From positions 1,302,001 to 1,366,000 of the forward strand of contig NZ_CP132911.1 of assembly GCF_036320485.1 (NCBI RefSeq): DNA of 64,000 nucleotides, given 5' to 3'. Origin of the DNA: Dyella sp. A6 (GTDB lineage: Bacteria; Pseudomonadota; Gammaproteobacteria; Xanthomonadales; Rhodanobacteraceae). Below, one piece after another: positions 1 through 64,000 of this stretch; within the stretch, counting starts at the first letter, position 1; the number at the start of each line of letters is the position of its first letter. A program made the translations under genes and the position numbers. The notes under the pieces were generated by a model. That model did not search any database. It was given only the letters and a program-made list of their open reading frames with translations, and was not told the origin of the DNA.

Positions 1-737
1 TAGGCGACCGGCTCCCGGGTCAGGTGCCCGTCCCACACGTAGTTGGACCAGTTGACGGTGTAGATCAGCGGCGCCGTCTCGCCCATGGAAATCGCCATGG
101 CCAGCAGGATGCCGGTCATCACGCGGCTGAAGCACGAGCGCAGGATCACCCGCATCACCACCGTGGCATGACCGGCGCCCAGCGCATAGGCCGCTTCGCG
201 CAGTTCCGGCGCCACGCCGCGCAGAGCCAGTTCAGTGGTGCGCAGGATATACGGGATGATCATCAGCGCCAGAGTGATGCAGCCGGCCAGCATCGAGAAC
301 TGCCAGCCCAGCCACGTCACCATGGTGATGTAGCCGAACAGACCGAACACGATGGACGGCACGCCCACCATCACGTCGGACAGGTAGCGGATCACGCGGG
401 CGAACGGGCTGCTCTGGTACTCGGAAACGAAGATGCCGCTGAACACGCCGACCGGCGCGGCCAGGATCAGCGAGCCGACGGTCAGCGCGAAGGTGCCGAT
501 GATCGCGTTGAGCAGACCGCCACTGACGCCGTTGGTCGGTTTGGTGAACAGCTCCAGGCTCAGTGCCGGCCAGCCGCGCTTGAGCACGGTGCCGACGATG
601 TCGAGCAGGGCGAACGCCAGCAGCGCGAAGAACAGCCCGAACACGGTCCAGCCGATCAGGTTGTACAGACGGCGACGGCGATACAGCGCGAGGTTGGTCG
701 TGGGCGCCGACGAAGCGGTGGGGGAAAGCGTACTCAC
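1..737 (-). CDS. pstA: Phosphate ABC transporter permease PstA (partial, C-terminus off the left edge)
   Basis: Inner-membrane permease of the high-affinity phosphate importer PstSCAB, pairing with PstC. About 245 residues are visible. They start with a short polar tail (MSTLSPTASSAPTTN), then a membrane segment after YRRRRLYNLIGW, and several further hydrophobic segments. The stretch GVPSIVFGLFGY matches the PstA/PstC core, and the cytoplasmic EAA-type loop reads ELREAAYALGAGH. The start is GTG, and its GTGA overlaps the pstC stop by 4 bp, so the two genes are translationally coupled. pstB and phoU would be expected beyond the edge but are not visible. Family assignment is firm. Confidence 0.93.
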   Translation of the reverse strand, partial: MSTLSPTASSAPTTNLALYRRRRLYNLIGWTVFGLFFALLAFALLDIVGTVLKRGWPALSLELFTKPTNGVSGGLLNAIIGTFALTVGSLILAAPVGVFSGIFVSEYQSSPFARVIRYLSDVMVGVPSIVFGLFGYITMVTWLGWQFSMLAGCITLALMIIPYILRTTELALRGVAPELREAAYALGAGHATVVMRVILRSCFSRVMTGILLAMAISMGETAPLIYTVNWSNYVWDGHLTREPVA

Positions 738-1696
738 AGCGTGGATATCCTGGAGACCAGCAGGCGCGCGATGCCGTTAACCAGCATCGAGATAAGGAGC
801 AGGATCAGGCCGATCTCGGTGATGCTGTTCACCGCCATGCCGGAGGGATCCTGCAGGGCGCTGTCGAGCTGGGACACCATGAAGGCGGCCATCGTGGAGA
901 TCGAGCTGTAGACGCGATGGGGCAGGATGTTGATGGCGTTGCCGCTGACCATCAGTACCGCCATTGTCTCGCCCAGGGCGCGCCCCAGCGCCAGGGTGCT
1001 GACGCCGATCAGCGGCAGGCGCAGGCGCGGCAGCACGATATGGCGCATCACCTCGAAACGGGTGGCGCCGGTGGCCAGGCCGGCCTCGCGCAGGGCGCGC
1101 GGCGTGGTCATCACCGCTTCGCGCATGTTCGCGGTGATCAGCGGTACCACCATCAGCGCCAGCACGATGCCCGAGGTCAGCAGGCCGTAGCCATTGCGGG
1201 TCGGCGGCGCAAAGAACGGAATGAAGCCCAGCACCTTGGACAGGAACGGGTAGAGATGCTTGGAGGCGAACGGGATCAATACCACGTAACCCCACAGGCC
1301 GAACACGACGCTGGGTACCGAGGCGAGCAGCTCGACCAGCAGCGAGGCCGGCTGGCGCAGGCGCGCAGGCACGGCTTCGGCAAGGAACACGGCGGCGCCC
1401 AGGCCGATCGGAATCGCCAGCAGCAGGGCGATCAGCGAGCTGGCCAGGGTGCCCACGATCAGGAACAGGATGCCGAACGACGCGCCGGGCATTACTTCGG
1501 CGCCGCGGACAGTGACGGCATCGCCGTACTGGTTGCCCAGGTTCCATGAACTCTGGGTCAGGAAATCCAGGCCGTTGAAGTGGATCGCCGGCCAGGCGTT
1601 GTAGAACAGGAATGCGATCAGCGCACCGATCGAGAGGGGAATCACCGCGGCAAACATGGCCACGAAGATGCGAAAAGGTCCGCCTGCATGTCGCAT
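734..1696 (-). CDS. pstC: Phosphate ABC transporter permease PstC
   Basis: Partner permease of PstA in the inner membrane. With the ATG chosen here the protein has 320 residues, the usual PstC length. A TTG ten codons upstream is possible but less likely. It has an N-terminal membrane segment, a periplasmic loop (FLTQSSWNLG), then the permease core with SVPSVVFGLWGYVVL and the EAA loop ALREAGLATGATRFEVM. It lies downstream of pstS with about 170 bp between them, which hold a strong hairpin, and overlaps pstA by 4 bp. The order on the minus strand is pstS-pstC-pstA. Confidence 0.94.
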   Translation of the reverse strand: MRHAGGPFRIFVAMFAAVIPLSIGALIAFLFYNAWPAIHFNGLDFLTQSSWNLGNQYGDAVTVRGAEVMPGASFGILFLIVGTLASSLIALLLAIPIGLGAAVFLAEAVPARLRQPASLLVELLASVPSVVFGLWGYVVLIPFASKHLYPFLSKVLGFIPFFAPPTRNGYGLLTSGIVLALMVVPLITANMREAVMTTPRALREAGLATGATRFEVMRHIVLPRLRLPLIGVSTLALGRALGETMAVLMVSGNAINILPHRVYSSISTMAAFMVSQLDSALQDPSGMAVNSITEIGLILLLISMLVNGIARLLVSRISTL

Positions 1697-1814
1697 GTCA
1701 GGGAGCGTCCAGGTAAAGGGGTGCAATGGTCACATTATATATGGCGCATCGCAGCGAATGGACCGATACCGCATCCTTGAACAGTGCAAATGAATTCCGG
1801 AACCGGGAGGCAAG

Positions 1815-1850
1815 CCTGCCGCCGTGCCCGCGAGGGGCGACGGCGGCAGG
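1815..1850 (-). terminator. Hairpin between pstS and pstC (attenuator or mRNA-stabilising stem)
   Basis: A perfect 10-bp inverted repeat (CCTGCCGCCG / CGGCGGCAGG) with a 16-nt loop lies just after the pstS stop. No T-run follows on the minus strand, so it is not a classical terminator. In other bacteria a stem at this place lets the binding-protein mRNA outnumber the permease mRNA. That role is inferred here. Confidence 0.55.
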
Positions 1851-1868
1851 GGACATCTTACGCCGCGA

Positions 1869-2945
1869 TCAGTGGATTTCGGCGATCTGCTTCATCGTCA
1901 GCGCACGGGCCGACGGGGGCAGCGGCAGGAAGTTGACCTGCTTCAGGTACTGCATGGAGTTGCCGCCCTTCTCGTTCACGGCCCAGTTCAGGAAGTCGCG
2001 CATGACCTTGGCGGTTTCCGGCGAGGACTGCTTGCTGTTCACGATCACATACTCGTAGTTGATGATCGGATAGGACTCGGCGCCCGGCGCGAAGATCATG
2101 CTGATGCGCTCGTCCTTCGGGGTCTTCGGCACCATCGCGGCAGCAGCGGCCGGCACGGTCCGCTCGTCCAGCTTGACGAACTTGCCGGAGCGGTTCTTCA
2201 GCATCGCTTCGCCGAAGCCGGCCTTGTCGGTCTCGCTCTTGAAGCTGACGCCGACGTAGGCGATCGAGTACGGGCTGTTCTTCATCGCGGTGACCATGCC
2301 CGGGTTGCCGGTGGCACCGATCGCGCTGGGCACGGACGGCCAGCTGACGGACGTGCCGTAGCCGATCTTGTTGTGCCAGCCGGTGTCGCTGAAGCTCAGG
2401 AACTGGGTGAACATGAAGGTGTCGCCGCTGCCGTCAGCGCGGTGGATCGGCACGATTTCCTTGTGCGGCAGGGGCAGGCCGGGGTTCAGCGCCTTGATCT
2501 GGGCGTTGTCCCAGTAGCGGATCTGGCCGTCGTACATGCCGGCGATGACCGGGCCGTCCAGCTTCAGGTTCTTGTCGTTCAGACCCGGGACGTTGTAGTT
2601 GATCATCTGCGACGAGATGGCGACCGGAATGTTCAGCATCCCCGGGTTCTTCTTCATCTGCATGTCGCTGAGGTAGGCGTCGGACGCGCCGAACTGGGCT
2701 ATGCCCTCGATCGACTGCGCGATACCCGTGCCGCTACCCGTGGAGGCGGTGTTGATGCGCACGTCCGGGTGGCTCTGGGTATAGGCAGGGACCCACAGGT
2801 TGAAGAGCGGGTAGAGCAGGCTGGAGCCCGTCTCCACCAGGTTGGTCGTGGCGGCGACGGCCGGGCCGGCAATGGCAATCATCGCCGCGGCGGCAATGAC
2901 CACCCCCCGCTTGCTGATACGACGCTTGGCAACATGCATGGTCAT
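1869..2945 (-). CDS. pstS: Periplasmic phosphate-binding protein PstS
   Basis: Captures phosphate in the periplasm and delivers it to PstCA. The 358-residue product has a Sec signal peptide ending near GPAVAATT, with no lipobox cysteine. The PBP-like fold starts with ETGSSLLYPLFN, and the phosphate-binding loop is TASTGSGTGI, followed by GASDAYLS. The ATG is preceded by AGGA at 8 nt spacing. It is first of the visible pstSCA genes on the minus strand, so transcription starts to its right. An RNase T gene and a phosphate-type porin follow, which supports a phosphate-starvation locus. Assignment is firm; the protein belongs to the non-lipidated PstS variants of this group. Confidence 0.93.
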   Translation of the reverse strand: MTMHVAKRRISKRGVVIAAAAMIAIAGPAVAATTNLVETGSSLLYPLFNLWVPAYTQSHPDVRINTASTGSGTGIAQSIEGIAQFGASDAYLSDMQMKKNPGMLNIPVAISSQMINYNVPGLNDKNLKLDGPVIAGMYDGQIRYWDNAQIKALNPGLPLPHKEIVPIHRADGSGDTFMFTQFLSFSDTGWHNKIGYGTSVSWPSVPSAIGATGNPGMVTAMKNSPYSIAYVGVSFKSETDKAGFGEAMLKNRSGKFVKLDERTVPAAAAAMVPKTPKDERISMIFAPGAESYPIINYEYVIVNSKQSSPETAKVMRDFLNWAVNEKGGNSMQYLKQVNFLPLPPSARALTMKQIAEIH

Positions 2946-3007
2946 GTCTGGATTCCTGATTGGATTCGAAGAGGTGACGGCTCAAATCGATAAGCCGCCG
3001 GCATTCT

Positions 3008-3025
3008 TTCAGTCGAATGTGACAG
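3008..3025 (-). promoter_or_regulatory. Weak candidate Pho-box half-site upstream of pstS
   Basis: On the minus strand, about 65 bp before the pstS ATG, the sequence CTGTCAC matches one half of the PhoB box (CTGTCAT) at 6 of 7 positions. The second half expected 11 bp downstream (GACTGAA) is poor. PhoB control of pst genes is well established in other Proteobacteria; this site is tentative. Confidence 0.3.
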
Positions 3026-3093
3026 CTTCGTTGCATCGCCAGGGGCGATTCAGGCTGGGAAATTCTGCCTGGTGGCATGGAAATGCTGGTGGA

Positions 3094-3744
3094 TCAGTCT
3101 GTTAGCTGGCGCAGCTCCAGGTCTTCCAGCGTCTTCCAGCGGTTGACGATTCCGCAAAACAGCCGCGCGGTCTGCTCGGCATCGTACACCGCCGAATGGG
3201 CCTGCTGGGCGTCGAAGGTCTGCCCGGCCGCCAGGACCGCCTTGCTCAGAACGGTCTGGCCATAGGCCAGGCCGCCCAGGGTGGCCGTGTCGAAACAGCT
3301 GAAGGGGTGGAACGGGTTGCGCTTGTTGCCGGTGCGGCGCACTGCGGCATTGAGAAAGCCCAGGTCGAAGGCTGCATTGTGGCCAACCAGGATCGCGCGC
3401 TGGCAGCCGCGTTCGCGCATGGCCTGGCGCACCGGCTGGAAGATGTGTTCCAGCGCGGTGCGCTCGTGCTGCGCGCCGCGCAGCGGGTTGTCCGGGTCGA
3501 TGCCGGTCACTTCCAGCGCGCGCGGATCCAGATTGGCGCCGGGGAACGGCTCCACATGCGTGGACACGACCGGGTCGGGGTGCAGCCATCCCTCGTCATC
3601 CATATGAATGGTGATGGCGGCAATTTCCAGCAGCGCATCGCGCTCGTCGTCGAAGCCGCCTGTTTCCACGTCCACGACAACCGGCAGGAAGCCACGAAAC
3701 CGCTCGGCCATGCGGCCGGCCATGCTGTTGTTCATCGAGCTCAT
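3094..3744 (-). CDS. rnt: Ribonuclease T
   Basis: DEDDh-family 3'-5' exoribonuclease that trims the CCA end of tRNA and matures small stable RNAs. The 216-residue protein shows the exonuclease motifs in order: VVVDVETGG (first Asp and Glu), [11 protein letters not shown] (second Asp), and [11 protein letters not shown] (catalytic His and last Asp). Length matches the family. Several Met codons lie near the start (positions 1, 4 and 8 of the protein) and none has a strong ribosome site, so the exact start is uncertain by a few residues. It stands alone between pstS and the divergent porin gene. Confidence 0.92.
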
Positions 3745-3798
3745 GCGCGAAGCATAGCAGTCGGGCCAGTTTACGAATGGCTATCGGAATGTGCGCAA

Positions 3799-3822
3799 TT
3801 GTCTCTGTTCTGTAACAGAGAC
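3799..3822. promoter_or_regulatory. Perfect palindrome upstream of the porin, overlapping a weak Pho-box-like repeat
   Basis: The arms GTCTCTGTT (3801-3809) and AACAGAGAC (3814-3822) are perfect inverted repeats separated by CTGT. The same stretch can be read as a degenerate PhoB direct repeat, TTGTCTC then 4 nt then CTGTAAC (3799-3816). It lies in the divergent rnt/porin interval, about 115 bp before the porin ATG. No T-run follows, so an operator is more likely than a terminator. The binding protein is unknown. Confidence 0.45.
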
Positions 3823-3935
3823 CGAACACAATCTTAAGCAGCGGCTCACTTCCCGACGCCGCACAGACTTCGCCGGCCACCACAAAGACAGGGGGCGGTC
3901 GAGTTGATTCTTACCCTATATGTGGAGACTTATCC

Positions 3936-5237
3936 ATGCGTTCTAAGATGCTCGCGGTAGCCATCGCTACCGGGTTGGGCGTGACCAGCTTCGCGACCGT
4001 TGCCGCGCCCGCCCAGACCCACAAGCACCATGTCAGGGTGGTCCGGACCTCGACGGCGACGGAGATCGCCGAACTCAAGGCCCAGCTGGCAGCGCTGCAG
4101 CAGAAGGTCGACCAGCTGCAGAACCAGTCCACCACGCAGGAGCAGGTCCAGCAGCAGACGGCGCAACAGGTCCAGCAGGTTCAGGCACAGCAGCAGGCCC
4201 AGGCCCAGCAGATCGCTGCCGCACCCAGCGCTGATCTTCAGAAGAAGGTCGACAACATCGAGAAGTTCGTCAATAACACTAAGATTGGCGGCAAGATGTA
4301 CTTCGACTTCAGCAACATCGACCAGAAGAACAGCGACACGGGCAAGACCAACAACACCGGCTTCGGTTTCGATATCAAGCGCTTCTACCTGGGTGTCGAC
4401 CACAAGTTCAACGACACCTGGTCGGCCAACCTGACCACCGACATCGGTTACTCCAGCTCCACTGGTGCGACCAACCTGTTCGTGAAGAAGGCTTACGTGC
4501 AGGGCAAGTTCGACAAGGCGTTCATCCTGCGCGTCGGTTCGGCCGACATGCCGTGGATTCCGTTCGTGGAGAACTGGTACGGCTTCCGCTACGTCGAGAA
4601 CACCATCACCGACCGCCTGCATTTCGCCAACTCGGCTGACTGGGGCGCGCACGCCCTGGGTACCGCCGGTGCGTTCAACTACGCGGTGTCCGTGGTCAAC
4701 GGCAATGGCTACAAGAACCCGGGTCGCAGCAAGGGCATGGATGTGGAAGCCCGCATCGGCTTCGAGCCGGTCAAGGGCCTGATGGTTGCCCTGGGCGGTT
4801 ACGACGGCAACCGTGGCAAGGAAACCCAGAACACCAGCACCCAGCACACTGCCAGCCGCGGTGACCTGATGGTGGCCTATCACAGCAGCCTGTTCCGTGC
4901 CGGTGTCGAGTACTTCAACGCCAAGGACTGGAACAACGTGACCACCGTGTCCTCGGACAAGGCGCATGGTTACTCGCTGTGGGCCAGCGTGCCGCTCAAT
5001 GACGAGTGGGCCGTGTTCGGCCGTTACGACAACGCCAAGCTGAGCCAGACCCTGAACCCGCAGAACAAGGACGTCTATTACAACCTTGGCCTGCAGTACA
5101 AGGTCACCAAGGGCTTCGACCTGGCCGCCGTGTGGAAGCACGACACCAGCAACAGCGAAGTCAGCACCCCGGTGCCGGCGCACGTGCAGAAGCTGAAGAC
5201 CAACGAGATCGGCGTTTTCGGCCAGGTTGCGTTCTGA
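3936..5237 (+). CDS. Phosphate/polyphosphate-selective porin of the OprO/OprP type
   Basis: Outer-membrane beta-barrel expected to pass phosphate or polyphosphate into the periplasm for PstS. The 433-residue protein has a signal peptide (cleavage near TVAAPAQ), then a Gln-rich coiled coil at about residues 45-110 (EIAELKAQLAALQQKVDQL) typical of trimerising porins, then a barrel of alternating aromatic strands ending in GVFGQVAF with the C-terminal Phe used by the BAM machinery. GGAG lies 8 nt before the ATG. The porin O/P family is clear. Phosphate selectivity is inferred from the family and from pstSCA next door. Confidence 0.85.
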   Translation: MRSKMLAVAIATGLGVTSFATVAAPAQTHKHHVRVVRTSTATEIAELKAQLAALQQKVDQLQNQSTTQEQVQQQTAQQVQQVQAQQQAQAQQIAAAPSADLQKKVDNIEKFVNNTKIGGKMYFDFSNIDQKNSDTGKTNNTGFGFDIKRFYLGVDHKFNDTWSANLTTDIGYSSSTGATNLFVKKAYVQGKFDKAFILRVGSADMPWIPFVENWYGFRYVENTITDRLHFANSADWGAHALGTAGAFNYAVSVVNGNGYKNPGRSKGMDVEARIGFEPVKGLMVALGGYDGNRGKETQNTSTQHTASRGDLMVAYHSSLFRAGVEYFNAKDWNNVTTVSSDKAHGYSLWASVPLNDEWAVFGRYDNAKLSQTLNPQNKDVYYNLGLQYKVTKGFDLAAVWKHDTSNSEVSTPVPAHVQKLKTNEIGVFGQVAF

Positions 5238-5261
5238 CATCCGGACTTCCCGGAACTGTCA

Positions 5262-5291
5262 CATGCCTGCGGCATCATGGCCGCAGGCATG
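5262..5291 (+). repeat. Perfect 12-bp inverted repeat after the porin gene
   Basis: CATGCCTGCGGC and GCCGCAGGCATG are separated by six bases (ATCATG), 25 bp past the porin stop. It resembles a REP-like or mRNA-protecting stem. A second, T-tailed hairpin follows 43 bp later, so this stem is not needed for termination. Confidence 0.6.
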
Positions 5292-5333
5292 CAGCAGCAA
5301 GAGATATCGTAAGGAGTTGGACCCAGGGACGGA

Positions 5334-5364
5334 AAACGGCGGGCTTGGCCCGCCGTTTGTTTTT
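5334..5364. terminator. Bidirectional rho-independent terminator between the porin and nth
   Basis: An 11-bp perfect stem, AAACGGCGGGC / GCCCGCCGTTT, with loop TTG. The plus strand continues GTTTTTC and the minus strand also runs into T residues. It can end both the porin transcript and the convergent metG-rnfB-nth operon. Confidence 0.88.
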
Positions 5365-5394
5365 CTGCATCCCGGTGGCGCTTGCCGGGTCGGC

Positions 5395-6033
5395 TCAGCC
5401 TGCCGGCGTCTTGGCCTTGTAGCGGCACAGGTCGCGGATCACGCAGTGCGGGCAATCCGGCTTGCGTGCCTTGCACACGTAGCGGCCGTGCAGGATCAGC
5501 CAGTGATGGGCGTCCTGCTTGAATTCGGCCGGCACCACTTTCTCCAGCTTGTCCTCGACCGCACGCACGTCCTTGCCGGGCGCCAGCCCGGTGCGGTTGG
5601 CAACACGGAAGATGTGCGTGTCGACGGCAATGGTCGGCTGGCCGAAGGCCGTGTTCAGCACCACGTTGGCGGTCTTGCGGCCCACGCCGGGCAGGGCTTC
5701 CAGTGCCTCACGGGTGCGCGGCACCTCGCCGTCGTGCTGCTCCACCAGGATACGGCACAGGGCGATCACGTTCCGGGCCTTGGCATTGAACAGGCCGATG
5801 GTGGCGATGTAGGTCTTCAGCGTGTCCTCGCCGAGGGCCAGGATCGTCTGCGGCGTGTTGGCGACCGGGTAGAGTTTGCGCGTGGCCTTGTTCACGCCCA
5901 CGTCGGTGGCCTGGGCCGACAGCACCACGGCGACCAGCAGCTCGAACGGCGTTTCGTAGGCCAGCTCGGTGGTGGGCTTCGGGTCGAGTTCGCGCAGCCG
6001 GGTGAACAGTTCGATGACGTCGGCGCGTTTCAT
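5395..6033 (-). CDS. nth: Endonuclease III (DNA glycosylase/AP lyase)
   Basis: Base-excision repair enzyme that removes oxidised pyrimidines and nicks at abasic sites. The 212-residue protein has the helix-hairpin-helix [13 protein letters not shown] with the catalytic Lys, the catalytic Asp in AVDTHIFRV, and the C-terminal 4Fe-4S cluster C-x6-C-x2-C-x5-C in [17 protein letters not shown]. It is last in the metG-rnfB-nth operon and its ATG overlaps the rnfB stop as ATGA. Length and motifs are canonical. Confidence 0.97.
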
Positions 6034-6638
6034 GACTGGCTGTCCTGTTGTCTTGCGCGGGCGCGGGCCAGCGCCGCCAGCACCGGATTGGACGAGGTGA
6101 TGGCGGCATCGGTGGCGGCCTTGCGCCGGGCCAGCTCCGCTTCGCGCGCCTCACGCTCGCGGGCCAGGCGTGCCTCGCGGCGCTGGAAGTGCGCGCGGGC
6201 GGCGTCGGCATGCGCAGTGTCGATCTGTTCGGGCGGCATCGGTTCCAGTGCGATGCAGTCGACCGGGCAGGCCGGTACGCACAGTTCGCAGCCGGTGCAG
6301 TCGTCGGCGATCACCGTGTGCATGAGCTTGGCCGCACCGACGATGGCGTCGACCGGGCAGACCTGGATGCACTTGGTGCAGCCGATGCAGTCGGCCTCGA
6401 TCACGCGCGCCAGCATGCGCGGCTTCTCGACCCCGTTGGCCGGGTTCAGCGGCAGCGTCGGGCGGTCCAGCAGCGCGGCCAGCCGGGCGATGCCGATGGC
6501 TCCGCCGGGCGGGCACTGGTTGATCTCGGCGTCACCACGGGCGATCGCCTCGGCATAGGGGCGGCAGCCGTGGTAGCCGCATTGCTCGCATTGCGTCTGC
6601 GGCAGGATCGCGTCGATGTGTTCGACCAACGTTGCCAC
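6030..6638 (-). CDS. rnfB: RnfB/RsxB-type iron-sulfur protein
   Basis: Membrane-associated electron carrier related to subunit B of the Rnf/Rsx complex. The start is taken at GTG 6638, which gives 202 residues ([17 protein letters not shown]). An upstream in-frame extension would only run into metG. An N-terminal 4Fe-4S domain is seen in [10 protein letters not shown] followed by QCPPGG. Two ferredoxin motifs follow, [12 protein letters not shown] and [12 protein letters not shown]. The usual N-terminal membrane anchor of RnfB is absent and no other rnf genes are near. This short RnfB between metG and nth is typical of the order. It may supply electrons or clusters to nearby Fe-S enzymes, but that is inference. 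Confidence 0.88.
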
Positions 6639-6648
6639 GGCGCAGCGC

Positions 6649-8733
6649 TCAGCGAACGGTGGCACCCGGCTTGGCGCCCTGGTCGGCGTCCAGCAGGAAC
6701 AGGTCGCTGCCACCGTCGCCGGCCGACAGGATCATGCCCTCGGACAGGCCGAAGCGCATCTTGCGCGGTGCCAGGTTGGCGATGAACACCACGTTGCGGC
6801 CGACCAGCCTTTCCGGCTCGCCATAGGCTGCGCGGATGCCGGAGAAGATCTGCCGCGTGCCCAGCGGGCCGGCGTCCAGCTCGAAGCGCAGCAGCTTGTC
6901 CGAGCCTTCCACGAACTCGCAGACCGCGACCTTGCCGATGCGCAGGTCGAGCCTGGCGAAATCGTCGATGGTGATGGTGGCGGGGGCATCGGTCGTTGCG
7001 GCGGGCTTGGCAGTGTCGTTCACGGGCTTCTTCTTCGGTGGTTCGGTTGGGGTGGCTGGTGCGCCGAGCGATTCCTTCGAGGCATCGACCATCGCTTCGA
7101 TACGCTTCGGATCGAGCCGGCCGAGCAAGGGCTCGAAGGCGTTGACGGTGTGGCCGAACAGCTCGCGGCGGGCATCGTCGAAACCGGCGACCGGCGCGGC
7201 GAGGAATTGTTCGGCGGCGGCCACGGTGGCGGGTAGTACGGGTTTCAGCAGGCCGCTGAGCAGGCGGAAGCCGTGCAGCGCGAAGGTGCAGACCTGGTGC
7301 AGCTCGTCGCGGCGGCTTTCGTCCTTGGCAATGACCCACGGTGCCTTGGCCGCGATGTAGCCGTTGACCAGGTCGGCCATGGCGACGAAGCGGCGCGTGA
7401 CGTCGGCGAACTCGCCGTCCTGGTACAGCGTCGCGATGCCTTCATAGTGCCCGAGCAACTGCTGCCACAGTTCGGCTTCTTCGGCGCCGAAGCGATCGGC
7501 GAGCTTGCCATCGAAGAACTTGTGCACGAAGCCCGCGGTGCGGCTGGCGATGTTCACCCACTTGCCGACCAGGTGCGAGTTGACGCGCTCCTCGAAGGCT
7601 TTCAGGTCGAGGTCCACGTCCACCGGCGTGTCGTTGAGCAGGGTGGCGAAGTAGTAGCGCAGGTATTCCGGGTGCAGGCCCGCATCGAGGTAGGTGCGGG
7701 CCTGGATGAAGGTGCCGCGCGACTTGGACATCTTCGCGCCGTTGACGGTCAGGTAGCCGTTGACGTGCAGCGCGGTGGGTGTTCGGAACTGCGCGCCATG
7801 CAGCATCGCCGGCCAGAACAGACCATGGAAATTGATGATGTCCTTGCCGATGAAATGGTGCATCTCGGCCTGGCTGTCCGGTGCGAGGAAGTCCTCGAAG
7901 CGCAGCCCGGTACGCTCGCACAGCGCCTTGAAGCTGGCGAGATAGCCCACTGGTGCGTCCAGCCACACGTAGAAGAACTTGCCTGGCGCGTCGGGGATCG
8001 GGAAGCCGAAGTAGGGCGCGTCACGCGAGATGTCCCAGTCCTTCAGGCCGCCGTCCAGCCATTCCTTCAGCTTGGCCACCACGCCGGAGTTGGCCACCGG
8101 CCGGCCGCCGGTGAGTTTGCCGCCGAACCAGTCGCGCAACAGCTGCTGGAACTTGTCCAGCTCGAAAAAGTAATGCTCCGAATCCTTCAGCACCGGTGTG
8201 GCACCGGACACCACCGAGTAGGGATCGATCAGCTCGGTGGGTGCGTAGGTGGCACCGCAGTTCTCGCAGTTGTCGCCGTACTGGTCGGGTGTCTTGCAGA
8301 CCGGGCAGGAGCCCTTGATGTAACGGTCCGGCAGGAACATCTGCTTCTCGGGGTCGAACAGCTGCTGGATGCTGCGTTTGGCGATGTAGCCGCTGTCGCG
8401 CAGGCGCGTGTAGATCAGCGTCGCCAGCTCGCGGTTCTCGTCCGAGTGGGTGGTGTGATAGTGGTCGAAGTCCACGCCAAAGGCGGCGAAGTCGGCCTCG
8501 TGGCCCTGCCGGATGCCCTCGATGTAGACCTCCGGTGTCAGTCCGGCCTTTTCCGCGGCCAGCATGATTGGCGTGCCGTGTGCATCGTCGGCGCAGACAT
8601 AGGCCACGCTGTTGCCCATCATCCGCTGCGCGCGTACCCAGATGTCGGCCTGGATATAGCCGAGCAGGTGGCCCATGTGCAGCGGGCCGTTGGCGTAGGG
8701 CAGGGCGTTGGTGACGAGCAGGCGGCGATTCAT
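6649..8733 (-). CDS. metG: Methionyl-tRNA synthetase
   Basis: Charges tRNA-Met in the cytoplasm. From the ATG at 8733 the protein has 694 residues; the longer reading frame upstream is not coding. The class I signature is LHMGHLLGY near the N-terminus, a zinc knuckle appears as [18 protein letters not shown], and KMSKS is present in [14 protein letters not shown]-terminal tRNA-binding/dimerisation domain starts near [16 protein letters not shown], after a Lys/Pro-rich linker. It is first gene of the operon with rnfB and nth. Confidence 0.98.
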
Positions 8734-8901
8734 GCAGGTGTGATGGGTGCGGTGGCGGTCCTGCATTATGGCATGGCCGTCCAGCCGACCCGGCACGGAT
8801 ACGGGAAAAGGGTGCTTGCCGACGTGCCGCAGCGCGGCGAGCTTTCGCACCGCGCGATCCCGTATGTTGACTCGAGGGGCGACGTCAGGGGGAAGGCTTG
8901 A

Positions 8902-10083
8902 GTGTCCGCGATCAATGAGGTGGCGATGGCCGGTGAGCGCCATGGCCAGGCAGCGGCGATCCGCGCAACGCGACTGGTTTTCCTGGCCGCCGGCATCGGC
9001 GTGTCGGCGTGGGCGCCGATGGTGCCTTATGCCAAGGCAAGGCTGGGCCTGGACGACGCCACGCTGGGACTGGTGCTGCTGGCGTTCGGCGGCGGTTCGA
9101 TGGTGTCGATGCCGCTGGTCGGCTTTCTGACCCATCGTTTCGGCAGCCGGCGGGTGATCGTGGCCGGCGGGCTGCTGACCGGCCTGGTGTTGCCGCTGTT
9201 GGCGGTGGTGCCGGATGCCCGCATGCTGGCCATCGCGCTGCTGCTGTTCGGGGTCGGGCTGGGCGCGATCGATGTGGCGATGAACGCGCATGCGGTGCAG
9301 GTGGAGCGTCGTGCCGGTCGGCCGCTGATGTCCGGGTTCCACGGCATGTTCAGCATCGGCGGCCTCGGTGGCGCTGCCGGCATGAGTGCGTTGCTGGCCT
9401 CCGGCGTGCCGCTGGTATTTGCCACGCTAGCGGTTTCCGTGCTGCTGCTTGCGGCGGTGCTTACGCAGTGGCCAAGCCTGCTCGACGAGGTGGCCTGGAC
9501 GGCTCATCGTCCTGCGCTGGCCATGCCGCGCGGGGTGGTCCTGCTACTTGGCGTGTTGTGCCTGATCAGCTTTCTGGCCGAGGGCTCGATGCTGGACTGG
9601 AGCGCGCTGCTGCTGCGCGACTGCCGTGGATTTTCCAGCGCCTCTGCCGGTATCGGCTACGCGATGTTTTCGGTGGCGATGGCGCTGGGTCGTCTGACCG
9701 GTGACCGTGCAGTGGCCTGGCTGGGTCCAGTGCACACGGTGCGGGCCGGCGCGTGCATGGCGGCGGCGGGGTTCCTGATGGCGTCGTTGCTGCCGTGGCC
9801 GTGGATGTCGCTGGCAGGTTTCGTACTGGTGGGCATCGGCGCGGCCAATATCGTGCCGGTGATGTTCGGCGCGGCCGGCCGCTTGCCGGGTACCTCGCCG
9901 GGCATCGCCATCGCGACCGTGACCACGCTGGGCTACGTGGGCATGCTGTGCGGTCCTGCCCTGGTCGGTGTGGTGGCACACATCAGCAGCTTGCCGCTGG
10001 CACTGGCCGGGGTAGGGGTGACGTTGTTGCTGACGGCGGCTTCGGCGGGCGTGGTCGCGCCTCGGGTTTCCACATCGGACTGA
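8902..10083 (+). CDS. MFS transporter, YbjJ-like
   Basis: Inner-membrane carrier of the major facilitator superfamily with about 12 membrane helices in 393 residues. The first-half signature is FLTHRFGSRRVIVAGG, the loop between helices 2 and 3. It resembles the E. coli YbjJ group, whose substrate is unsettled. The start is GTG at 8902; an ATG at 8926 is also possible. It is divergent from metG, with a 168-bp gap. Substrate unknown. Confidence 0.82.
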   Translation: MSAINEVAMAGERHGQAAAIRATRLVFLAAGIGVSAWAPMVPYAKARLGLDDATLGLVLLAFGGGSMVSMPLVGFLTHRFGSRRVIVAGGLLTGLVLPLLAVVPDARMLAIALLLFGVGLGAIDVAMNAHAVQVERRAGRPLMSGFHGMFSIGGLGGAAGMSALLASGVPLVFATLAVSVLLLAAVLTQWPSLLDEVAWTAHRPALAMPRGVVLLLGVLCLISFLAEGSMLDWSALLLRDCRGFSSASAGIGYAMFSVAMALGRLTGDRAVAWLGPVHTVRAGACMAAAGFLMASLLPWPWMSLAGFVLVGIGAANIVPVMFGAAGRLPGTSPGIAIATVTTLGYVGMLCGPALVGVVAHISSLPLALAGVGVTLLLTAASAGVVAPRVSTSD

Positions 10084-10130
10084 GCCGGGTGCCGCATGCG
10101 GCGGATCGCGCCTGGAAAGTCGTGCACAGC

Positions 10131-10156
10131 AAAACGCCCCGGAAAGACCGGGGCGT
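10131..10156 (-). terminator. Terminator of the DUF2147 gene
   Basis: A 9-bp perfect stem, ACGCCCCGG / CCGGGGCGT, with a 5-nt loop. On the minus strand it is followed by TTTT. The stem may also serve the convergent MFS gene, although the plus strand lacks a T-run. Confidence 0.8.
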
Positions 10157-10178
10157 CAATGGCATTGGGTGCGTGCGG

Positions 10179-10646
10179 TCAGTCTTGTCGGACCCAGGTC
10201 TGGCTGCGGCCCAGCAGGGCGAAGCCGATGTAGCCGTGCACGTCGAGCTTCTGGCCGCCGTCCTTGAGCTTGAGCCTCACCTTGTAGACCCTGCCGCTCT
10301 TGGGGTCGAGGATATGGCCGCCGTCCCACACGTCGTCGTCCTTGCGCACGCCCCACATGATGGTCATGCCCTCGATCGGTTGATCGTGGCGCGCGCCGTC
10401 ACACTGTGTGCAGCGGGGATGTTCGCCGTCGCGGGCGATCTGCTTGGCGCTCATGTTCATGACCTTGAGCACCTTCGCCTGCAGCTCGCCGCTGGTGTCG
10501 GTGATCTGGATGATCGAGGTGACCTTGCCGCTGGCGTCGTCCACCTGCTTCCAGGTGCCGACGGGGGTGTCGTTGGCGGCGGCGAAGGCCGCGCCGGCAG
10601 TGACCAGCAGGATCGCGGCAATGGCGAGTCGGAACTTCGGCTTCAT
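10179..10646 (-). CDS. Exported DUF2147 protein
   Basis: A 155-residue periplasmic protein with a signal peptide (cleavage after AGAAFA). The DUF2147 domain starts at TPVGTWKQVDDASGKVTSII and contains a CTQC pair in HPRCTQCDGAR. It ends with a hydrophobic core strand in YIGFALLGRSQTW. The domain is thought to be lipocalin-like and its function is unknown. It is a single gene, divergent from apbC, with its own terminator. Confidence 0.85.
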   Translation of the reverse strand: MKPKFRLAIAAILLVTAGAAFAAANDTPVGTWKQVDDASGKVTSIIQITDTSGELQAKVLKVMNMSAKQIARDGEHPRCTQCDGARHDQPIEGMTIMWGVRKDDDVWDGGHILDPKSGRVYKVRLKLKDGGQKLDVHGYIGFALLGRSQTWVRQD

Positions 10647-10809
10647 GGTGGACTTTCTCCCGTACGAAAGCGTATGGATCGAGCGTGCCGGCGCGGTCGG
10701 GGCGGCGTCAAGCTGCAATGCGCCATGATGCCAGCATCGGTGTTTCCGGGCCGCATGTGCCGGTGGCTGGCATAATGCGCGCTTCCCCATCCCAAGGTTT
10801 GTTCGCACG

Positions 10810-11904
10810 ATGACGCAGGTCGATGAAGCACTGGTCCGCCATATACTGCAGGGGCTGACCGACCCGCATACCGGTACGCCGCTGGCCGACGCCGTGCGGG
10901 CAGTGGGTGTGGACGGCGCGAAAGTGTCGGTCGACCTACTGCTGGCATATCCGGCCGCAGGAGCGGTCGACACGCTGGCTGCCCAGGTCAGGCAGGCGCT
11001 GGAAGCGGATCCTGCGATCGAGTCCGCGGCAGCCTCGGTGAGTTGCCGCGTTCATGTGCACAAGGTGCAGGGCACGCTCGGCCCGCTGCCCGACGTGAAG
11101 AACATCATCGTGGTGGCATCAGGCAAGGGTGGCGTCGGCAAATCCACCGTGGCGGCCAACCTCGCGCTGGCGCTGCAGGCCGAAGGTGCCAGGGTCGGCG
11201 TGCTCGACGCGGATATCTACGGCCCCAGCCAGCCACGCATGCTAGGTATCAGCGGCAAGCCTGCATCGCCTGATGGCAAGAGCATCACGCCGATGCAGGC
11301 GCATGGTCTGCAGGCGATGTCGATCGGATTCCTGGTGGACGAAGAGACGCCGATGATCTGGCGCGGTCCGATGGTGACCCAGGCGATGATGCAGCTGCTG
11401 ACCGATTCGCGCTGGGAGATGCTCGATTACCTGGTGATCGACCTGCCGCCCGGCACCGGCGACATCCAGCTTACACTGTCGCAGAAGGTGCCGGTGGCCG
11501 GCGCGGTGATCGTCACCACGCCGCAGGACATCGCGCTGCTGGACGCGCGCAAGGCGCTGAAGATGTTCGAGAAGGTGGAGGTGCCGGTACTCGGCGTGGT
11601 CGAGAACATGGCGACCCACGTCTGTTCCAACTGCGGGCACGAGGAACACATCTTCGGCGAGGGCGGCGGTCGCCGCATGGCCGAACAGTACGGCGTGGCC
11701 TACCTCGGCTCGCTGCCGCTGGATATCCGCATCCGCGAGCAGGCCGACGGTGGTACGCCCACCGTGGTGGCGATGCCCGACTCGGAACTGGCCGCACGCT
11801 ATCGCGAAATCGCGCGCAATGCCGCAGCGCGGCTGTCGCTCCAGCCGCGAAACAAGTCGCTGGGACTGGGCAAGATCGTGGTGCAGGGCGCGCCGTCGGC
11901 ATGA
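10810..11904 (+). CDS. apbC: Iron-sulfur cluster carrier ATPase ApbC/Mrp
   Basis: Cytosolic P-loop protein that carries and transfers 4Fe-4S clusters. The 364-residue protein has an N-terminal MIP18-like domain (about residues 5-85, LVRHILQGLTDPHTGTPL). It then has the deviant Walker A SGKGGVGKST, the switch motif DADIYGPSQPRM, and the cluster-binding CxxC in VCSNCGHEE. Its ATG lies 163 bp from the divergent DUF2147 gene. In many proteobacteria this gene is adjacent to metG or dcd; here dcd follows by about 195 bp. Confidence 0.95.
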   Translation: MTQVDEALVRHILQGLTDPHTGTPLADAVRAVGVDGAKVSVDLLLAYPAAGAVDTLAAQVRQALEADPAIESAAASVSCRVHVHKVQGTLGPLPDVKNIIVVASGKGGVGKSTVAANLALALQAEGARVGVLDADIYGPSQPRMLGISGKPASPDGKSITPMQAHGLQAMSIGFLVDEETPMIWRGPMVTQAMMQLLTDSRWEMLDYLVIDLPPGTGDIQLTLSQKVPVAGAVIVTTPQDIALLDARKALKMFEKVEVPVLGVVENMATHVCSNCGHEEHIFGEGGGRRMAEQYGVAYLGSLPLDIRIREQADGGTPTVVAMPDSELAARYREIARNAAARLSLQPRNKSLGLGKIVVQGAPSA

Positions 11905-12098
11905 GTTCGCCGGTGCGGGTGTCTGGCCTGTGTGGCACCTGCGCCGCGTCTCGACCAACCGCACGCACTGGAGGCGGCGTGACATCCTGCGCATGACCCG
12001 CATGTCGCTGCCGGCTGGCGCAGCGGATGCGGTACCGTGTATTTTTGCCGCTTTGGCTCGTCTGCTGCGGGCCTCATTGCGAATCGTCCGGAGTACCC

Positions 12099-12665
12099 GT
12101 GAGTATCAAGTCCGACAAGTGGATTCGCCGCATGGCCGAACAGCACGGCATGATCGAGCCGTTCGAGCCAGGCCAGGTGAAGACGCGCGATGGCCAGCGG
12201 CTGGTGTCCTATGGCACCTCCAGCTATGGCTACGACGTGCGCTGCGCGCGCGAATTCAAGGTGTTCACCAACATCAACTCCACCATCGTCGATCCGAAGG
12301 CGTTCGATCCGGACAGCTTCGTCGACGTGCAGTCGGATGTGTGCATCATTCCGCCCAATTCCTTCGCGCTGGCACGTACCGTGGAATATTTCCGGGTTCC
12401 GCGCGACGTGTTGGTGGTGTGCCTGGGCAAGAGCACCTATGCCCGCTGCGGCATCATCGTGAACGTCACCCCGCTGGAACCGGAGTGGGAAGGGCATGTG
12501 ACGCTGGAGTTCTCCAACACCACGCCGTTGCCGGCCAAGATCTACGCCAACGAGGGTGTGGCGCAGATGCTGTTCTTCGAATCCGACGAGCCCTGCGAGA
12601 CCAGTTACCGGGATCGTGGCGGCAAGTACCAGGGCCAGCAGGGCGTGACCTTGCCGCGTACCTGA
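12099..12665 (+). CDS. dcd: dCTP deaminase
   Basis: Converts dCTP to dUTP for dTTP synthesis. GTG at 12099 gives 188 residues, matching the E. coli type; earlier in-frame codons would add a hydrophobic stretch not found in the family. Motifs seen are [13 protein letters not shown], the catalytic region [23 protein letters not shown] with Arg and Glu, and the C-terminal [13 protein letters not shown] that closes over the nucleotide. It is a trimeric cytosolic enzyme. Confidence 0.96.
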
Positions 12666-12757
12666 ACGAGCACCACGCTGGTCGTCGTTGACGACCGCCA
12701 CTGATACGGCCCGGCGCTACACTCGGACGGGCCACCGCATGAATGCAGGAGACCCGC

Positions 12758-13270
12758 ATGACCCGTTTTTCCACGCTGCTGATCCGCGCAACCGCCGCGT
12801 TGATGCTGGGCAGCACGCTGCTGCTCGCCGGTTGCCACCGGGGCAGCACTCTGAGCTCGGCCCAGACGGCGCAGCTGGAGAAGAAGTTCGACGTGACCGT
12901 CAAGGCCTACAAGGGTGGCCAGTTCACGCTGGACGGCGCAGTGCTGTCGTCGATCGACCTGGGCAGTCATTTCGCCTACGAAAAGGACATCGGCAAGCTG
13001 CCGAAGACCGTGCTGCTGCTGCCCAGCTCCGAATACAAGATCCGCAAGGAACACCTGCAGTACATGGCCAGGATGATCCTGGACTATGGCTTCGCGGTGT
13101 ACTACGACCAGAAGGGCGCGCTGCGGCAGATCAACCCGATTGATACCAAGGCGCGTCGGCTGCAGGAATATCACGCGCCGGCCAAGGTCAGCGACGGGCA
13201 GGATTGCCGGAGCGCAGCAGGTTGCGACGGTGTGAACAAGGCCGCGCAGCAACAGCAGCAAGGGCAGTGA
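12758..13270 (+). CDS. Predicted lipoprotein of unknown function
   Basis: A 170-residue protein with a lipoprotein signal peptide ending in LLLAGC. The start at 12758 is supported by AGGAG seven bases upstream; an ATG 15 bp earlier is disfavoured. The mature part is mixed alpha/beta (QLEKKFDVTVKAYKGGQFTL, DYGFAVYYDQKG), with two Cys near the C-terminus (DCRSAAGC) that could form a disulfide, and it ends in a poly-Gln tail. The spaced fold resembles biopolymer-transport or ExbD-like periplasmic pieces only superficially. I do not recognise the family. Confidence 0.75.
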   Translation: MTRFSTLLIRATAALMLGSTLLLAGCHRGSTLSSAQTAQLEKKFDVTVKAYKGGQFTLDGAVLSSIDLGSHFAYEKDIGKLPKTVLLLPSSEYKIRKEHLQYMARMILDYGFAVYYDQKGALRQINPIDTKARRLQEYHAPAKVSDGQDCRSAAGCDGVNKAAQQQQQGQ

Positions 13271-13286
13271 TGCGGTGACGAGCGCT

Positions 13287-13314
13287 CGGCACTGGGACAA
13301 CATTCCCGGTGCCG
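13287..13314 (+). terminator. Hairpin after the 12.8-kb lipoprotein gene
   Basis: An 11-bp stem, CGGCACTGGGA / TCCCGGTGCCG, with one G-T pair and a six-base loop. It lies 17 bp after the stop codon and lacks a T-run. Confidence 0.5.
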
Positions 13315-13347
13315 GTCGGTCACACCTGGCTCCTGCTTTGCCATGCA

Positions 13348-13378
13348 TCGAGCAGGACGCCGCAGGCGCCCTGCTCGA
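13348..13378 (-). terminator. Hairpin after the HIT gene
   Basis: The arms TCGAGCAGG and CCTGCTCGA flank a GC-rich centre that can extend the stem. It lies 6 bp past the HIT gene stop on the minus strand, with no T-run. Probably a terminator or a 3'-end stem. Confidence 0.5.
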
Positions 13379-13383
13379 CACCG

Positions 13384-13815
13384 TTACGACGTGACGGTGT
13401 CGTTCGACAGGGCCGCGCGCAGACGCTCCACCAGCAGTTCGCGCGCAGGCGCCTCCCGGCGCGGCGCCTGACCGCTTCCCCACACCGGGCCAGGCCACGC
13501 CGCATCGCCTTCGCGACGCGCCACCACGTGTACGTGCAGTTGCCGCACGATGTTGCCCAGTGCACCCAGGTTGATCTTGTCGCAGGACACGACGGCGCGC
13601 AGCGCGGCGGTCGCTATGGCGACTTCGTGCCAGAGCCGTGCCTGGTCAGCAACCGGCAGATCGCTCACTTCCGCGCATCCGGGCGTGCGCGGCACTAGGA
13701 TGAGCCACGGAAAGCGGTCGTCATCCATCAGCAGGACGTCGCACAGGGACAGCGTCGCGACGCCGTGCGTGTCGGCCTGCAGGCGCGGGTCGAGGGTGAA
13801 GCTCTCGTTGCTCAT
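13384..13815 (-). CDS. HIT-family nucleotide-binding protein
   Basis: A 143-residue member of the histidine-triad superfamily, probably a nucleotide hydrolase or transferase. The N-terminal half has LMDDDRFPWLILVPR, typical of HIT folds. The triad region reads QLHVHVVARR, so the first His of HxHxH is Gln while the two that remain include the catalytic one. The ATG overlaps the stop of the upstream dienelactone hydrolase gene as ATGA, so the two are co-translated. Substrate not known. Confidence 0.88.
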   Translation of the reverse strand: MSNESFTLDPRLQADTHGVATLSLCDVLLMDDDRFPWLILVPRTPGCAEVSDLPVADQARLWHEVAIATAALRAVVSCDKINLGALGNIVRQLHVHVVARREGDAAWPGPVWGSGQAPRREAPARELLVERLRAALSNDTVTS

Positions 13816-14483
13816 GCTGCGGCCAGGTGCTTTTCGAAGAAGGCCAGTGTGCGCTGCCACGCGAGTGTGGCGCTGGCATGGTGATAGTGCGGGTCGCTAT
13901 TGCGGTTGAAGGCGTGATCGGCGCCGGCATAGGTGAATATCTCGGTCTCGGGCAGGGCATCGCGATGCCGCTGCACGGCTTCAGGCGGAATCGAGGCGTC
14001 GTTGTCGCCGAAATGGAACATGAGTGGCGCCTTCGGCTCGCGTCCCAGTAGCGAAAGGTTGCGTGCGCCGTAGTAGCTCACCGAAGGCAGCCCCAACTGC
14101 TGGGCCGCAAGCAGTGCCACCGTGCCGCCCCAGCAGAACCCCACGGTGCCGATCCGGCCAGCCGAGGCGATGGCGTTGGCCGCGCTGGCCACGTCTTCCA
14201 GCGGCCGGTCCAGCCCCAGTTCGGCGACCAGTGCCCGGCCCCGGGCCAGGCCGACGTCGTCGTAATCGAGCTCCAGCCAGGCTTCCAGATGATCGAAGAA
14301 GGACGGGGCGATCGCGGTGTAGCCGGCCGCGGCGAAGCGGTCGGCGACGTCCCGCATGTGCTGGGTGACGCCGAAAATTTCCTGGATCACCACGATACCG
14401 CCCTTGGGCTTGCCGGCCGGCTCGGCCAGATAGCCGCCGATGCACTGGGTGCGCGAGGTGGGAATGTTGATGTGCTGGCCCAT
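13812..14483 (-). CDS. Dienelactone hydrolase family protein
   Basis: Alpha/beta hydrolase of 223 residues in the carboxymethylenebutenolidase family. The catalytic triad is visible: Cys in GFCWGGTVAL, Asp in FGDNDASIP, His in GADHAFNR. An oxyanion-side Glu lies in VIQEIFGV. The start at 14483 matches the family N-terminus; longer frames upstream enter the rimO promoter region. It is co-transcribed with the HIT gene. The natural substrate in such chromosomal homologues is usually unknown. Confidence 0.9.
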   Translation of the reverse strand: MGQHINIPTSRTQCIGGYLAEPAGKPKGGIVVIQEIFGVTQHMRDVADRFAAAGYTAIAPSFFDHLEAWLELDYDDVGLARGRALVAELGLDRPLEDVASAANAIASAGRIGTVGFCWGGTVALLAAQQLGLPSVSYYGARNLSLLGREPKAPLMFHFGDNDASIPPEAVQRHRDALPETEIFTYAGADHAFNRNSDPHYHHASATLAWQRTLAFFEKHLAAA

Positions 14484-14632
14484 GGCTGCGCTCCGGTCTG
14501 GGGATGGGGCCATTGTAGCGGCGCCGTTGCGATGGAAGCGCGGTGCGCAACAGGTGGCGGGGCCGGCGGATGGCACCGCCGGGTTCGAGCTACAATGCGA
14601 GGTTTACCGCCGTCTACGGTTGCAATCAGGCC

Positions 14633-15970
14633 ATGTCGCAGACTTCTCAGAAAATCGGTTTCGTCAGCCTCGGCTGCCCCAAGGCGCTGGTGGATTCGGA
14701 GCGCATCCTCACCCAGCTCAAGGTCGAGGGCTACCAGATCGTGCCCAGCTACAACGAGGCCGATGCGGTGGTGGTGAATACCTGCGGCTTCATCGACGCG
14801 GCGGTGCAGGAGTCGCTGGATTCGATCGGCGAGGCGCTCAGCGAGAACGGCAAGGTGATCGTCACCGGCTGCCTGGGCAAGCGCGCGGACCTGATCCGCG
14901 AGGCCTACCCAGACGTGCTGTCGATCAGCGGCCCGCAGGACTACGCCAGCGTCATGGGTGCGGTGCACGCGGCGCTGCCGCCCGCGCGCAACAAGTTCCT
15001 GGACCTGGTGCCGGACACTGGGGTCAAGCTCACGCCCAAGCACTACGCGTACCTGAAGATTTCCGAAGGCTGCAATCATCGCTGCAGCTTCTGCATCATC
15101 CCGTCGATGCGCGGCAACCTGGTCTCGCGCCCGGTCGACGAGGTGCTGCTCGAGGCCGAAAAGCTGGTCAAGGGTGGCGTCAAGGAACTGCTGGTGATCT
15201 CGCAGGACACCAGTGCCTATGGCGTGGACCTGAAGTACGCCGAGCGCCCGTGGCGGGACCGCCAGTGGCAGACCCGCATGACCGGTCTGTGCGAAGGCCT
15301 GGCCGAGCTGGGCGTATGGACCAGGCTGCACTACGTCTACCCGTATCCGCACGTGGACGAGGTGATGCCGCTGATGGCCGACGGCAAGATCCTGCCGTAC
15401 CTCGACATTCCGTTCCAGCACGCCAGTCCGCGCATCCTGAAACTGATGAAGCGCCCGGGCAACATCGACAAGACGCTGGAGCGTATCCAGAACTGGCGCA
15501 GGCAGGTGCCGGATCTCACCATCCGCAGCACCTTCATCGTCGGGTTCCCTGGCGAGACGGATGCCGAGTTCGAGGAGCTGCTGGACTTCCTGCGCGAGGC
15601 CGAGCTGGACCGCGTTGGCGCCTTCACCTACTCGCCGGTGGAGGGTGCCAGGGCCAACGAACTGCCCGGCGCCGTGTCCGAGGAGCTCAAGGAAGACCGC
15701 CTGGAGCAGTTCATGGCGGTGCAGGCGGAAATCTCCGCCGCGAAATTGCAGCACAAGATCGGTCGCACGATGCGCGTGCTGGTGGACGAGGCCGGTGTCG
15801 ATGGTGCCGTGGCACGTTCGGCCGCGGACGCGCCGGAGATCGACGGCACCGTGCTGATCGCCGACGGTCAGGCGCTGAAGCCGGGCCAGTTCGTCGATGT
15901 GCTGATCGAGGGCGCGGGCGACCACGACCTGCATGCGCGCCTGGCGCAGCCTACGTTGACCATCGTGTAA
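14633..15970 (+). CDS. rimO: Ribosomal protein S12 methylthiotransferase RimO
   Basis: Radical-SAM enzyme that adds a methylthio group to the conserved Asp of ribosomal protein S12. The protein has 445 residues. The N-terminal MTTase domain carries the first cluster Cys residues in [20 protein letters not shown] and VTGCLGKR. The radical-SAM motif is CNHRCSFC, and the C-terminal TRAM domain follows [13 protein letters not shown]. The start at 14633 ([10 protein letters not shown]) is preferred over the upstream in-frame codon. A DUF3025 gene follows by 4 bp. Confidence 0.97.
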
Positions 15971-15974
15971 GACC

Positions 15975-16793
15975 ATGCGCTATGAGGCGCCCGCGCGTGA
16001 GGCGGTGGACCGGCGCGTATTTGTGCGGCAGCCGCTGCGGGCGTGGAACGCGTATGCGGACCTGTTGCATGGCGCGGACTGGCCATCCATCGACGAGCTC
16101 AACGCGCGGCTGCCGGCTGGCGCGACCACGCGTTTCGCTGCGCAGACGCGCGAGCTGCTGGCCGATGGGCTGCATTACGAACAGCGCATCGCGGAGCGTG
16201 GCCTGATCGCCACGCGCGAGCGCAACTGGCATGACCTGTTCAATGCGTTGATCTGGCTGCGTCACCCCGAGGTCAAGCGCGCGCTGAATGCACGGCAGGT
16301 CGTCGAGATCGCCAGCATGGGGACGAAGCGGCGTTCACGGGCGCAATGTGCGCTGACCCATTTCGACGAGGCCGGCGTGATCGTGACGGTGCGCGATCCG
16401 GACCTGCTGACGCTCTGGGATGCGCACGATTGGTACGGCCTATTCTGGCGATGCCGCGAAGCCTGGCTGGATGGCTCCATACAAGTCGCGGTAGTCGGCC
16501 ACGCACTGCTGGAACACGCGTTGACGCCAGGACAGCTGCTGGTGGGCAAGGCGCTCGTGCAATCGGTATCCGACGACTCCGGCCTTGCCTGCGCCGAAGC
16601 GATCGGCGATGGCCGTCTGCTGTGCGATCCGCAGGAGCTGCGCCCCTTGCCGTTGTCGGGCATTCCAGGCTGGCATGCGGGCAACGACGACGAAGCATTC
16701 CATCGCGCCGCGCCCTGCTACCAGCCGCTGCGCAAGGGGCGTACCTATCCGTCGCCATGGACATGGGGCCATCCGGTCGGTGAGAGCGGCTGA
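15975..16793 (+). CDS. DUF3025 domain protein
   Basis: A 272-residue cytosolic protein with the DUF3025 signature: NWHDLFNALIWLRHP near residue 90, then SMGTKRRSRAQCALTHFDE. A conserved HALLEHAL block and a C-terminal PSPWTWGHPVG follow. It is found in beta- and gammaproteobacteria and its function is not established. The 4-bp gap after rimO implies co-transcription, so a link with translation or modification is possible but unproven. Confidence 0.85.
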   Translation: MRYEAPAREAVDRRVFVRQPLRAWNAYADLLHGADWPSIDELNARLPAGATTRFAAQTRELLADGLHYEQRIAERGLIATRERNWHDLFNALIWLRHPEVKRALNARQVVEIASMGTKRRSRAQCALTHFDEAGVIVTVRDPDLLTLWDAHDWYGLFWRCREAWLDGSIQVAVVGHALLEHALTPGQLLVGKALVQSVSDDSGLACAEAIGDGRLLCDPQELRPLPLSGIPGWHAGNDDEAFHRAAPCYQPLRKGRTYPSPWTWGHPVGESG

Positions 16794-16889
16794 GACACCC
16801 GGCCTGACAAAACCCGTCGCCGAGACTGTGGCTTTTTGAGGCGTGGGGCTGACCTGCTGCGCACACGGCGCATGGACGGCAGGCCGCAT

Positions 16890-17393
16890 TTACCCCTCGT
16901 AGTGCACCTCGACGATGACGAAACGCACGCGCCCGCCAGGCAGTTCGGCCTCGAATTCGTCGTCGATGCGCTTCTTCAGCGCGGCGCGGGCCAGCGGCGA
17001 GTCGACGCTGATCCAGCCGCGCCGGGCGTCGGTCTCGTCCGGGCCGACGATGCGGTAGCGGTGGCTGTCGCCGTTGTCGACGTTCTCCAGTTCGATGCTG
17101 GCGCCGAAGAACACGGTCTCGCGCTGGGCCGGCATACCGTCGGCCACCTTCAGCACGGGAATGCGCTTGCTGAGGTAACGCACCCGCCGGTCGATCTCGC
17201 CGAGCTGCTTCTTGCGGTAGGTGTATTCGGCGTTCTCGGAGCGGTCACCTTCGGCGGCGGCCGCCGCCAGCGCCTTGACCACGTCGGGACGCAGTGTGTG
17301 CCAAAGGTGGTCGAGTTCGGCCTTGAGCTTTTCGAAGCCTTCGCGGGTGATGATTGCGGTGGATGAGGGGGACGGTGGGCGCCAGCGGCTCAT
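16890..17393 (-). CDS. greB: Transcription elongation factor GreB
   Basis: Stimulates RNA cleavage by backtracked RNA polymerase. The protein has 167 residues. The N-terminal coiled coil carries the acidic tip in [21 protein letters not shown], with the GreB-type [10 protein letters not shown]. The C-terminal FKBP-like domain contains RIVGPDE and [12 protein letters not shown]. It lies 56 bp after the HerA-like ATPase stop on the same strand, reading downstream of it. Confidence 0.94.
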
Positions 17394-17449
17394 GCGGTGT
17401 TCGTCGGTGATGGCTGTGGATGTGTCGATGGAGTGGCTGGCCGGTGCGC

Positions 17450-18958
17450 TCAGCGACGGCCGCCGAAGATGCCGCCCAGCACGCCGCGCAGGATCTGGCG
17501 GCCGATCTGGCTGCCCATGGTGCGCACCATCTGTTTGCCCATGGTCTCGATCATGCCCTGGCGGCGCTTCGTGCCGAACAGCGCGTCATGCACGGCGCCG
17601 CCCCAGGCGGAGCCGGCATCGCCAGTTGTGCCGCTAGCCGGCGCGCTGGTGGCGACGGCGTTCGCGTCGGCGGCTTTTTCCTCGGCCCGCTTGGTCAGCA
17701 TCTCGGCGGCCGATTCGCGGTTCACCGCGGTGTCGTACTTGGCGCCGACCGGCGAGCGGCTGCGAATGGTGGCGCGTTCGTCGGCGCTGATGGCACCGAT
17801 GCGGCAGCCGGGAGTGGTCACCAGCACGTCCTCGACCGGCGTGGGTACGCCGCCCTGGCCCAGGGTGGAGGCCAGTGCCTCGCCCACGGCGAGCTTGCCG
17901 ATGGTCGCGGTGACGTCGAGTGCGGGATTCGGCACGAAGGTCTCGGCGGCGGCCTTCACCGCCTTCTGGTCGCGCGGCGTGAAGGCGCGCAGTGCATGCT
18001 GGATGCGATTGCCCATCTGGCCGAGGATCTCGCCTGGCACGTCGTCGGGATTCTGCGAACAGAAGTACACGCCCACGCCCTTGGAGCGGATCAGCCGCAC
18101 CACCTGTTCCACCCGTTGCTGCAGCGCGGGCGGGCAGTCGTTGAACAGCAGGTGTGCCTCGTCGAAGAAGAACACCAGCTTGGGCTGGTCCAGGTCGCCC
18201 ACTTCCGGCAACTGCTCGAACAGTTCGGACAGCAGCCACAGCAAGAACGTGGCGTACAGGCGAGGCTTGAGGATCAGCTGGTCGGCGGCCAGCACGTTGA
18301 CGATGCCCCGGCCGGTCATGTCCTGGCGCATCAGGTCGGTCAGCTTCAGTGCCGGCTCGCCGAAGAACTGCGTGGCGCCGTCCTGTTCCAGCTGCAGCAG
18401 GGCGCGTTGCACGGCGGCGAGGCTCTGCTTGCTGATCAGGCCGTAATGGGCGGAGATGTCCTTGCTGTTGTCGACCGCGAAGCCGAGCAGCGCACGCAGG
18501 TCGTCCAGGTCAAGCAGCAGCCAGCCGTTGTCGTCGGCCACCTTGAATACGATCTCCAGCACGCCCTGCTGGGTGTCGTTGAGGTCGAGCACGCGGCCGA
18601 GCAGGGTGGGGCCCATTTCGCTGACCGTGGCGCGCACCGGGTGGCCGAGCTTGCCGTACAGGTCCCAGAACACCACCGGGTTCGCCTGTGGCGTCCAGTC
18701 GGTGAGCTTGAGCTTGTCCAGGCGTGCCTTGAGCTTGTCGCCCGGCGTGCCCGCGGGCATCGCCAGGCCGGCCAGATCACCTTTCACATCGGCCAGGAAA
18801 CAGGGCACGCCGAGCTTCGAAAAACCCTCGGCCAGCACCATCAGCGAAACCGACTTCCCGGTGCCGGTGGCGCCGGCGATCATGCCGTGGCGGTTGCCGT
18901 AATGGGGATCCAGGCTGACGCTGGTGCGGTCGTTGCGGCCGATGAGGATGCTGGTCAT
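17450..18958 (-). CDS. HerA-like ATPase (DUF853, YjgR family)
   Basis: A 502-residue RecA/FtsK-type ATPase of the DUF853 family. Walker A is GATGTGKS at residues 29-36 and the Walker B strand ends [12 protein letters not shown]. It has a C-terminal low-complexity linker and the ending [18 protein letters not shown] good ribosome site (GGAAGG) precedes the ATG at 18958. The family is widespread but not functionally defined; related HerA proteins translocate DNA. No NurA nuclease partner is present. It is divergent from mltD with 150 bp between them. Confidence 0.87.
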
Positions 18959-19108
18959 GTCGTTCCTTCCGTTGGTCCTGCCCCGATTGTAGCCAAGCCG
19001 TTTCACCGGGCGACCGCGGCAGGCCGCGCGCGGTTCTTCACGGCACTGCACATTGAGTCCGATTGTCAGGGCCGCTATGGTGGGAGTTTGATTTTTCCTA
19101 AAGTTGCC

Positions 19109-20593
19109 ATGTCGCGTTCTGTGTCGTTCCGTTCCCTGCGCCTTGCCCCGTTAGCCGCTGCGTTTGTACTTCTGGGGGCATGTGCCAGCCAGGTCACCAA
19201 GCCGACGCCGACACCACCGACCGTGAAGGGGCTCTACAGCCAGCTCGACCAGGCCAGTCAGGGTTACGAGACGGCCTTGCAGCAGGCGCGTGCCGACGAC
19301 ACTGCGGCTTCGGAAAAGACCCTCACGACGGCGCTCGACCAACTGCGCGATGCCGCGGCGCAATGCGGTAATACGCCGGGGTGCGATCCGCAGCGTTTCT
19401 TCTCGGTGTTCGACCATCTGCTGCGCCTGAAGGACGGCAGCTTCATCGGCGATGAGCTGCCCGACGAGCAGGACAGCGAGTCGCCCAGCGGTCAGGTCGC
19501 CGGCCTGAACGGTGCGGCCAGCCTGCCGCAGGCGCGGCGCAGCGTGACCCTGCTGCACGGACAGAAGCTTTCCGAGCTGATCGCGATGAACGGCCCGGTG
19601 AAGGCTGCACTGGAAATGTGGCTGACGCAGTGGCGCCCGAACCTGATGGACGCTTACGTCAATTACCAGTACCTGCGTCACGAGATGTGGCCGCAGTACA
19701 AGAAGGCCGACCTGCCGGAGGCGTTGCTGTTCGGCATCATGGCCAAGGAGTCCGGCGGCAAGGTGAATGCGGTCTCGCGGTCGGGTGCAGCCGGGCCGCT
19801 GCAGTTCATGTACGCGACGGGCCTGCGCTTCGGACTTGGCACGGTCAATGGCTTCGATACCCGCTTCGACCCCACCGATGCCGCCCGCGCCAATGCGGCC
19901 TATATCAACGAACAGCTGAAGGCGTTCAACGACAATCTGGAGCTGACACTGGGTGCCTACAACGGCGGCGAGGGACGCATGCGCCGGCTGGTCGGCAGCG
20001 ATACCTCGATCAGCTTCTACAATCCGCGCATCTACGACCAGCTTTCGCAGGAAACCCGCGACTACGTGCCGTCGGTGCTGGCGGCGGCGTGGCTGTTTCT
20101 GCATCCGGACAGCTACAACCTGCGTTTCCCCAGGGTCGATGGGGTGCCGGGTACGATCACGCTGAAGCGACCGGCTTCACTGTCGGAGTTGACGGTCTGC
20201 CTGGGCGAGGCCGGTGGCATGCAGGACGGCTGGTTCCGTACCCTGCGTAACCTCAACCCGCGCCTGGATCCGCAGCAGGAACTGGCTGCCGGCACGGTGC
20301 TGCAGGTGCCCAGGTTGCTGGAGAAGCCGTATGCGGTGCGCTGTGTGGTGGGTCCGTGGCCGATCCTGGCGAGCGACCTGCACAACGCGGTGGTGCCGGT
20401 GGTGCCGGTGCGGCACGATCCGCCGCGGATGTCGCGGGCAACGCATTACCGGGTACGGCCGGGTGACACCATCAGCAGCATTGCGCACCGTCACGGCTGC
20501 ACGAACCTCCGCGAGATCGAGCGGATGAACCGGATCCATCACTTCCAGATCCGGGTCGGGCAGGTGATCAGGCTGCCGGCCTGCCGCCGCTAG
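19109..20593 (+). CDS. mltD: Membrane-bound lytic murein transglycosylase D (MltD-like lipoprotein)
   Basis: Cleaves peptidoglycan glycan strands with anhydro-ring formation. The start at 19109 gives 494 residues; the very long frame running in from the left is antisense to the HerA-like gene. Lipobox LLGAC. The SLT domain has the catalytic Glu at about residue 214 in IMAKESGG, then GAAGPLQFM and LGAYNGGEGRM. One C-terminal LysM repeat starts at YRVRPGDTISSIAHRH and binds peptidoglycan. E. coli MltD has two LysM repeats; only one is clear here, with a degenerate region before it. Confidence 0.92.
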   Translation: MSRSVSFRSLRLAPLAAAFVLLGACASQVTKPTPTPPTVKGLYSQLDQASQGYETALQQARADDTAASEKTLTTALDQLRDAAAQCGNTPGCDPQRFFSVFDHLLRLKDGSFIGDELPDEQDSESPSGQVAGLNGAASLPQARRSVTLLHGQKLSELIAMNGPVKAALEMWLTQWRPNLMDAYVNYQYLRHEMWPQYKKADLPEALLFGIMAKESGGKVNAVSRSGAAGPLQFMYATGLRFGLGTVNGFDTRFDPTDAARANAAYINEQLKAFNDNLELTLGAYNGGEGRMRRLVGSDTSISFYNPRIYDQLSQETRDYVPSVLAAAWLFLHPDSYNLRFPRVDGVPGTITLKRPASLSELTVCLGEAGGMQDGWFRTLRNLNPRLDPQQELAAGTVLQVPRLLEKPYAVRCVVGPWPILASDLHNAVVPVVPVRHDPPRMSRATHYRVRPGDTISSIAHRHGCTNLREIERMNRIHHFQIRVGQVIRLPACRR

Positions 20594-20636
20594 CTGGACG
20601 GCGCATAGCCGTAGCGGCCGGGAAGTGCGAACGGTA

Positions 20637-20669
20637 ATGTCTGCGCCGCCGGTTCCGTGGCGCAGACAT
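20637..20669. terminator. Bidirectional hairpin between mltD and a convergent gene
   Basis: The 11-bp arms ATGTCTGCGCC and GGCGCAGACAT enclose an 11-nt loop between two converging genes. There is no T-run on either side. Confidence 0.55.
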
Positions 20670-20686
20670 GAAGGGGGCTTGTGCGG

Positions 20687-21127
20687 TCAGGCGGCCGCGC
20701 TGGAATTCATCCACTGCGCGGCGACTTCGCGGGCATCGCCGCGCTGTTCCTTCAGCTCGCGCAGTACGCGCAGCACTTGCCGATGCGGCGCCTGCAGGCA
20801 GGCGTACTGCGCATTCTTGCTTTCGTGATAGGCGACGGCCAGCCATAGTGCGATACCGCGCAGGGCAACCTCGCTGTTGTCCGATTGCGCACGGGCGAAG
20901 CCGATCGCGGTGCCCTGACCCCAGGGGGTGTAGCGCTGTTCGGGCGGGGTGGCATACAGATGAGGAAAATCGCACTGTGACGCATGGCCGATCTCGCGCA
21001 GGGTCAGCATGCTGAGCCTGATGCGGCTGCGCGCGGGCAGGGCGCGGATCTGCCGCTCGATGCCATGCAGCTGTCGCTGCAGCTGGCGGGCGCGGTTCAT
21101 GGCGATGAGCTGGGTGAAGATGTGCAT
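20687..21127 (-). CDS. Hypothetical cytosolic protein, 146 aa
   Basis: The start at 21127 is chosen because GAGGGA lies 5 nt upstream; an in-frame ATG at 21166 is possible. The protein is basic and mostly helical. It opens with MHIFTQLIAMNRARQLQRQ, then a helical pair rich in Arg/Gln, a loop with TPPEQRYTPWGQGTA, a hydrophobic helix (GIALWLAVAYHESKN), and a C-terminal helix. No catalytic motif or signal peptide is seen. I do not recognise a family. It is single, convergent with mltD, and probably lineage-specific. Confidence 0.7.
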   Translation of the reverse strand: MHIFTQLIAMNRARQLQRQLHGIERQIRALPARSRIRLSMLTLREIGHASQCDFPHLYATPPEQRYTPWGQGTAIGFARAQSDNSEVALRGIALWLAVAYHESKNAQYACLQAPHRQVLRVLRELKEQRGDAREVAAQWMNSSAAA

Positions 21128-21224
21128 GTGTCCCTCGGCCTGGCTGGAGCGGCGCGGGGTCAGCATAGCGAGCTCTTAGCGGGTTTTACGCCCTGAGCGT
21201 CACAAAATGACGGATTGCGTCACA

Positions 21225-22088
21225 TTATCCGGTGGGCGCTGTGGTCTGGTGCAGCTGGCCCAGCCGCTGACCCACCCGCACCGGCTGTTGCGGCTGCAGG
21301 GCATCGAGCTCGGCCATGCCTTCGGGAAGCAGCATGATCACGGTAGAGCCCATGTTGAAGCGGGCCATCTCGGCAAAGCGTTCCAGCGTGATGTGCTGGC
21401 CTTCGAAGGACTTGCGCCGGATCGACGGTGCATATGGCGGAATCACCAGCCCGTCCCAGACGGTGGCCACCGACGACACCAGTATCGCGCCCACCATGAC
21501 CACCACGAATGGCCCATGTTCGCCGTCGAAGTGGCAGACCAGTCGCTCATTGCGCGCGAACAGGCGCGGGATCGCCTCGACGGCGAAAGGGGCCACGCTG
21601 AAGATGCGCCCCGGCACGTGCACGGTTTCCCTCAGGGTGCCCTGCAGCGGCATGTGCACGCGGTGGTAGTCGCGCGGGGACAGGTAGACCGTAACGAACC
21701 GGCCATTGCGGTAAGGCGCGGCCGCCGCCGCATCGCCCCCCAGCAGTTCGGCGGCGGTGTAGTCCTGCCCCTTGGCCTGGAAGATACGCCCGTCCACGAT
21801 CGGGCCGGCCTGGCTGATGCGTCCGTCGGCGGGCGAGAGCAGGGCCGACGGGCTGCTGTCCGCCTGTCGCGCGCCGGGCTTCAGCGTGCGGGTGAAGAAG
21901 GCATTGAAGTGCGGATAGGCGCGCGGGTCCGGTTGTGCGGCCTCGGCCATGTCCACCTGGTAGTTGCGCACGACGGTGCCGATCAACCAGTTCTTCCATG
22001 GCGCAAGTGTCCAGCGCGTGCCCCAGTAGACCAGGCGCGACAGGAAGCGATGGGGCAGGGCGTACTGCAGGAATAGCTTGAAAGTCAT
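21225..22088 (-). CDS. psd: Phosphatidylserine decarboxylase proenzyme
   Basis: Makes phosphatidylethanolamine at the inner membrane. The protein has 287 residues from the ATG at 22088; the longer upstream frame is antisense to prmB. The autocleavage site is MGST ([13 protein letters not shown]), where Ser becomes the pyruvoyl group; most homologues have LGST. Catalytic Asp and His lie in SPADGRIS and YHRVHMPL. The C-terminal alpha chain is about 40 residues. Divergent from prmB. Confidence 0.95.
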
Positions 22089-22244
22089 CCGCCCAGTATA
22101 CGAGCGGGAGGCCAGTAAATAGCAGCGTGAAGTGAGCGGAGCAGGCTCTGCCGGACATCCCGCACCGTTGCCCGGCAGCCCGGTCACGGGCCCTGGATAT
22201 GGGCGCCAGCTATACTTGCCGGCCTTTCCGCCTCGGGTGCCGCC

Positions 22245-23165
22245 GTGACCGCCGAACTCGCCACCATCATCGACTTCATCCGCTACGGTGCCAGCCGCTT
22301 CTCGGCGGCCGGCCTGACCTTCGGCCACAGCCACGACAACCCGATCGACGAGGCCACCCACCTGGTGCTGGCCAGCCTGCACCTGCCGCCGGACATTCCG
22401 CCCGCTTACGGCGCCGGTCGCCTGACTGCCGATGAGCGGGAGCGCGTGCTCGGCCTGATCGAGCGTCGCGTCAACGAGCGTCTACCGGTGGCGTACCTGG
22501 TTGGCGAAACCTGGTTCGCAGGGCTGAAGTTCAAGAGCGACCGCCGTGCGCTGGTGCCGCGTTCGCCGATCGCCGAACTGATCGAGTCGGGCTTCGCACC
22601 CTGGCTGGATGGTCGTCATGTCGAACGCGCGCTCGACCTGTGCACCGGCTCGGGCTGCATCGGCATCGCGATGGCCGAATACAACCCGGACTGGCGGGTG
22701 GACATCGTCGACATCAGTGACGAAGCGCTGTCGCTGGCGCGCGAGAACATCGCCTTCCAGCATGTCGACGATCGTGTTGAGGCGGTGAAGTCGGACCTGT
22801 TCGAAGGCGTGCGCGGGCGCGGGTATGATCTGATCGTCTCCAACCCGCCCTATGTCACCGAGGACGAATACGCGGCACTGCCCGGCGAATACGCCCACGA
22901 GCCCAAGCTGGGTCTCACATCGGGTGAGGACGGGCTGGATATCTGCCTGCGCATTCTCGACGAGGCGGCCGACCTGCTTTCCGACGAAGGCCTGCTGATC
23001 GTCGAGGTGGGCGAGAGCGAGCGGGCGCTCAATGCGCTGCTGCCCGAGGTGCCCTTCGTGTGGATCGAATTCAAGGTTGGACCGATGGGCGTGTTCGCGC
23101 TGGAGCGCCGCGACCTGCTGGAGCATCGCGACGCGATCCATGCCGCGGCGATGGCCCGCCGCTGA
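22245..23165 (+). CDS. prmB: Ribosomal protein L3 glutamine methyltransferase PrmB
   Basis: SAM-dependent N5-glutamine methyltransferase for ribosomal protein L3. The 306-residue protein has an N-terminal helical recognition domain, motif [13 protein letters not shown], and the NPPY motif in [15 protein letters not shown] that binds the Gln side chain. The block [15 protein letters not shown] follows. GTG start (MTAELATII). The gap to the acetyltransferase gene is 4 bp, so the two form an operon. Confidence 0.95.
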
Positions 23166-23169
23166 GCGG

Positions 23170-23703
23170 ATGGAACTGACCACCACTCGCCTGCGTCTGG
23201 ATGCCCTGCGCCTGCAGGACGCGTCAGCGCTGTTCGCCTATCGTGCCGATCCCGAGGTAAGTCGCTATCAGGGTTGGCGGCCTGCCTCCGTCGACGAGGC
23301 ACAGGGTTTCATCGGGCGCCAGCAGTCGGTGGTATTCGATACCCCGGAAAGCTGGTTCCAGTTCGCACTGCGGTTGCCGGAAGGGACGCTGGTCGGTGAT
23401 CTCGGGCTGCATTTTGTCGACGATGCCACTGTCGAACTGGGCATCACCGTGGCGCCTGCATACCAGGGGCGTGGGCTGGCTGCCGAAGCACTGCGTGCGG
23501 CGCTTTCGCTGGTATTCGACGAGTTGCGCAGGCACCGGGTCGTCGCTTCGGTCGATCCGCGCAACCAGTCGTGCATAAGGCTGCTGGAGCATCTGGGCAT
23601 GCGTAAGGAAGCTCATTTCCGCGAAAGCTGGCGCGATGGCGACGGCTGGGCCGACGATGCGGTCTACGCGATGCTTGCCGACGAGTGGCAAGGTCGTCGT
23701 TGA
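23170..23703 (+). CDS. GNAT-family N-acetyltransferase
   Basis: A 177-residue acetyltransferase of the RimJ/RimL-like acetyltransf_3 group. Start MELTTTRLRLDAL. The acetyl-CoA loop is VAPAYQGRGLAAEAL, and the family motif is VDPRNQSCIRLLEHLGMRKEAHF. It lies 4 bp behind prmB. The group acts on ribosomal proteins or small molecules, and the target cannot be read from the sequence. Confidence 0.87.
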   Translation: MELTTTRLRLDALRLQDASALFAYRADPEVSRYQGWRPASVDEAQGFIGRQQSVVFDTPESWFQFALRLPEGTLVGDLGLHFVDDATVELGITVAPAYQGRGLAAEALRAALSLVFDELRRHRVVASVDPRNQSCIRLLEHLGMRKEAHFRESWRDGDGWADDAVYAMLADEWQGRR

Positions 23704-23852
23704 GCGCAGCCTTCAGGTGAGAGCGTGCTGAATTAATGAGATGGTTCCTCCCCACCCTGTCCTGCAAGTGAGCGTGCGCATGGTCGTTTTGCCGGCATGG
23801 GTGTCAGGTGGCTGCGAGACAAATTGCAGGTGTCTCGTTATCTGGCCGAGCT

Positions 23853-25655
23853 TCATTGCAGCCAGCGTTCGATCCGTTCATTCAAGGCCTTTATCGCCTC
23901 CGCTTCATTGGCCTGGTCTGCCAAGTCATTTTTCCTCGGCGGGTGGACTTGTGGCCTGGGCGTTACGGGAGGCAGCGCGGACCGCTGCTTGAACAGTTTG
24001 TCCTTGAAGAACCAGTTTTTCCTTGCGCGTATGGGCTTGCAGCCTTCGACGAAGATCAGTTCCTCGTCGCCGGGCAGTTCCTTGATCTCCTGCGGCAGCA
24101 GCAGTGCACGGCGTTCTTCGCTGTAGCTGGTCGATGTCTGATGCGAGCCGCCGCCATGGCTGCGGCTCCGCTGCTTCCTGCGCAAGGTGCGGTAGCCCAG
24201 CATTTCGCTGTAGGCATTGGCGTCGCTCTGTTCGCGGGGAGCGAAGGCGACTTGTGCGGCGTGATTGGTGATGAAGTTCTGTGCGTCGTGTTCGCCGTAG
24301 GTGCCACGCAGCTGCGCCTGGCTCTGGATGATGCAGCAGTCCCTGACGCCGTAGCTGGCCGAGATGGAAATGCGCTTGGCCCACACTTCCAGCCGACCCA
24401 TGGCGGTGAACTCGTCCATGAGCATCAGCATCTGGTACTTGAGGTCCGGTTCGTCGCCTAGTGGCTTGTCCAGGTTGTTGCCGATCACGCTGCTGAAAAA
24501 GATGTTGAGCAGCTTGCTGCTTTCGTCGAGCTTGTTGGTGGGAATGTCGATGTACAGCGTGGTAGGTCGCTTGCGGATCGCCAGGATGTCGAAGTCGGTG
24601 GCATTGGTGGCTGCGGCGAGGATCGGATTCAGAAACTGCTGCAGTGGTGCCTGCATGCTGGCAATGACCGACGAGAAGGTCTGTTCGGCCAGGCCGGCCA
24701 GGTTGGAGAACAGGGTGCGGGTTTGCGGGCTCAGATAGCCGTACTGCGAGGTGTCGCCAAGGATGGAGCCGAGCATGTCTGCCGTGTCCTGTTCCGGAGC
24801 GCCGGCAGAGATGCGCAAGATGCGCTCGAAACTCGGGTAGTCCGGAACGGTGTTGGGATCGGACGGAAGACCCATGCGCCAGGACTGGTCCCAGGCCTCG
24901 AACATGAAGGACGCGAAGGCGGTGAAGGCGGCCCGCGCCTGGGTGCGCCAGAACGGGTCCTTGTCGGCCTCGTCCGGGTAAAGGATGGCGGCGATGGTCT
25001 GTATTTCGCCGATGCGCCGGGCAGGATCGTGGCCGGCAAGCAGGGTGAAGGGGTTGAAGCGGTGGGTAGTGCCGGGTTCGCTGTAGGGGGCCCAGACCAC
25101 GATGGACTGGCCCTGCGATTGCCGCCACCCGCTGGTGAGCTTGCGCAGTTCGCCCTTGAGGTCCAGTACCACGACCGACTGCGTGTACGACAGCAGGATG
25201 GGGATGGCGATGCTGGTGGTCTTGCCGCTGCGGGTCGGGCTGATCACGATCAGATGCAGCGAGCCGTTCAGCCACAGGTAGCGGCCCCTGTACTTGCCAA
25301 TGACGATGCCTTGCGGGGTCTGCCTGAGCAGACCGGCCTTCTTCAGATCGGACAGCCGGGCGAAACCGGCGTCGCCATGCAGCGACGGTTGCCTTGACCG
25401 GAACAGCGGGATCAGCAACCCCAGCCAGACCAGCAACGGGATGCCCAGGCCCAGGCTGCCGGCGACCCGGATGCGACGGGCATAGGGGGCGAGCTGCGGC
25501 AGATCGCTGGCACGGAGATATTGCCACCAGGTATTCCAGGCCAGTGGGGCCGAAACCCGCAACAGGATGTGCGTCAGCCAGCCGGCGAGATACAGGCCGC
25601 CCGCCACGGTGATGATCAACAACACGCCTGCCAGCGTGACCTTCCGATGGCTCAT
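23853..25655 (-). CDS. virD4: Solitary VirD4/TraG-type coupling ATPase
   Basis: Type IV coupling protein, a hexameric inner-membrane ATPase that hands substrates to a type IV secretion channel. The protein has 600 residues. Two N-terminal membrane helices lie at about 8-30 and 64-86. Walker A is SPTRSGKT at 139-146 and Walker B is MLMLMDEF near 410-415. A central all-alpha domain sits between them, and an Arg/Ser-rich C-terminal tail ends in a short helix. No relaxase, VirB genes or mobile-element ends are nearby. In Xanthomonadales an antibacterial T4SS uses such a protein; that use is inferred. The surrounding 2 kb seems less GC-rich than its neighbours. Confidence 0.9.
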   Translation of the reverse strand: MSHRKVTLAGVLLIITVAGGLYLAGWLTHILLRVSAPLAWNTWWQYLRASDLPQLAPYARRIRVAGSLGLGIPLLVWLGLLIPLFRSRQPSLHGDAGFARLSDLKKAGLLRQTPQGIVIGKYRGRYLWLNGSLHLIVISPTRSGKTTSIAIPILLSYTQSVVVLDLKGELRKLTSGWRQSQGQSIVVWAPYSEPGTTHRFNPFTLLAGHDPARRIGEIQTIAAILYPDEADKDPFWRTQARAAFTAFASFMFEAWDQSWRMGLPSDPNTVPDYPSFERILRISAGAPEQDTADMLGSILGDTSQYGYLSPQTRTLFSNLAGLAEQTFSSVIASMQAPLQQFLNPILAAATNATDFDILAIRKRPTTLYIDIPTNKLDESSKLLNIFFSSVIGNNLDKPLGDEPDLKYQMLMLMDEFTAMGRLEVWAKRISISASYGVRDCCIIQSQAQLRGTYGEHDAQNFITNHAAQVAFAPREQSDANAYSEMLGYRTLRRKQRSRSHGGGSHQTSTSYSEERRALLLPQEIKELPGDEELIFVEGCKPIRARKNWFFKDKLFKQRSALPPVTPRPQVHPPRKNDLADQANEAEAIKALNERIERWLQ

Positions 25656-25937
25656 GCGTGCCTCCTTGGTCTGAAAGATGGGGCTCCAGGCTCCCCGCAA
25701 CGATGTCGTTGCCGGATTCGTCGCCAGTAAGTCGGACCCTAGCGCGGGCTGGCGTGGTGGTCTGTCGGAGCAGGCCGCCTTTTGGATAGGATGGTTCCGG
25801 TTTTGGGTGCGGCGCCTGCAGGTGCGGTGTGCGGGTGAAAGGGCTGGGGCAGGCATGTCCTTATGTCCGCCGGTGCGAGCACAAGCGGCTGAACACGGTT
25901 AAGCTGTGGGGGGTTCCCTTTAGACGTCCAAAGCTTC
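25656..25937. other. Intergenic region between virD4 and aroC
   Basis: About 280 bp separate the divergent virD4 and aroC genes. It must hold both promoters. I see no convincing gene, strong hairpin or operator palindrome. Confidence 0.5.
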
Positions 25938-27026
25938 GTGTCCAGCAATTCTTTCGGCAAGCTCTTCACCGTCACCACCTTCGGCGAAAGTCACGGGCCG
26001 GCCATCGGCTGCGTGATCGACGGCTGTCCACCGGGCCTGGCGCTCGATCCGGCGGAGTTCCGCCATGATCTCGACCGGCGTGCCACCGGCAAAAGCCGGC
26101 ACACCTCGCAGCGGCGCGAGGCCGACGAGGTGGAGATCCTGTCGGGTGTCTACGAAGGGCGCACCACCGGTACGCCGATCGCGCTGCTGGTCCGCAACAC
26201 CGACCAGCGCAGCAAGGACTACGGTGACATTGCACAGACATTCCGTCCGGGGCATGCCGACTACACCTACTGGCAGAAGTACGGTATCCGCGATCCGCGA
26301 GGCGGTGGGCGTTCGTCGGCGCGCGAGACCACCATGCGCGTGGCTGCCGCGGTAGTCGCCAAGAAGTGGCTGGCCGAACACCATGGCATACGCGTGCGCG
26401 GCTACCTGGCGCAACTTGGCGAGATCCAGCCGGCCGGGTTCGATCTGGAGCAGGTCGAACAGAATCCGTTCTTCTGGCCCTGTGGCGGGCAGGTGCCGGA
26501 GCTGGAGAAATACATGGACGCCCTGCGCAAATCCGGCGACTCGGTGGGGGCGCGTGTCAATGTGCTGGCCGAAGGCGTGCCGCCGGGCTGGGGCGAGCCG
26601 ATCTACGGCAAGCTGGACGGCGATCTGGCGGCGGCGCTGATGTCGATCAACGCCGTGAAGGGGGTCGAGATCGGCGACGGCTTTGCCGCGGTTTCGCAAT
26701 GTGGAAGCGTGCATAGGGATGAAATGCATATGGACGGCTTTACGTCCAATCACGCGGGTGGCATTCTTGGTGGCATCAGTACCGGGCAGGCCGTGCTTGC
26801 CTCGATCGCACTGAAGCCCACATCCAGCATCCTGATTCCCGGTCAAAGCGTGAACCTGTCCGGCGAACCGGTGGAGGTGGTGACCAAGGGGCGCCACGAC
26901 CCCTGTGTCGGCATTCGTGCCACGCCCATCGCCGAGGCGATGATGGCATTGGTGCTGATGGACCATGCATTGCGCCATCGTGCGCAGTGTGGTGACGTGG
27001 GCGAGGTTTCCCCCCGCATCCCCTGA
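25938..27026 (+). CDS. aroC: Chorismate synthase
   Basis: Last step of the shikimate pathway, needing reduced FMN. The 362-residue protein starts at GTG ([10 protein letters not shown]). Family signatures are [33 protein letters not shown] ([11 protein letters not shown]) and [16 protein letters not shown] 2-hydroxyacid dehydrogenase gene follows 44 bp downstream. Chorismate feeds the trp genes found 6 kb further on. Confidence 0.98.
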
Positions 27027-27070
27027 TCGATCCGGCGTCGCCCTGCGGGCGGTGCCGGCGGAGCAAGCGC

Positions 27071-28105
27071 ATGACTGGCAACAAACCGCACGTATGGGTC
27101 TCGCGGCCGACCTTTCCGGACGTGATCGCCCGGCTCGAGCCGTACTTCCGGGTTTCGGCCGAACCGGTGGAGCAGGTATTCACACCGGCCGAGCTGGCCG
27201 CCAGGCTGGCTGATTGCGATGCCGCCATCGTAGGCCTGAAGGAGCGCATCGGTGCGGCCGAAGTGGCCGGCGCCGGGCGCTTGCGCATGGTCGCCAACCT
27301 GGGCGTCGGCTTCGACAACCTCGATCTGCCCGCACTGACTGCGGCGGGTATCGCCGCGTCCAACACCGCTGATGTGCTCAACGAGAGCGTGGCCGACTAC
27401 GCCTGGGCACTGATGCTTGGCGCGGCACGTCGGGTCGGCGCGGCCGAGCGCTGGCTGCGCGCCGGGCAATGGCTGTCCACGGAATTCATCGGGTGGCTGG
27501 GTGCCGACCTGCGCGGTCGCAACCTGGGCATTCTCGGCATGGGGCGCATTGGTCAGGCTATTGCGCGGCGTGCGGTGGGCTTCGGCATGCCGGTGCTGTA
27601 CCACAACCGTTCGCGCCTGCCGGAAGCCACCGAGCGCGAATGCGGAGCCAGCTACGTGGACAAGGACCATCTGCTGGCCAGCGCCGACTTCCTGGTGCTG
27701 GTGTTGCCGCTGACGCCGCAGACCCGACATGCCGTCGGCGCCGCCGAGCTGGCGCGGATGAAGCCGGAGGCGGTGCTGGTGAACGTGGCGCGTGGCGGCA
27801 TTGTCGATGACGTCGCGTTGGCCGCTGCGCTGCGTGAGGGGCGGCTGGCGGCAGCGGCGCTGGATGTGTTCGAGGGCGAGCCGCGCGTGCATCCGGACCT
27901 GCTGGCGCTCGAAAATGTGATGTTGAGCCCGCATATCGCCAGCGCCACCACCGGCACCCGCCGTGCGATGACCGCGCTGGCGGTGGACAATGTGCTCGCC
28001 TTGTTCGGCCACGGTCCCGATGCCGGGCGGCCGCCCAACCTGTTGAATCCCGACGCGCTGGCACGGGCCGGCGTACCTTCCCAAACCCACCAAGAAGTCA
28101 CCTGA
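27071..28105 (+). CDS. D-isomer-specific 2-hydroxyacid dehydrogenase (GhrB-like)
   Basis: A 344-residue NAD(P)-dependent dehydrogenase resembling glyoxylate/hydroxypyruvate reductase. The nucleotide-binding motif is LGILGMGRIGQAIA. Catalytic Arg, Glu and His occur in NVARGGIVDD, VFEGEPRVH and LSPHIASATTGT. Its stop overlaps the asd ATG as TGATG. Substrate inferred from the family only; the position before asd is unusual, since leuB or another enzyme often stands there. Confidence 0.88.
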   Translation: MTGNKPHVWVSRPTFPDVIARLEPYFRVSAEPVEQVFTPAELAARLADCDAAIVGLKERIGAAEVAGAGRLRMVANLGVGFDNLDLPALTAAGIAASNTADVLNESVADYAWALMLGAARRVGAAERWLRAGQWLSTEFIGWLGADLRGRNLGILGMGRIGQAIARRAVGFGMPVLYHNRSRLPEATERECGASYVDKDHLLASADFLVLVLPLTPQTRHAVGAAELARMKPEAVLVNVARGGIVDDVALAAALREGRLAAAALDVFEGEPRVHPDLLALENVMLSPHIASATTGTRRAMTALAVDNVLALFGHGPDAGRPPNLLNPDALARAGVPSQTHQEVT

Positions 28106-29133
28106 TGAGCAAGAAGAGCAGTTACAAGGTTGCGATGGCCGGCGCCACTGGTGCTGTGGGCGAGACCCTGCTCGCCATTCTCGCCGAGCGCGATTTTCCC
28201 GTCAGTGAGCTGGTGCCGCTGGCCAGCGAACGCTCCGCCGGCGGTACCGTGGAGTTCGCGGGCAAACAGGTGGTCGTGCGCAACCTGGCCGATTACGACT
28301 TCGAGGGGGTGGATATCGCCTTCTTCTCGGCCGGTGGTTCGGTCAGCAAGGCGCATGCGCCGCGTGCCGCAGCCGCGGGCGCGGTGGTGATCGACAATAC
28401 GTCCGAGTTCCGCTACCAGGACGACATTCCGCTGGTGGTGAGCGAGGTGAACCCGCACGCCATCGCGCAATACACCACGCGCGGCATCATCGCCAACCCG
28501 AATTGCTCGACCATGGGCATGCTGGTGGCGCTGGCGCCGATCCATCGCGCGGTCGGTATCGAGCGGATCAATGTGGCGACCTACCAGTCGGTCTCCGGTG
28601 CCGGCCGTTCGGGTATGGAGGAACTGGGCAGGCAGACCGCCGCGCTGCTCAACTTCCAGGACGTGGAAAGCAGCAAGTTCCCCAAGCAGATCGCCTTCAA
28701 CGTGATCCCGCACATCGACGACTTCCAGGCCAACGGCTATACCAAGGAAGAAATGAAGATGGTGTGGGAGACGCGCAAGATCCTGGAGGATGACTCGATC
28801 GCGGTGAATCCCACCGCGGTGCGGGTGCCGGTGTTCTACGGGCACTCGGAAGCGGTGCATATCGAAACCCGCGAGAAGATCACTGCCGATCAGGCGCGCG
28901 CGCTGCTGGAACAGGCCGAGGGGCTGGTGGTTCAGGATGAGCGCAAGGCTGGCGGCTATCCTACCCCGGTGGGTGACGTAGCCGGCAAGGATCCGGTGTA
29001 TGTCGGCCGCATCCGAGAGGACATTTCCCACGAGCGTGGGCTGGACCTGTGGGTGGTCTCCGACAATATCCGCAAGGGCGCAGCATTGAATGCCGTGCAG
29101 ATCGCCGAGCTACTGATCGAGAATTACCTCTGA
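28105..29133 (+). CDS. asd: Aspartate-semialdehyde dehydrogenase
   Basis: NADPH-dependent reduction of aspartyl phosphate on the way to lysine, threonine, methionine and diaminopimelate. The 342-residue protein has the N-terminal GATGAVGETLLAIL, catalytic Cys in NPNCSTMGM, and the active-site His in VPVFYGHSEAVH. It is translationally coupled on both sides by TGATG overlaps: upstream with the dehydrogenase, downstream with the small coiled-coil gene. Confidence 0.97.
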   Translation: MSKKSSYKVAMAGATGAVGETLLAILAERDFPVSELVPLASERSAGGTVEFAGKQVVVRNLADYDFEGVDIAFFSAGGSVSKAHAPRAAAAGAVVIDNTSEFRYQDDIPLVVSEVNPHAIAQYTTRGIIANPNCSTMGMLVALAPIHRAVGIERINVATYQSVSGAGRSGMEELGRQTAALLNFQDVESSKFPKQIAFNVIPHIDDFQANGYTKEEMKMVWETRKILEDDSIAVNPTAVRVPVFYGHSEAVHIETREKITADQARALLEQAEGLVVQDERKAGGYPTPVGDVAGKDPVYVGRIREDISHERGLDLWVVSDNIRKGAALNAVQIAELLIENYL

Positions 29134-29432
29134 TGCGAAACCTGTCCCGCCTGCTGACCCTGAGCCTGTTCTCGTTGCCCATGTGGGTACATGGCACTGA
29201 GCAGACAACGGTGGGCCGTGCGGGACAGGACGTGGCCGTGGTCCGGGTCAGCCAGCAGCTTGCACACAGTCGTGCCCACGTGGCGGACCTGCAGAAAGGC
29301 GTGGCCAGGCAGGAATCGATCAGCCGCGAAGCCTCACTCAAGCTGCAGCAGAAAGACAACGCCATAGCCGAACTCGAACGGCAGCTGCGGGCACTGAAGG
29401 CCGGGCAAAAAGCACCCCGTGACGGGGATTGA
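29133..29432 (+). CDS. Small exported coiled-coil protein before fimV
   Basis: A 99-residue protein with a signal peptide (MRNLSRLLTLSLFSLPMWV, then HG). It continues as a helical coiled coil with SQQLAHSRAHVADLQ and AIAELERQLRALKAG. The start ATG overlaps the asd stop. It lies between asd and fimV and may act with FimV, whose own middle contains a similar coiled coil. Function unknown. Confidence 0.72.
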   Translation: MRNLSRLLTLSLFSLPMWVHGTEQTTVGRAGQDVAVVRVSQQLAHSRAHVADLQKGVARQESISREASLKLQQKDNAIAELERQLRALKAGQKAPRDGD

Positions 29433-29502
29433 GTGTGGTCGCATACACGCGATCCATTGCCCATTTCGCCGAGCTGGCTATTGTTGATTGGCGCCTATCT
29501 AA

Positions 29503-29523
29503 CTAAAGTGACGCGTCATTTAG
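29503..29523. promoter_or_regulatory. Bulged palindrome upstream of fimV
   Basis: The core TGACGCGTCA is a perfect 10-bp palindrome, extended by CTAAA on the left and TTTAG on the right with one bulged base. It lies about 70 bp before the fimV ATG in an otherwise gene-free 157-bp gap. Candidate operator or promoter element, with no known binding protein. Confidence 0.4.
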
Positions 29524-29589
29524 TCATGTTGCCGTCATTTTGCGGCGGCGAATCAATAGCGGTAACTGGGTAGTTCGGGGGAGCAGGCG

Positions 29590-31959
29590 ATGAACCGTTC
29601 GTTGAAGCTGTCGATGCTTATAGCGCTTGCGCTGGGCAGCAGTCAGGCCATGGCACTCAATCTGGGCCAGATTCAGATCAAGTCGGCACTGGGGCAGCCG
29701 TTGCGGGTCGAAATCCCGGTGATTCCCGCCAGTCCGGCGGAGTTGCAGAACCTGAGCGCACGGCTTGCGTCGAACGGCGCCTTCGCGCGCGCCGGCATCA
29801 CCGACGGCAAGCCGAGCATGCCGTTGCAGTTCTCGGTGACGAGCGATCACGGCCACAAGGTCATCCTGGTCACCAGCAGCGTGCCGGTGAACAACCCGTA
29901 CATCGACCTGCTGATCGAAGTCACCAGCGCGGCCGGCACCAGCGTGCACGAATATCCCGTGCTGCTCGACCCGCCGGGCGAGCAGATGTCGGCGGCGCCG
30001 GCAGCAGCGAAACCGCGCGCGACGCATCCGCATCATGCGGCAGCCCCCGTTGCTGCCCGGCCCGCGCCGGCAGCGCATCCGGCTGCGGCGGCACCAGGGC
30101 AGTATGGTCCGGTGAAGTCCGGGCAGACGCTTACCGCGGTGGCCCGGAAGGTGGCGCTCAGCGGCGTCGATATCAACCAGATGATGCTGGCGCTCAAGCA
30201 GGCCAATCCGGATGCCTTCTATCAGGACAACATCAACGCGCTGAAGACCGGTGCGATCCTGCGCGTGCCCTCACGCGAGCAGGCTCTGGCGGTGAAGGTC
30301 GCCGAGGCCGCCGCCGCGGTCCGTCAGCAGAACAGCGACTGGCACGCCGGCAAGCCCACCACCATTGCCGCGGCGGCAACGCGCACGAACGCCACCGTTT
30401 CGCCGACCAGCACGACGTCCTCGGGCGACCGGCTGGCCCTGGTTCCGGCCGGCAAGGGCGTTGGTTCCGGTCATGCCGGACATGAATCCACGGCCAGCCT
30501 GCGCCGTCAGCTGCAGCGCAGCCAGGAGTCGCTGACCAGCCTGCAGCAGCAGAGTGCGGATCTCAGCTCGCGGCTGAAGGCGCTGCAGGACATCAACAGC
30601 AAGAACAAGCGCCTGCTGTCGTTGAAGGACAGCGAGATCGCCGATCTCCAGGCCAAGCTTGTCGCGGCCCGCAAGGCTGCCGGGCTGCCGGCTGCCAAGC
30701 CGGTGGCGACGACGCCGGTCAAGGCAAAGACCGCCCCTGCGGCGGTCGCCAACACCGTGGTCACCGCACCGGCGGCCCCGACGAGCGCGCCTGCGTCGAC
30801 CACGACGCCGACGCCGGCATCTTCCACTGCCCTCGCCGGGGCCAAGACGGTTTCCGCTCCGGCCACGGCAACCAGTGTGGCGAAGCCGGCAGCCACGGCT
30901 CCGGTGGCCAAGCCGGTTGCCAAGAAGCCCATGGTGAGCAAACCGGTGATGCATCCGCATCATCCTGCGCCGGCTCCCGAGCAGCCCTGGTACATGCAGA
31001 CCTGGACGCGGATCGCCGGTGCCGGCGTGCTGGTGCTGGGCCTGTTGCTGCTGCTTGTTTCCCGCAAGCGTGCGGGCAAGGGCGGTAGCCCCGCTTCCAC
31101 CAAGATCGCGCCTTCGTTGGCGGACCGCTTTGGCGATAACCCCGCATCGTCCGACGCGACCGGCGGCAGCGATCCGGACCAGGACGAACTGCTCGATCAG
31201 CTTGCCGAGCACCCGGATGACATCGGCCTGCATCTGGAGCTGGTCAGCCTGTACTACAGCCGCCGCGACGTCGAGCATTTCGAGGCGGCCGCCGAAGCCA
31301 TGCATGCCCATATCAGCGGCCCGCAGCAGGACGAGTGGCAGGATGTGGTGCACATGGGCGAAGACCTGACCCCGGAGCACCCGTTGTTCGCGCATGCTCA
31401 GGCGGGCACCGGTCACTACGAGACCGGTCACTACGAGGAAGAGGTCGTGCCGCCTGCCGACGACGAACCGTCGAACGAGGCGCTGGACGACTTCGGCCTG
31501 AATCACTATGGCGAAGCGCCAGTGGAGGCTGCCGCCACCGGGGCCACCCCGCCGCCGCTGCGCCAGAAGGTCAGCGAATATCATTTCGACTTCAACCTGA
31601 CCCCGCATGCGCCGGAGAAGGGTGCTGCAGAGGCGTCTGCCGCTGCGAGTGGCGAACCGGCGCATGCCGAAGAAGCTCCGGAAGCATCCGGCTGGCATTT
31701 CGACGAGCCGGCCGAAGCGAACCCGGTCGAAGCACACGACACCCACGCGGCCCATGCGGCCGGCGCCGGTGCAGATGACGATCTGGGCGATTTCGGCGAA
31801 CTGAGCGAGGACCCGGTCGACACCAAGCTGGATCTGGCGCGCGCCTACCTCGACATGGGCGACCCCGAAGGCGCGCGTGCGATGCTCGACGAGGTCATGC
31901 AGGAAGGCAGCCAGATGCAGCGGGAAGTGGCCAAGGGCCTGCTCGACAAGCTTGCCTGA
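29590..31959 (+). CDS. fimV: FimV-family polar hub protein
   Basis: Inner-membrane, peptidoglycan-binding protein that organises type IV pili and polar complexes in related bacteria. The 789-residue product has a signal peptide, then the FimV N-terminal domain (LGQIQIKSALGQPLRVEIPV) to about residue 130. A LysM domain (GPVKSGQTLTAVARKV) follows near 172-227, then a coiled coil around 300-360 and an Ala/Pro/Thr-rich linker. One membrane helix lies near 475-497, then an acidic cytoplasmic region, ending with the FimV C-terminal TPR-like motif (ARAYLDMGDPEGARAML). All canonical parts are present. Confidence 0.95.
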   Translation: MNRSLKLSMLIALALGSSQAMALNLGQIQIKSALGQPLRVEIPVIPASPAELQNLSARLASNGAFARAGITDGKPSMPLQFSVTSDHGHKVILVTSSVPVNNPYIDLLIEVTSAAGTSVHEYPVLLDPPGEQMSAAPAAAKPRATHPHHAAAPVAARPAPAAHPAAAAPGQYGPVKSGQTLTAVARKVALSGVDINQMMLALKQANPDAFYQDNINALKTGAILRVPSREQALAVKVAEAAAAVRQQNSDWHAGKPTTIAAAATRTNATVSPTSTTSSGDRLALVPAGKGVGSGHAGHESTASLRRQLQRSQESLTSLQQQSADLSSRLKALQDINSKNKRLLSLKDSEIADLQAKLVAARKAAGLPAAKPVATTPVKAKTAPAAVANTVVTAPAAPTSAPASTTTPTPASSTALAGAKTVSAPATATSVAKPAATAPVAKPVAKKPMVSKPVMHPHHPAPAPEQPWYMQTWTRIAGAGVLVLGLLLLLVSRKRAGKGGSPASTKIAPSLADRFGDNPASSDATGGSDPDQDELLDQLAEHPDDIGLHLELVSLYYSRRDVEHFEAAAEAMHAHISGPQQDEWQDVVHMGEDLTPEHPLFAHAQAGTGHYETGHYEEEVVPPADDEPSNEALDDFGLNHYGEAPVEAAATGATPPPLRQKVSEYHFDFNLTPHAPEKGAAEASAAASGEPAHAEEAPEASGWHFDEPAEANPVEAHDTHAAHAAGAGADDDLGDFGELSEDPVDTKLDLARAYLDMGDPEGARAMLDEVMQEGSQMQREVAKGLLDKLA

Positions 31960-31982
31960 GCTCCTGCGTCAACGTGATTAGG

Positions 31983-32016
31983 GACATCGGGCCGGCTTGC
32001 CGGCCCGATGTCGTTT
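31983..32016 (+). terminator. Terminator after fimV
   Basis: A 13-bp perfect stem, GACATCGGGCCGG / CCGGCCCGATGTC, with loop CTTG, followed by GTTT. It separates fimV from truA. Confidence 0.8.
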
Positions 32017-32058
32017 CGGCCCTGCTACGCTGTGCGTCCTCGCATCCACGGTACTTTC

Positions 32059-32826
32059 ATGCGTATCGCGCTCGGCATCGAATACGACGGCACCGATTTC
32101 CTGGGCTGGCAGCGGCTGACCCACGGCGCCACTGTGCAGGGAGCGCTTGAGCGTGCGCTGTCACGGGTGGCGGCGCATCCGGTCGACGTGGTCTGCGCTG
32201 GCCGTACCGATGCCGGTGTGCATGGCATCTGCCAGGTGGTGCATTTCGATACCACGGCTCAGCGCGAGTTGCGTGGCTGGGTGCTGGGTGCCTGTTCCAA
32301 CCTTCCGCCTGGCGTGGCGGTACTGTGGGCAAAGCCGGTGCCGGACGATTTCCATGCGCGCTTCTCGGCGCGTAGCCGGCGCTATCGCTACACCATCCTC
32401 AATCGGCCGGTGCGCGCGGCATTGCAGGCGCGCTACGCGACCTGGGAACGCCTGCCGCTGGATGCCGCGCGCATGCACGCCGCTGCCCAGGCCTTGCTTG
32501 GCGAGCACGATTTCAGCGCCTTTCGTGCGGCGTCGTGCCAGGCGGCACACGCCAATCGCTGCGTGCTCGCGGTGGACGTGCGGCGCGAGGGCGAGATGGT
32601 GCAGGTGGAGATCGAGGCGAATGCCTTTCTGCACCACATGGTGCGCAATATCGTGGGCTCGCTGTTGCCGATCGGGCGCGGCGAACAGCCGGTGGAGTGG
32701 ATGGCCAGCCTGCTGGCAGGACGTCAGCGCGACGCGGCCGGTCCCACCGCGCTGCCGAACGGGCTGGCCTTCGTCGGGCCCCGCTACGAAGCCCGCTGGG
32801 CCCTGCCTGTGGAGGTGAGCCAGTGA
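32059..32826 (+). CDS. truA: tRNA pseudouridine synthase A
   Basis: Makes pseudouridine at positions 38-40 of tRNA anticodon arms. The 255-residue protein starts at ATG 32059 ([14 protein letters not shown]); the 17 residues before it are not conserved. Catalytic Asp is in [10 protein letters not shown]. Other motifs are [11 protein letters not shown] and [12 protein letters not shown]. Its TGA overlaps the trpF GTG, so translation is coupled. Confidence 0.97.
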
Positions 32827-33461
32827 CGCGCACGCGCATCAAGTGCTGTGGCATGACCCGTGTCGAGGACGCGCAACTGGCGGTGCGGCTTGGCGCCGAT
32901 GCGATCGGCATGGTGTTCACTGCACGTAGCCGGCGCCACGTCGATATCGCGCAGGCGCAGGCAATCCGGCGGGCCATGCCGCCCTTCGTGTCGACCGTGG
33001 CCTTGTTCATGGACGACGCGGCGGATTTCGTGCGTGACGTGGCGATGGCCGTGCAGCCTGACCTGCTGCAGTTCCATGGTGGCGAACGTGACGAGTGGTG
33101 CGCCCAGTTCGATCGCCCATGGCTGAAGGCGATCGCGATGGGGGCGGGCGCGACGGCTTTGGCGCAGTTGCAGGCGCATCCCGGTGCCGCGGGCCTGTTG
33201 CTGGACGGTCACGGACTCGGCGAGGCTGGCGGCAGCGGCAAGGCCTTCGACTGGTCGCTGATGCCCGATCACCTGGCGCAGCCGCTGGTTCTCGCCGGCG
33301 GCCTGCATGCAGGCAATGTGGGCGAGGCGATCCGCGTCGCCCACCCATGGGCCGTGGATGTCGCCAGTGGGGTGGAGTCCGCCCCGGGGATCAAGGACCC
33401 GGACAAGCTGGCAGCCTTCATGGCGGCGGTACGCGCCGCGGATTCGATGGAGAAGCAGTGA
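32823..33461 (+). CDS. trpF: Phosphoribosylanthranilate isomerase
   Basis: Third step of tryptophan synthesis. The 212-residue TIM barrel starts at GTG 32823 ([16 protein letters not shown]). Catalytic Cys lies in KCCGMT, Asp in LLLDGHG, with phosphate-binding GGLHAGNV and [14 protein letters not shown]. It is coupled with truA upstream (GTGA) and with the cupin gene downstream (TGATG). Confidence 0.96.
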
Positions 33462-34495
33462 TGAGCGAGCATTCCGGCGCGATCCCGGCACCGGCGGCCA
33501 TCGAGGAATATCATCCGGAACCCGGACGCCCGTTCGGACCCGACGACCTGACCGGTCGCGAGCGTCCGCTGGTGATCCGTGGCCTGGTTCGCGACTGGCC
33601 GATCGTGAAGCTGGCGCAGCAGTCGGACACCGCCTTCGCCCAGCGGCTGGCGCAGTGGGACAGCGGCGCCGACGTCAGCACGCTGATGATTTCGCCGGAA
33701 GCGGGTGGCGTCATCGGCTACACGCCGGACATGGAAGGCTTCTGCTATCGCCATTTCAAGGTGCCGGTGACGCTTGGCCTGCAGCGCCTGGCCAATTACA
33801 GCAGGCGCGACAACGCACCGGGGCTGGTGATCCAGAGCGCACCGGTGCGCGAATGCATTCCCGGGTTCCTGGACGAACATGCGATGCCGCTGCTCGATCC
33901 GTCGATCGAGCCACGGCTGTGGATCGGCAACCGGGTGACCACGCCGACCCATTTCGATTCGCAGCACAACATCGCCTGCGTGGTCTGCGGCACGCGCCGC
34001 TTCACGCTGTTTCCGCCGGACCAGTTGCCCAATCTGTACATCGGTCCGCTGGATTTCGCCCCCACCGGCGCGGCCATCAGCATGGCGCGGCTGGACCATC
34101 CCGACGATCCACGCTTTCCGCGCCTGAAGCAGGCGCTGGCGACCGCGCAGGTGGCCGAACTGAACCCGGGCGATGCGATCTACATGCCGCCCCTGTGGTG
34201 GCACAACGTCGACTCGCTGGAACGGCTCAACGCGCTGGTGAACTACTGGTGGAGTCCGGTCCAGGTGGACGGTTTCACCACCGGACATGCGCGCGCGGCC
34301 CTGTACCACTGCCTGCTGGCGTTCCGTGCATTGCCGCCCGGCGAGCGCGCGAACTGGAAGCAGTTGCTGGACCATTACGTGTTCGGCGACGAACAGGCGA
34401 TCGCGCATATTCCCGAGCAGCGCCGCGGCGTGCTGGGTCCGCTGACGCCGGAAACGGTCGAGCAGCTGAAGCAGGGGGCGCGGCAGAATCTCTAA
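33461..34495 (+). CDS. Cupin_8/JmjC-like dioxygenase inserted in the trp cluster
   Basis: A 344-residue protein of the cupin_8 group, related to Fe(II)/2-oxoglutarate hydroxylases. The metal-binding triad is visible as HFDSQHN (His-x-Asp) and PLWWHNVDS (distal His). The sugar or cofactor side contains GTRRFTLFPPDQ and NPGDAIYMPPLW. The C-terminal helices have GFTTGHARAAL. The ATG overlaps the trpF stop. Members of this family hydroxylate proteins or small molecules; the substrate here is unknown. Its tight position after trpF is notable. Confidence 0.85.
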   Translation: MSEHSGAIPAPAAIEEYHPEPGRPFGPDDLTGRERPLVIRGLVRDWPIVKLAQQSDTAFAQRLAQWDSGADVSTLMISPEAGGVIGYTPDMEGFCYRHFKVPVTLGLQRLANYSRRDNAPGLVIQSAPVRECIPGFLDEHAMPLLDPSIEPRLWIGNRVTTPTHFDSQHNIACVVCGTRRFTLFPPDQLPNLYIGPLDFAPTGAAISMARLDHPDDPRFPRLKQALATAQVAELNPGDAIYMPPLWWHNVDSLERLNALVNYWWSPVQVDGFTTGHARAALYHCLLAFRALPPGERANWKQLLDHYVFGDEQAIAHIPEQRRGVLGPLTPETVEQLKQGARQNL

Positions 34496-34528
34496 GGGGC
34501 GGCCAAAGGCCACACCGAAACGGCGCGT

Positions 34529-35419
34529 TCAGGGCGTGGCGAGCTCGCGTCGCAGCCAGTCGGCCAGTGCCTGCAGGCGGGGATCCCGGGCGGACCTGGG
34601 GGTGCACAGCACCCAGTGCGCCTGGGTGGCGCGGAAACCCCATGGTGCCAGCAGCCGACCGGCGGCAAGGTCGTCGGCGACCAGCGGCTGCGGCGCGATC
34701 GCCACGCCGAGGCCGGCCACCGCCGCTTCCAGCAGGTAGTAGAGGTGTTCGAAGGACTGTCCGTAGCGCAGTTTGCCGCGCGCGATACGTTGCGCACGTG
34801 CCCAGGCAGGCCAGGCCTGCGGGCGCGACTGGGTGTGCAGCAGCGGTTCACGGTACAGCGCAGCGGCATGGGCCTGGCTCAACGCTGCATGGTGGGGATG
34901 GCGCGGACTGAACACTGGGCCGATCCGCTCGGGGGCCAGCACGTCGACCAGCCATGCCGCTGGCCATGGCGCCTCGGCCAGCAGCAGGGCCGCATCCAGG
35001 CCGGGCAGGGCGTCGGCAGGTTGTTCCTCGATGGCGGACAGGTGCAGTTTCAGCTCGGGTAGCTCGCGGCCCATCCGCTCTAGTCGCGGAATGACCCAGC
35101 GGGCCAGCACGCTGCCGGAGCAGCCGAGTACCAGCGGTGCCTGCCGGCTCTCGCGACGCAATCGCTCGCAGGACTGGCGCAGCAGATCGAATGCGCCGGC
35201 GACGCCGTCGCGCAACTGGCGGCCGGCGGGCGTCAGTGCGATGCCGCGCCCTTCACGGGCGAACAGGGTGACGCCGAGTTCGGACTCCAGCGCACGGGTC
35301 TGCCGGCTGACCGCGCCGTGGGTCACGTGTAGTTCCTCGGCGGCGCGGCTCACGCTTTCCAGGCGGGCGGTGGCCTCGAAGGCGCGTAGGGCATTCAGCG
35401 ACGGCAGTTCACGGGACAT
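34529..35419 (-). CDS. trpI: LysR-type regulator, TrpI-like
   Basis: A 296-residue LysR regulator. The N-terminal winged helix starts [19 protein letters not shown] with the helix-turn-helix in [15 protein letters not shown], and an effector-binding domain follows. It is transcribed away from trpB with 123 bp between them, as TrpI is in pseudomonads and xanthomonads. It therefore probably activates trpBA when indoleglycerol phosphate builds up. The regulatory role is inferred from position and family. Confidence 0.85.
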
Positions 35420-35436
35420 GCTATCTGTGAGTTTTT

Positions 35437-35462
35437 CTGACAGGTCAGGGCGATCTTATCGC
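35437..35462. promoter_or_regulatory. Two small inverted repeats between the LysR gene and trpB
   Basis: CTGAC-AG-GTCAG (35437-35448) and GCGAT-CTT-ATCGC (35450-35462) sit side by side in the divergent promoter region. They are placed like LysR-type recognition and activation sites. The link to the adjacent regulator is inferred. Confidence 0.4.
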
Positions 35463-35542
35463 TTTTTCCCGGCGTTCCGCTGCGCTAGGGTATTGGCCTG
35501 CACCGGCGCCTGGGCGCCACCGCCGTTCCTTCCGATACGAGC

Positions 35543-36760
<1,218 letters not shown>

Positions 36761-36873
36761 CCGGGGCGCGACTGCCATGGCGCGGGAGATGAGGGTGGAC
36801 TTCATGCTTCGCAGCCACGCCGGTTCGCCCGACTGTCTCTCACATCCCACTACTCATTGAACACTCCAGCCCT

Positions 36874-37674
36874 ATGAACCGCATCGACGCCCGATTCGCC
36901 CAGCTCAAGGCCGCCGGCCGTACCGGCCTGATTCCGTTCGTCACCGCGGGCGATCCCGCGCCGGATCACGCGGTGGCGCTGATGCACGCGCTGGTCGATG
37001 CCGGTGCCGACCTGATCGAGCTGGGGGTGCCGTTTTCCGACCCGATGGCCGACGGCCCGGTGATCCAGCATGCCAGCGAACGCGCTATCGCCAGTGGCGT
37101 GGGGCTCGACGACGTGCTGCGCTGGGTGGCCGAGTTCCGCCAGCGCGATGCGGACACGCCGGTGGTGCTGATGGGCTACCTGAATCCGGTGGAGATCCAC
37201 GGTTACGCGCGCTTTGCGGCGGAGGCCGTCGAGGCCGGCGTGGACGGCGTGCTGCTGGTTGACTGTCCGCTGGAGGAGTCCGCCGTGCTGGCGCCGTTGC
37301 GTGAGGCCGGGCTGCGTCAGATCCTGCTGGCCGCGCCCACCACCGTACCCGCGCGTATGGCGAAGTTGTGCGAGTCGGCCGAGGGCTTCCTGTACTATGT
37401 GTCATTCGCCGGCATTACCGGCGCACAGCGTCTTAGCACTGCGGATATCGCGGCCCGTGTGGCGGATATTCGCGAACATGCGAAGGCGCCGGTGGCGGTC
37501 GGCTTCGGCGTGCGCGATGCGCAGAGTGCGAAGGCGATCGCCAGCTTTGCCGATGCGGTGGTGATCGGCAGTGCGCTGGTGGAGCGGCTGGAAGGTGCGG
37601 ACGACGCAGGCGATATCGCCACCCGCGTGCGCTCGTTCCTGCAGCCGATCCGCACGGCGCTGGATCAACACTGA
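36874..37674 (+). CDS. trpA: Tryptophan synthase alpha chain
   Basis: Cleaves indoleglycerol phosphate to indole, which passes to TrpB. The 266-residue TIM barrel has the catalytic Glu in LIELGVPFSDPMADGPVIQ and Asp in LLVDCPLEE. The phosphate site is GFGVRDAQSAK. It lies in an operon with trpB and accD. Confidence 0.97.
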   Translation: MNRIDARFAQLKAAGRTGLIPFVTAGDPAPDHAVALMHALVDAGADLIELGVPFSDPMADGPVIQHASERAIASGVGLDDVLRWVAEFRQRDADTPVVLMGYLNPVEIHGYARFAAEAVEAGVDGVLLVDCPLEESAVLAPLREAGLRQILLAAPTTVPARMAKLCESAEGFLYYVSFAGITGAQRLSTADIAARVADIREHAKAPVAVGFGVRDAQSAKAIASFADAVVIGSALVERLEGADDAGDIATRVRSFLQPIRTALDQH

Positions 37675-37694
37675 AACGGTCGCCCGGCCGTTTC
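37673..37694 (+). terminator. Small hairpin between trpA and accD
   Basis: The arms GAAACGG and CCGTTTC, with an 8-nt loop, overlap the trpA stop codon. No T-run follows. It may be a mild attenuator or a processing stem. Confidence 0.35.
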
Positions 37695-37719
37695 GGTCGG
37701 GAACGTTTGAGGTGTTGCG

Positions 37720-38595
<876 letters not shown>

Positions 38596-38619
38596 TGCGT
38601 CGCGCCCGATGCCTGCCTG

Positions 38620-38649
38620 CGATGCCGCCTTCGGGCGGCATCGTCGTTT
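38620..38649 (+). terminator. Terminator after accD
   Basis: The 10-bp stem CGATGCCGCC / GGCGGCATCG is closed by a TTCG tetraloop and followed by TCGTTTC. It lies 24 bp after the accD stop. Confidence 0.75.
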
Positions 38650-38660
38650 CCGCGTCGTGG

Positions 38661-38822
38661 TTTTCCACAGCGGGTGTGGATGGATGAAGAACAAAGCTGT
38701 GGAAAAGCTGGTTTAGTGGCTTTGCCGACAGGCACTTGCTACACGTTGATGAAAAATTGCGCAGCCATGGCGCGGGTTTTCCACAGCGATTGTGGAAGTG
38801 GCTGGGCAAAGCCTGTGGATAG
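38661..38822. repeat. Cluster of DnaA-box-like sequences
   Basis: Three perfect TTTTCCACA sequences match the DnaA-box consensus TTWTNCACA: 38661-38669 (+), 38698-38706 (-) and 38777-38785 (+). A near match CTATCCACA lies at 38814-38822 (-), and two weaker ones at 38675 and 38791 (-). Two 20-bp copies of the pattern TTTTCCACAGCGNNTGTGGA, at 38661-38680 and 38777-38796, form inverted TCCACA pairs. The interval holds no gene. It may bind DnaA as a titration or regulatory site. Confidence 0.6.
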
Positions 38823-38876
38823 GTGACCTATCTGCCTGATTGCAAAAAGCCCCGCGACACACTGCGCAAGATTTGC

Positions 38877-39440
38877 TCAGCCCAGCGGAAGCACGCCGGA
38901 TACCAGCCACAGTGAAAGCGTGCCCAGTCCGCTTCCGATGACGATCGCTGCCAGTACGTCGCTCGGATAATGCAGGCCCAGGATCACCCGCGACGCGGCG
39001 ATCAGTGCAGTGAACGGCAGCAGCAGTGGTGCCAGTGCAGGGAACCAGGCCAGTGCCACGATAGTGAAGCCGACCGCCTGCAGCGTGTGGCCGGACGGGA
39101 AGCTGAATTCGTCCAGCGGCGGCAGGTGTGCGATCACCCCAGGGCAGGTGCGGAAAGGCCGCGGGCGCCGCGTATAGCGCTTGAGTACCCGGTACAGCAG
39201 CAGTGCCACCAGACCGGTCGCGGCCATGTGCATTGCCGCGTACAGACCGTGCATGCCGCCCAGCAGGGCGAGCACGAGCATCAGCGAATACCAGAACACG
39301 CCGTCGCCCAGACGACTGATGACGGCGAAGAAGGTGCCGACGGCGCGGCGGGTTCCCCAGCGGTTGGCGAGCACGCACAGGTGTGCGTCCATCGCGAAGC
39401 GGGGGGCGTCAGGAACGGGCCGGGAAGACGTTGCGTGCAT
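38877..39440 (-). CDS. PAP2-family phosphatase
   Basis: A 187-residue integral membrane phosphatase with about five or six helices. The three PAP2 motifs are present: KRYTRRPRP, FPSGHTLQ and SRVILGLHYPSD. It likely acts on a lipid phosphate or pyrophosphate at the periplasmic face. Its start overlaps the end of the upstream glycosyltransferase gene by 32 bp, so they are co-expressed and may work on the same lipid carrier or glycolipid. Confidence 0.88.
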   Translation of the reverse strand: MHATSSRPVPDAPRFAMDAHLCVLANRWGTRRAVGTFFAVISRLGDGVFWYSLMLVLALLGGMHGLYAAMHMAATGLVALLLYRVLKRYTRRPRPFRTCPGVIAHLPPLDEFSFPSGHTLQAVGFTIVALAWFPALAPLLLPFTALIAASRVILGLHYPSDVLAAIVIGSGLGTLSLWLVSGVLPLG

Positions 39441-40569
39441 GGGCTTGCTCCCTGGTCAGGTTGATCAGCAAGGTTTCGAATTCACGAATTACGGTTTCCG
39501 GCGACAGCCGCTCCATGTCGCTGCGGCCAGCCTGGCCCATCTCCCGCATTCGTTGCGGCTGGCAGGCCAGGTCGACGGTTGTCGCGATGAAGTCGCCGGG
39601 TGCGCCCGGCACGATGCGGTAGCCATTGAGGCCGTCGCGCAGGTGTTCGTGCGCTGCGCCGGTGTCGTAGCCCACCACCGGCAGTCCCGACGCCATCGCT
39701 TCCAGGATGACGTTGCCGAAGGTTTCGCTGAGGCTGGGAAAGGGGAAGAGATCGGCGCTGGCGTAGTGGCGCGCCAGCGCCTCGCCGCGCTGCATGCCGG
39801 CGAAGATGTAGTCCGGGTGTGCCGCCTGCAGTGCCGCGCGCTCGGGACCGTCGCCGACCCACAGGTAGCGCGCATCGGGTATTTGCCGGCGCAGCGCCTC
39901 GAAGGTCCGCACTGCCAGGTCGAGATTTTTCTCCGCCGCGATGCGGCCGACATAGAGGATTACCGGGGTGGTGTCGGACACTCCCCATTGCGCGCGCAGC
40001 GAGGCGTCACGCCATTTCGGGTGGAACAGCCGGGTATCCACAGCGCGGCGCAGCAGGCGGGCGTTGTGCACGCCCAGTTCGGCCAGTTCGGTGGCCAGTG
40101 CCTGGGTGGGAACCAGCGTGCTGGCGGCGCGGCAATGAAAGCGGCGCAGGTGCGCGCGCACCACCGGGATGATCCACGGCAGTCCGTAATCCCTGGCGTA
40201 ATGGTCGAAGCGGGTGTGGAAGCCGGTCGCGACGGGAATACCGAACCGCCGTGCGGTGCGCATGGCGGACCAGCCAAGCGGACCTTCGGTGGCGATGTAG
40301 ATCACGTCGGGCCGTTGCCGGCTCCAGCGGCGACGCAGGCGGTGGCCGGCCGGCAGGCCGATGCGGACGTCGGGATAGTTCGGCAGCGCGACCCCGCGGG
40401 TATGCAGTTCCTCGATACCGGATTCGTCGTCGCCGGGCTGCCGCGGTGCCGGCCGCACCAGGTCGATGCGGTGGCCGCGAGCCGCCAGGCCCGTGGCCAG
40501 GCTGTGCACGGTAAGTGCCACCCCGTTGATTTCCGGCGGCCATGTTTCGCTGACGATGCCAATGCGCAT
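39409..40569 (-). CDS. Glycosyltransferase family 4, PimB/MgtA-like
   Basis: A 386-residue GT-B glycosyltransferase. The N-terminal half starts MRIGIVSETWPPEINGVALT. The donor-binding half has VGRIAAEKNLDLAV and the E-x7-E motif in SETFGNVILEAMASGLPV. Start at ATG 40569; a longer frame upstream is non-coding. It resembles enzymes that move mannose or glucuronate to lipids. The sugar is unknown. It overlaps the PAP2 gene. Confidence 0.87.
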   Translation of the reverse strand: MRIGIVSETWPPEINGVALTVHSLATGLAARGHRIDLVRPAPRQPGDDESGIEELHTRGVALPNYPDVRIGLPAGHRLRRRWSRQRPDVIYIATEGPLGWSAMRTARRFGIPVATGFHTRFDHYARDYGLPWIIPVVRAHLRRFHCRAASTLVPTQALATELAELGVHNARLLRRAVDTRLFHPKWRDASLRAQWGVSDTTPVILYVGRIAAEKNLDLAVRTFEALRRQIPDARYLWVGDGPERAALQAAHPDYIFAGMQRGEALARHYASADLFPFPSLSETFGNVILEAMASGLPVVGYDTGAAHEHLRDGLNGYRIVPGAPGDFIATTVDLACQPQRMREMGQAGRSDMERLSPETVIREFETLLINLTREQAHARNVFPARS

Positions 40570-40729
40570 GGCGGCGACCCCAGAGCGGATTGCGCCCACT
40601 ATCGCGGCGCGCGGTTTCGTCCGCATGGCGCGCGCGTGACGTCGCGATGACGCTGCAACAAAAGCGGTCACACATGTAACCGGGGCACGCAACTGTCTGG
40701 CCCGGTTGTCCTGGGCGTTGCCGCCTTGC

Positions 40730-41488
40730 TTAGTGACCGAAGTAGATCGAGACGCCGAAGCCGGCTTCCCAGGTATCGGCCTGGCCCTGCAACCGGTGAC
40801 GGAAGCTGCCGTCGAGCTGCACGCGCGGCGTGACCAGCCAGGCCAGGCCCGCACCCGCCATGCTGCCGGCACCTGCGCCGGCCTGGTACTGCCATGCGGC
40901 CTCGACGTAAGCGCTCAGTGTCGGGGTGATGGCGTAGCCATCGTTGAGTGCGAGCAGGCGGCTGTCGCGACCGCCGGAGCGCACGTTTTCGACATAGGCG
41001 CCCAGTGCATTGCGGGTGCTGCGCTGCCACGCGATATCGGCGCCCAGCAGGTAGTCGCGACGCGGGTTGCGAAACGCGGCGGCACCGTCGGTGAAACCGA
41101 CGCTGCCAAGCAGGCCCCAGCTGACGGCGCCATGCGCGGGCAGAGCGAATTTCAGGCCGAGGCTGCTTCCACCACGGCCGTAACGGTGCATGCCCTGCTG
41201 GTCGAGCCGGTTGTACGAACTGCCCAGCTGCAGTTCCAGCGGGCCGCCCACACCGATCCGCAGCAGGCTGTCCGCGCTGTACAACGACGAACCGTCGGCG
41301 GCACGGCTCCAGTCGGGCAAGCCCTGTTCCCAGGTGACTGCACCCGCCTGCAGCACGGCCGGTGCGAAACCCAGGCCGGGGCGGTCATAGCCGGGGTTGT
41401 CGTTGGCGAACGCCGGTGCGGCGAGGCAGGCGATGAACAGGCCCGCGACGGTAGCGCGGCGGAAGGCGTGGTATCGGCTAAAATCCAT
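40730..41488 (-). CDS. Outer-membrane beta-barrel, MetA-pathway-type transporter
   Basis: A 252-residue exported protein with a signal peptide ending AAPAFA. It has alternating aromatic/polar strands and repeated short turns (LELQLGSSYNRL, GAVSWGLLGSVGF), and ends EAGFGVSIYFGH. It resembles the Phenol_MetA_deg or putative transporter group of barrels. Substrate unknown. It is divergent from gltX with only 30 bp between the start codons, so the promoters overlap. Confidence 0.65.
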   Translation of the reverse strand: MDFSRYHAFRRATVAGLFIACLAAPAFANDNPGYDRPGLGFAPAVLQAGAVTWEQGLPDWSRAADGSSLYSADSLLRIGVGGPLELQLGSSYNRLDQQGMHRYGRGGSSLGLKFALPAHGAVSWGLLGSVGFTDGAAAFRNPRRDYLLGADIAWQRSTRNALGAYVENVRSGGRDSRLLALNDGYAITPTLSAYVEAAWQYQAGAGAGSMAGAGLAWLVTPRVQLDGSFRHRLQGQADTWEAGFGVSIYFGH

Positions 41489-41518
41489 GGTTTCGTCCTG
41501 TGCTCCTGAAGAATAACG

Positions 41519-42934
41519 ATGACCGTCCGCACCCGCTTCGCTCCCAGTCCCACCGGCTTTCTGCATATTGGCGGGGCGCGTACCGCATTGTATTGCTGGC
41601 TGGAAGCGCGCCGTCGCGGCGGCGAATTCGTGCTGCGCATCGAGGACACCGATCGCGAGCGCTCCACCGACGCCGCCGTGAAAGCCATCCTGGACGCCAT
41701 GCACTGGCTGGATCTGGATGCCGACGAAAAGCCCGTCTACCAGACCCATCGCCTGGCACGCTACAAGGAAGTCGCCGACAAGCTGCTGGCCGAGGGCAAG
41801 GCTTACTACGCCTACGAGTCGAAAGACGAGATCGAGGCGATGCGCGAGGCGGCCATGGCCAAGGGCGAGAAGCCCCGCTACAACGGCTATTACCGCGACC
41901 ACAACGAGCCCGGCTTCCATGAGGCCCGCCGCGACGACCCGAACCGGGTGATCCGCTTCAAGAACCCGGTCGAGGGTTCGGTGGTGTTCGAGGACAAGGT
42001 CAAGGGGCGCATCGAGATCGCCAACAGCGAGCTGGACGACCTGGTGATCTTCCGCTCCGACGGCTGGCCGACCTACAACTTCGCCGTGGTGGTGGACGAC
42101 ATCGACATGGGCATCACCGAGGTGATCCGCGGCGACGACCACGTCAACAACACGCCGCGCCAGATCAACATCTACCTGGCGCTGGGTGCGCCCGTGCCGG
42201 AGTTCGCGCACCTGCCGATGATCCTCGACCACGAGGGCAAGAAGCTGTCCAAGCGCACCAATTCGGTCAGTGTGATGGAGTACCGCAGCGACGGCTATCT
42301 GCCGCATGCGCTGCTCAACTATCTGGTGCGGCTGGGCTGGTCGCACGGCGACCAGGAAATCTTCTCGCGCGAGGAGATGGTGAAGCTGTTCGACATCGCC
42401 GATGTCAACAAGGCCGCTTCGCGCTTCGACACCGAAAAGCTGAAGTGGCTGAACCAGCATTACCTGAAGACCGACGACCCGCTGGCGATCGCGCCGGAAT
42501 TCGAATGGCACCTGCAGCAGGCGGGCCTGGACCCGGCGAAGGGGCCGGCTGCCGCTGATCTCATCGTGGCGCTGCGTGACCGCGTGCAGACGTTGAAGGA
42601 AATGGCCGAGCGCGCGGCGATCTGGTTCGGCCCGATCACCGAATGGGACGAGAAGGCCGTCACCAAGCACCTGAAGAGCGACAGCGCGACGGCGGTACTG
42701 ACCGAGGCGAAGGCGTTGCTGGCCGGTTGCGAGTGGAAGCCCGAGCCGATCCATGCGGTGATCGAACAGGTGGCCGCCAAGCTGGAGCTGGGCATGGGCA
42801 AGGTGGCACAGCCGCTGCGCGTGGCGATGACCGGCACCCAGGTCTCGCCGTCGATCGACCACACTATCTACCTGGCTGGCCGCGACCTGGCCATGCAGCG
42901 CATCGACGATGCGCTTGCCCGCGCGCAGGGCTGA
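41519..42934 (+). CDS. gltX: Glutamyl-tRNA synthetase
   Basis: Charges tRNA-Glu. The 471-residue protein has the class I HIGH-equivalent in [15 protein letters not shown], and KLSKR in [13 protein letters not shown]. The C-terminal anticodon domain follows [14 protein letters not shown]. Length is normal. A small membrane-protein gene follows after 25 bp. Confidence 0.98.
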
Positions 42935-42959
42935 GTGGCCATCGTGAGCAGCCTGCCGC

Positions 42960-43229
42960 ATGCATGAACTGCTCGCCCGGGCCACGCATGGTGTCGACCT
43001 GACGGCGCCCGGCGCGTTCTGGCATGTGTTCTTCAACCTGCTGAACATGGTGCCGTGGACGGCCATGTTCTGGTGGAACGTGGTGTTCGTGATCGTGGGC
43101 GCCGTGCTCGGCTGGTGGCGCGGCCGGGTGGCCGAAGGCGTGGCCTGGGCCTTGTTGCTGGGGCCGATCGGCTGGCTGATCGTGCTTCTGCGCAAACCCC
43201 GCGCAACGCCGCCTCCGCTGCCGCGCTGA
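42960..43229 (+). CDS. Small membrane protein, 89 aa
   Basis: A protein of 89 residues with two hydrophobic segments, NMVPWTAMFWWNVVFVIVGA at about 29-48 and GVAWALLLGPIGWLIVLL at about 60-77. A basic loop WWRGRVAEG lies between them and a Pro-rich tail follows. It is 25 bp after gltX and 97 bp before the zur-like gene. Family not recognised. Confidence 0.7.
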   Translation: MHELLARATHGVDLTAPGAFWHVFFNLLNMVPWTAMFWWNVVFVIVGAVLGWWRGRVAEGVAWALLLGPIGWLIVLLRKPRATPPPLPR

Positions 43230-43325
43230 GCCAGCGGTTCCCGGGCCGGCTGCACCGCGGCTTGCCTTTCGCTGCCACTGGCCTCACCTTACATGGGGCG
43301 CAGGGGGCTTTATGAGGGGAATTTC

Positions 43326-43814
43326 TTGAGCAGCGCTACCGACAAATCGCCGACCCATCACCACCACCATCACGATACGCCCAAGGCGCTCGTCGAGGCG
43401 GTGGAGCAGGCCAGTGAAGAACGTGGCCTGCGTCTGACGCCCCTGCGCAAGGAAGTGCTGGAACTGGTCACCACCGCGGGCAAGCCGGTCAAGGCTTACG
43501 ACCTGCTCGACCTGCTGCGCGAAAAGCACGGCAATGCGGCGCCGCCCACGGTGTACCGCGCGCTGGACTTCCTGCTGGAGAATGGCTTCATCCACAAGCT
43601 GGAGTCGATCAACGCCTTTGTCTCCTGTCAGCATCCGGCCGAGGCGCACCAGGTGCCGTTCCTGATCTGCGACCGTTGTTCCAGCGCCCAGGAGGTCTGC
43701 GATCCGCGCGTGGCCGAGCTGATCGAGGCGCAGGCCAAGGCGTTCGGCTTCCGTCCGCAGGCGCAGACCCTGGAAGTGCACGGCATCTGCCGCAACTGCC
43801 GTCGCGCCAGCTGA
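43326..43814 (+). CDS. zur: Fur-family zinc regulator (Zur-like) with a natural His6 stretch
   Basis: Metal-dependent repressor of 162 residues. The TTG at 43326 is chosen because GAGGGGA lies 6 nt upstream; an ATG 33 bp earlier is possible. Residues 11-16 are six histidines. The helix-turn-helix region is PTVYRALDFLLENGFIH. Two CxxC pairs, CDRC and CRNC, form the structural zinc site, and HPAEAHQ supplies regulatory ligands. It converges with the ZIP gene 17 bp away. Zinc is inferred from the neighbours, a ZIP importer and Zur-like boxes. Confidence 0.9.
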   Translation: MSSATDKSPTHHHHHHDTPKALVEAVEQASEERGLRLTPLRKEVLELVTTAGKPVKAYDLLDLLREKHGNAAPPTVYRALDFLLENGFIHKLESINAFVSCQHPAEAHQVPFLICDRCSSAQEVCDPRVAELIEAQAKAFGFRPQAQTLEVHGICRNCRRAS

Positions 43815-43830
43815 AGCCGGCCCTTGCCGG

Positions 43831-44562
43831 TCAGTGGATCGGCAGCAGCGTCGCCAGCCACATGAAGCCCAGTCCGCCCAGTACGCCCAGCATCGGCGTG
43901 TAGCGGCGGCCTTCATCGAGGCGGGTCCATAGTGCCGGCAACAGGTCGCCGCAGACCAGGTAGAGGGTCGCTCCGGCGACCACCGCCAGCATGCCTGCGA
44001 CCGTTGCCGGATCGTGCCCGAGCAACACGACCCCCATGGCCGCGGCCGGCACCAGCGCACCGGCGGCCATGCTCCATGCCACGGCCCGTCGTGGTGATTG
44101 TCCACCGGAGATCAGCACCGCGGCATGGCCCACTTCGCGCGGCAGTTCATGTCCGGCGATGGCCAGCGCGACCAGCACGCCCAGGGTGTCGCCGACCGTG
44201 AAGGCCGCGCCGATGACCACGCCGTCGGCGATGTGATGAAGGATGTCGCCGACCAGGTCCATGCGCGCGAACGGTGCCGTGCTGGCGTGGGCGAATGCGC
44301 GCACGATGCCCTCGGTCACCATGAAGACCAGCATGCCAACCGCCAGCAGCGGCCCGGTTCCGGCGGCATCGAGTCCGTGTGCGGCGGCTTCGGGCAGCAG
44401 GTGCAGCAGCGCATCGCCCAGGAGCAGCCCCGCGGCCATGGCCTGCAGCCAGGGCAGCCATTGCAGCAGCTGTTGAGGCTTGAACCACAGCAACGTGGTC
44501 GAGCTGGAGGCGATCAGCGCAACTGCCGTACTGACAAACAGGGTAAGCAGGACAGAATGCAT
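43831..44562 (-). CDS. ZIP-family zinc transporter
   Basis: A 243-residue inner-membrane metal importer with about eight helices. Transport-site motifs are HHIADGVVIGAA in helix 4 and GHELPREVG in helix 5, variants of HNFPEG and HEIPHE. A variable loop lies between helices 3 and 4. A Zur-box-like site lies 38 bp upstream of its start, so zinc repression is likely. It converges with the regulator gene. Other divalent metals cannot be excluded. Confidence 0.88.
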   Translation of the reverse strand: MHSVLLTLFVSTAVALIASSSTTLLWFKPQQLLQWLPWLQAMAAGLLLGDALLHLLPEAAAHGLDAAGTGPLLAVGMLVFMVTEGIVRAFAHASTAPFARMDLVGDILHHIADGVVIGAAFTVGDTLGVLVALAIAGHELPREVGHAAVLISGGQSPRRAVAWSMAAGALVPAAAMGVVLLGHDPATVAGMLAVVAGATLYLVCGDLLPALWTRLDEGRRYTPMLGVLGGLGFMWLATLLPIH

Positions 44563-44599
44563 CGACTTGGTAAGCGTGTAGGCTTGTGCGGGACTTGGT

Positions 44600-44614
44600 T
44601 GTTACATTATAACA
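44600..44614. promoter_or_regulatory. Zur-box-like operator between the ZIP and M23 genes
   Basis: TGTTACATTATAACA is an imperfect 7-1-7 palindrome matching the Zur core TGTTATA-N-TATAACA with one C/T change. It lies 37 bp before the ZIP ATG (minus) and 65 bp before the M23 peptidase ATG (plus), so it can control both divergently. Confidence 0.75.
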
Positions 44615-44679
44615 TGTTGATGATCGAAAGCGGCGTAGGCGTGCAGCACATGTCTTCGCGGCCAGTTCTCGGAGATGGC

Positions 44680-45822
44680 ATGAAGTCTGTGCAATGGGTG
44701 GGGGCCGTGGCGCTGGCCATGGTGATGGGTGGGCAGGTACATGCGGCACCGGTTCATGTGACGACCACGGCGGTGATGCATCCAGTCAGGCATACAGCCT
44801 GTAGGGAACACCGGGTCACGGTCGCTGAGGGCGACAGCGCCTACACGATGCTGCGCAAGTCCGGCATCGACGCGAACGACGCCATGCAGTGGCTCGCGCC
44901 ATCGCGCCGTGGCAGAGCCCTGCGCGACCTGCGTGCCGGCGACGTACTGACCTTCTGCACGACCGACGGCGGGCATCGCGGGCTGCGACTCGCGGCGCTG
45001 GGCGTGACGCGCGGCCACATGCGCTTCCGTCCGCGTTTGCTGCCCGGCCCGACCAAGGACACCGTGCGCGAAGCGATGGTGGTGCACTCGACGCTGGAGC
45101 GGGCGTTGCGCGAGCGTCGGGTGCCCTGGCACCTGATCGACGCGGTGCATGCCTATCTGCGCGATGATCCCGATTTGCCGGCGCACCTGCCTCGCGGTAC
45201 CCGGGTCGTGGCGACGTTCTCCGGCGATCCCGTGCGCTACGGGGCCCGGCTGCTATGCCTCGATGTCGAGCTGCATGGCCGGCATCACCGGCTTTTTCAT
45301 TACGTGGATGCGCGTGGCCGGCAGTATGTGCTCGGGGATCATGGGCATGGCGTGCGCATCCTGGCGATGCGGAAGCCGCTGCGGCATGCGCGGATTTCCT
45401 CGGGCTGGGGTTGGCGTATCAACCCGGTGCTGAAGCGGCCCGAGTTCCACAAGGGCATCGACTATGCCGCGCCGATGGGTACGCCGATCAGGGCTGCGCT
45501 GGCCGGCGTCGTCGAGATCGCAGCCTGGCACGGCAATTACGGCCGCATGGTCGATGTGCATGCGGCCAACGGCGTCGACAACCGCTATGGGCACATGTCG
45601 CGTTTCGCCGTGGGCATCCATCCGGGCGCCCACGTGCGTGCAGGGCAGGTCATCGGCTATGTGGGCGAGACCGGTCTGGCGACAGGCCCGCACCTGTATT
45701 TCGAACTGTGGGAGCGGCACCGTCGCGTCGACCCGCTGCTGCGCGAGCCGGTGACGACCGCCCAGTTGGATGGCCGGGCGCGGCAACGCTTCTCCGCTTT
45801 CATCCGGCATCTGGATGCCTGA
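44680..45822 (+). CDS. M23-family peptidoglycan endopeptidase (OapA/MepM-like), Zur-box linked
   Basis: Exported protein of 380 residues. The start at 44680 is supported by GGAG and a signal peptide ending in VHAAP. The N-terminal LysM/OapA-like half contains RVTVAEGDSAYTMLRKSG. The C-terminal M23 domain has HKGIDYAAPMGTP with zinc ligands His257 and Asp261, and YGHMS with His305. The last motif reads GPHLYFELW instead of GPHLHFE. So the second His of HxH, normally a zinc ligand, is Tyr340. It likely cuts cross-links in peptidoglycan unless this change disables it. A Zur-box-like site lies 65 bp upstream. Confidence 0.85.
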   Translation: MKSVQWVGAVALAMVMGGQVHAAPVHVTTTAVMHPVRHTACREHRVTVAEGDSAYTMLRKSGIDANDAMQWLAPSRRGRALRDLRAGDVLTFCTTDGGHRGLRLAALGVTRGHMRFRPRLLPGPTKDTVREAMVVHSTLERALRERRVPWHLIDAVHAYLRDDPDLPAHLPRGTRVVATFSGDPVRYGARLLCLDVELHGRHHRLFHYVDARGRQYVLGDHGHGVRILAMRKPLRHARISSGWGWRINPVLKRPEFHKGIDYAAPMGTPIRAALAGVVEIAAWHGNYGRMVDVHAANGVDNRYGHMSRFAVGIHPGAHVRAGQVIGYVGETGLATGPHLYFELWERHRRVDPLLREPVTTAQLDGRARQRFSAFIRHLDA

Positions 45823-45865
45823 GCTGCGAGATTCCGCGGGCGGGATTGGCGGCAACTTCACGCCG

Positions 45866-45880
45866 TGTTATAAAATAACA
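45866..45880. promoter_or_regulatory. Zur-box-like operator before the MerC gene
   Basis: TGTTATAAAATAACA is palindromic except for one pair and matches the Zur core closely. It lies 30 bp before the MerC-gene ATG and 43 bp after the M23 stop, so it would govern the MerC gene separately. Confidence 0.75.
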
Positions 45881-45910
45881 TTCTGCGATTTCACCAGCGG
45901 CCCTCCTGCC

Positions 45911-46339
45911 ATGGCAAAAAGTTCTTCAGACCAGAACGGTGTCTGGCATCTCGCCGACCGCCTTGGGGCGATGGCTTCGTTCCTTTGCGCCATTCATTGC
46001 GCGGTGCTGCCGTTCGTACTGACCCTGCTGCCCCTGCTGGGCCTCGGCTTCCTGGCTGAGCACGGCTTCGAGCGTGGCTTCGTGCTGTTTGCCTGCCTGC
46101 TGGCCCTGACCAGTCTGCTCGGTGGCTTCCGTCGTCATCGCCGCCGGCTTCCGTTGAGCCTGGCCGTGCCGGGCCTGGCCCTGCTCGGGCTAGGCGTCAC
46201 GCTGGCCGTGGACATCTCGATCGTGCTGCACAGCGTGATGGTGACCTGCGGCGGGTTGCTGGTGGCCTCGGCGCATTTCGTGAACCTCAAGCTTGACCGT
46301 CACTTCTGCCGTGTGCACCGCGTGCAGCACGCGCATTGA
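45911..46339 (+). CDS. MerC-domain membrane protein
   Basis: A 142-residue inner-membrane protein with four hydrophobic helices. Helix 1 contains a Cys pair, CAIHC (Cys26, Cys30), as in mercury transporter MerC. The C-terminal tail is rich in His and ends RVHRVQHAH. Start MAKSSSDQ at 45911; the longer frame upstream is not coding. A Zur-box-like site precedes it, so it probably handles zinc or its replacement rather than mercury. No other mer genes are near. Confidence 0.82.
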   Translation: MAKSSSDQNGVWHLADRLGAMASFLCAIHCAVLPFVLTLLPLLGLGFLAEHGFERGFVLFACLLALTSLLGGFRRHRRRLPLSLAVPGLALLGLGVTLAVDISIVLHSVMVTCGGLLVASAHFVNLKLDRHFCRVHRVQHAH

Positions 46340-46393
46340 ACGCCTGATGCGCCGTGATTGTGTAACGAGGCCTCTGCTTTCTAGCATCGTTGC

Positions 46394-47365
46394 ATGAGTC
46401 ATACGCACGCCCACGCCAGCACGCCCCATCTGCACGATCACGCGCACGGACATGGCCACGACCATGCCCATGGCACACACGGTCGCGAGGGCAAACTGCT
46501 GCTGGCTTTTGTCCTGACTCTGGCGATGCTCGCCGCCGAGGCGGTGGGCGGATGGTGGTCGGGCTCGCTGGCGCTGCTGGCCGATGCCGGACACATGTTG
46601 GTGGACGCGATGGCCCTGCTGCTGGCCCTGCTGGCGGTGCGCATGGCGAAGCGTCCAGCCGATGCACGGCGAAGCTATGGCTATGGGCGGATGGAGGTGC
46701 TGGCTGGCTTCGTCAATGCGCTGGCCCAGTTCGTGCTGGTCGGCTTCATTGTCTGGGAAGCGCTCGACCGTCTGCTTCACCTGGGCCGCATCCATATCCT
46801 GTCGGGCGTGATGCTGCTGGTGGCGATGGTGGGCCTGCTGATCAACCTGCTGGTGCTGCGGCTTCTGCACGGCCATGCGCACGATGACGTGAACATGGGT
46901 GCTGCCAGCCTGCACGTGCTGGGCGACCTGTTCGGGTCTTTCGGCGCGGTGCTGGCGGCGGCGGCGGTGCGCTGGCTGGGCTGGAACTGGGCCGATCCGG
47001 CGCTTTCGGTGCTGGTCTCGCTGTTGATTCTGGCGGGTGCGTGGCGACTGCTGCGGCGCTCCTCGCACATCCTGCTGGAGGGGGCGCCGGAAGGCGTCGA
47101 TCCCGACGAGGTGACCGAGGTGTTGCGGCATGCCGACCCTTCGATCAGCGATGTGCATCACCTGCATGTCTGGCAGCTGGCCTCGGGTTCGCGCATGGCT
47201 ACGCTGCATCTCGAGCTGCACGATTCATCGTCGAGCGTGACGGCCATGCACGCGGTGCGGCGTGAGCTGCGCGACCGCTTCGGCATCCATCACGTGACCG
47301 TGCAGGTCGATCCGGCCGGCTGTCCCGATGGCGTTTCGGGCTGTGGCGATCACGTGCATCACTGA
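46394..47365 (+). CDS. CDF-family cation exporter with His-rich N-terminus
   Basis: A 323-residue cation diffusion facilitator of the ZitB/DmeF type, a proton-coupled exporter of zinc, cobalt or cadmium. It has an N-terminal His-rich tail (HDHAHGHGHDHAHGTHG) and six membrane helices. Metal-site motifs are DAGHMLVD in helix 2 and HVLGD in helix 5. The C-terminal cytoplasmic domain has VHHLHVWQLASG. It follows the MerC gene by 54 bp and balances the ZIP importer nearby. The metal is inferred. Confidence 0.9.
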   Translation: MSHTHAHASTPHLHDHAHGHGHDHAHGTHGREGKLLLAFVLTLAMLAAEAVGGWWSGSLALLADAGHMLVDAMALLLALLAVRMAKRPADARRSYGYGRMEVLAGFVNALAQFVLVGFIVWEALDRLLHLGRIHILSGVMLLVAMVGLLINLLVLRLLHGHAHDDVNMGAASLHVLGDLFGSFGAVLAAAAVRWLGWNWADPALSVLVSLLILAGAWRLLRRSSHILLEGAPEGVDPDEVTEVLRHADPSISDVHHLHVWQLASGSRMATLHLELHDSSSSVTAMHAVRRELRDRFGIHHVTVQVDPAGCPDGVSGCGDHVHH

Positions 47366-47456
47366 GTGGCGTTGCCGTGTGCCGCAGGCTTGCGCTTTAC
47401 CGGCCCGCTGTTACGATGATCGGCCATCAACACATTGGTGAATCAAGGAGTTCCTC

Positions 47457-47618
47457 ATGGGCAAGGGCGACCGCAAGACCCTGCGTGGCAAGACCTATCG
47501 TGGCAGCTACGGCAACAGCCGTGCGCACAGCGCCAAGCAGGCCGTGGCCGGCGCGAAGCCGACGGTGACCAAGCCGGCGGCCGCGAAGAAGGCGGCTCCG
47601 AGGAAGAAGTCGGCCTGA
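47457..47618 (+). CDS. thx: 30S ribosomal protein THX
   Basis: A 53-residue, very basic ribosomal protein. The diagnostic N-terminus is MGKGDRKTLRGKTYRGSYGN, followed by an Ala/Lys/Pro-rich tail ending APRKKSA. AAGGAG precedes the ATG by 6 nt. Homologues bind the 30S head. A strong terminator follows directly. The proteobacterial forms carry a longer tail than Thermus THX. Confidence 0.9.
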   Translation: MGKGDRKTLRGKTYRGSYGNSRAHSAKQAVAGAKPTVTKPAAAKKAAPRKKSA

Positions 47619-47632
47619 ACCGGCTTTGATGA

Positions 47633-47657
47633 AACCCCCGCCTCGGCGGGGGTTTTT
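47633..47657 (+). terminator. Terminator after the THX gene
   Basis: The stem AACCCCCG / CGGGGGTT has a 6-nt loop and is followed by a run of T residues. It lies 15 bp after the THX stop and just before the convergent hutI end. Confidence 0.88.
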
Positions 47658-47667
47658 GCATCCGGGC

Positions 47668-48891
47668 TCAGCCGACGGGTTCGCCGGACAGCCAGGTCCG
47701 GGCCTTCAGTTCGCCACCGATCCAATAGCACAGCTCGGCCGGGTCGCTTGCATGCCACTGCACCAGGTCGGCCCGCTGGCCCACCGCGAGGGTACCGCGA
47801 TCGCCCAGGCCGAGCGCGCGTGCGGCGTTCACGGTAACGCCGCGCAGGGCTTCCTCGGGGGTAAGCCGGAACAATGTGCAGGCCATGTTGGTGGCCAGGC
47901 GCAGCGACAACAATGGCGAGGTGCCGGGGTTGCAGTCGGTCGCCACCGCCATCGGCACCGACGATTCGCGCAGCATGCCGACGGGTGGATGGCGGGTCTC
48001 GCGCAAGGCATAAAAGGCACCGGGAAGCAGTACGGCGATGGTGCCGGCACGGGCCATGGCCGCCACGCCACGCTCGCCCAGGTACTCCAGATGGTCGGCC
48101 GACAGTCCGTCGAAAGCGGCCACCAGCATGGCGCCCTCCTGGTCGGAGAGCTGCTCGGCGTGCAGCTTCACCGGCAGGCCCAGCTGGCTGGCACGTTCGA
48201 ACAGTCGGCGTGTTTCCGTGGCGCTGAAACCGATGTTCTCGCAGAAGGCATCGACGGCGTCGACCAGTCCCTCGCCGGCCAGTGCCGGCAGCATCTGGTC
48301 GCATACCAGCGCGACGTAGTCGTCGCGGCGGTCGCGGTACTCGGGTGGCAGCGCGTGCAGGCCGAGGAAGCTGGTGCGCACGGTGATGCCCAGCTCGCGA
48401 CCGATGCGGCGCGCCACGCGCAGCATGCGCCGTTCGGTGTCCAGCTCCAGTCCGTAGCCGGACTTGATCTCCAGCGTGGTCACGCCATCGGCGAGCAGGG
48501 CCCTAGCCCGCGGCAGCGCCTGGGCGAACAGTGCGTCCTCGTCGGCACTGCGGGTGGCGTGCACGCTGGACACGATGCCGCCGCCGGCGCGGGCGATCTC
48601 TTCATAGCTGGCGCCGTTGAGACGCAGGTCGAATTCGCGCGCGCGGTTTCCGCCGAAGATCAGGTGCGTGTGGCAATCGATCAGGCCCGGAGTGAGCAGG
48701 GCACCGGCCAGGGATTCGCGATGACGTGCACTGGCAGCCTGGTCGGCCGGCAGCTCCGACATGGGGCCAAGCCAGGCGATCCTGCCCTGCGCGCAGGCCA
48801 GCGCGGCGTTGTGGATCAGGCCGAACGGCGCCTCAATGTCGAAGGTGGCGAGGGTGGCATCGGTCAGCAGCAGGTCCCAGTCAGCGGTCAT
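47668..48891 (-). CDS. hutI: Imidazolonepropionase
   Basis: Third step of histidine breakdown, opening imidazolonepropionate to formiminoglutamate. The amidohydrolase has 407 residues. Metal ligands are in [12 protein letters not shown]. Other motifs are [14 protein letters not shown] and [13 protein letters not shown], with Asp in TDCNPGTSP. Its ATG overlaps the stop of the upstream ClC antiporter by 4 bp. hutU and hutH are not in the window. Confidence 0.96.
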
Positions 48892-50405
48892 GAGGCCGCT
48901 TCTTGGTCACCTTCTTCCTTCTTGGTGTCCTTGCTCAGGCTGGGCTCGTCGGCGGGCGCCGCGCGCTCGTCGAACGCGCTGGTGTTGCCGGCCACCGCCG
49001 CTGCCGCAGCCTCGGCCTGCGCGCGTTCGGCAGCTTCGGCGTTGGCAATCTGCTGGCGTTCGAAGTCCTGCACCATGCGTTCGGCGAAATCCTTGTAGAC
49101 CGGTGTCGGACTGAACAGCGAAGCTGCCGCACGGGCCAGCAGACAGGCGGCCATGATCGGAATCACCATGTTCTGGTTATCGGTCAGCTCCATCGCGATC
49201 ACGGCGGAGGTCAGCGGCGCGCCGGTGACGCCCGACAGGTAGGCGCTCATGCCCAGCAGCACCACCGCGGCTTCCGGCGCGTGCGGCAGGAAGTGGGCAA
49301 TGTTGTGGCCCAGGCCCGCGCCGACGGCCAGCGCCGGCGAGAAGATGCCGCCGGGAATGCCGGCCCAGTAGGACACCACATTGGCGAACAGTTTCACGAT
49401 GCCGAAGCTCTCGCCCGGCGTGACCGAGGCTTCCTGCACGAAGGCACGGGCCTGGTCGTAACCGGTGCCGTAGATGCTGTTGTGCGAGATCACGCCCAGG
49501 ATCGCCAGCGCCAGGCCGCAACCGCCGGCGAACAGCACCGGCGCGCGTGCGCGCAGGCGGCCGATGTAGGCCAGCGGCCCGTTGCGGCTGAGCAGGATCA
49601 GCCGGGCGAACAGGCCGCCGAGCAGGCCGCCGATCACGCCGGTCAGCAGTACGGCCAGCCAGGCGTGGCCCAGCGGCAGGCTGGCCTGGACCTCGCCGAA
49701 GTACGAGTAGTTGCCCATCACGCCCAGCGACACCACACCGCCCACGATCACGGCGGTCAGCAACAGGCCGCTGAAGCGGTGTTCGAAGGTGCCGGCCAGT
49801 TCCTCGATGGCGAACACCACACCGGCCAGCGGTGTGTTGAACGCTGCCGCGATACCGGCGGCGCCACCGGCCAGGATGAAGCGCGAGGCGGCCTTGGGAT
49901 CGGTGAAGCCGAAACGGCGGCCCAGCGAGTAGAACAGTCCCGCACCTACGTGCACGGTCGGGCCTTCGCGACCGATCGACGCGCCGACACCCAGCGCGAT
50001 CAGGGTCAGCAGCATCTTGCAGCCGGCGATCGGCAGCGCAAGCATCCGCGCACGGAAGCCCTCGTCCTCGATGTGCAGCGTGCCGATGACCTGCGGAATA
50101 CCGCTGCCGCGCGTCGCACGCAGGCGCCCTTCGGTAACCCACGCCAGCAGACCGAACACGACCGGCGTGAGGATCAGCGGAATCCAGATGCCATGACGCA
50201 GCACGATCTGGAACAGGTGGAACGACCAGTCGCTGGCCTTGGCGAACACGATCGCGGCCAGTGCGACCAGGATCGCTCCGGTCCACAGCGCGATGCGTCG
50301 CTTCCATTGTTGCGGGGCGAAAAATTCGTGTCCGAGCAGCACCTGCAGACGCGAGCTGGGGGACCCGGATGAAGGGGGTTGCGAGGGGGAGTGTGATTCG
50401 GACAT
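48888..50405 (-). CDS. ClC-family chloride/proton antiporter
   Basis: A 505-residue ClC protein. The selectivity motifs are [19 protein letters not shown] with the gating Glu, and [15 protein letters not shown]. The proton Glu is in [11 protein letters not shown], so an antiporter rather than a channel is likely. The cytoplasmic C-terminal tail is Ala/Glu-rich and charged. Start MSESHSPSQ at 50405. It is translationally coupled to hutI downstream, an unusual pairing. Divergent from hutF by 128 bp. Confidence 0.9.
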
Positions 50406-50533
50406 TCCCCCATTATCGCAGACTTTGGGGCTGCGGGTCGGCCTCGGTCGCCGTCCCATTAGAGGCTGGGAGGCGGCATATCGCGGTAAGGCAGCCGGTT
50501 ACACTTGCCCGATTCCGGTCCGAGGCAGGTTCG

Positions 50534-51937
50534 ATGAGCGATCCCGTGGTCCCCCGCAATTACCGCGCGCAGCATCTCTGGCAGGCTTCAGGCTGGCAGG
50601 AAGATGCATTGCTGGGTGTCGATGCGGCGGGGCGCTGTGCGGCGACGGCCGCAGGGCCGGTCGATGATCTAGGCGCCTGGGTTTTGCCGGGCATGCCCAA
50701 CCTGCATTCGCATGCGTTCCAGCGCGCCATGGCCGGACTGGCCGAGCGGCGTGGCGGCGGTCGCCTGCCGTCGGGACAGCCGCATGCGGCCAGCGCGGAC
50801 AGCTTCTGGAGCTGGCGCGAGACGATGTACGGTTTCGCTTCGACGATCGGACCGGACGACCTGAAGGCGATCGCCGCCCAGCTGTATGTCGAGATGCTGA
50901 AGGCCGGCTACACCCAGGTCTGCGAATTCCACTACCTGCATCACCAGCCGGACGGCACGCCGTATGCGCCGCCCGAGGCGATGTCGCTGGCCCTGGTAGA
51001 GGCCGCGCGCGAAGCGGGCATCGCGCTTACGCTGCTGCCGGTGCTCTACATGAGTGGCGGTTTCGACGGGCGTCCTCTTTCCGCGCGGCAGCGCCGCTTC
51101 GGCCATGCGCTGGACGATTACCAGCGGCTGCTGGAACGGCTGCGTCGCCACGAATGCCAGGACCTGCGTGTCGGCATGGCGCTGCATTCGCTGCGCGCCG
51201 TCACCGGGCCCGCGTTGCGCGAGGTGCTGGAGGGCGACATCGCCCGCCGTGGGCCGGTGCACATCCATATCGCCGAGCAGATCGGCGAAGTGCAGGACTG
51301 CCTCGCCACCCGTGGCGCGCGTCCGGTGGAATGGCTGTTCGAGCATGCCGACGTCGACGCGCGCTGGTGCCTGGTACATGCCACCCACCTCACTGACGGC
51401 GAGATGCGTCAGCTGGCACGTAGTGGCGCGGTGGCGGGGCTGTGCCCGGTGACCGAAGCCAACCTGGGTGACGGCCTGTTTCCCCTGGGCGCTTACCTGG
51501 ATGCGGGTGGCGGCTTCGGTATCGGCTCCGATTCGCATATCTCCATTTCGCCGGTCGAGGAACTGCGCTGGCTGGAATACGGGCAGCGACTGGTGACCCG
51601 TCATCGCAATATCGCTGCCCGACATGATGGCGACAGCGTGGGCGAGACCCTGTGGCGCGGTGCCCTGCGCGGCGGTGCACAGGCATCCGGCATGGCCTGC
51701 GGCGAATGGCGTGAAGGGGCGCGCGCCGATCTGATCGTGCTGGACGAAACGTCGCCGCTGCTGGCCGCGCGCGACCAGCATTCGCTGCTCGACAGCTTCC
51801 TGTTCGCCGGCAACACGCCGCTGGTACGCGACGTGATGTGCGGCGGGCAGTGGGTGGTACGCAACTTCGTCCACCGCGACGAAGCGCGCATCGCCGCACG
51901 CTATCGCGAAACGGTCACCCGCCTGGCGCAGCACTGA
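50534..51937 (+). CDS. hutF: Formimidoylglutamate deiminase
   Basis: Converts formiminoglutamate to formylglutamate with release of ammonia, in the five-step histidine pathway. The amidohydrolase has 467 residues. Metal ligands appear in NLHSHAFQRAM and VHIHIAEQ, with Asp in GIGSDSHISISPVEE. The ATG at 50534 gives the family N-terminus (MSDPVVPRNYRAQHLW). It is divergent from the ClC-hutI pair. Confidence 0.95.
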   Translation: MSDPVVPRNYRAQHLWQASGWQEDALLGVDAAGRCAATAAGPVDDLGAWVLPGMPNLHSHAFQRAMAGLAERRGGGRLPSGQPHAASADSFWSWRETMYGFASTIGPDDLKAIAAQLYVEMLKAGYTQVCEFHYLHHQPDGTPYAPPEAMSLALVEAAREAGIALTLLPVLYMSGGFDGRPLSARQRRFGHALDDYQRLLERLRRHECQDLRVGMALHSLRAVTGPALREVLEGDIARRGPVHIHIAEQIGEVQDCLATRGARPVEWLFEHADVDARWCLVHATHLTDGEMRQLARSGAVAGLCPVTEANLGDGLFPLGAYLDAGGGFGIGSDSHISISPVEELRWLEYGQRLVTRHRNIAARHDGDSVGETLWRGALRGGAQASGMACGEWREGARADLIVLDETSPLLAARDQHSLLDSFLFAGNTPLVRDVMCGGQWVVRNFVHRDEARIAARYRETVTRLAQH

Positions 51938-52073
51938 CGGGGCGTCCGCTTTCCGCCTGAGCAACGATGGCTGGCCGGATGAACGGCAGCTTTAGATGTC
52001 GTGGCCGACCGGTCATCGGCACAGCAGCGAACCGCGTTTCCGCAGGCACGTTTCCCAACAAAGGAGTGCCGTC

Positions 52074-52238
52074 ATGCGTCGCATGCTGTCCGTTCTGCTG
52101 GTTTCCCTCGCGCTGCTGGGCGGTGCGCTTTCGCTCGGCGGCTGCGTGGTGGTCGCACCCCGTCATGCCCGCGTATGGGTGCCCGGTTTCTGGGCGCCGC
52201 ACCACGTGTGGGTGGAGGGTCACTGGCGCGAGCGCTGA
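52074..52238 (+). CDS. Small WXXGXW-repeat lipoprotein
   Basis: A 54-residue protein with a lipoprotein signal peptide ending LSLGGC. The mature part has two WXXGXW repeats, WVPGFW and WVEGHW. AAGGAG lies 7 nt before the ATG. Similar short repeat proteins are common in proteobacteria. Their function is unknown; an envelope role is plausible. Confidence 0.8.
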   Translation: MRRMLSVLLVSLALLGGALSLGGCVVVAPRHARVWVPGFWAPHHVWVEGHWRER

Positions 52239-52253
52239 TCGGGCCGATTGCAC

Positions 52254-52279
52254 CGGGGCGTCGCCATGGCGACGCCCCG
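52254..52279 (+). terminator. Perfect palindromic hairpin after the small lipoprotein
   Basis: The arms CGGGGCGTCGC and GCGACGCCCCG, with loop CATG, form a perfect 26-bp palindrome, 15 bp past the stop. Only a weak T-run (GTTCC) follows. Confidence 0.65.
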
Positions 52280-52397
52280 TTCCGGTACCAGACATGCGAG
52301 CCACGGCGATGACCTGCAACGAGGCGCTTGGCCCGCTATTGCGTGGTCTCACAAAGAAGCCGCGTACCGGTATAGGCCGGGCACGCGGCTGGAAGAT

Positions 52398-52425
52398 GCG
52401 CCGCCCCGCATGAACGGGGCGGCGC
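52398..52425 (-). terminator. Hairpin after the Spy-like gene
   Basis: The 11-bp stem GCGCCGCCCCG / CGGGGCGGCGC, with loop CATGAA, lies 5 bp past the Spy-like stop on the minus strand. T-run weak. Confidence 0.6.
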
Positions 52426-52430
52426 CGAGC

Positions 52431-52946
52431 TTACTTGCTGGTGCCCGGGGTGGCGTCCTTGGCGTGCTCGGCGCGGAACTCCTTCCACTCCTGCATGCGC
52501 TGCTCGCGCTTGGCCTTCATCGACGCCAGCTGCATCTTCTGCGCGGGGGTCAGCACGGCGTAGATCTTCGCGCGCACGCTGGCCTGCTGTTCAACGCGGG
52601 CCCTGGCTGCGTTGGCCTCGGCCTGGGCCAGGCTGTCGGCGGCGGCCTGGTAGCCGGACTGGTCGGGCGTCAGCGACTGGAAGGCCTTGCGCTGCTGGAA
52701 CAGTGCCTTGCGCTGATCCTTGCCGGTGGCAAAGCTGCTCTTGATGATCTGTCGGATGCTGGTTTTCTGGGAGTTGCTCAGATTCAGTTTCTTCAGGGCG
52801 AACATGGCATGGCCGCCATGGGGCCCGTGCTGGTGATGCCAGCTGCCGTGCGGACCGCCGAAATCACTCTGCGGTGCGGCCATGGCGATGCCGCCGAGGG
52901 CGAGGGCCGAGCTCAGGGCCAGGCCGAGGAAAAGGGACTTGCGCAT
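52431..52946 (-). CDS. Spy/CpxP-like periplasmic chaperone
   Basis: A 171-residue exported helical protein with LTXXQ motifs (SLTPDQ and VLTPAQ). The signal peptide ends GIAMAAP. A His/Gly-rich segment (GPHGSWHHQHGPHGGH) follows. The C-terminal half is Lys/Glu-rich helix. This family binds unfolded envelope proteins or restrains CpxA. It is divergent from cpxR, with a CpxR box between them, so it is a likely Cpx target and feedback partner. Confidence 0.87.
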   Translation of the reverse strand: MRKSLFLGLALSSALALGGIAMAAPQSDFGGPHGSWHHQHGPHGGHAMFALKKLNLSNSQKTSIRQIIKSSFATGKDQRKALFQQRKAFQSLTPDQSGYQAAADSLAQAEANAARARVEQQASVRAKIYAVLTPAQKMQLASMKAKREQRMQEWKEFRAEHAKDATPGTSK

Positions 52947-53017
52947 GATGGGACACCTCTGTCGTTGTGGGTGTGTCCATTTGACGACAGCCTTGCGTGT
53001 ATGTTCTTTGCCGTAAC

Positions 53018-53032
53018 GTAAAGATGCGTAAA
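53018..53032. promoter_or_regulatory. Perfect CpxR box between the Spy-like gene and cpxR
   Basis: GTAAAGATGCGTAAA is GTAAA, five bases, GTAAA, the E. coli CpxR consensus. An extra GTAAC precedes it at 53013. It lies 71 bp before the Spy-like ATG and 41 bp before the cpxR ATG, so it can serve both directions. Regulation is inferred from the motif and gene pair. Confidence 0.75.
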
Positions 53033-53073
53033 GCCCTTCGCCCGGCGCCCCGCGCATGGGCTACAAAACCGTC

Positions 53074-53760
53074 ATGTCCCGAATCCTGCTTGCCGACGAC
53101 GACCGTGCCCTGTGCGAGCTGCTCGCCGATTACCTGCGCCGCGAAGGTTATGAAGTGGACGTAGTGCACGATGGTGAGGCCGCGTTGGCACGCCTGCGCG
53201 ATCCGTCGCTGCGTCCCGAGCTGCTGATCCTCGACGTGATGATGCCCGGCCGTGATGGCCTGGATACATTGCGTGAGCTGCGCGTGCAGTCACACCTGCC
53301 GGTGATCATGCTGTCCGCGCGCGGCGAGCCGGTGGACCGGGTGGTGGGCCTGGAGCTGGGTGCTGACGACTACCTGTCCAAACCCTGCCTGCCGCGCGAA
53401 TTGCTGGCGCGCGTGCGGGCACAGTTGCGCCGGACCGCACCGGCGACCACCGGTTCGTTGCAGGTGGGTTCGCTGCTGCTGCAGCCGGGGGAGCGTCGCG
53501 CCAGCGTCGAGGGGCAGGAGTTGCCACTCACCGGTGCCGAATTCCTGTTGCTGCAGGCACTGGCCCAGCGCGCCGGCGAACTGGTCGACAAGGCCACGCT
53601 GACGCGGCTGGCGCTGGGGCGCGAGCTGGAACGTTTCGATCGCAGCATCGACGTGCACGTCAGCCGTTTGCGTCACAAGCTGGCCGAAGCCTCGGAGCGG
53701 GCGCCTCGTATCGATGCCGTGCGCGGTGCTGGCTACGTGCTGGTGGCGGGGGCGGCATGA
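53074..53760 (+). CDS. cpxR: Response regulator CpxR-like
   Basis: OmpR-type response regulator of 228 residues. The receiver has acidic LLADDDRA, phospho-acceptor Asp in LILDVMMPG, and Lys in YLSKPCL. The C-terminal winged helix has FDRSIDVHVSRLRHKL. Start at 53074 (MSRILLADD); an in-frame ATG at 53056 exists. It overlaps cpxA by ATGA. A CpxR box upstream suggests autoregulation. Confidence 0.9.
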   Translation: MSRILLADDDRALCELLADYLRREGYEVDVVHDGEAALARLRDPSLRPELLILDVMMPGRDGLDTLRELRVQSHLPVIMLSARGEPVDRVVGLELGADDYLSKPCLPRELLARVRAQLRRTAPATTGSLQVGSLLLQPGERRASVEGQELPLTGAEFLLLQALAQRAGELVDKATLTRLALGRELERFDRSIDVHVSRLRHKLAEASERAPRIDAVRGAGYVLVAGAA

Positions 53761-55133
53761 ATCCCTTCAAGAGCTCGCTCTACTGGCGCGTGCTGCTGTC
53801 GTTCTGCGCGGTCAACTTGGTGGTGCTGATCGCGGGCGGCTACCTGGCCCAGCGTTTCATCGCCTACACCACCGCAGTGGAAATCGACTGGAGCGCGCTG
53901 GCGACGTCGGCGGACCAGGCCTACGAGCAGGGCGGCCACGCGGGACTGGACCAGTGGGTGCTCAGGCAGCGGCATGAAGGCGTCGAGGCCACTCTTTTCG
54001 AGAATGGACGGCCGCTGCACCCGATCCGCTTGCCGCCATCGATCTGGCGTTCGTTGCCGGCGATGCTCGCGGCCGACCGCGGCATCGTGTTCCGGCCCTG
54101 GCACAACCTGCGCCTGTACGTCTCGGTGCAGCCGGTGACCGGCACGGATGGACAGCTGCGCCAGCTGGTGGCGATCAGTCGTTCGCACACGCGGCTGCGG
54201 CCGCATACGCGCGCGATCATCCTTTTCGGCGTGCAACTGCTGTTGTCGCTGCTCTTCATCGGTCTGGTCGGCTGGTGGGTGGCGCGCAGCGTGGCGCGTC
54301 CGGTGCAGGCACTGCGTGCCACCGCGCGACGCATGGCCGCCGGCGATCTTTCTGCGCGGGTCAATCATCGCGACCCCACGCGGCGCGACGAGCTGGCCCA
54401 GCTCGCCGGCGACTTCGACGCCATGGCCGAGCGCATCGAGGCGCTGGTGGCGCACGACCGGCGTGTCCTGCAGGACCTGTCGCACGAACTGCGTTCGCCG
54501 CTGGCACGGCTGCAGCTGATCATCGACCTGGCCCAGCGCAGCAACAGTCCCGACGAAGCCGCGCGCTACTTCCGGCAGGGCGAACAGGAAATCGTGCGGC
54601 TGGATCGCATGGCCGGCGAAATGCTGGCCCTGTCGCGGCTGGAGGGCGGGTTGCCCGGGATGGAACGCGAGCCGGTGGATGTGGCCGAACTGTTTCGCGA
54701 CTGCGTGGCGCGTGCGCAACTGGAAGCGGGCGAGCGAGATATCCAGCTGCGGCTGGAGGCGCCAGAGTCGGCGGTCGTGTCGGGCAGTGCGCTGCTGCTG
54801 GAGCGGGCGCTGGACAATCTGGTGTCGAACGCGATCAAGTTCAGCCCCGACGGCGGCGTGATCGAACTGGCCGCGCACTGCGGTGCCGCCCAGGTGATGC
54901 TCTCGGTACGCGACCACGGTCCGGGTGTGCCGGCGAAGGAGCTGGAGGCGCTGTTCCGGCCGTTTTTCCGGGGCAGCAACGCGGCGCGTGCCGATGGCCA
55001 CGGACTGGGCCTGGCGATCGTGCAGCGCGTCGCCCGGGTGCATGGCGGCAACGTGCACGCTGAGAATGCCGATGATGGCGGACTGGACGTGCGCCTGGAT
55101 CTGCCGCTGGCCGGTATGCCTCCTTTGGAGTGA
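53757..55133 (+). CDS. cpxA: Sensor histidine kinase CpxA-like
   Basis: Inner-membrane sensor of 458 residues. The first membrane helix lies at about 8-30 (LLSFCAVNLVVLIAGGYLA), followed by a periplasmic sensor domain and a second helix near 160-180. HAMP has ARSVARPVQALRATARRM. The phosphorylated His is in LQDLSHELRSPLARL. ATP-binding motifs are NLVSNAIKFSP, DHGPGVP and GHGLGLAIV. It forms a two-component pair with cpxR, with the Spy-like partner opposite. Confidence 0.9.
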   Translation: MNPFKSSLYWRVLLSFCAVNLVVLIAGGYLAQRFIAYTTAVEIDWSALATSADQAYEQGGHAGLDQWVLRQRHEGVEATLFENGRPLHPIRLPPSIWRSLPAMLAADRGIVFRPWHNLRLYVSVQPVTGTDGQLRQLVAISRSHTRLRPHTRAIILFGVQLLLSLLFIGLVGWWVARSVARPVQALRATARRMAAGDLSARVNHRDPTRRDELAQLAGDFDAMAERIEALVAHDRRVLQDLSHELRSPLARLQLIIDLAQRSNSPDEAARYFRQGEQEIVRLDRMAGEMLALSRLEGGLPGMEREPVDVAELFRDCVARAQLEAGERDIQLRLEAPESAVVSGSALLLERALDNLVSNAIKFSPDGGVIELAAHCGAAQVMLSVRDHGPGVPAKELEALFRPFFRGSNAARADGHGLGLAIVQRVARVHGGNVHAENADDGGLDVRLDLPLAGMPPLE

Positions 55134-55323
55134 CGCAACGCGTCTGCCCGGTCGAGACACGCAGTAACCATTCGTCTTCTCTTGCATGGGGATGCCGCTC
55201 GTCAGGGTGCCGTCCGGCATCTGTCGCTGCGCGACGGTGGGCGTTAGCGTGGTATCACCATGTGACGCGTTCGCATGGCCCAGCGGATCGTCTTACCAGT
55301 CCGTATCGCAAGGGAATCCCGAT

Positions 55324-56307
55324 ATGCACGGATCTTTCGCTCGAAAAAGCGGCTTGGCATGGGCTCTCGGCTTTGGTTTCAGCGCCGCTGCCATTGCATC
55401 CACAGGGCCAGTGTTGGCAGCGCCGAAAATTTTCGCACCCGGTGTCATCTCCGGTCCGGCCAACGATGGGTCGCCCACCTTCAGCCCGGACGGCAATACG
55501 CTGTTTTTCACGCGAAGCGGCGCCGGCGGCGGCATGATCATGGAGTCGCACCGGGTAGACGGTCACTGGACAGCACCGGTCATCGCGCCGTTCTCGGGGA
55601 CCTGGCCGGATCTCGCGCCCGAGATTTCGCCAAACGGCAAGTACCTGATCTATGTTTCTATTCGCCGCACGGCCAGCAAGCCTGCACGGCAGCAGGTCGG
55701 CCTGTGGAGGGTGAACCGTATCGGCTCTGGCTGGAATCGCTGGAGCACGCCCAAGCGCTTGCCAACGGCGGTCAACATCAGCGATGCGGTCTGGAAGGCC
55801 AGTGTGACAAGCGACGGCAGCATCTATTTTCTGTCGATCGACCCGGGCAAGGGCAAGCGCCTGTATGTGTCGCACTTTAGGCATGGCGCCTACCAGCCGG
55901 CGCAGCCTTTGTCTTTCAGCCACTACGGCGATGACGACGTTGATCCCGAGGTTGCGCCGGACGGCTCGTTCATGCTGTTCGCCAGCGACCATCGATTGCC
56001 TGGCGACAGTAAGGATCACCTTTTCATCGTGTTTCGCCATGGGCATCGCTGGGGGACGCCGCATGCCATCCGTTATGCCGGTGATGAAGCTCGCGGTTTC
56101 AGCACCGACTACCTGCCGCATCTCGCGCCGGACCATCGCACGCTTTACTTCGCCAGCGACCGTACCGCGGAGGTGGCGCATTACCCGCACACGCCGGCAC
56201 AGGCACGCGCATACCTGCGCCGTATCGAGCAGTGGGACAACGGTAATCTGAACGCGTGGTCTGTCTCGCTCGTACCGTGGCTGGATGCGCGGAAGTCGGC
56301 CGAATAG
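55324..56307 (+). CDS. Exported PD40/TolB-like beta-propeller protein
   Basis: A 327-residue protein with a signal peptide ending GPVLAAP. Several WD40-like PD40 repeats are visible (SPTFSPDGNTLFFT, APEISPNGKYLIYV, DPEVAPDGSFMLFASD, LAPDHRTLYFASD). Start at 55324 follows an AAGGGA site. A beta-propeller that binds protein partners or a substrate is likely. Specific function not known. Confidence 0.8.
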   Translation: MHGSFARKSGLAWALGFGFSAAAIASTGPVLAAPKIFAPGVISGPANDGSPTFSPDGNTLFFTRSGAGGGMIMESHRVDGHWTAPVIAPFSGTWPDLAPEISPNGKYLIYVSIRRTASKPARQQVGLWRVNRIGSGWNRWSTPKRLPTAVNISDAVWKASVTSDGSIYFLSIDPGKGKRLYVSHFRHGAYQPAQPLSFSHYGDDDVDPEVAPDGSFMLFASDHRLPGDSKDHLFIVFRHGHRWGTPHAIRYAGDEARGFSTDYLPHLAPDHRTLYFASDRTAEVAHYPHTPAQARAYLRRIEQWDNGNLNAWSVSLVPWLDARKSAE

Positions 56308-56326
56308 GCGTGCTCGACATGAATCG

Positions 56327-56351
56327 GTTCGATACTTTTTAGGTATCGAAC
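56327..56351. terminator. Inverted repeat after the PD40 gene
   Basis: GTTCGATAC and GTATCGAAC are separated by TTTTTAG, 20 bp after the PD40 stop and 77 bp before the MFS start. It could terminate the first gene or act as an operator for the second. Confidence 0.5.
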
Positions 56352-56427
56352 GGATTGTTTTGCGTTATCGATCGTCTCGTCTATCAGGTCTAAGCTTTAC
56401 AGCTTCGGTGACTTCCGGTTCGGTGAC

Positions 56428-57717
56428 ATGAAGGCGATGGATGGTTCGGCAGCCATGCGCATGGCTGCGGTAACGACGGATGCAGACGAGCGGATCCGTC
56501 ACGGCACGCCGGCGTTTCGGCGCACCAACCTGGCATTGTTCGCCGCCGGGTTCAGCACGTTCAGCCTGCTGTATTGCGTGCAGCCGCTGATGCCTGCCTT
56601 CAGCCACGCCTACGGCGTGAATGCGGCGGCCAGCGCCTTGTCGCTGTCGCTGACCACCGGCGTGCTGGCGTTCGCGATGTTGTTCATGGGCGGGGTTTCC
56701 GATGCGCACGGACGCAAGCCGGTGATGGTGCTGTCGCTGCTGGTGTCGTCGGTGTTGGTGCTGTTGAGCGCATCCGTGCCTGGCTGGCATGCCCTGCTGG
56801 CCCTGCGCATGCTGCTGGGGCTGACCCTGAGCGGCGTGCCGGTTGTGGCGATGACCTATCTGGGCGAGGAGGTCCATGCCGAGTCGCTGGGGCTGGGCAT
56901 GGGGCTCTACATCAGCGGCAATGCCGTGGGCGGCATGAGCGGTCGGTTGATCGCTGGCGTGCTGGCCGACTTCTTCGGCTGGCGCGTCGGCATGGGGGCG
57001 GTCGGCGTGCTGGGCCTGTTGGTGGCATTGATGTTCTGGCGTGCGTTGCCGCCGTCGCGTCATTTCGTGGCACAGCCGTTGAGCTGGCGTGGCCTGGCCG
57101 GACGCTTTGCCGGCATATTCCGCGACCGCGGCCTGCCGTGGCTGTTCGCCGAGGGCTTCCTGCTGCTGGGTGCCTTCGTCACCGTCTACAACTATCTCGG
57201 CTACCGCCTGCTGGCGCCGCCGTTCAACCTCAGCCAGGCGGTGGTCGGGCTGGTCTTCGGCATCTACCTGATCGGAACCTTCAGCTCGACCTGGATGGGA
57301 CATCTGGCTGGCCGGCTGGGTCGGCGCAAGGTGCTGTGGACGACGTTCGCGCTGATGCTGGCCGGCCTGCTGCTCACCCTGGTCGATTCGCTGTGGTTGA
57401 TTCTGCCCGGCATCGTGGCGGTGACCTTCGGCTTTTTCGGCGGCCACTCCATCGTCAGCAGCTGGGTTGGGCGGCGCGGCGGCAAGGCCAAGGCGCAGGC
57501 ATCGTCGATGTACCTGTTTGCCTACTACATGGGTTCCAGCGTGGCCGGTGCCAGTGGCGGGCTGTTCTACGCGGCGCATGGCTGGGATGGTGTAGCGGCC
57601 TTCATCGGCGTGCTGATGCTGGCCGGTCTGCTGATTGCCCTGGGCCTCACCCGCCTGCCGCCGCTGGTCAACGTGGCGACCCCGCCCACGCCGATGAGCA
57701 AAGGCGCGATGCCGTAA
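56428..57717 (+). CDS. MFS transporter, YnfM-like exporter
   Basis: A 429-residue major-facilitator protein with about 12 helices. Motifs are GVSDAHGRKPVMVLS between helices 2 and 3, and LAGRLGRRKVL in the second half. It resembles YnfM/arabinose-efflux-type carriers. The start ATG at 56428 gives a short polar N-terminus. It converges with a LysR gene 16 bp away. Substrate unknown. Confidence 0.82.
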   Translation: MKAMDGSAAMRMAAVTTDADERIRHGTPAFRRTNLALFAAGFSTFSLLYCVQPLMPAFSHAYGVNAAASALSLSLTTGVLAFAMLFMGGVSDAHGRKPVMVLSLLVSSVLVLLSASVPGWHALLALRMLLGLTLSGVPVVAMTYLGEEVHAESLGLGMGLYISGNAVGGMSGRLIAGVLADFFGWRVGMGAVGVLGLLVALMFWRALPPSRHFVAQPLSWRGLAGRFAGIFRDRGLPWLFAEGFLLLGAFVTVYNYLGYRLLAPPFNLSQAVVGLVFGIYLIGTFSSTWMGHLAGRLGRRKVLWTTFALMLAGLLLTLVDSLWLILPGIVAVTFGFFGGHSIVSSWVGRRGGKAKAQASSMYLFAYYMGSSVAGASGGLFYAAHGWDGVAAFIGVLMLAGLLIALGLTRLPPLVNVATPPTPMSKGAMP

Positions 57718-57733
57718 ATTGAGGGATGTCTGG

Positions 57734-58642
57734 CTACCTGGCCTGACGTCCGCCAACCAGCAGTTGCACGAAGCGTTGTACCGCGGGTGCGCGCTCGTCG
57801 CGCCGGTGCGTCACGTGGATTTCCGACATCGACGACGGATCGGCCAGCGGCACGTAGCTGACACCTTCGACGCGGATGTGCTCGCACGAGGCGGGCAGGA
57901 TCGACACCCCCAGCCCGGCCGCCACCAGCCCCACGATGGTGGAGGCTTCGCGTGCTTCCTGCGTCACCCGCGGCGTGAAACCGGCCTGGCGGCACAGGGC
58001 GATCACGTGGTCGTGGATGCCGGCGCCGGCACTGCGCGCGAATACCACGAATGGCTCCTGCGCCAGCACGGCGGTGCGCAGCTTGTGGCGGGCGCCGGCG
58101 CCCTGCAGCGCGGGATGGCTGGAACGCACGACGGCCACCAGCGGATCGCGGAACAGGCGCCGCGAGACCAGCGCATCGGGCAGAGTGGTGCCTCGCACGA
58201 TACCGATCTGCAGGCGGCGGTCGAGTAGTGCGTCGATCTGCTGCAGCGAGTTCATTTCCTCCAGCTGCAGCTGCACATCGGGCAGGGCCTGACGGAACGC
58301 GAGGATGGCCCGCGGGATATGGCCGGACAGCGGCGTGGAGCGCGTCATGCCGATACGCAGTTCGCCGGTTTCGCCACGCTGCGCGCGTTGCGCCAGGTCG
58401 GCTGCGCGCTCGGTATGCGCCAGGATCTCGCGTGCCTCGGCAAGAAACAGGCGTCCGGCCTCGGTCAGTCGCACGCGCCGGTTGGTGCGCTCCAGCAGGC
58501 GCGCGCCGACGATTTCCTCGAGCTGGCGGATCTGCTGGCTGAGCGGCGGTTGCGACATGCCCAGGCGTTCCGCCGCGCGGCCGAAGTGCAGCTCGTCGGC
58601 GACGGCGATGAAGTAGCGCAGGTGACGGAGCTCGAGGTTCAT
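57734..58642 (-). CDS. LysR-family regulator
   Basis: A 302-residue LysR regulator (MNLELRHLRYFIAVADEL). Helix-turn-helix in AAERLGMSQPPLSQQI. The BenM/CatM-like effector domain starts GELRIGMTRSTPLSG. Start at 58642. It converges with the MFS gene; regulation of that gene is possible. Target unknown. Confidence 0.88.
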   Translation of the reverse strand: MNLELRHLRYFIAVADELHFGRAAERLGMSQPPLSQQIRQLEEIVGARLLERTNRRVRLTEAGRLFLAEAREILAHTERAADLAQRAQRGETGELRIGMTRSTPLSGHIPRAILAFRQALPDVQLQLEEMNSLQQIDALLDRRLQIGIVRGTTLPDALVSRRLFRDPLVAVVRSSHPALQGAGARHKLRTAVLAQEPFVVFARSAGAGIHDHVIALCRQAGFTPRVTQEAREASTIVGLVAAGLGVSILPASCEHIRVEGVSYVPLADPSSMSEIHVTHRRDERAPAVQRFVQLLVGGRQAR

Positions 58643-58703
58643 GCCGCTACTTTCGCCGCTTGGCCCGGCCGGCTCAAGCACCGGTCGGGCTTCGTGGCGC
58701 GGC

Positions 58704-60002
58704 TCAGCGGTCGACCGGCTTGAGCATGTCTTCGACGTCGCGGTAGTTGCCGTCGTTGGGACGCGCCGGGATGCCGAGCAGGTGGGTCATCAGCGGATAG
58801 ACGTCCACGTTGGGGAAGGCGTGGAAACGGATGCCTTCGCGGAAGTCCGGCCCGTGCGCGATGAACAGGGCCTGCATGCGCGGGTCGGCGTTGTCGTAGC
58901 CGTGGTCGCCGACGCTGATGCGACCCTGGTGGGTGGCGTTGTAGCGCGTGGTGGTGATGCGCCAACCCACGTCGGCCAGGCAGACCAGCTGCGGTACGCG
59001 CGCGTTGTGGCCGTAGTCCAGACGTGCGGGAATGCGCGACTTGTCCCAGCAGTGCATGTGCTGCTGTGGCTGTTGCAGCGTGTGTTCGATGGCGGCGAAC
59101 GCGTGCAGGTGTCCGGGCTTGGGATCGAAGCCGGCCACGATGCCCATGGTTACCGTATGCACGTCCTGCAGCGGGATCAGCTTGTCCATCATCACGTTGT
59201 GGGACAGCGGCACGCTGGCCATGCCGTGGTCGGCGAGCACGATGATGTTCATCCGCCGATACAGGTGGCGCTGCTTCAGCCCGCGCACCAGCCGGGCCAG
59301 CGCCGCATCGGTGTCGCGGATGGCGTCGTCCACCTGGGTGGAATGCGGACCGTATCTGTGGCCGGCATGGTCGACTGCGTCGAAGTACAGGGTCAGGAAG
59401 GTCGGGCGTCGTGCCGCCGGCTGATCCAGCCAGGCCAACACTTGGTCGACCCGCTGGTCGGCAGTGACGCTGTCGTCGAACGGTTTCCACTGGTCGGGAT
59501 GGTGGCCATGGATGTCGGCGCCGGAACCCGGCCAGAACATGGTGGCCGTACGCAGGCCGTGGGCGTCGGCGGTTTCCCAGATCGGCGTGGCCTCGTCCCA
59601 CCACAGGCCGTTGCTGACGGCCTTGCGGTTGCCCAGCGAGAACGCGCCGAGCTTCGGGTCGAACATGGTGTTGTTGACGATGCCGTTGTGGTCCGGGCGC
59701 AAGCCGGTGACGATGGTGTAGTGGTTGGGGAAGGTCAGCGACGGGAAGGACGGCTGCATCGAGTCCGCGTGTACGCCGGTCTTCGCCAGCATTCCCAGGG
59801 TGGGGCTCAGACCGCGGTCGTAGTAGTCCGCGCGATAGGCGTCAATCGAGATCAGCAGCAGCGGTGCGGGCCTGGGCGCTGCCGATACATGCGTTGCGGC
59901 GGACGTGGCCGATGGCGTGGGATGAGTCGTCGGCTTCAGCCCTGCGCAGCCTGTGCCAAGTGCGGCAACGACACACCAGAGCGGCCGGAACGGAAATTTC
60001 AT
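58704..60002 (-). CDS. Nucleotide pyrophosphatase/phosphodiesterase (NPP/ENPP family)
   Basis: Periplasmic enzyme of 432 residues in the alkaline phosphatase superfamily, resembling the Xanthomonas NPP of known structure. First zinc ligand Asp54 is in ISIDAYRADY and nucleophile Thr90 in FPSLTFPNHY. Other ligands are in DAVDHAGHRYG, LADHGM and GDHGYDN. The N-terminal segment resembles a lipoprotein signal (GTGC). It splits nucleotide diphosphate bonds or phosphodiesters, perhaps to gather phosphate. Confidence 0.92.
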   Translation of the reverse strand: MKFPFRPLWCVVAALGTGCAGLKPTTHPTPSATSAATHVSAAPRPAPLLLISIDAYRADYYDRGLSPTLGMLAKTGVHADSMQPSFPSLTFPNHYTIVTGLRPDHNGIVNNTMFDPKLGAFSLGNRKAVSNGLWWDEATPIWETADAHGLRTATMFWPGSGADIHGHHPDQWKPFDDSVTADQRVDQVLAWLDQPAARRPTFLTLYFDAVDHAGHRYGPHSTQVDDAIRDTDAALARLVRGLKQRHLYRRMNIIVLADHGMASVPLSHNVMMDKLIPLQDVHTVTMGIVAGFDPKPGHLHAFAAIEHTLQQPQQHMHCWDKSRIPARLDYGHNARVPQLVCLADVGWRITTTRYNATHQGRISVGDHGYDNADPRMQALFIAHGPDFREGIRFHAFPNVDVYPLMTHLLGIPARPNDGNYRDVEDMLKPVDR

Positions 60003-60059
60003 GCGGGATATCCGAGGATGATCGAAGGCGTGTCGCCATCATCGCGTATGAAAGGAAAC

Positions 60060-60464
60060 ATGACCATGACAACGGTCCGTCATTTCCGCATCCGTCCCGT
60101 GCAGGCCGGGTTCGGTGTGCTGGTCATGCTGCTGTCCGGTGCGATCAGCGCGCATGCGCAGAACGTGACCGGACAGGCCGATCAGCGCCAGCGCCTGCAG
60201 TACCAGCAGGCCGTCGGCCAGCAGCAGCTCAGCAACCAGCTGCGCGACAACCGGATCAACCAGCAGCTGCAGCAGCGCATCTCCGACGACAACAAGCGCC
60301 CCTATGCCGGCAATTCGTCCATCACCGGCCAGATCCGCCAGGCCGACAAGGCTCGCCAGCAACGCTTCGAAGCCCATCAGCAGGATCTGCTGGACAGCTA
60401 TCGCAGCACCCTGAAGCCACTGCCGCTGCCTGTGCCGCCATCATCCAACGGTAAGCATCGCTGA
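60060..60464 (+). CDS. Gln-rich exported protein
   Basis: A 134-residue protein with a signal peptide (LVMLLSGAISAHAQ). The mature part is Gln-rich and helical (QRQRLQYQQAVGQQQ, NQQLQQRISDDNKR), with a C-terminal Pro-rich end. The start is either 60060 or 60066 (MTTVRHF). Unknown family; probably periplasmic. Confidence 0.6.
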   Translation: MTMTTVRHFRIRPVQAGFGVLVMLLSGAISAHAQNVTGQADQRQRLQYQQAVGQQQLSNQLRDNRINQQLQQRISDDNKRPYAGNSSITGQIRQADKARQQRFEAHQQDLLDSYRSTLKPLPLPVPPSSNGKHR

Positions 60465-60893
60465 GGTGCCTCAACCGCACCTGCGGCACCTTGCACGATC
60501 AATGCAGTCCTTTGCCTGTTGCCCGCAGCGGCTGATTAGGAGTGTTCGCAATCGGCGCCGCAAACAATTCGGAGTGTTCTGAGAGCATTTTCCGGAGCCA
60601 TTTCACAGAATGGTTCACAAGGGGCCGACAGGGGTGCGTCCCGGACGATGTGCGCCTAGCTGCGTCAGCCCTTCCAGTTATCCCGCGATCAACGGATTGG
60701 TCGAGCCGGTGATTTAACACCGGCGGCAGATTGAAGCGCGCCCCCTTTGTGCTTCTCCTCTGTCGGGATTCCCTTTGATTTTCCCCCTGTCAGGTACTGA
60801 ATCGCCGTCGTTCGCGACGGCGAAGGGATAAGTGCGGCTCTCGACTTGATCCAGTCCGGCGTGCCGCTCCGAATGGAACGGTGAGGATGCCGA
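60465..60893. other. Gene-poor interval before the chimeric ORF
   Basis: A 430-bp interval with no convincing gene. A 73-codon frame on the minus strand (60499-60720) lacks a ribosome site and looks random. It holds a perfect hairpin, CGCCGTCG-TTCG-CGACGGCG (60803-60822), about 70 bp upstream of the chimeric ORF. The rest shows no recognised feature. Confidence 0.5.
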
Positions 60894-61370
60894 ATGAACA
60901 GGATTTACAGCAAAGTATGGAGCGCGTCCCTGGGCCACCTGGTGGTGGCCTCGGAACTGGCAAGACGCGGTTCCCCGGATGGCGTACGGACAGGTGCGGA
61001 TCAGCTTCCAAGATTTGGTCGCCTGGCGTTGGCGTTACTGCTGCTACTCGGTCTTGAGCAGTCCGCACTGGCTGCGCCGCTCCAGACGACCACGACCGGA
61101 ACGGCCCAGTATTACAGCGCGAACGATGGTGGTACTGCGGGCGGCAACATCAGCAACGACGGCGCTACCGCGACCAATTCGAATGACATCGTCATCGGCA
61201 ATGGCGCCGGTGTCGGCTTTGTCGCCCAGGGCGTGCCCAGCAGCCGGATCATCGCCGTTGGCTACGGCAAGCTCGACCCGGTCAAGCGTTGCGCCGACAC
61301 GCTCGAGCGCAAGGCGCTGATCGCCTGCCTGGCACCCAACCGCCGCGTGGTGATTCGGGCGTTCCAGTAA
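60894..61370 (+). pseudogene. Chimeric remnant: trimeric-autotransporter start fused to an OmpA-type end
   Basis: A 158-codon open frame with GAGG 7 nt before ATG. Residues 1-25 (MNRIYSKVWSASLGHLVVAS and following) match the extended signal peptide of type V adhesins, and a hydrophobic signal core follows to about residue 60. Residues 73-105 look like a trimeric-autotransporter head (YYSANDGG, GGNISNDGATAT). From about residue 107, VAQGVPSSRIIAVGYGKLDP and LIACLAPNRRVVI are the end of an OmpA-type domain. The passenger, membrane anchor and first half of the OmpA domain are missing. Best read as an in-frame deletion remnant of an adhesin plus its OmpA-like partner. Confidence 0.75.
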
Positions 61371-61388
61371 ACGCGGCGCAGCGTGCGA

Positions 61389-61919
61389 CTACGGCGCGGC
61401 GAACAGGTCGCCTTGTGCGACGCGTGCTTCCAGCGCCAGCAGGAAGCGCTTGGTCGGCAGCCCGCCACCGAAACCGGTGAGGCTGCCGTCGCTGCCGATC
61501 ACGCGATGGCAGGGCAGCACGATCGGCAACGGGTTGCGCCCGTTCGCCGCGCCCACCGCGCGCACCGCCTGTGGCTGGCCGATGCGCCGCGCGAGTTCGC
61601 CGTAACTGAGCGTGGCACCGTAGGGAATGCCGGCCAGCGCCTGCCATACCTCGAGCTGGAACGGCGTGCCCAGCGGATGCAGTGGCAGGTCGAACATCTG
61701 CCGTTGTCCGGCGAAATACGCCTCGAGCTGCACACGCGCGAACGCCACCCGTTGCGCATCGCGGACCCAATTCGGCGCCGCCGTCTTGGGGTGGCGTTCG
61801 CGTTCGAACCAGACCTGGCGCAGGCCAAGCGGGTCGGCCACCAGCCGCAGCGGGCCGACCGGCGAGGGCATGTCGTCGAACCACACCGGTCCGGCGTCGC
61901 GTGCGGCATGCGCTGTCAT
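61389..61919 (-). CDS. ogt: Methylated-DNA--protein-cysteine methyltransferase
   Basis: Suicide repair enzyme that removes alkyl groups from O6-guanine and O4-thymine. The protein has 176 residues. Active Cys is in [15 protein letters not shown]-binding motif in [20 protein letters not shown]. Start at 61919, where ATGA overlaps the stop of the Ada-AlkA gene. The two form an alkylation-repair unit. Confidence 0.95.
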
Positions 61920-63430
61920 GCGGAAACCTTTTTCGTGCGGGCGGTGGCGGACACGCCGGCATCGGCGCTGGCGCGCCACAGGTGCATCACCGCGTAGGCG
62001 CGCCATGGCCGCCATGCTTCGGCCAGCGTCGACAATGCGCGGGTCGACATGGCTTCGCCATCGGGCGAGGCCGCGCGGCGCAGGATCAGGTCGGCCGCGG
62101 GGAAGGCGTCGGGGTGGCTGAGCGCGCGCATCGCCATGTAGTGTGCGGTCCACTCGCCGATGCCGGGCAGCGCCACCCAGCGCTCGACGAAGCGGTCCAG
62201 CGGCTGGTCGGCGCGGAAATCCACGCGGCCGTCGAGCAGGGCGCGGGCGATACCGCGAATGGTTGCGGCGCGCGCGGTGGTCACGCCCAGCGCGCGCAGG
62301 TCGGCATCGGCCAGCGCGTCCGGGGTCGGAAACAGCCGGGCGAGTCCGGGCGCGGGCGCCTGTGCCAGGGGGCTGCCGTGACGGTCCACGATGCGCGCCG
62401 CCAGCGTGCGCGCGGCCGCCACGCTCACCTGCTGGCCGAGCACCGCGCGTACCGCGATCTCGAAACCGTCCCAGCCACCGGGCAGGCGCAGGCCGGGCCG
62501 CTTGCGCAGCAGCGGTCGCAACACCGGATGAGTGCCCAGCGTGGCAGCGATCGCGTGCGGGTCGGCGTCCAGGTCGAACATGCGGCGGATGCACGTCACC
62601 AGCGGCAGCAGTTGCGCGGGTTGCGCGCCATGCAGTTCCAGCCGCAGTGCATGGCTGCCGTCCGGCCATGCGCCCAGACGCAGCCAGCCCGGTTCCTCGG
62701 GCGTGCCGAACACGCGCGTGTAACCGTGGGCATCCACCAGTTCGATGCCGGGCAGGGCGCGCCCCTGCAGAAACGTCAGCAGCGCGGCGAAGTCGTACGG
62801 CGGGCGATAGGCCAGCCGCAGCACCAGCGCGCCGCCATCGACCTCATGCGGACGGCGACGCAGCTCGCGCGGAGCGATCCGGTTCGCCTGCGCGAACGCG
62901 GCATGAAAGCGGCGCAGGCTGCGGAAGCCGGAGGCCAGCGCCACCTCGGTCACCGGCATCGCGGTCTCGGTCAGCAACTGCTTGGCGAACAGCAGGCGGC
63001 GGGTGGTGTGCACGCTGATCGGCGGTGCGCCGAGCCGTTCCACGAACAGCCGCCGTAGCTGGCGCGTACCCACGTTCACCTGTCGGGCCAGGTCGTCCAG
63101 CGAGCCTTCGTCCAGCGCGCCGGCCTCGATCAGTTTCAGCGCACGCGCCACCACATGCTCGTCGCGCTGCCATGCCTGGTTGCCGGGCGCCAGTTCCGGC
63201 CGGCAGCGCAGGCACGGACGGAAGCCGGCGGCTTCGGCGGCCGCGGCGCTGGCGTAATAGCGGACGTTCGCGCGCCTGGGCGCGGGCGCCGGGCATACCG
63301 GGCGGCAGTAGATGCCGGTGCTGGCGACGGCGGTGAAAAACAACCCGTCGAAGCGGGCGTCGCGGCTCAGCCGCGCCTGCTCGCAGGTGCGTTCGTCGGG
63401 CAATGCGGCACTGGTTCCAGCGTTCTCCAT
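61916..63430 (-). CDS. Ada-AlkA fusion: methylphosphotriester acceptor, AraC domain and 3-methyladenine glycosylase
   Basis: A 504-residue fused repair protein. The N-terminal Ada zinc domain has all four Cys (GIYCRPVC and CLRC). An AraC DNA-binding domain follows, with [14 protein letters not shown] and [17 protein letters not shown]. The C-terminal AlkA domain has helix-hairpin-helix [15 protein letters not shown] and the catalytic Asp in [13 protein letters not shown] 63430 is preferred over GTG 63436. It likely senses methylation and excises damaged bases, with ogt coupled downstream. Confidence 0.93.
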
Positions 63431-63497
63431 GGCCACAGGCTAGCACCGCGCCGCAGGGCGGACTCGCCGTTTTCGGACATCAATACCAGGCCCGTCG

Positions 63498-63956
63498 CTA
63501 CAGCGATTCGGCGTCCAGCAGCCGCGGTCCGCTGCCGTCCTCGCCGAGCCGGTCGCCGGCATTGCGCAGCGGGCAGTGCTTCAGCGACAGGCAGCCGCAA
63601 CCGATGCAGCCGGTCAGCTCGTCGCGCAGCTGGGTCAGCCGTTCGATGCGCTGGTCCAGTTCCGCGCGCCAGTGGGTCGACAGGCGTTTCCAGTCCGCCA
63701 CGTTCGGTGTGCGTTCGTCCGGAAGCTCGGACAACGCCTGCGCGATCGAGGCCAGCGGCAGGCCGGTGCGGTTCGCCACCCGGATCACCGCCAGCCGGCG
63801 CAGCACGTCGCGCCGGTAACGCCGCTGGTTGCCCGCATTGCGCCAGCTGCGGATCAGTCCCTTGGTTTCGTAGAAGTGGATCGCCGACACGCTCAGGCCG
63901 CTGCGGGCGGCAACCTGGCCCACGCTCAACGATGCCGGATCGGATGGCTTGCCCAT
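63498..63956 (-). CDS. soxR: Redox-sensitive regulator SoxR
   Basis: MerR-type regulator of 152 residues with a 2Fe-2S cluster. The N-terminal winged helix is [24 protein letters not shown]. The cluster Cys set is [12 protein letters not shown] (C-x2-C-x-C-x5-C). Start at 63956, with GAGG 6 nt upstream inside the sox box. Redox-cycling compounds oxidise the cluster and trigger activation. The regulated divergent gene would be beyond the right edge. Confidence 0.95.
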
Positions 63957-63960
63957 GCTT

Positions 63961-63982
63961 GACCTCAAGTTAACTTGAGGTC
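63961..63982. promoter_or_regulatory. Perfect sox box (SoxR operator)
   Basis: A 22-bp perfect palindrome whose core is CCTCAAGTTAACTTGAGG, matching the E. coli SoxR operator. It begins 5 bp upstream of the soxR ATG, and one half contains the soxR ribosome site. It likely controls soxR and a divergent target off the edge. Confidence 0.92.
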
Positions 63983-64000
63983 GTACCGTGCCGCATGTCG

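Follow-up and report, generated by a model that had tools for sequence, protein, structure and literature searches.

Gene content of the locus

The window analysed here is a stretch of 64,000 nucleotides from Dyella sp. A6 (contig NZ_CP132911.1, positions 1,302,001 to 1,366,000 of the forward strand), in which genes for a Zur-like regulator, a ZIP-family transporter, an M23 endopeptidase, a MerC-domain protein and a CDF exporter lie together with two Zur-box-like palindromes and one further promoter-like element (Table 1). The products of the first four genes all score above their own Pfam cut-offs. An earlier sequence-only reading had placed the first palindrome between the divergent ZIP and M23 genes and the second before the MerC gene, with the Zur-like gene convergent with the ZIP gene, and both the positions of the palindromes and this arrangement were borne out. 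Two of its boundaries were revised: the codon at 43326, where it had started the regulator, is TTG, and the frame has an ATG at 43293, while the unit that it had closed at 46339 continues into the CDF exporter gene. A counterpart of the small membrane-protein gene was present upstream of zur in 96 of the 105 family loci where zur was seen.

Table 1. Features of the island, in window coordinates.
Feature	Position	Strand	Details
Small hypothetical membrane protein	42960..43229	+	Between gltX and zur; without Pfam or NCBIfam family
Zur-like regulator, Fur family	43293..43814	+	PF01475, 51.1 bits (cut-off 23.1); alternative TTG start 43326
ZIP-family zinc transporter, putative importer	43831..44562	-	PF02535, 66.8 bits (cut-off 35.1)
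Zur-box-like site 1	44600-44614	.	TGTTACATTATAACA; between divergent ZIP and M23 genes
M23 endopeptidase, signal-peptide-like start	44680..45822	+	PF01551, 105.5 bits (cut-off 28.7)
Zur-box-like site 2	45866-45880	.	TGTTATAAAATAACA; before merC
MerC-domain protein	45911..46339	+	PF03203, 92.7 bits for longer frame 45770-46339 (cut-off 27.6)
Promoter-like element	46354..46387	+	GTGATTGTGTAAC (46354-46366), 14 bases, CTAGCAT (46381-46387); before CDF gene
CDF zinc exporter, ZitB-like	46394..47365	+	TIGR01297, 277.7 bits (cut-off 82.35)

The best NCBIfam model for the regulator was, by a wide margin, Zur (NF008646, 144.3 bits, missing the cut-off of 167), and its best PDB matches were 7dh7 (annotated 'fur family'), which we take to be the Zur of Xanthomonas campestris, and the Escherichia coli Zur 4mtd. 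In the alignment to 4mtd, an H, C, H, E set and both CxxC pairs were matched, presumably the zinc ligands of the E. coli protein. The regulator is Zur-like and is predicted to bind the boxes in a zinc-dependent manner. The ZIP protein scored 35.6 bits against the ZupT equivalog of NCBIfam (cut-off 252, missed).

The box sites and their rarity

Box 1 lies 37 bp upstream of the ZIP ATG and 65 bp upstream of the chosen M23 ATG, a second in-frame M23 ATG beginning at 44614, and box 2 lies 30 bp upstream of the MerC ATG. Read by eye, box 2 overlaps a -10-like TATAAA (45869-45874) with TTGGCG (45846-45851) 17 bp upstream; a promoter scan did not list the -10-like site inside the box. When both strands of the window were searched with TGTTAYAWTATAACA at up to three mismatches, the four matches fell at the two box places only, and none of 100 shuffled windows reached four. 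In the whole genome (3,716,880 bp), boxes 1 and 2 were the sole sites within one mismatch of TGTTANANTATAACA, and likewise the sole sites within one mismatch of TGTTATNNNATAACA; we take the box core to be that of the gammaproteobacterial Zur site. At exactly two mismatches, TGTTATNNNATAACA had 11 further sites in the genome against nine sites in all for the reversed control, and weaker sites are therefore at background.

Conservation of the boxes among relatives

The family considered here is the Rhodanobacteraceae, delimited by named relatives and comprising 147 genomes including that of Dyella sp. A6. A match to TGTTAYANTRTAACA within one mismatch was found in 112 of these genomes (reversed pattern, 11/147). 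With a box defined as a site of at most two mismatches within 450 bp upstream, 125 of 130 merC loci carried one, as compared to 10 of 130 for the reversed pattern; this set leaves out the weak matches of G114 and G142 and counts the broken merC of G077. At two of the five box-less loci (G070 and G055), a perfect box precedes a TonB-receptor gene that runs into merC. The 80 named loci, which overlap the family genome set and so are not an independent sample, had a box of at most two mismatches in 79 cases and the CDF element after merC in 72. Among the nine relatives having a ZIP homologue, seven had the ZIP box and two did not. Loss of the boxes from relatives that keep the cluster had been set beforehand as the refuting observation, and these counts show them to be kept. 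The sites have a 15-bp palindromic core, stand before zinc-uptake genes and are retained in relatives.

A chance origin of the palindromes as AT-rich matches would fit their shortness and the background frequency of two-mismatch sites; we consider it next to impossible, and rejected it because the boxes are unique in the genome at one mismatch, are placed before start codons and, at merC, are conserved nearly throughout the family.

In relatives, the pattern also precedes TonB receptors, a ZrgA-family gene, a second ZIP gene, and a Zur-like gene followed by ZigA, which supports the interpretation of the island as a zinc-starvation set, the same pattern standing before genes of zinc-starvation families elsewhere in the family. 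Within the Dyella sp. A6 genome, a TonB-receptor gene at G000:C1:3432100-3434274, whose product shares 76% identity with a box-bearing receptor, carries TGTTATAACATTGCA 34 bp upstream of its ATG; this site has two mismatches (three to the other pattern) and a background-level score, and stands on its position only. ZnuA was searched for in this genome and not found. TonB receptors among the targets, together with another Fur-family gene elsewhere in the genome that is nearer the Fur model, could be taken to mean that the boxes are sites for Fur or another iron-type regulator. We judge this very improbable given the ZigA, ZrgA-family and ZIP genes behind the box in relatives, the adjoining Zur-like gene, and the agreement of the core with the gammaproteobacterial Zur core.

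Outside the family, the link between merC and zur-like genes recurs with gaps. The class search returned 32 merC matches, from which our own genome, G014 and two matches without a locus were removed to give 28 loci; at 18 of these a Zur-like gene lay nearby or a box was present within two mismatches, and 10 had neither. The pattern was found within two mismatches at 13 of the 28 loci versus five for the reversed pattern. Zur was the best NCBIfam model for all 10 Zur-like neighbours, each of which scored below its cut-off.

The MerC-domain protein and the CDF exporter

The MerC frame is open from 45770, and its first ATG past the box is at 45911. Alignments and a structural model (mean pLDDT 70) indicate four predicted long helices with a conserved CAxHC motif and His residues, and the C-terminus often bears a His/Cys-rich tail. 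The profile matched no PDB sequence, and a fold search with the model gave no match at E ≤ 0.001. The island protein resembles Tn21-type MerC in its Pfam MerC domain, its four predicted helices and the two Cys of its first helix; it differs in falling far below the cut-off of the mercury MerC equivalog of NCBIfam (19.4 bits, cut-off 140), in lacking any match at E 0.01 in a search of 72,556 plasmid records, and in its neighbours, the genes scanned on either side of merC with Pfam and NCBIfam being of zinc type. With the equivalog cut-off missed and no plasmid relative, a role in mercury resistance is unsupported.

The CDF gene follows merC in 122 of 130 loci, eight loci having no CDF match in reach of merC. 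Its product scored 268.7 bits against the ZitB model of NCBIfam (cut-off 408, missed). The 13-mer of the element before it was recovered at 118 of the 122 family loci when up to two mismatches were allowed, and the longer element pattern in 23 of the 25 family genomes examined. In G034 and G006, where merC was not found, the CDF gene keeps its own element, and a CDF-type element also precedes czcCBA-type operons in G311 and G158; both operons encode an outer-membrane factor and an RND pump, and that of G311 also a membrane-fusion protein and, as its small first gene, a DUF2946-like product below cut-off, the small first gene of the G158 operon having no family assignment. Because the element persists without merC and precedes czcCBA-type operons, ordinary membership of the CDF gene in a merC operon is weakened, and the sequence comparisons suggest that it is probably regulated apart from merC.

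These observations bear on whether the MerC-domain protein is an importer or, alternatively, a zinc sensor, a chaperone or a partner of the CDF pump. The frequency with which a CDF gene follows merC, the common His/Cys-rich tail and the Zur-like regulator encoded nearby would suit the latter roles, which we nevertheless think unlikely: the CDF gene has its own element and outlives merC in G034 and G006, merC stands without a CDF match in reach at the eight loci noted above, and the boxed genes of relatives belong mostly to uptake families. In addition, the gene separating zur from merC was tested at seven of the 34 loci where the two lie more than 2.4 kb apart, and in all seven merC was divergent from, or downstream of, a TonB receptor. 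Inward movement of zinc by the MerC-domain protein is accordingly the role that we favour, as a prediction from gene context.

The ZIP-M23 divergon and its endopeptidase

The ZIP-box-M23 divergon was found in five of the 146 other genomes (G034, G077, G048, G012 and G006) with the box in the same place, and hence in 6 of 147 genomes and three genera overall. As judged from these distributions, zur-box-merC-CDF is the family core and the divergent ZIP-box-M23 pair a lineage-specific addition. The sequence-only reading had presented MerC as a possible extension of the zinc response; the link through the box stood and the emphasis shifted to merC, an old and widespread carrier of the box, with ZIP-M23 as the addition.

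The island M23 protein has the HxxxD metal motif as HKGID (His codon 45448-45450, Asp codon 45460-45462), and in place of HxH it reads HLY within GPHLYFE, with a Tyr (codon 45697-45699) for the second His, a zinc ligand. This substitution and the near-invariant element of the CDF gene are additions to what the earlier reading had described. HLY also occurs in 19 of the 19 nearest family homologues, and HLH in the genome's next-closest M23 protein and in all 28 parsed class homologues (matches occurred in 262 genomes, from which 29 loci were read, L343 being unparsable). No NCBIfam equivalog cut-off was reached by the island protein (MepM, 100.8 bits of 341; ShyA, 86.3 of 700; ShyC, 84.2 of 700). 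A strict coupling of HLY to the box is ruled out by the 14 of 20 HLY genes that have no upstream box, and M23 homologues in general were rejected as Zur targets, a two-mismatch box lying near one of the 29 class loci and the reversed pattern also near one.

The boxless HLY genes, together with G064 and G135, where no M23 gene was seen in the 1.5 kb covered on that side of a boxed ZIP gene, could mean that box 1 serves ZIP only and that M23 is a neighbour without zinc control. We regard this as improbable, since the divergent arrangement recurs across three genera, the M23 reading frame of the five relatives opening 22-81 bp past the start of the box, and since genus g25 has an M23 gene followed by a box-bearing TonB-receptor gene.

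Discussion

We consider it likely that the locus is a zinc-homeostasis island under the control of the Zur that it encodes. The genes and boxes, the rarity of the boxes in the genome and their conservation in the family, the proximity of merC to zur-like genes beyond the family, the HLY substitution and the CDF element are direct observations; we infer the binding of Zur, the direction of regulation, the inward transport of zinc by the MerC-domain protein and the activity of the M23 enzyme under low zinc. When zinc is sufficient, zinc-loaded Zur would occupy box 1 and keep the ZIP importer and M23 endopeptidase off, and on box 2, over the -10-like sequence, would keep merC off. When zinc is short, both boxes would be freed; the TonB receptor encoded elsewhere in the genome behind its weak box may then carry zinc over the outer membrane, and the ZIP and MerC-domain proteins would carry it over the inner membrane, given that no ZnuA was found, while the island M23 enzyme may support cross-link cleavage for wall growth. 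The CDF exporter, with its separate near-invariant promoter-like element, would probably serve the opposite state of zinc excess.

Comparison with known systems places the island near several of them. In Vibrio cholerae, the M23 endopeptidase ShyB is reportedly under Zur and supports cross-link cleavage for wall growth. The likeness drawn to it by the sequence-only reading is useful as an analogy and fails as an identity, the island protein being no MepM, ShyA or ShyC equivalog by NCBIfam and differing at HxH; no ShyB model was listed for equivalog scoring. As with ShyB, the island gene stands beside a Zur-type box and a further M23 homologue of the same genome (G000:C1:201961-202968) has no close box (best site, four mismatches); unlike ShyB, it is divergent with a ZIP gene and has HLY in place of HxH. 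The Zur of X. campestris is said to repress genes for uptake and, via a second kind of site, to switch on a gene for zinc efflux. The island regulator has its closest solved structure (7dh7) in that system; the island differs in that its efflux gene is a CDF gene within the zur island, with an element distinct from the Zur box. DksA2, RpmE2 and FolE2 are Zur-controlled zinc-free paralogues, and the island offers a parallel in that its boxed M23 gene has one residue of the metal motif altered and the homologue that keeps the motif complete has no box; unlike in those cases, the M23 site keeps its place with one residue changed to Tyr, and most of the HLY group is boxless upstream.

A more far-reaching joint reading is offered tentatively, as possible and rather doubtful. 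The M23 protein would be a wall hydrolase that spares zinc or has switched metal, its His-Asp-Tyr site needing little zinc or taking another metal, and would be induced through Zur when the HLH homologue fails; the MerC-domain protein would be an inner-membrane zinc importer and a core Zur target in the family and, with gaps, in the class; and the CDF element would be a promoter site for zinc excess, perhaps read by the same Zur.

At 125 of the 130 family loci a Zur-type box stands ahead of merC, and in other families merC has zur-like neighbours; together these observations give MerC-domain proteins, which are named after mercury, a testable job in zinc uptake. An M23 enzyme that has both a box and an altered residue in its metal motif would show how the growing wall is remodelled at zinc scarcity, via a different enzyme and not by its amount alone. 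The CDF element, which departs by no more than two letters at 118 of the 122 loci, could readily serve as bait for the regulator of zinc export in these bacteria.

The island and its two palindromes

The sequence-only reading had placed two Zur-box-like palindromes in the window, and both positions were borne out by a check of the sequence (see table). They are the sole places in the window that match TGTTAYAWTATAACA with at most three mismatches, shuffled sequences averaging 0.13 matches, and in a search of the host genome, a single contig of 3,716,880 bp, they were the sole matches with at most one mismatch to either TGTTANANTATAACA or TGTTATNNNATAACA. At exactly two mismatches TGTTATNNNATAACA matched 11 further sites, compared with nine in all for the reversed control; such weaker sites therefore require other evidence.

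Coordinates of the island and of related features
Feature	Source	Position	Remark
Small hypothetical membrane protein gene	window	42960-43229	flanked by gltX and zur
zur-like gene	window	43293-43814 (+)	
ZIP gene	window	43831-44562 (-)	
Box 1	window	44600-44614	between divergent ZIP and M23
M23 gene	window	44680-45822 (+)	
Box 2	window	45866-45880	before merC
merC	window	45911-46339 (+)	
CDF element	window	46354-46387	GTGATTGTGTAAC, 14 bases, CTAGCAT; between merC and CDF
CDF (cation-efflux) gene	window	46394-47365 (+)	
Second Fur-family gene	own genome	1591456-1591815	
Next-closest M23 gene	own genome (G000:C1)	201961-202968	
Second Zur-like gene	G006, L111	3541-3990	
Box before S46 dipeptidyl peptidase gene	G006, L094	9752-9766	
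Box before exported-looking protein gene	G140, L105	4287-4301	
Box at large-membrane-protein gene	G002, L109	4005	genus g3
Box at large-membrane-protein gene	G028, L110	4159	genus g3
ATTGTGTAAC element	G311, L391	403	
ATTGTGTAAC element	G158, L392	363	

Fur, Zip, Peptidase_M23, MerC, and cation-efflux domains all exceeded their Pfam cut-offs in the island genes. The regulator is Zur-like, as had been proposed: Zur was its best NCBIfam model, although its score of 144.3 bits did not reach the cut-off of 167, and its top two PDB matches were 7dh7 (207 bits), which carries only the title "Transcriptional regulator fur family" and which we take to be the Zur of Xanthomonas campestris, and the Escherichia coli Zur 4mtd (123.5 bits). 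In the alignment with 4mtd, two CxxC pairs coincide, as do a His, a Cys, a further His, and a Glu. The second Fur-family gene of the genome scored 145.7 bits with the same Pfam model that gave the island regulator 49.8 and is probably Fur itself. The small membrane protein encoded upstream of zur matched no known family in Pfam or NCBIfam; its gene precedes zur in 96 of the 105 family loci where zur was seen.

Conservation of the merC locus

Within a sample of 147 Rhodanobacteraceae genomes, own genome counted (named relatives: Rhodanobacter, Dyella, Luteibacter, Frateuria, Dokdonella, and Tahibacter), 132 contained a MerC homologue, and 130 merC loci were read, the window's included. The boxes, which the sequence-only reading took to link these genes, are conserved in relatives that keep the cluster: within 450 bp upstream of merC, the closest-matching box had 0, 1, 2, 3, or 6 mismatches in 12, 78, 35, 3, and 2 loci, respectively, giving a box with at most two mismatches in 125/130 loci compared with 10/130 for the reversed pattern. 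At the two loci with six mismatches (G070 and G055), a perfect box lies farther upstream, before a TonB-receptor gene running into merC. Upstream zur was seen in 105/130 loci, 29 of the 130 having been read for just 1.5 kb on each side; it lay more than 2.4 kb from merC in 34, and the intervening gene was a TonB receptor in all seven of these tested, five divergent from merC and two leading into it. CDF follows merC in 122/130 loci. From this comparison, merC with its box, zur, and CDF appears to be the old part of the island, and the ZIP/M23 pair an addition.

Homologues of ZIP (E 1e-12) occurred in just 10/147 family genomes. A box with at most two mismatches stands directly upstream of ZIP in seven of the nine relatives having it, none being found there in G089 and G010, and five (G034, G077, G048, G012, and G006) share the divergent ZIP-box-M23 arrangement. 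In G034 this unit immediately follows zur, as in the window; no MerC match was found in that genome, and a two-mismatch box still lies between a TonB receptor and CDF.

The M23 enzyme

The island M23 protein has the motifs HKGID and YGHM, with GPHLYFE at the usual HxH position of these enzymes. The HxH of LytM uses its first His for catalysis and its second to bind zinc. Tyr at the second position (HLY) was found in 19/19 family M23 relatives examined (17 at E 1e-60 and two from ZIP-linked loci), and the full HLH motif in the genome's own next-closest M23, in the five PDB chains listed, and in 28/28 class homologues that could be parsed; 262 genomes of the class had a match, and 29 loci were read. 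A branch with full support in a 49-row tree had all 20 HLY rows on the same side. Only 6/20 HLY genes, exactly the ZIP-linked ones, have a box upstream, a scarcity that speaks against a tight zinc link. No box was found near any of the four HLY M23 genes of genus g4; in genus g25, 6/10 loci have a box (two mismatches or fewer) downstream of M23, and the gene beyond M23 was a TonB receptor in the four of these six examined.

Boxes before other genes and beyond the family

Sites matching TGTTAYANTRTAACA with at most one mismatch occurred in 112/147 family genomes (reversed pattern, 11/147), and some of those away from merC were inspected. In G064 such boxes precede a second ZIP as well as a gene of the ZrgA family; in G023, G046, and genus g25 they precede TonB receptors. 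In G006 a one-mismatch box lies 33 bp before the start of a second Zur-like gene (PF01475 at cut-off); ZigA (683.9 bits against a cut-off of 600) comes after it. A TonB-receptor gene of the own genome, whose product shares 76% identity with the G023 receptor, has TGTTATAACATTGCA 34 bp before its ATG, a site that is weak as a match and telling by position. ZnuA was not found in the own genome by a search whose control matched in 11/14 reference genomes.

Not every box site fits the zinc set. One-mismatch boxes also lie 25 bp upstream of an S46 dipeptidyl peptidase gene in G006, an odd neighbour for a zinc box; 39 bp upstream of the gene for an exported-looking 461-aa protein, family unassigned, in G140; and, as TGTTATACAGTAACA on the gene's or the opposite strand, at the start of a large-membrane-protein gene in G002 and G028.

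Across 369 gammaproteobacterial genomes, a MerC match (E 1e-10) was obtained in 27, a count that includes the own genome and the same-family G014. A box with at most two mismatches lay within 700 bp upstream in 13/28 class merC loci read (reversed pattern, 5/28) and a Zur-like gene within 1.5 kb in 10/28, Zur being the best NCBIfam model for 10/10 such neighbours, each under the cut-off. One or the other was present in 18/28 loci and neither in 10/28; the merC-Zur linkage therefore extends beyond the family, with real gaps.

The CDF element

The CTAGCAT of the CDF element ends six bases upstream of the CDF ATG in the window. Its 13-mer is near-invariant, being found with at most two mismatches in 118/122 family CDF loci (exact in 97, one mismatch in 16, two in 5, absent in 4). 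A longer pattern, again with at most two mismatches, occurred in 23/25 sampled family genomes (once in 20, twice in three) and in 3/16 genomes from elsewhere in the order, compared with 4/41 for the reversed control. CDF keeps its element where merC was not found, and in G311 and G158, from another family of the order, a ATTGTGTAAC element lies upstream of a small gene (DUF2946-like or unassigned) and then a czcCBA-type efflux operon with an outer-membrane factor and an RND pump. From these observations, the element appears to be a site at which metal export is controlled. In G519 no efflux-type gene was found closely downstream of a CDF-type element. In X. campestris, Zur reportedly acts on the site of a zinc efflux gene, and Zur might likewise read the CDF element.

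The MerC-domain protein and the island as a whole

NCBIfam does not class the island protein as the mercury MerC, and tblastn found zero relatives among 72,556 plasmid records. All 22 aligned family MerC proteins retain C26, H29, C30 (CAxHC), H51, E54, H76, H107, H122, and N125; in a 37-member alignment H51 is almost invariant and the remainder invariant. Many members have a His/Cys-rich C-terminal tail, and the predicted model consists of four long helices (mean pLDDT 70). Judged by its context, we take the island MerC-domain protein as a putative zinc importer. We regard the Zur-box island as real, and its interpretation as a zinc-starvation set appears well supported by comparison among genomes.
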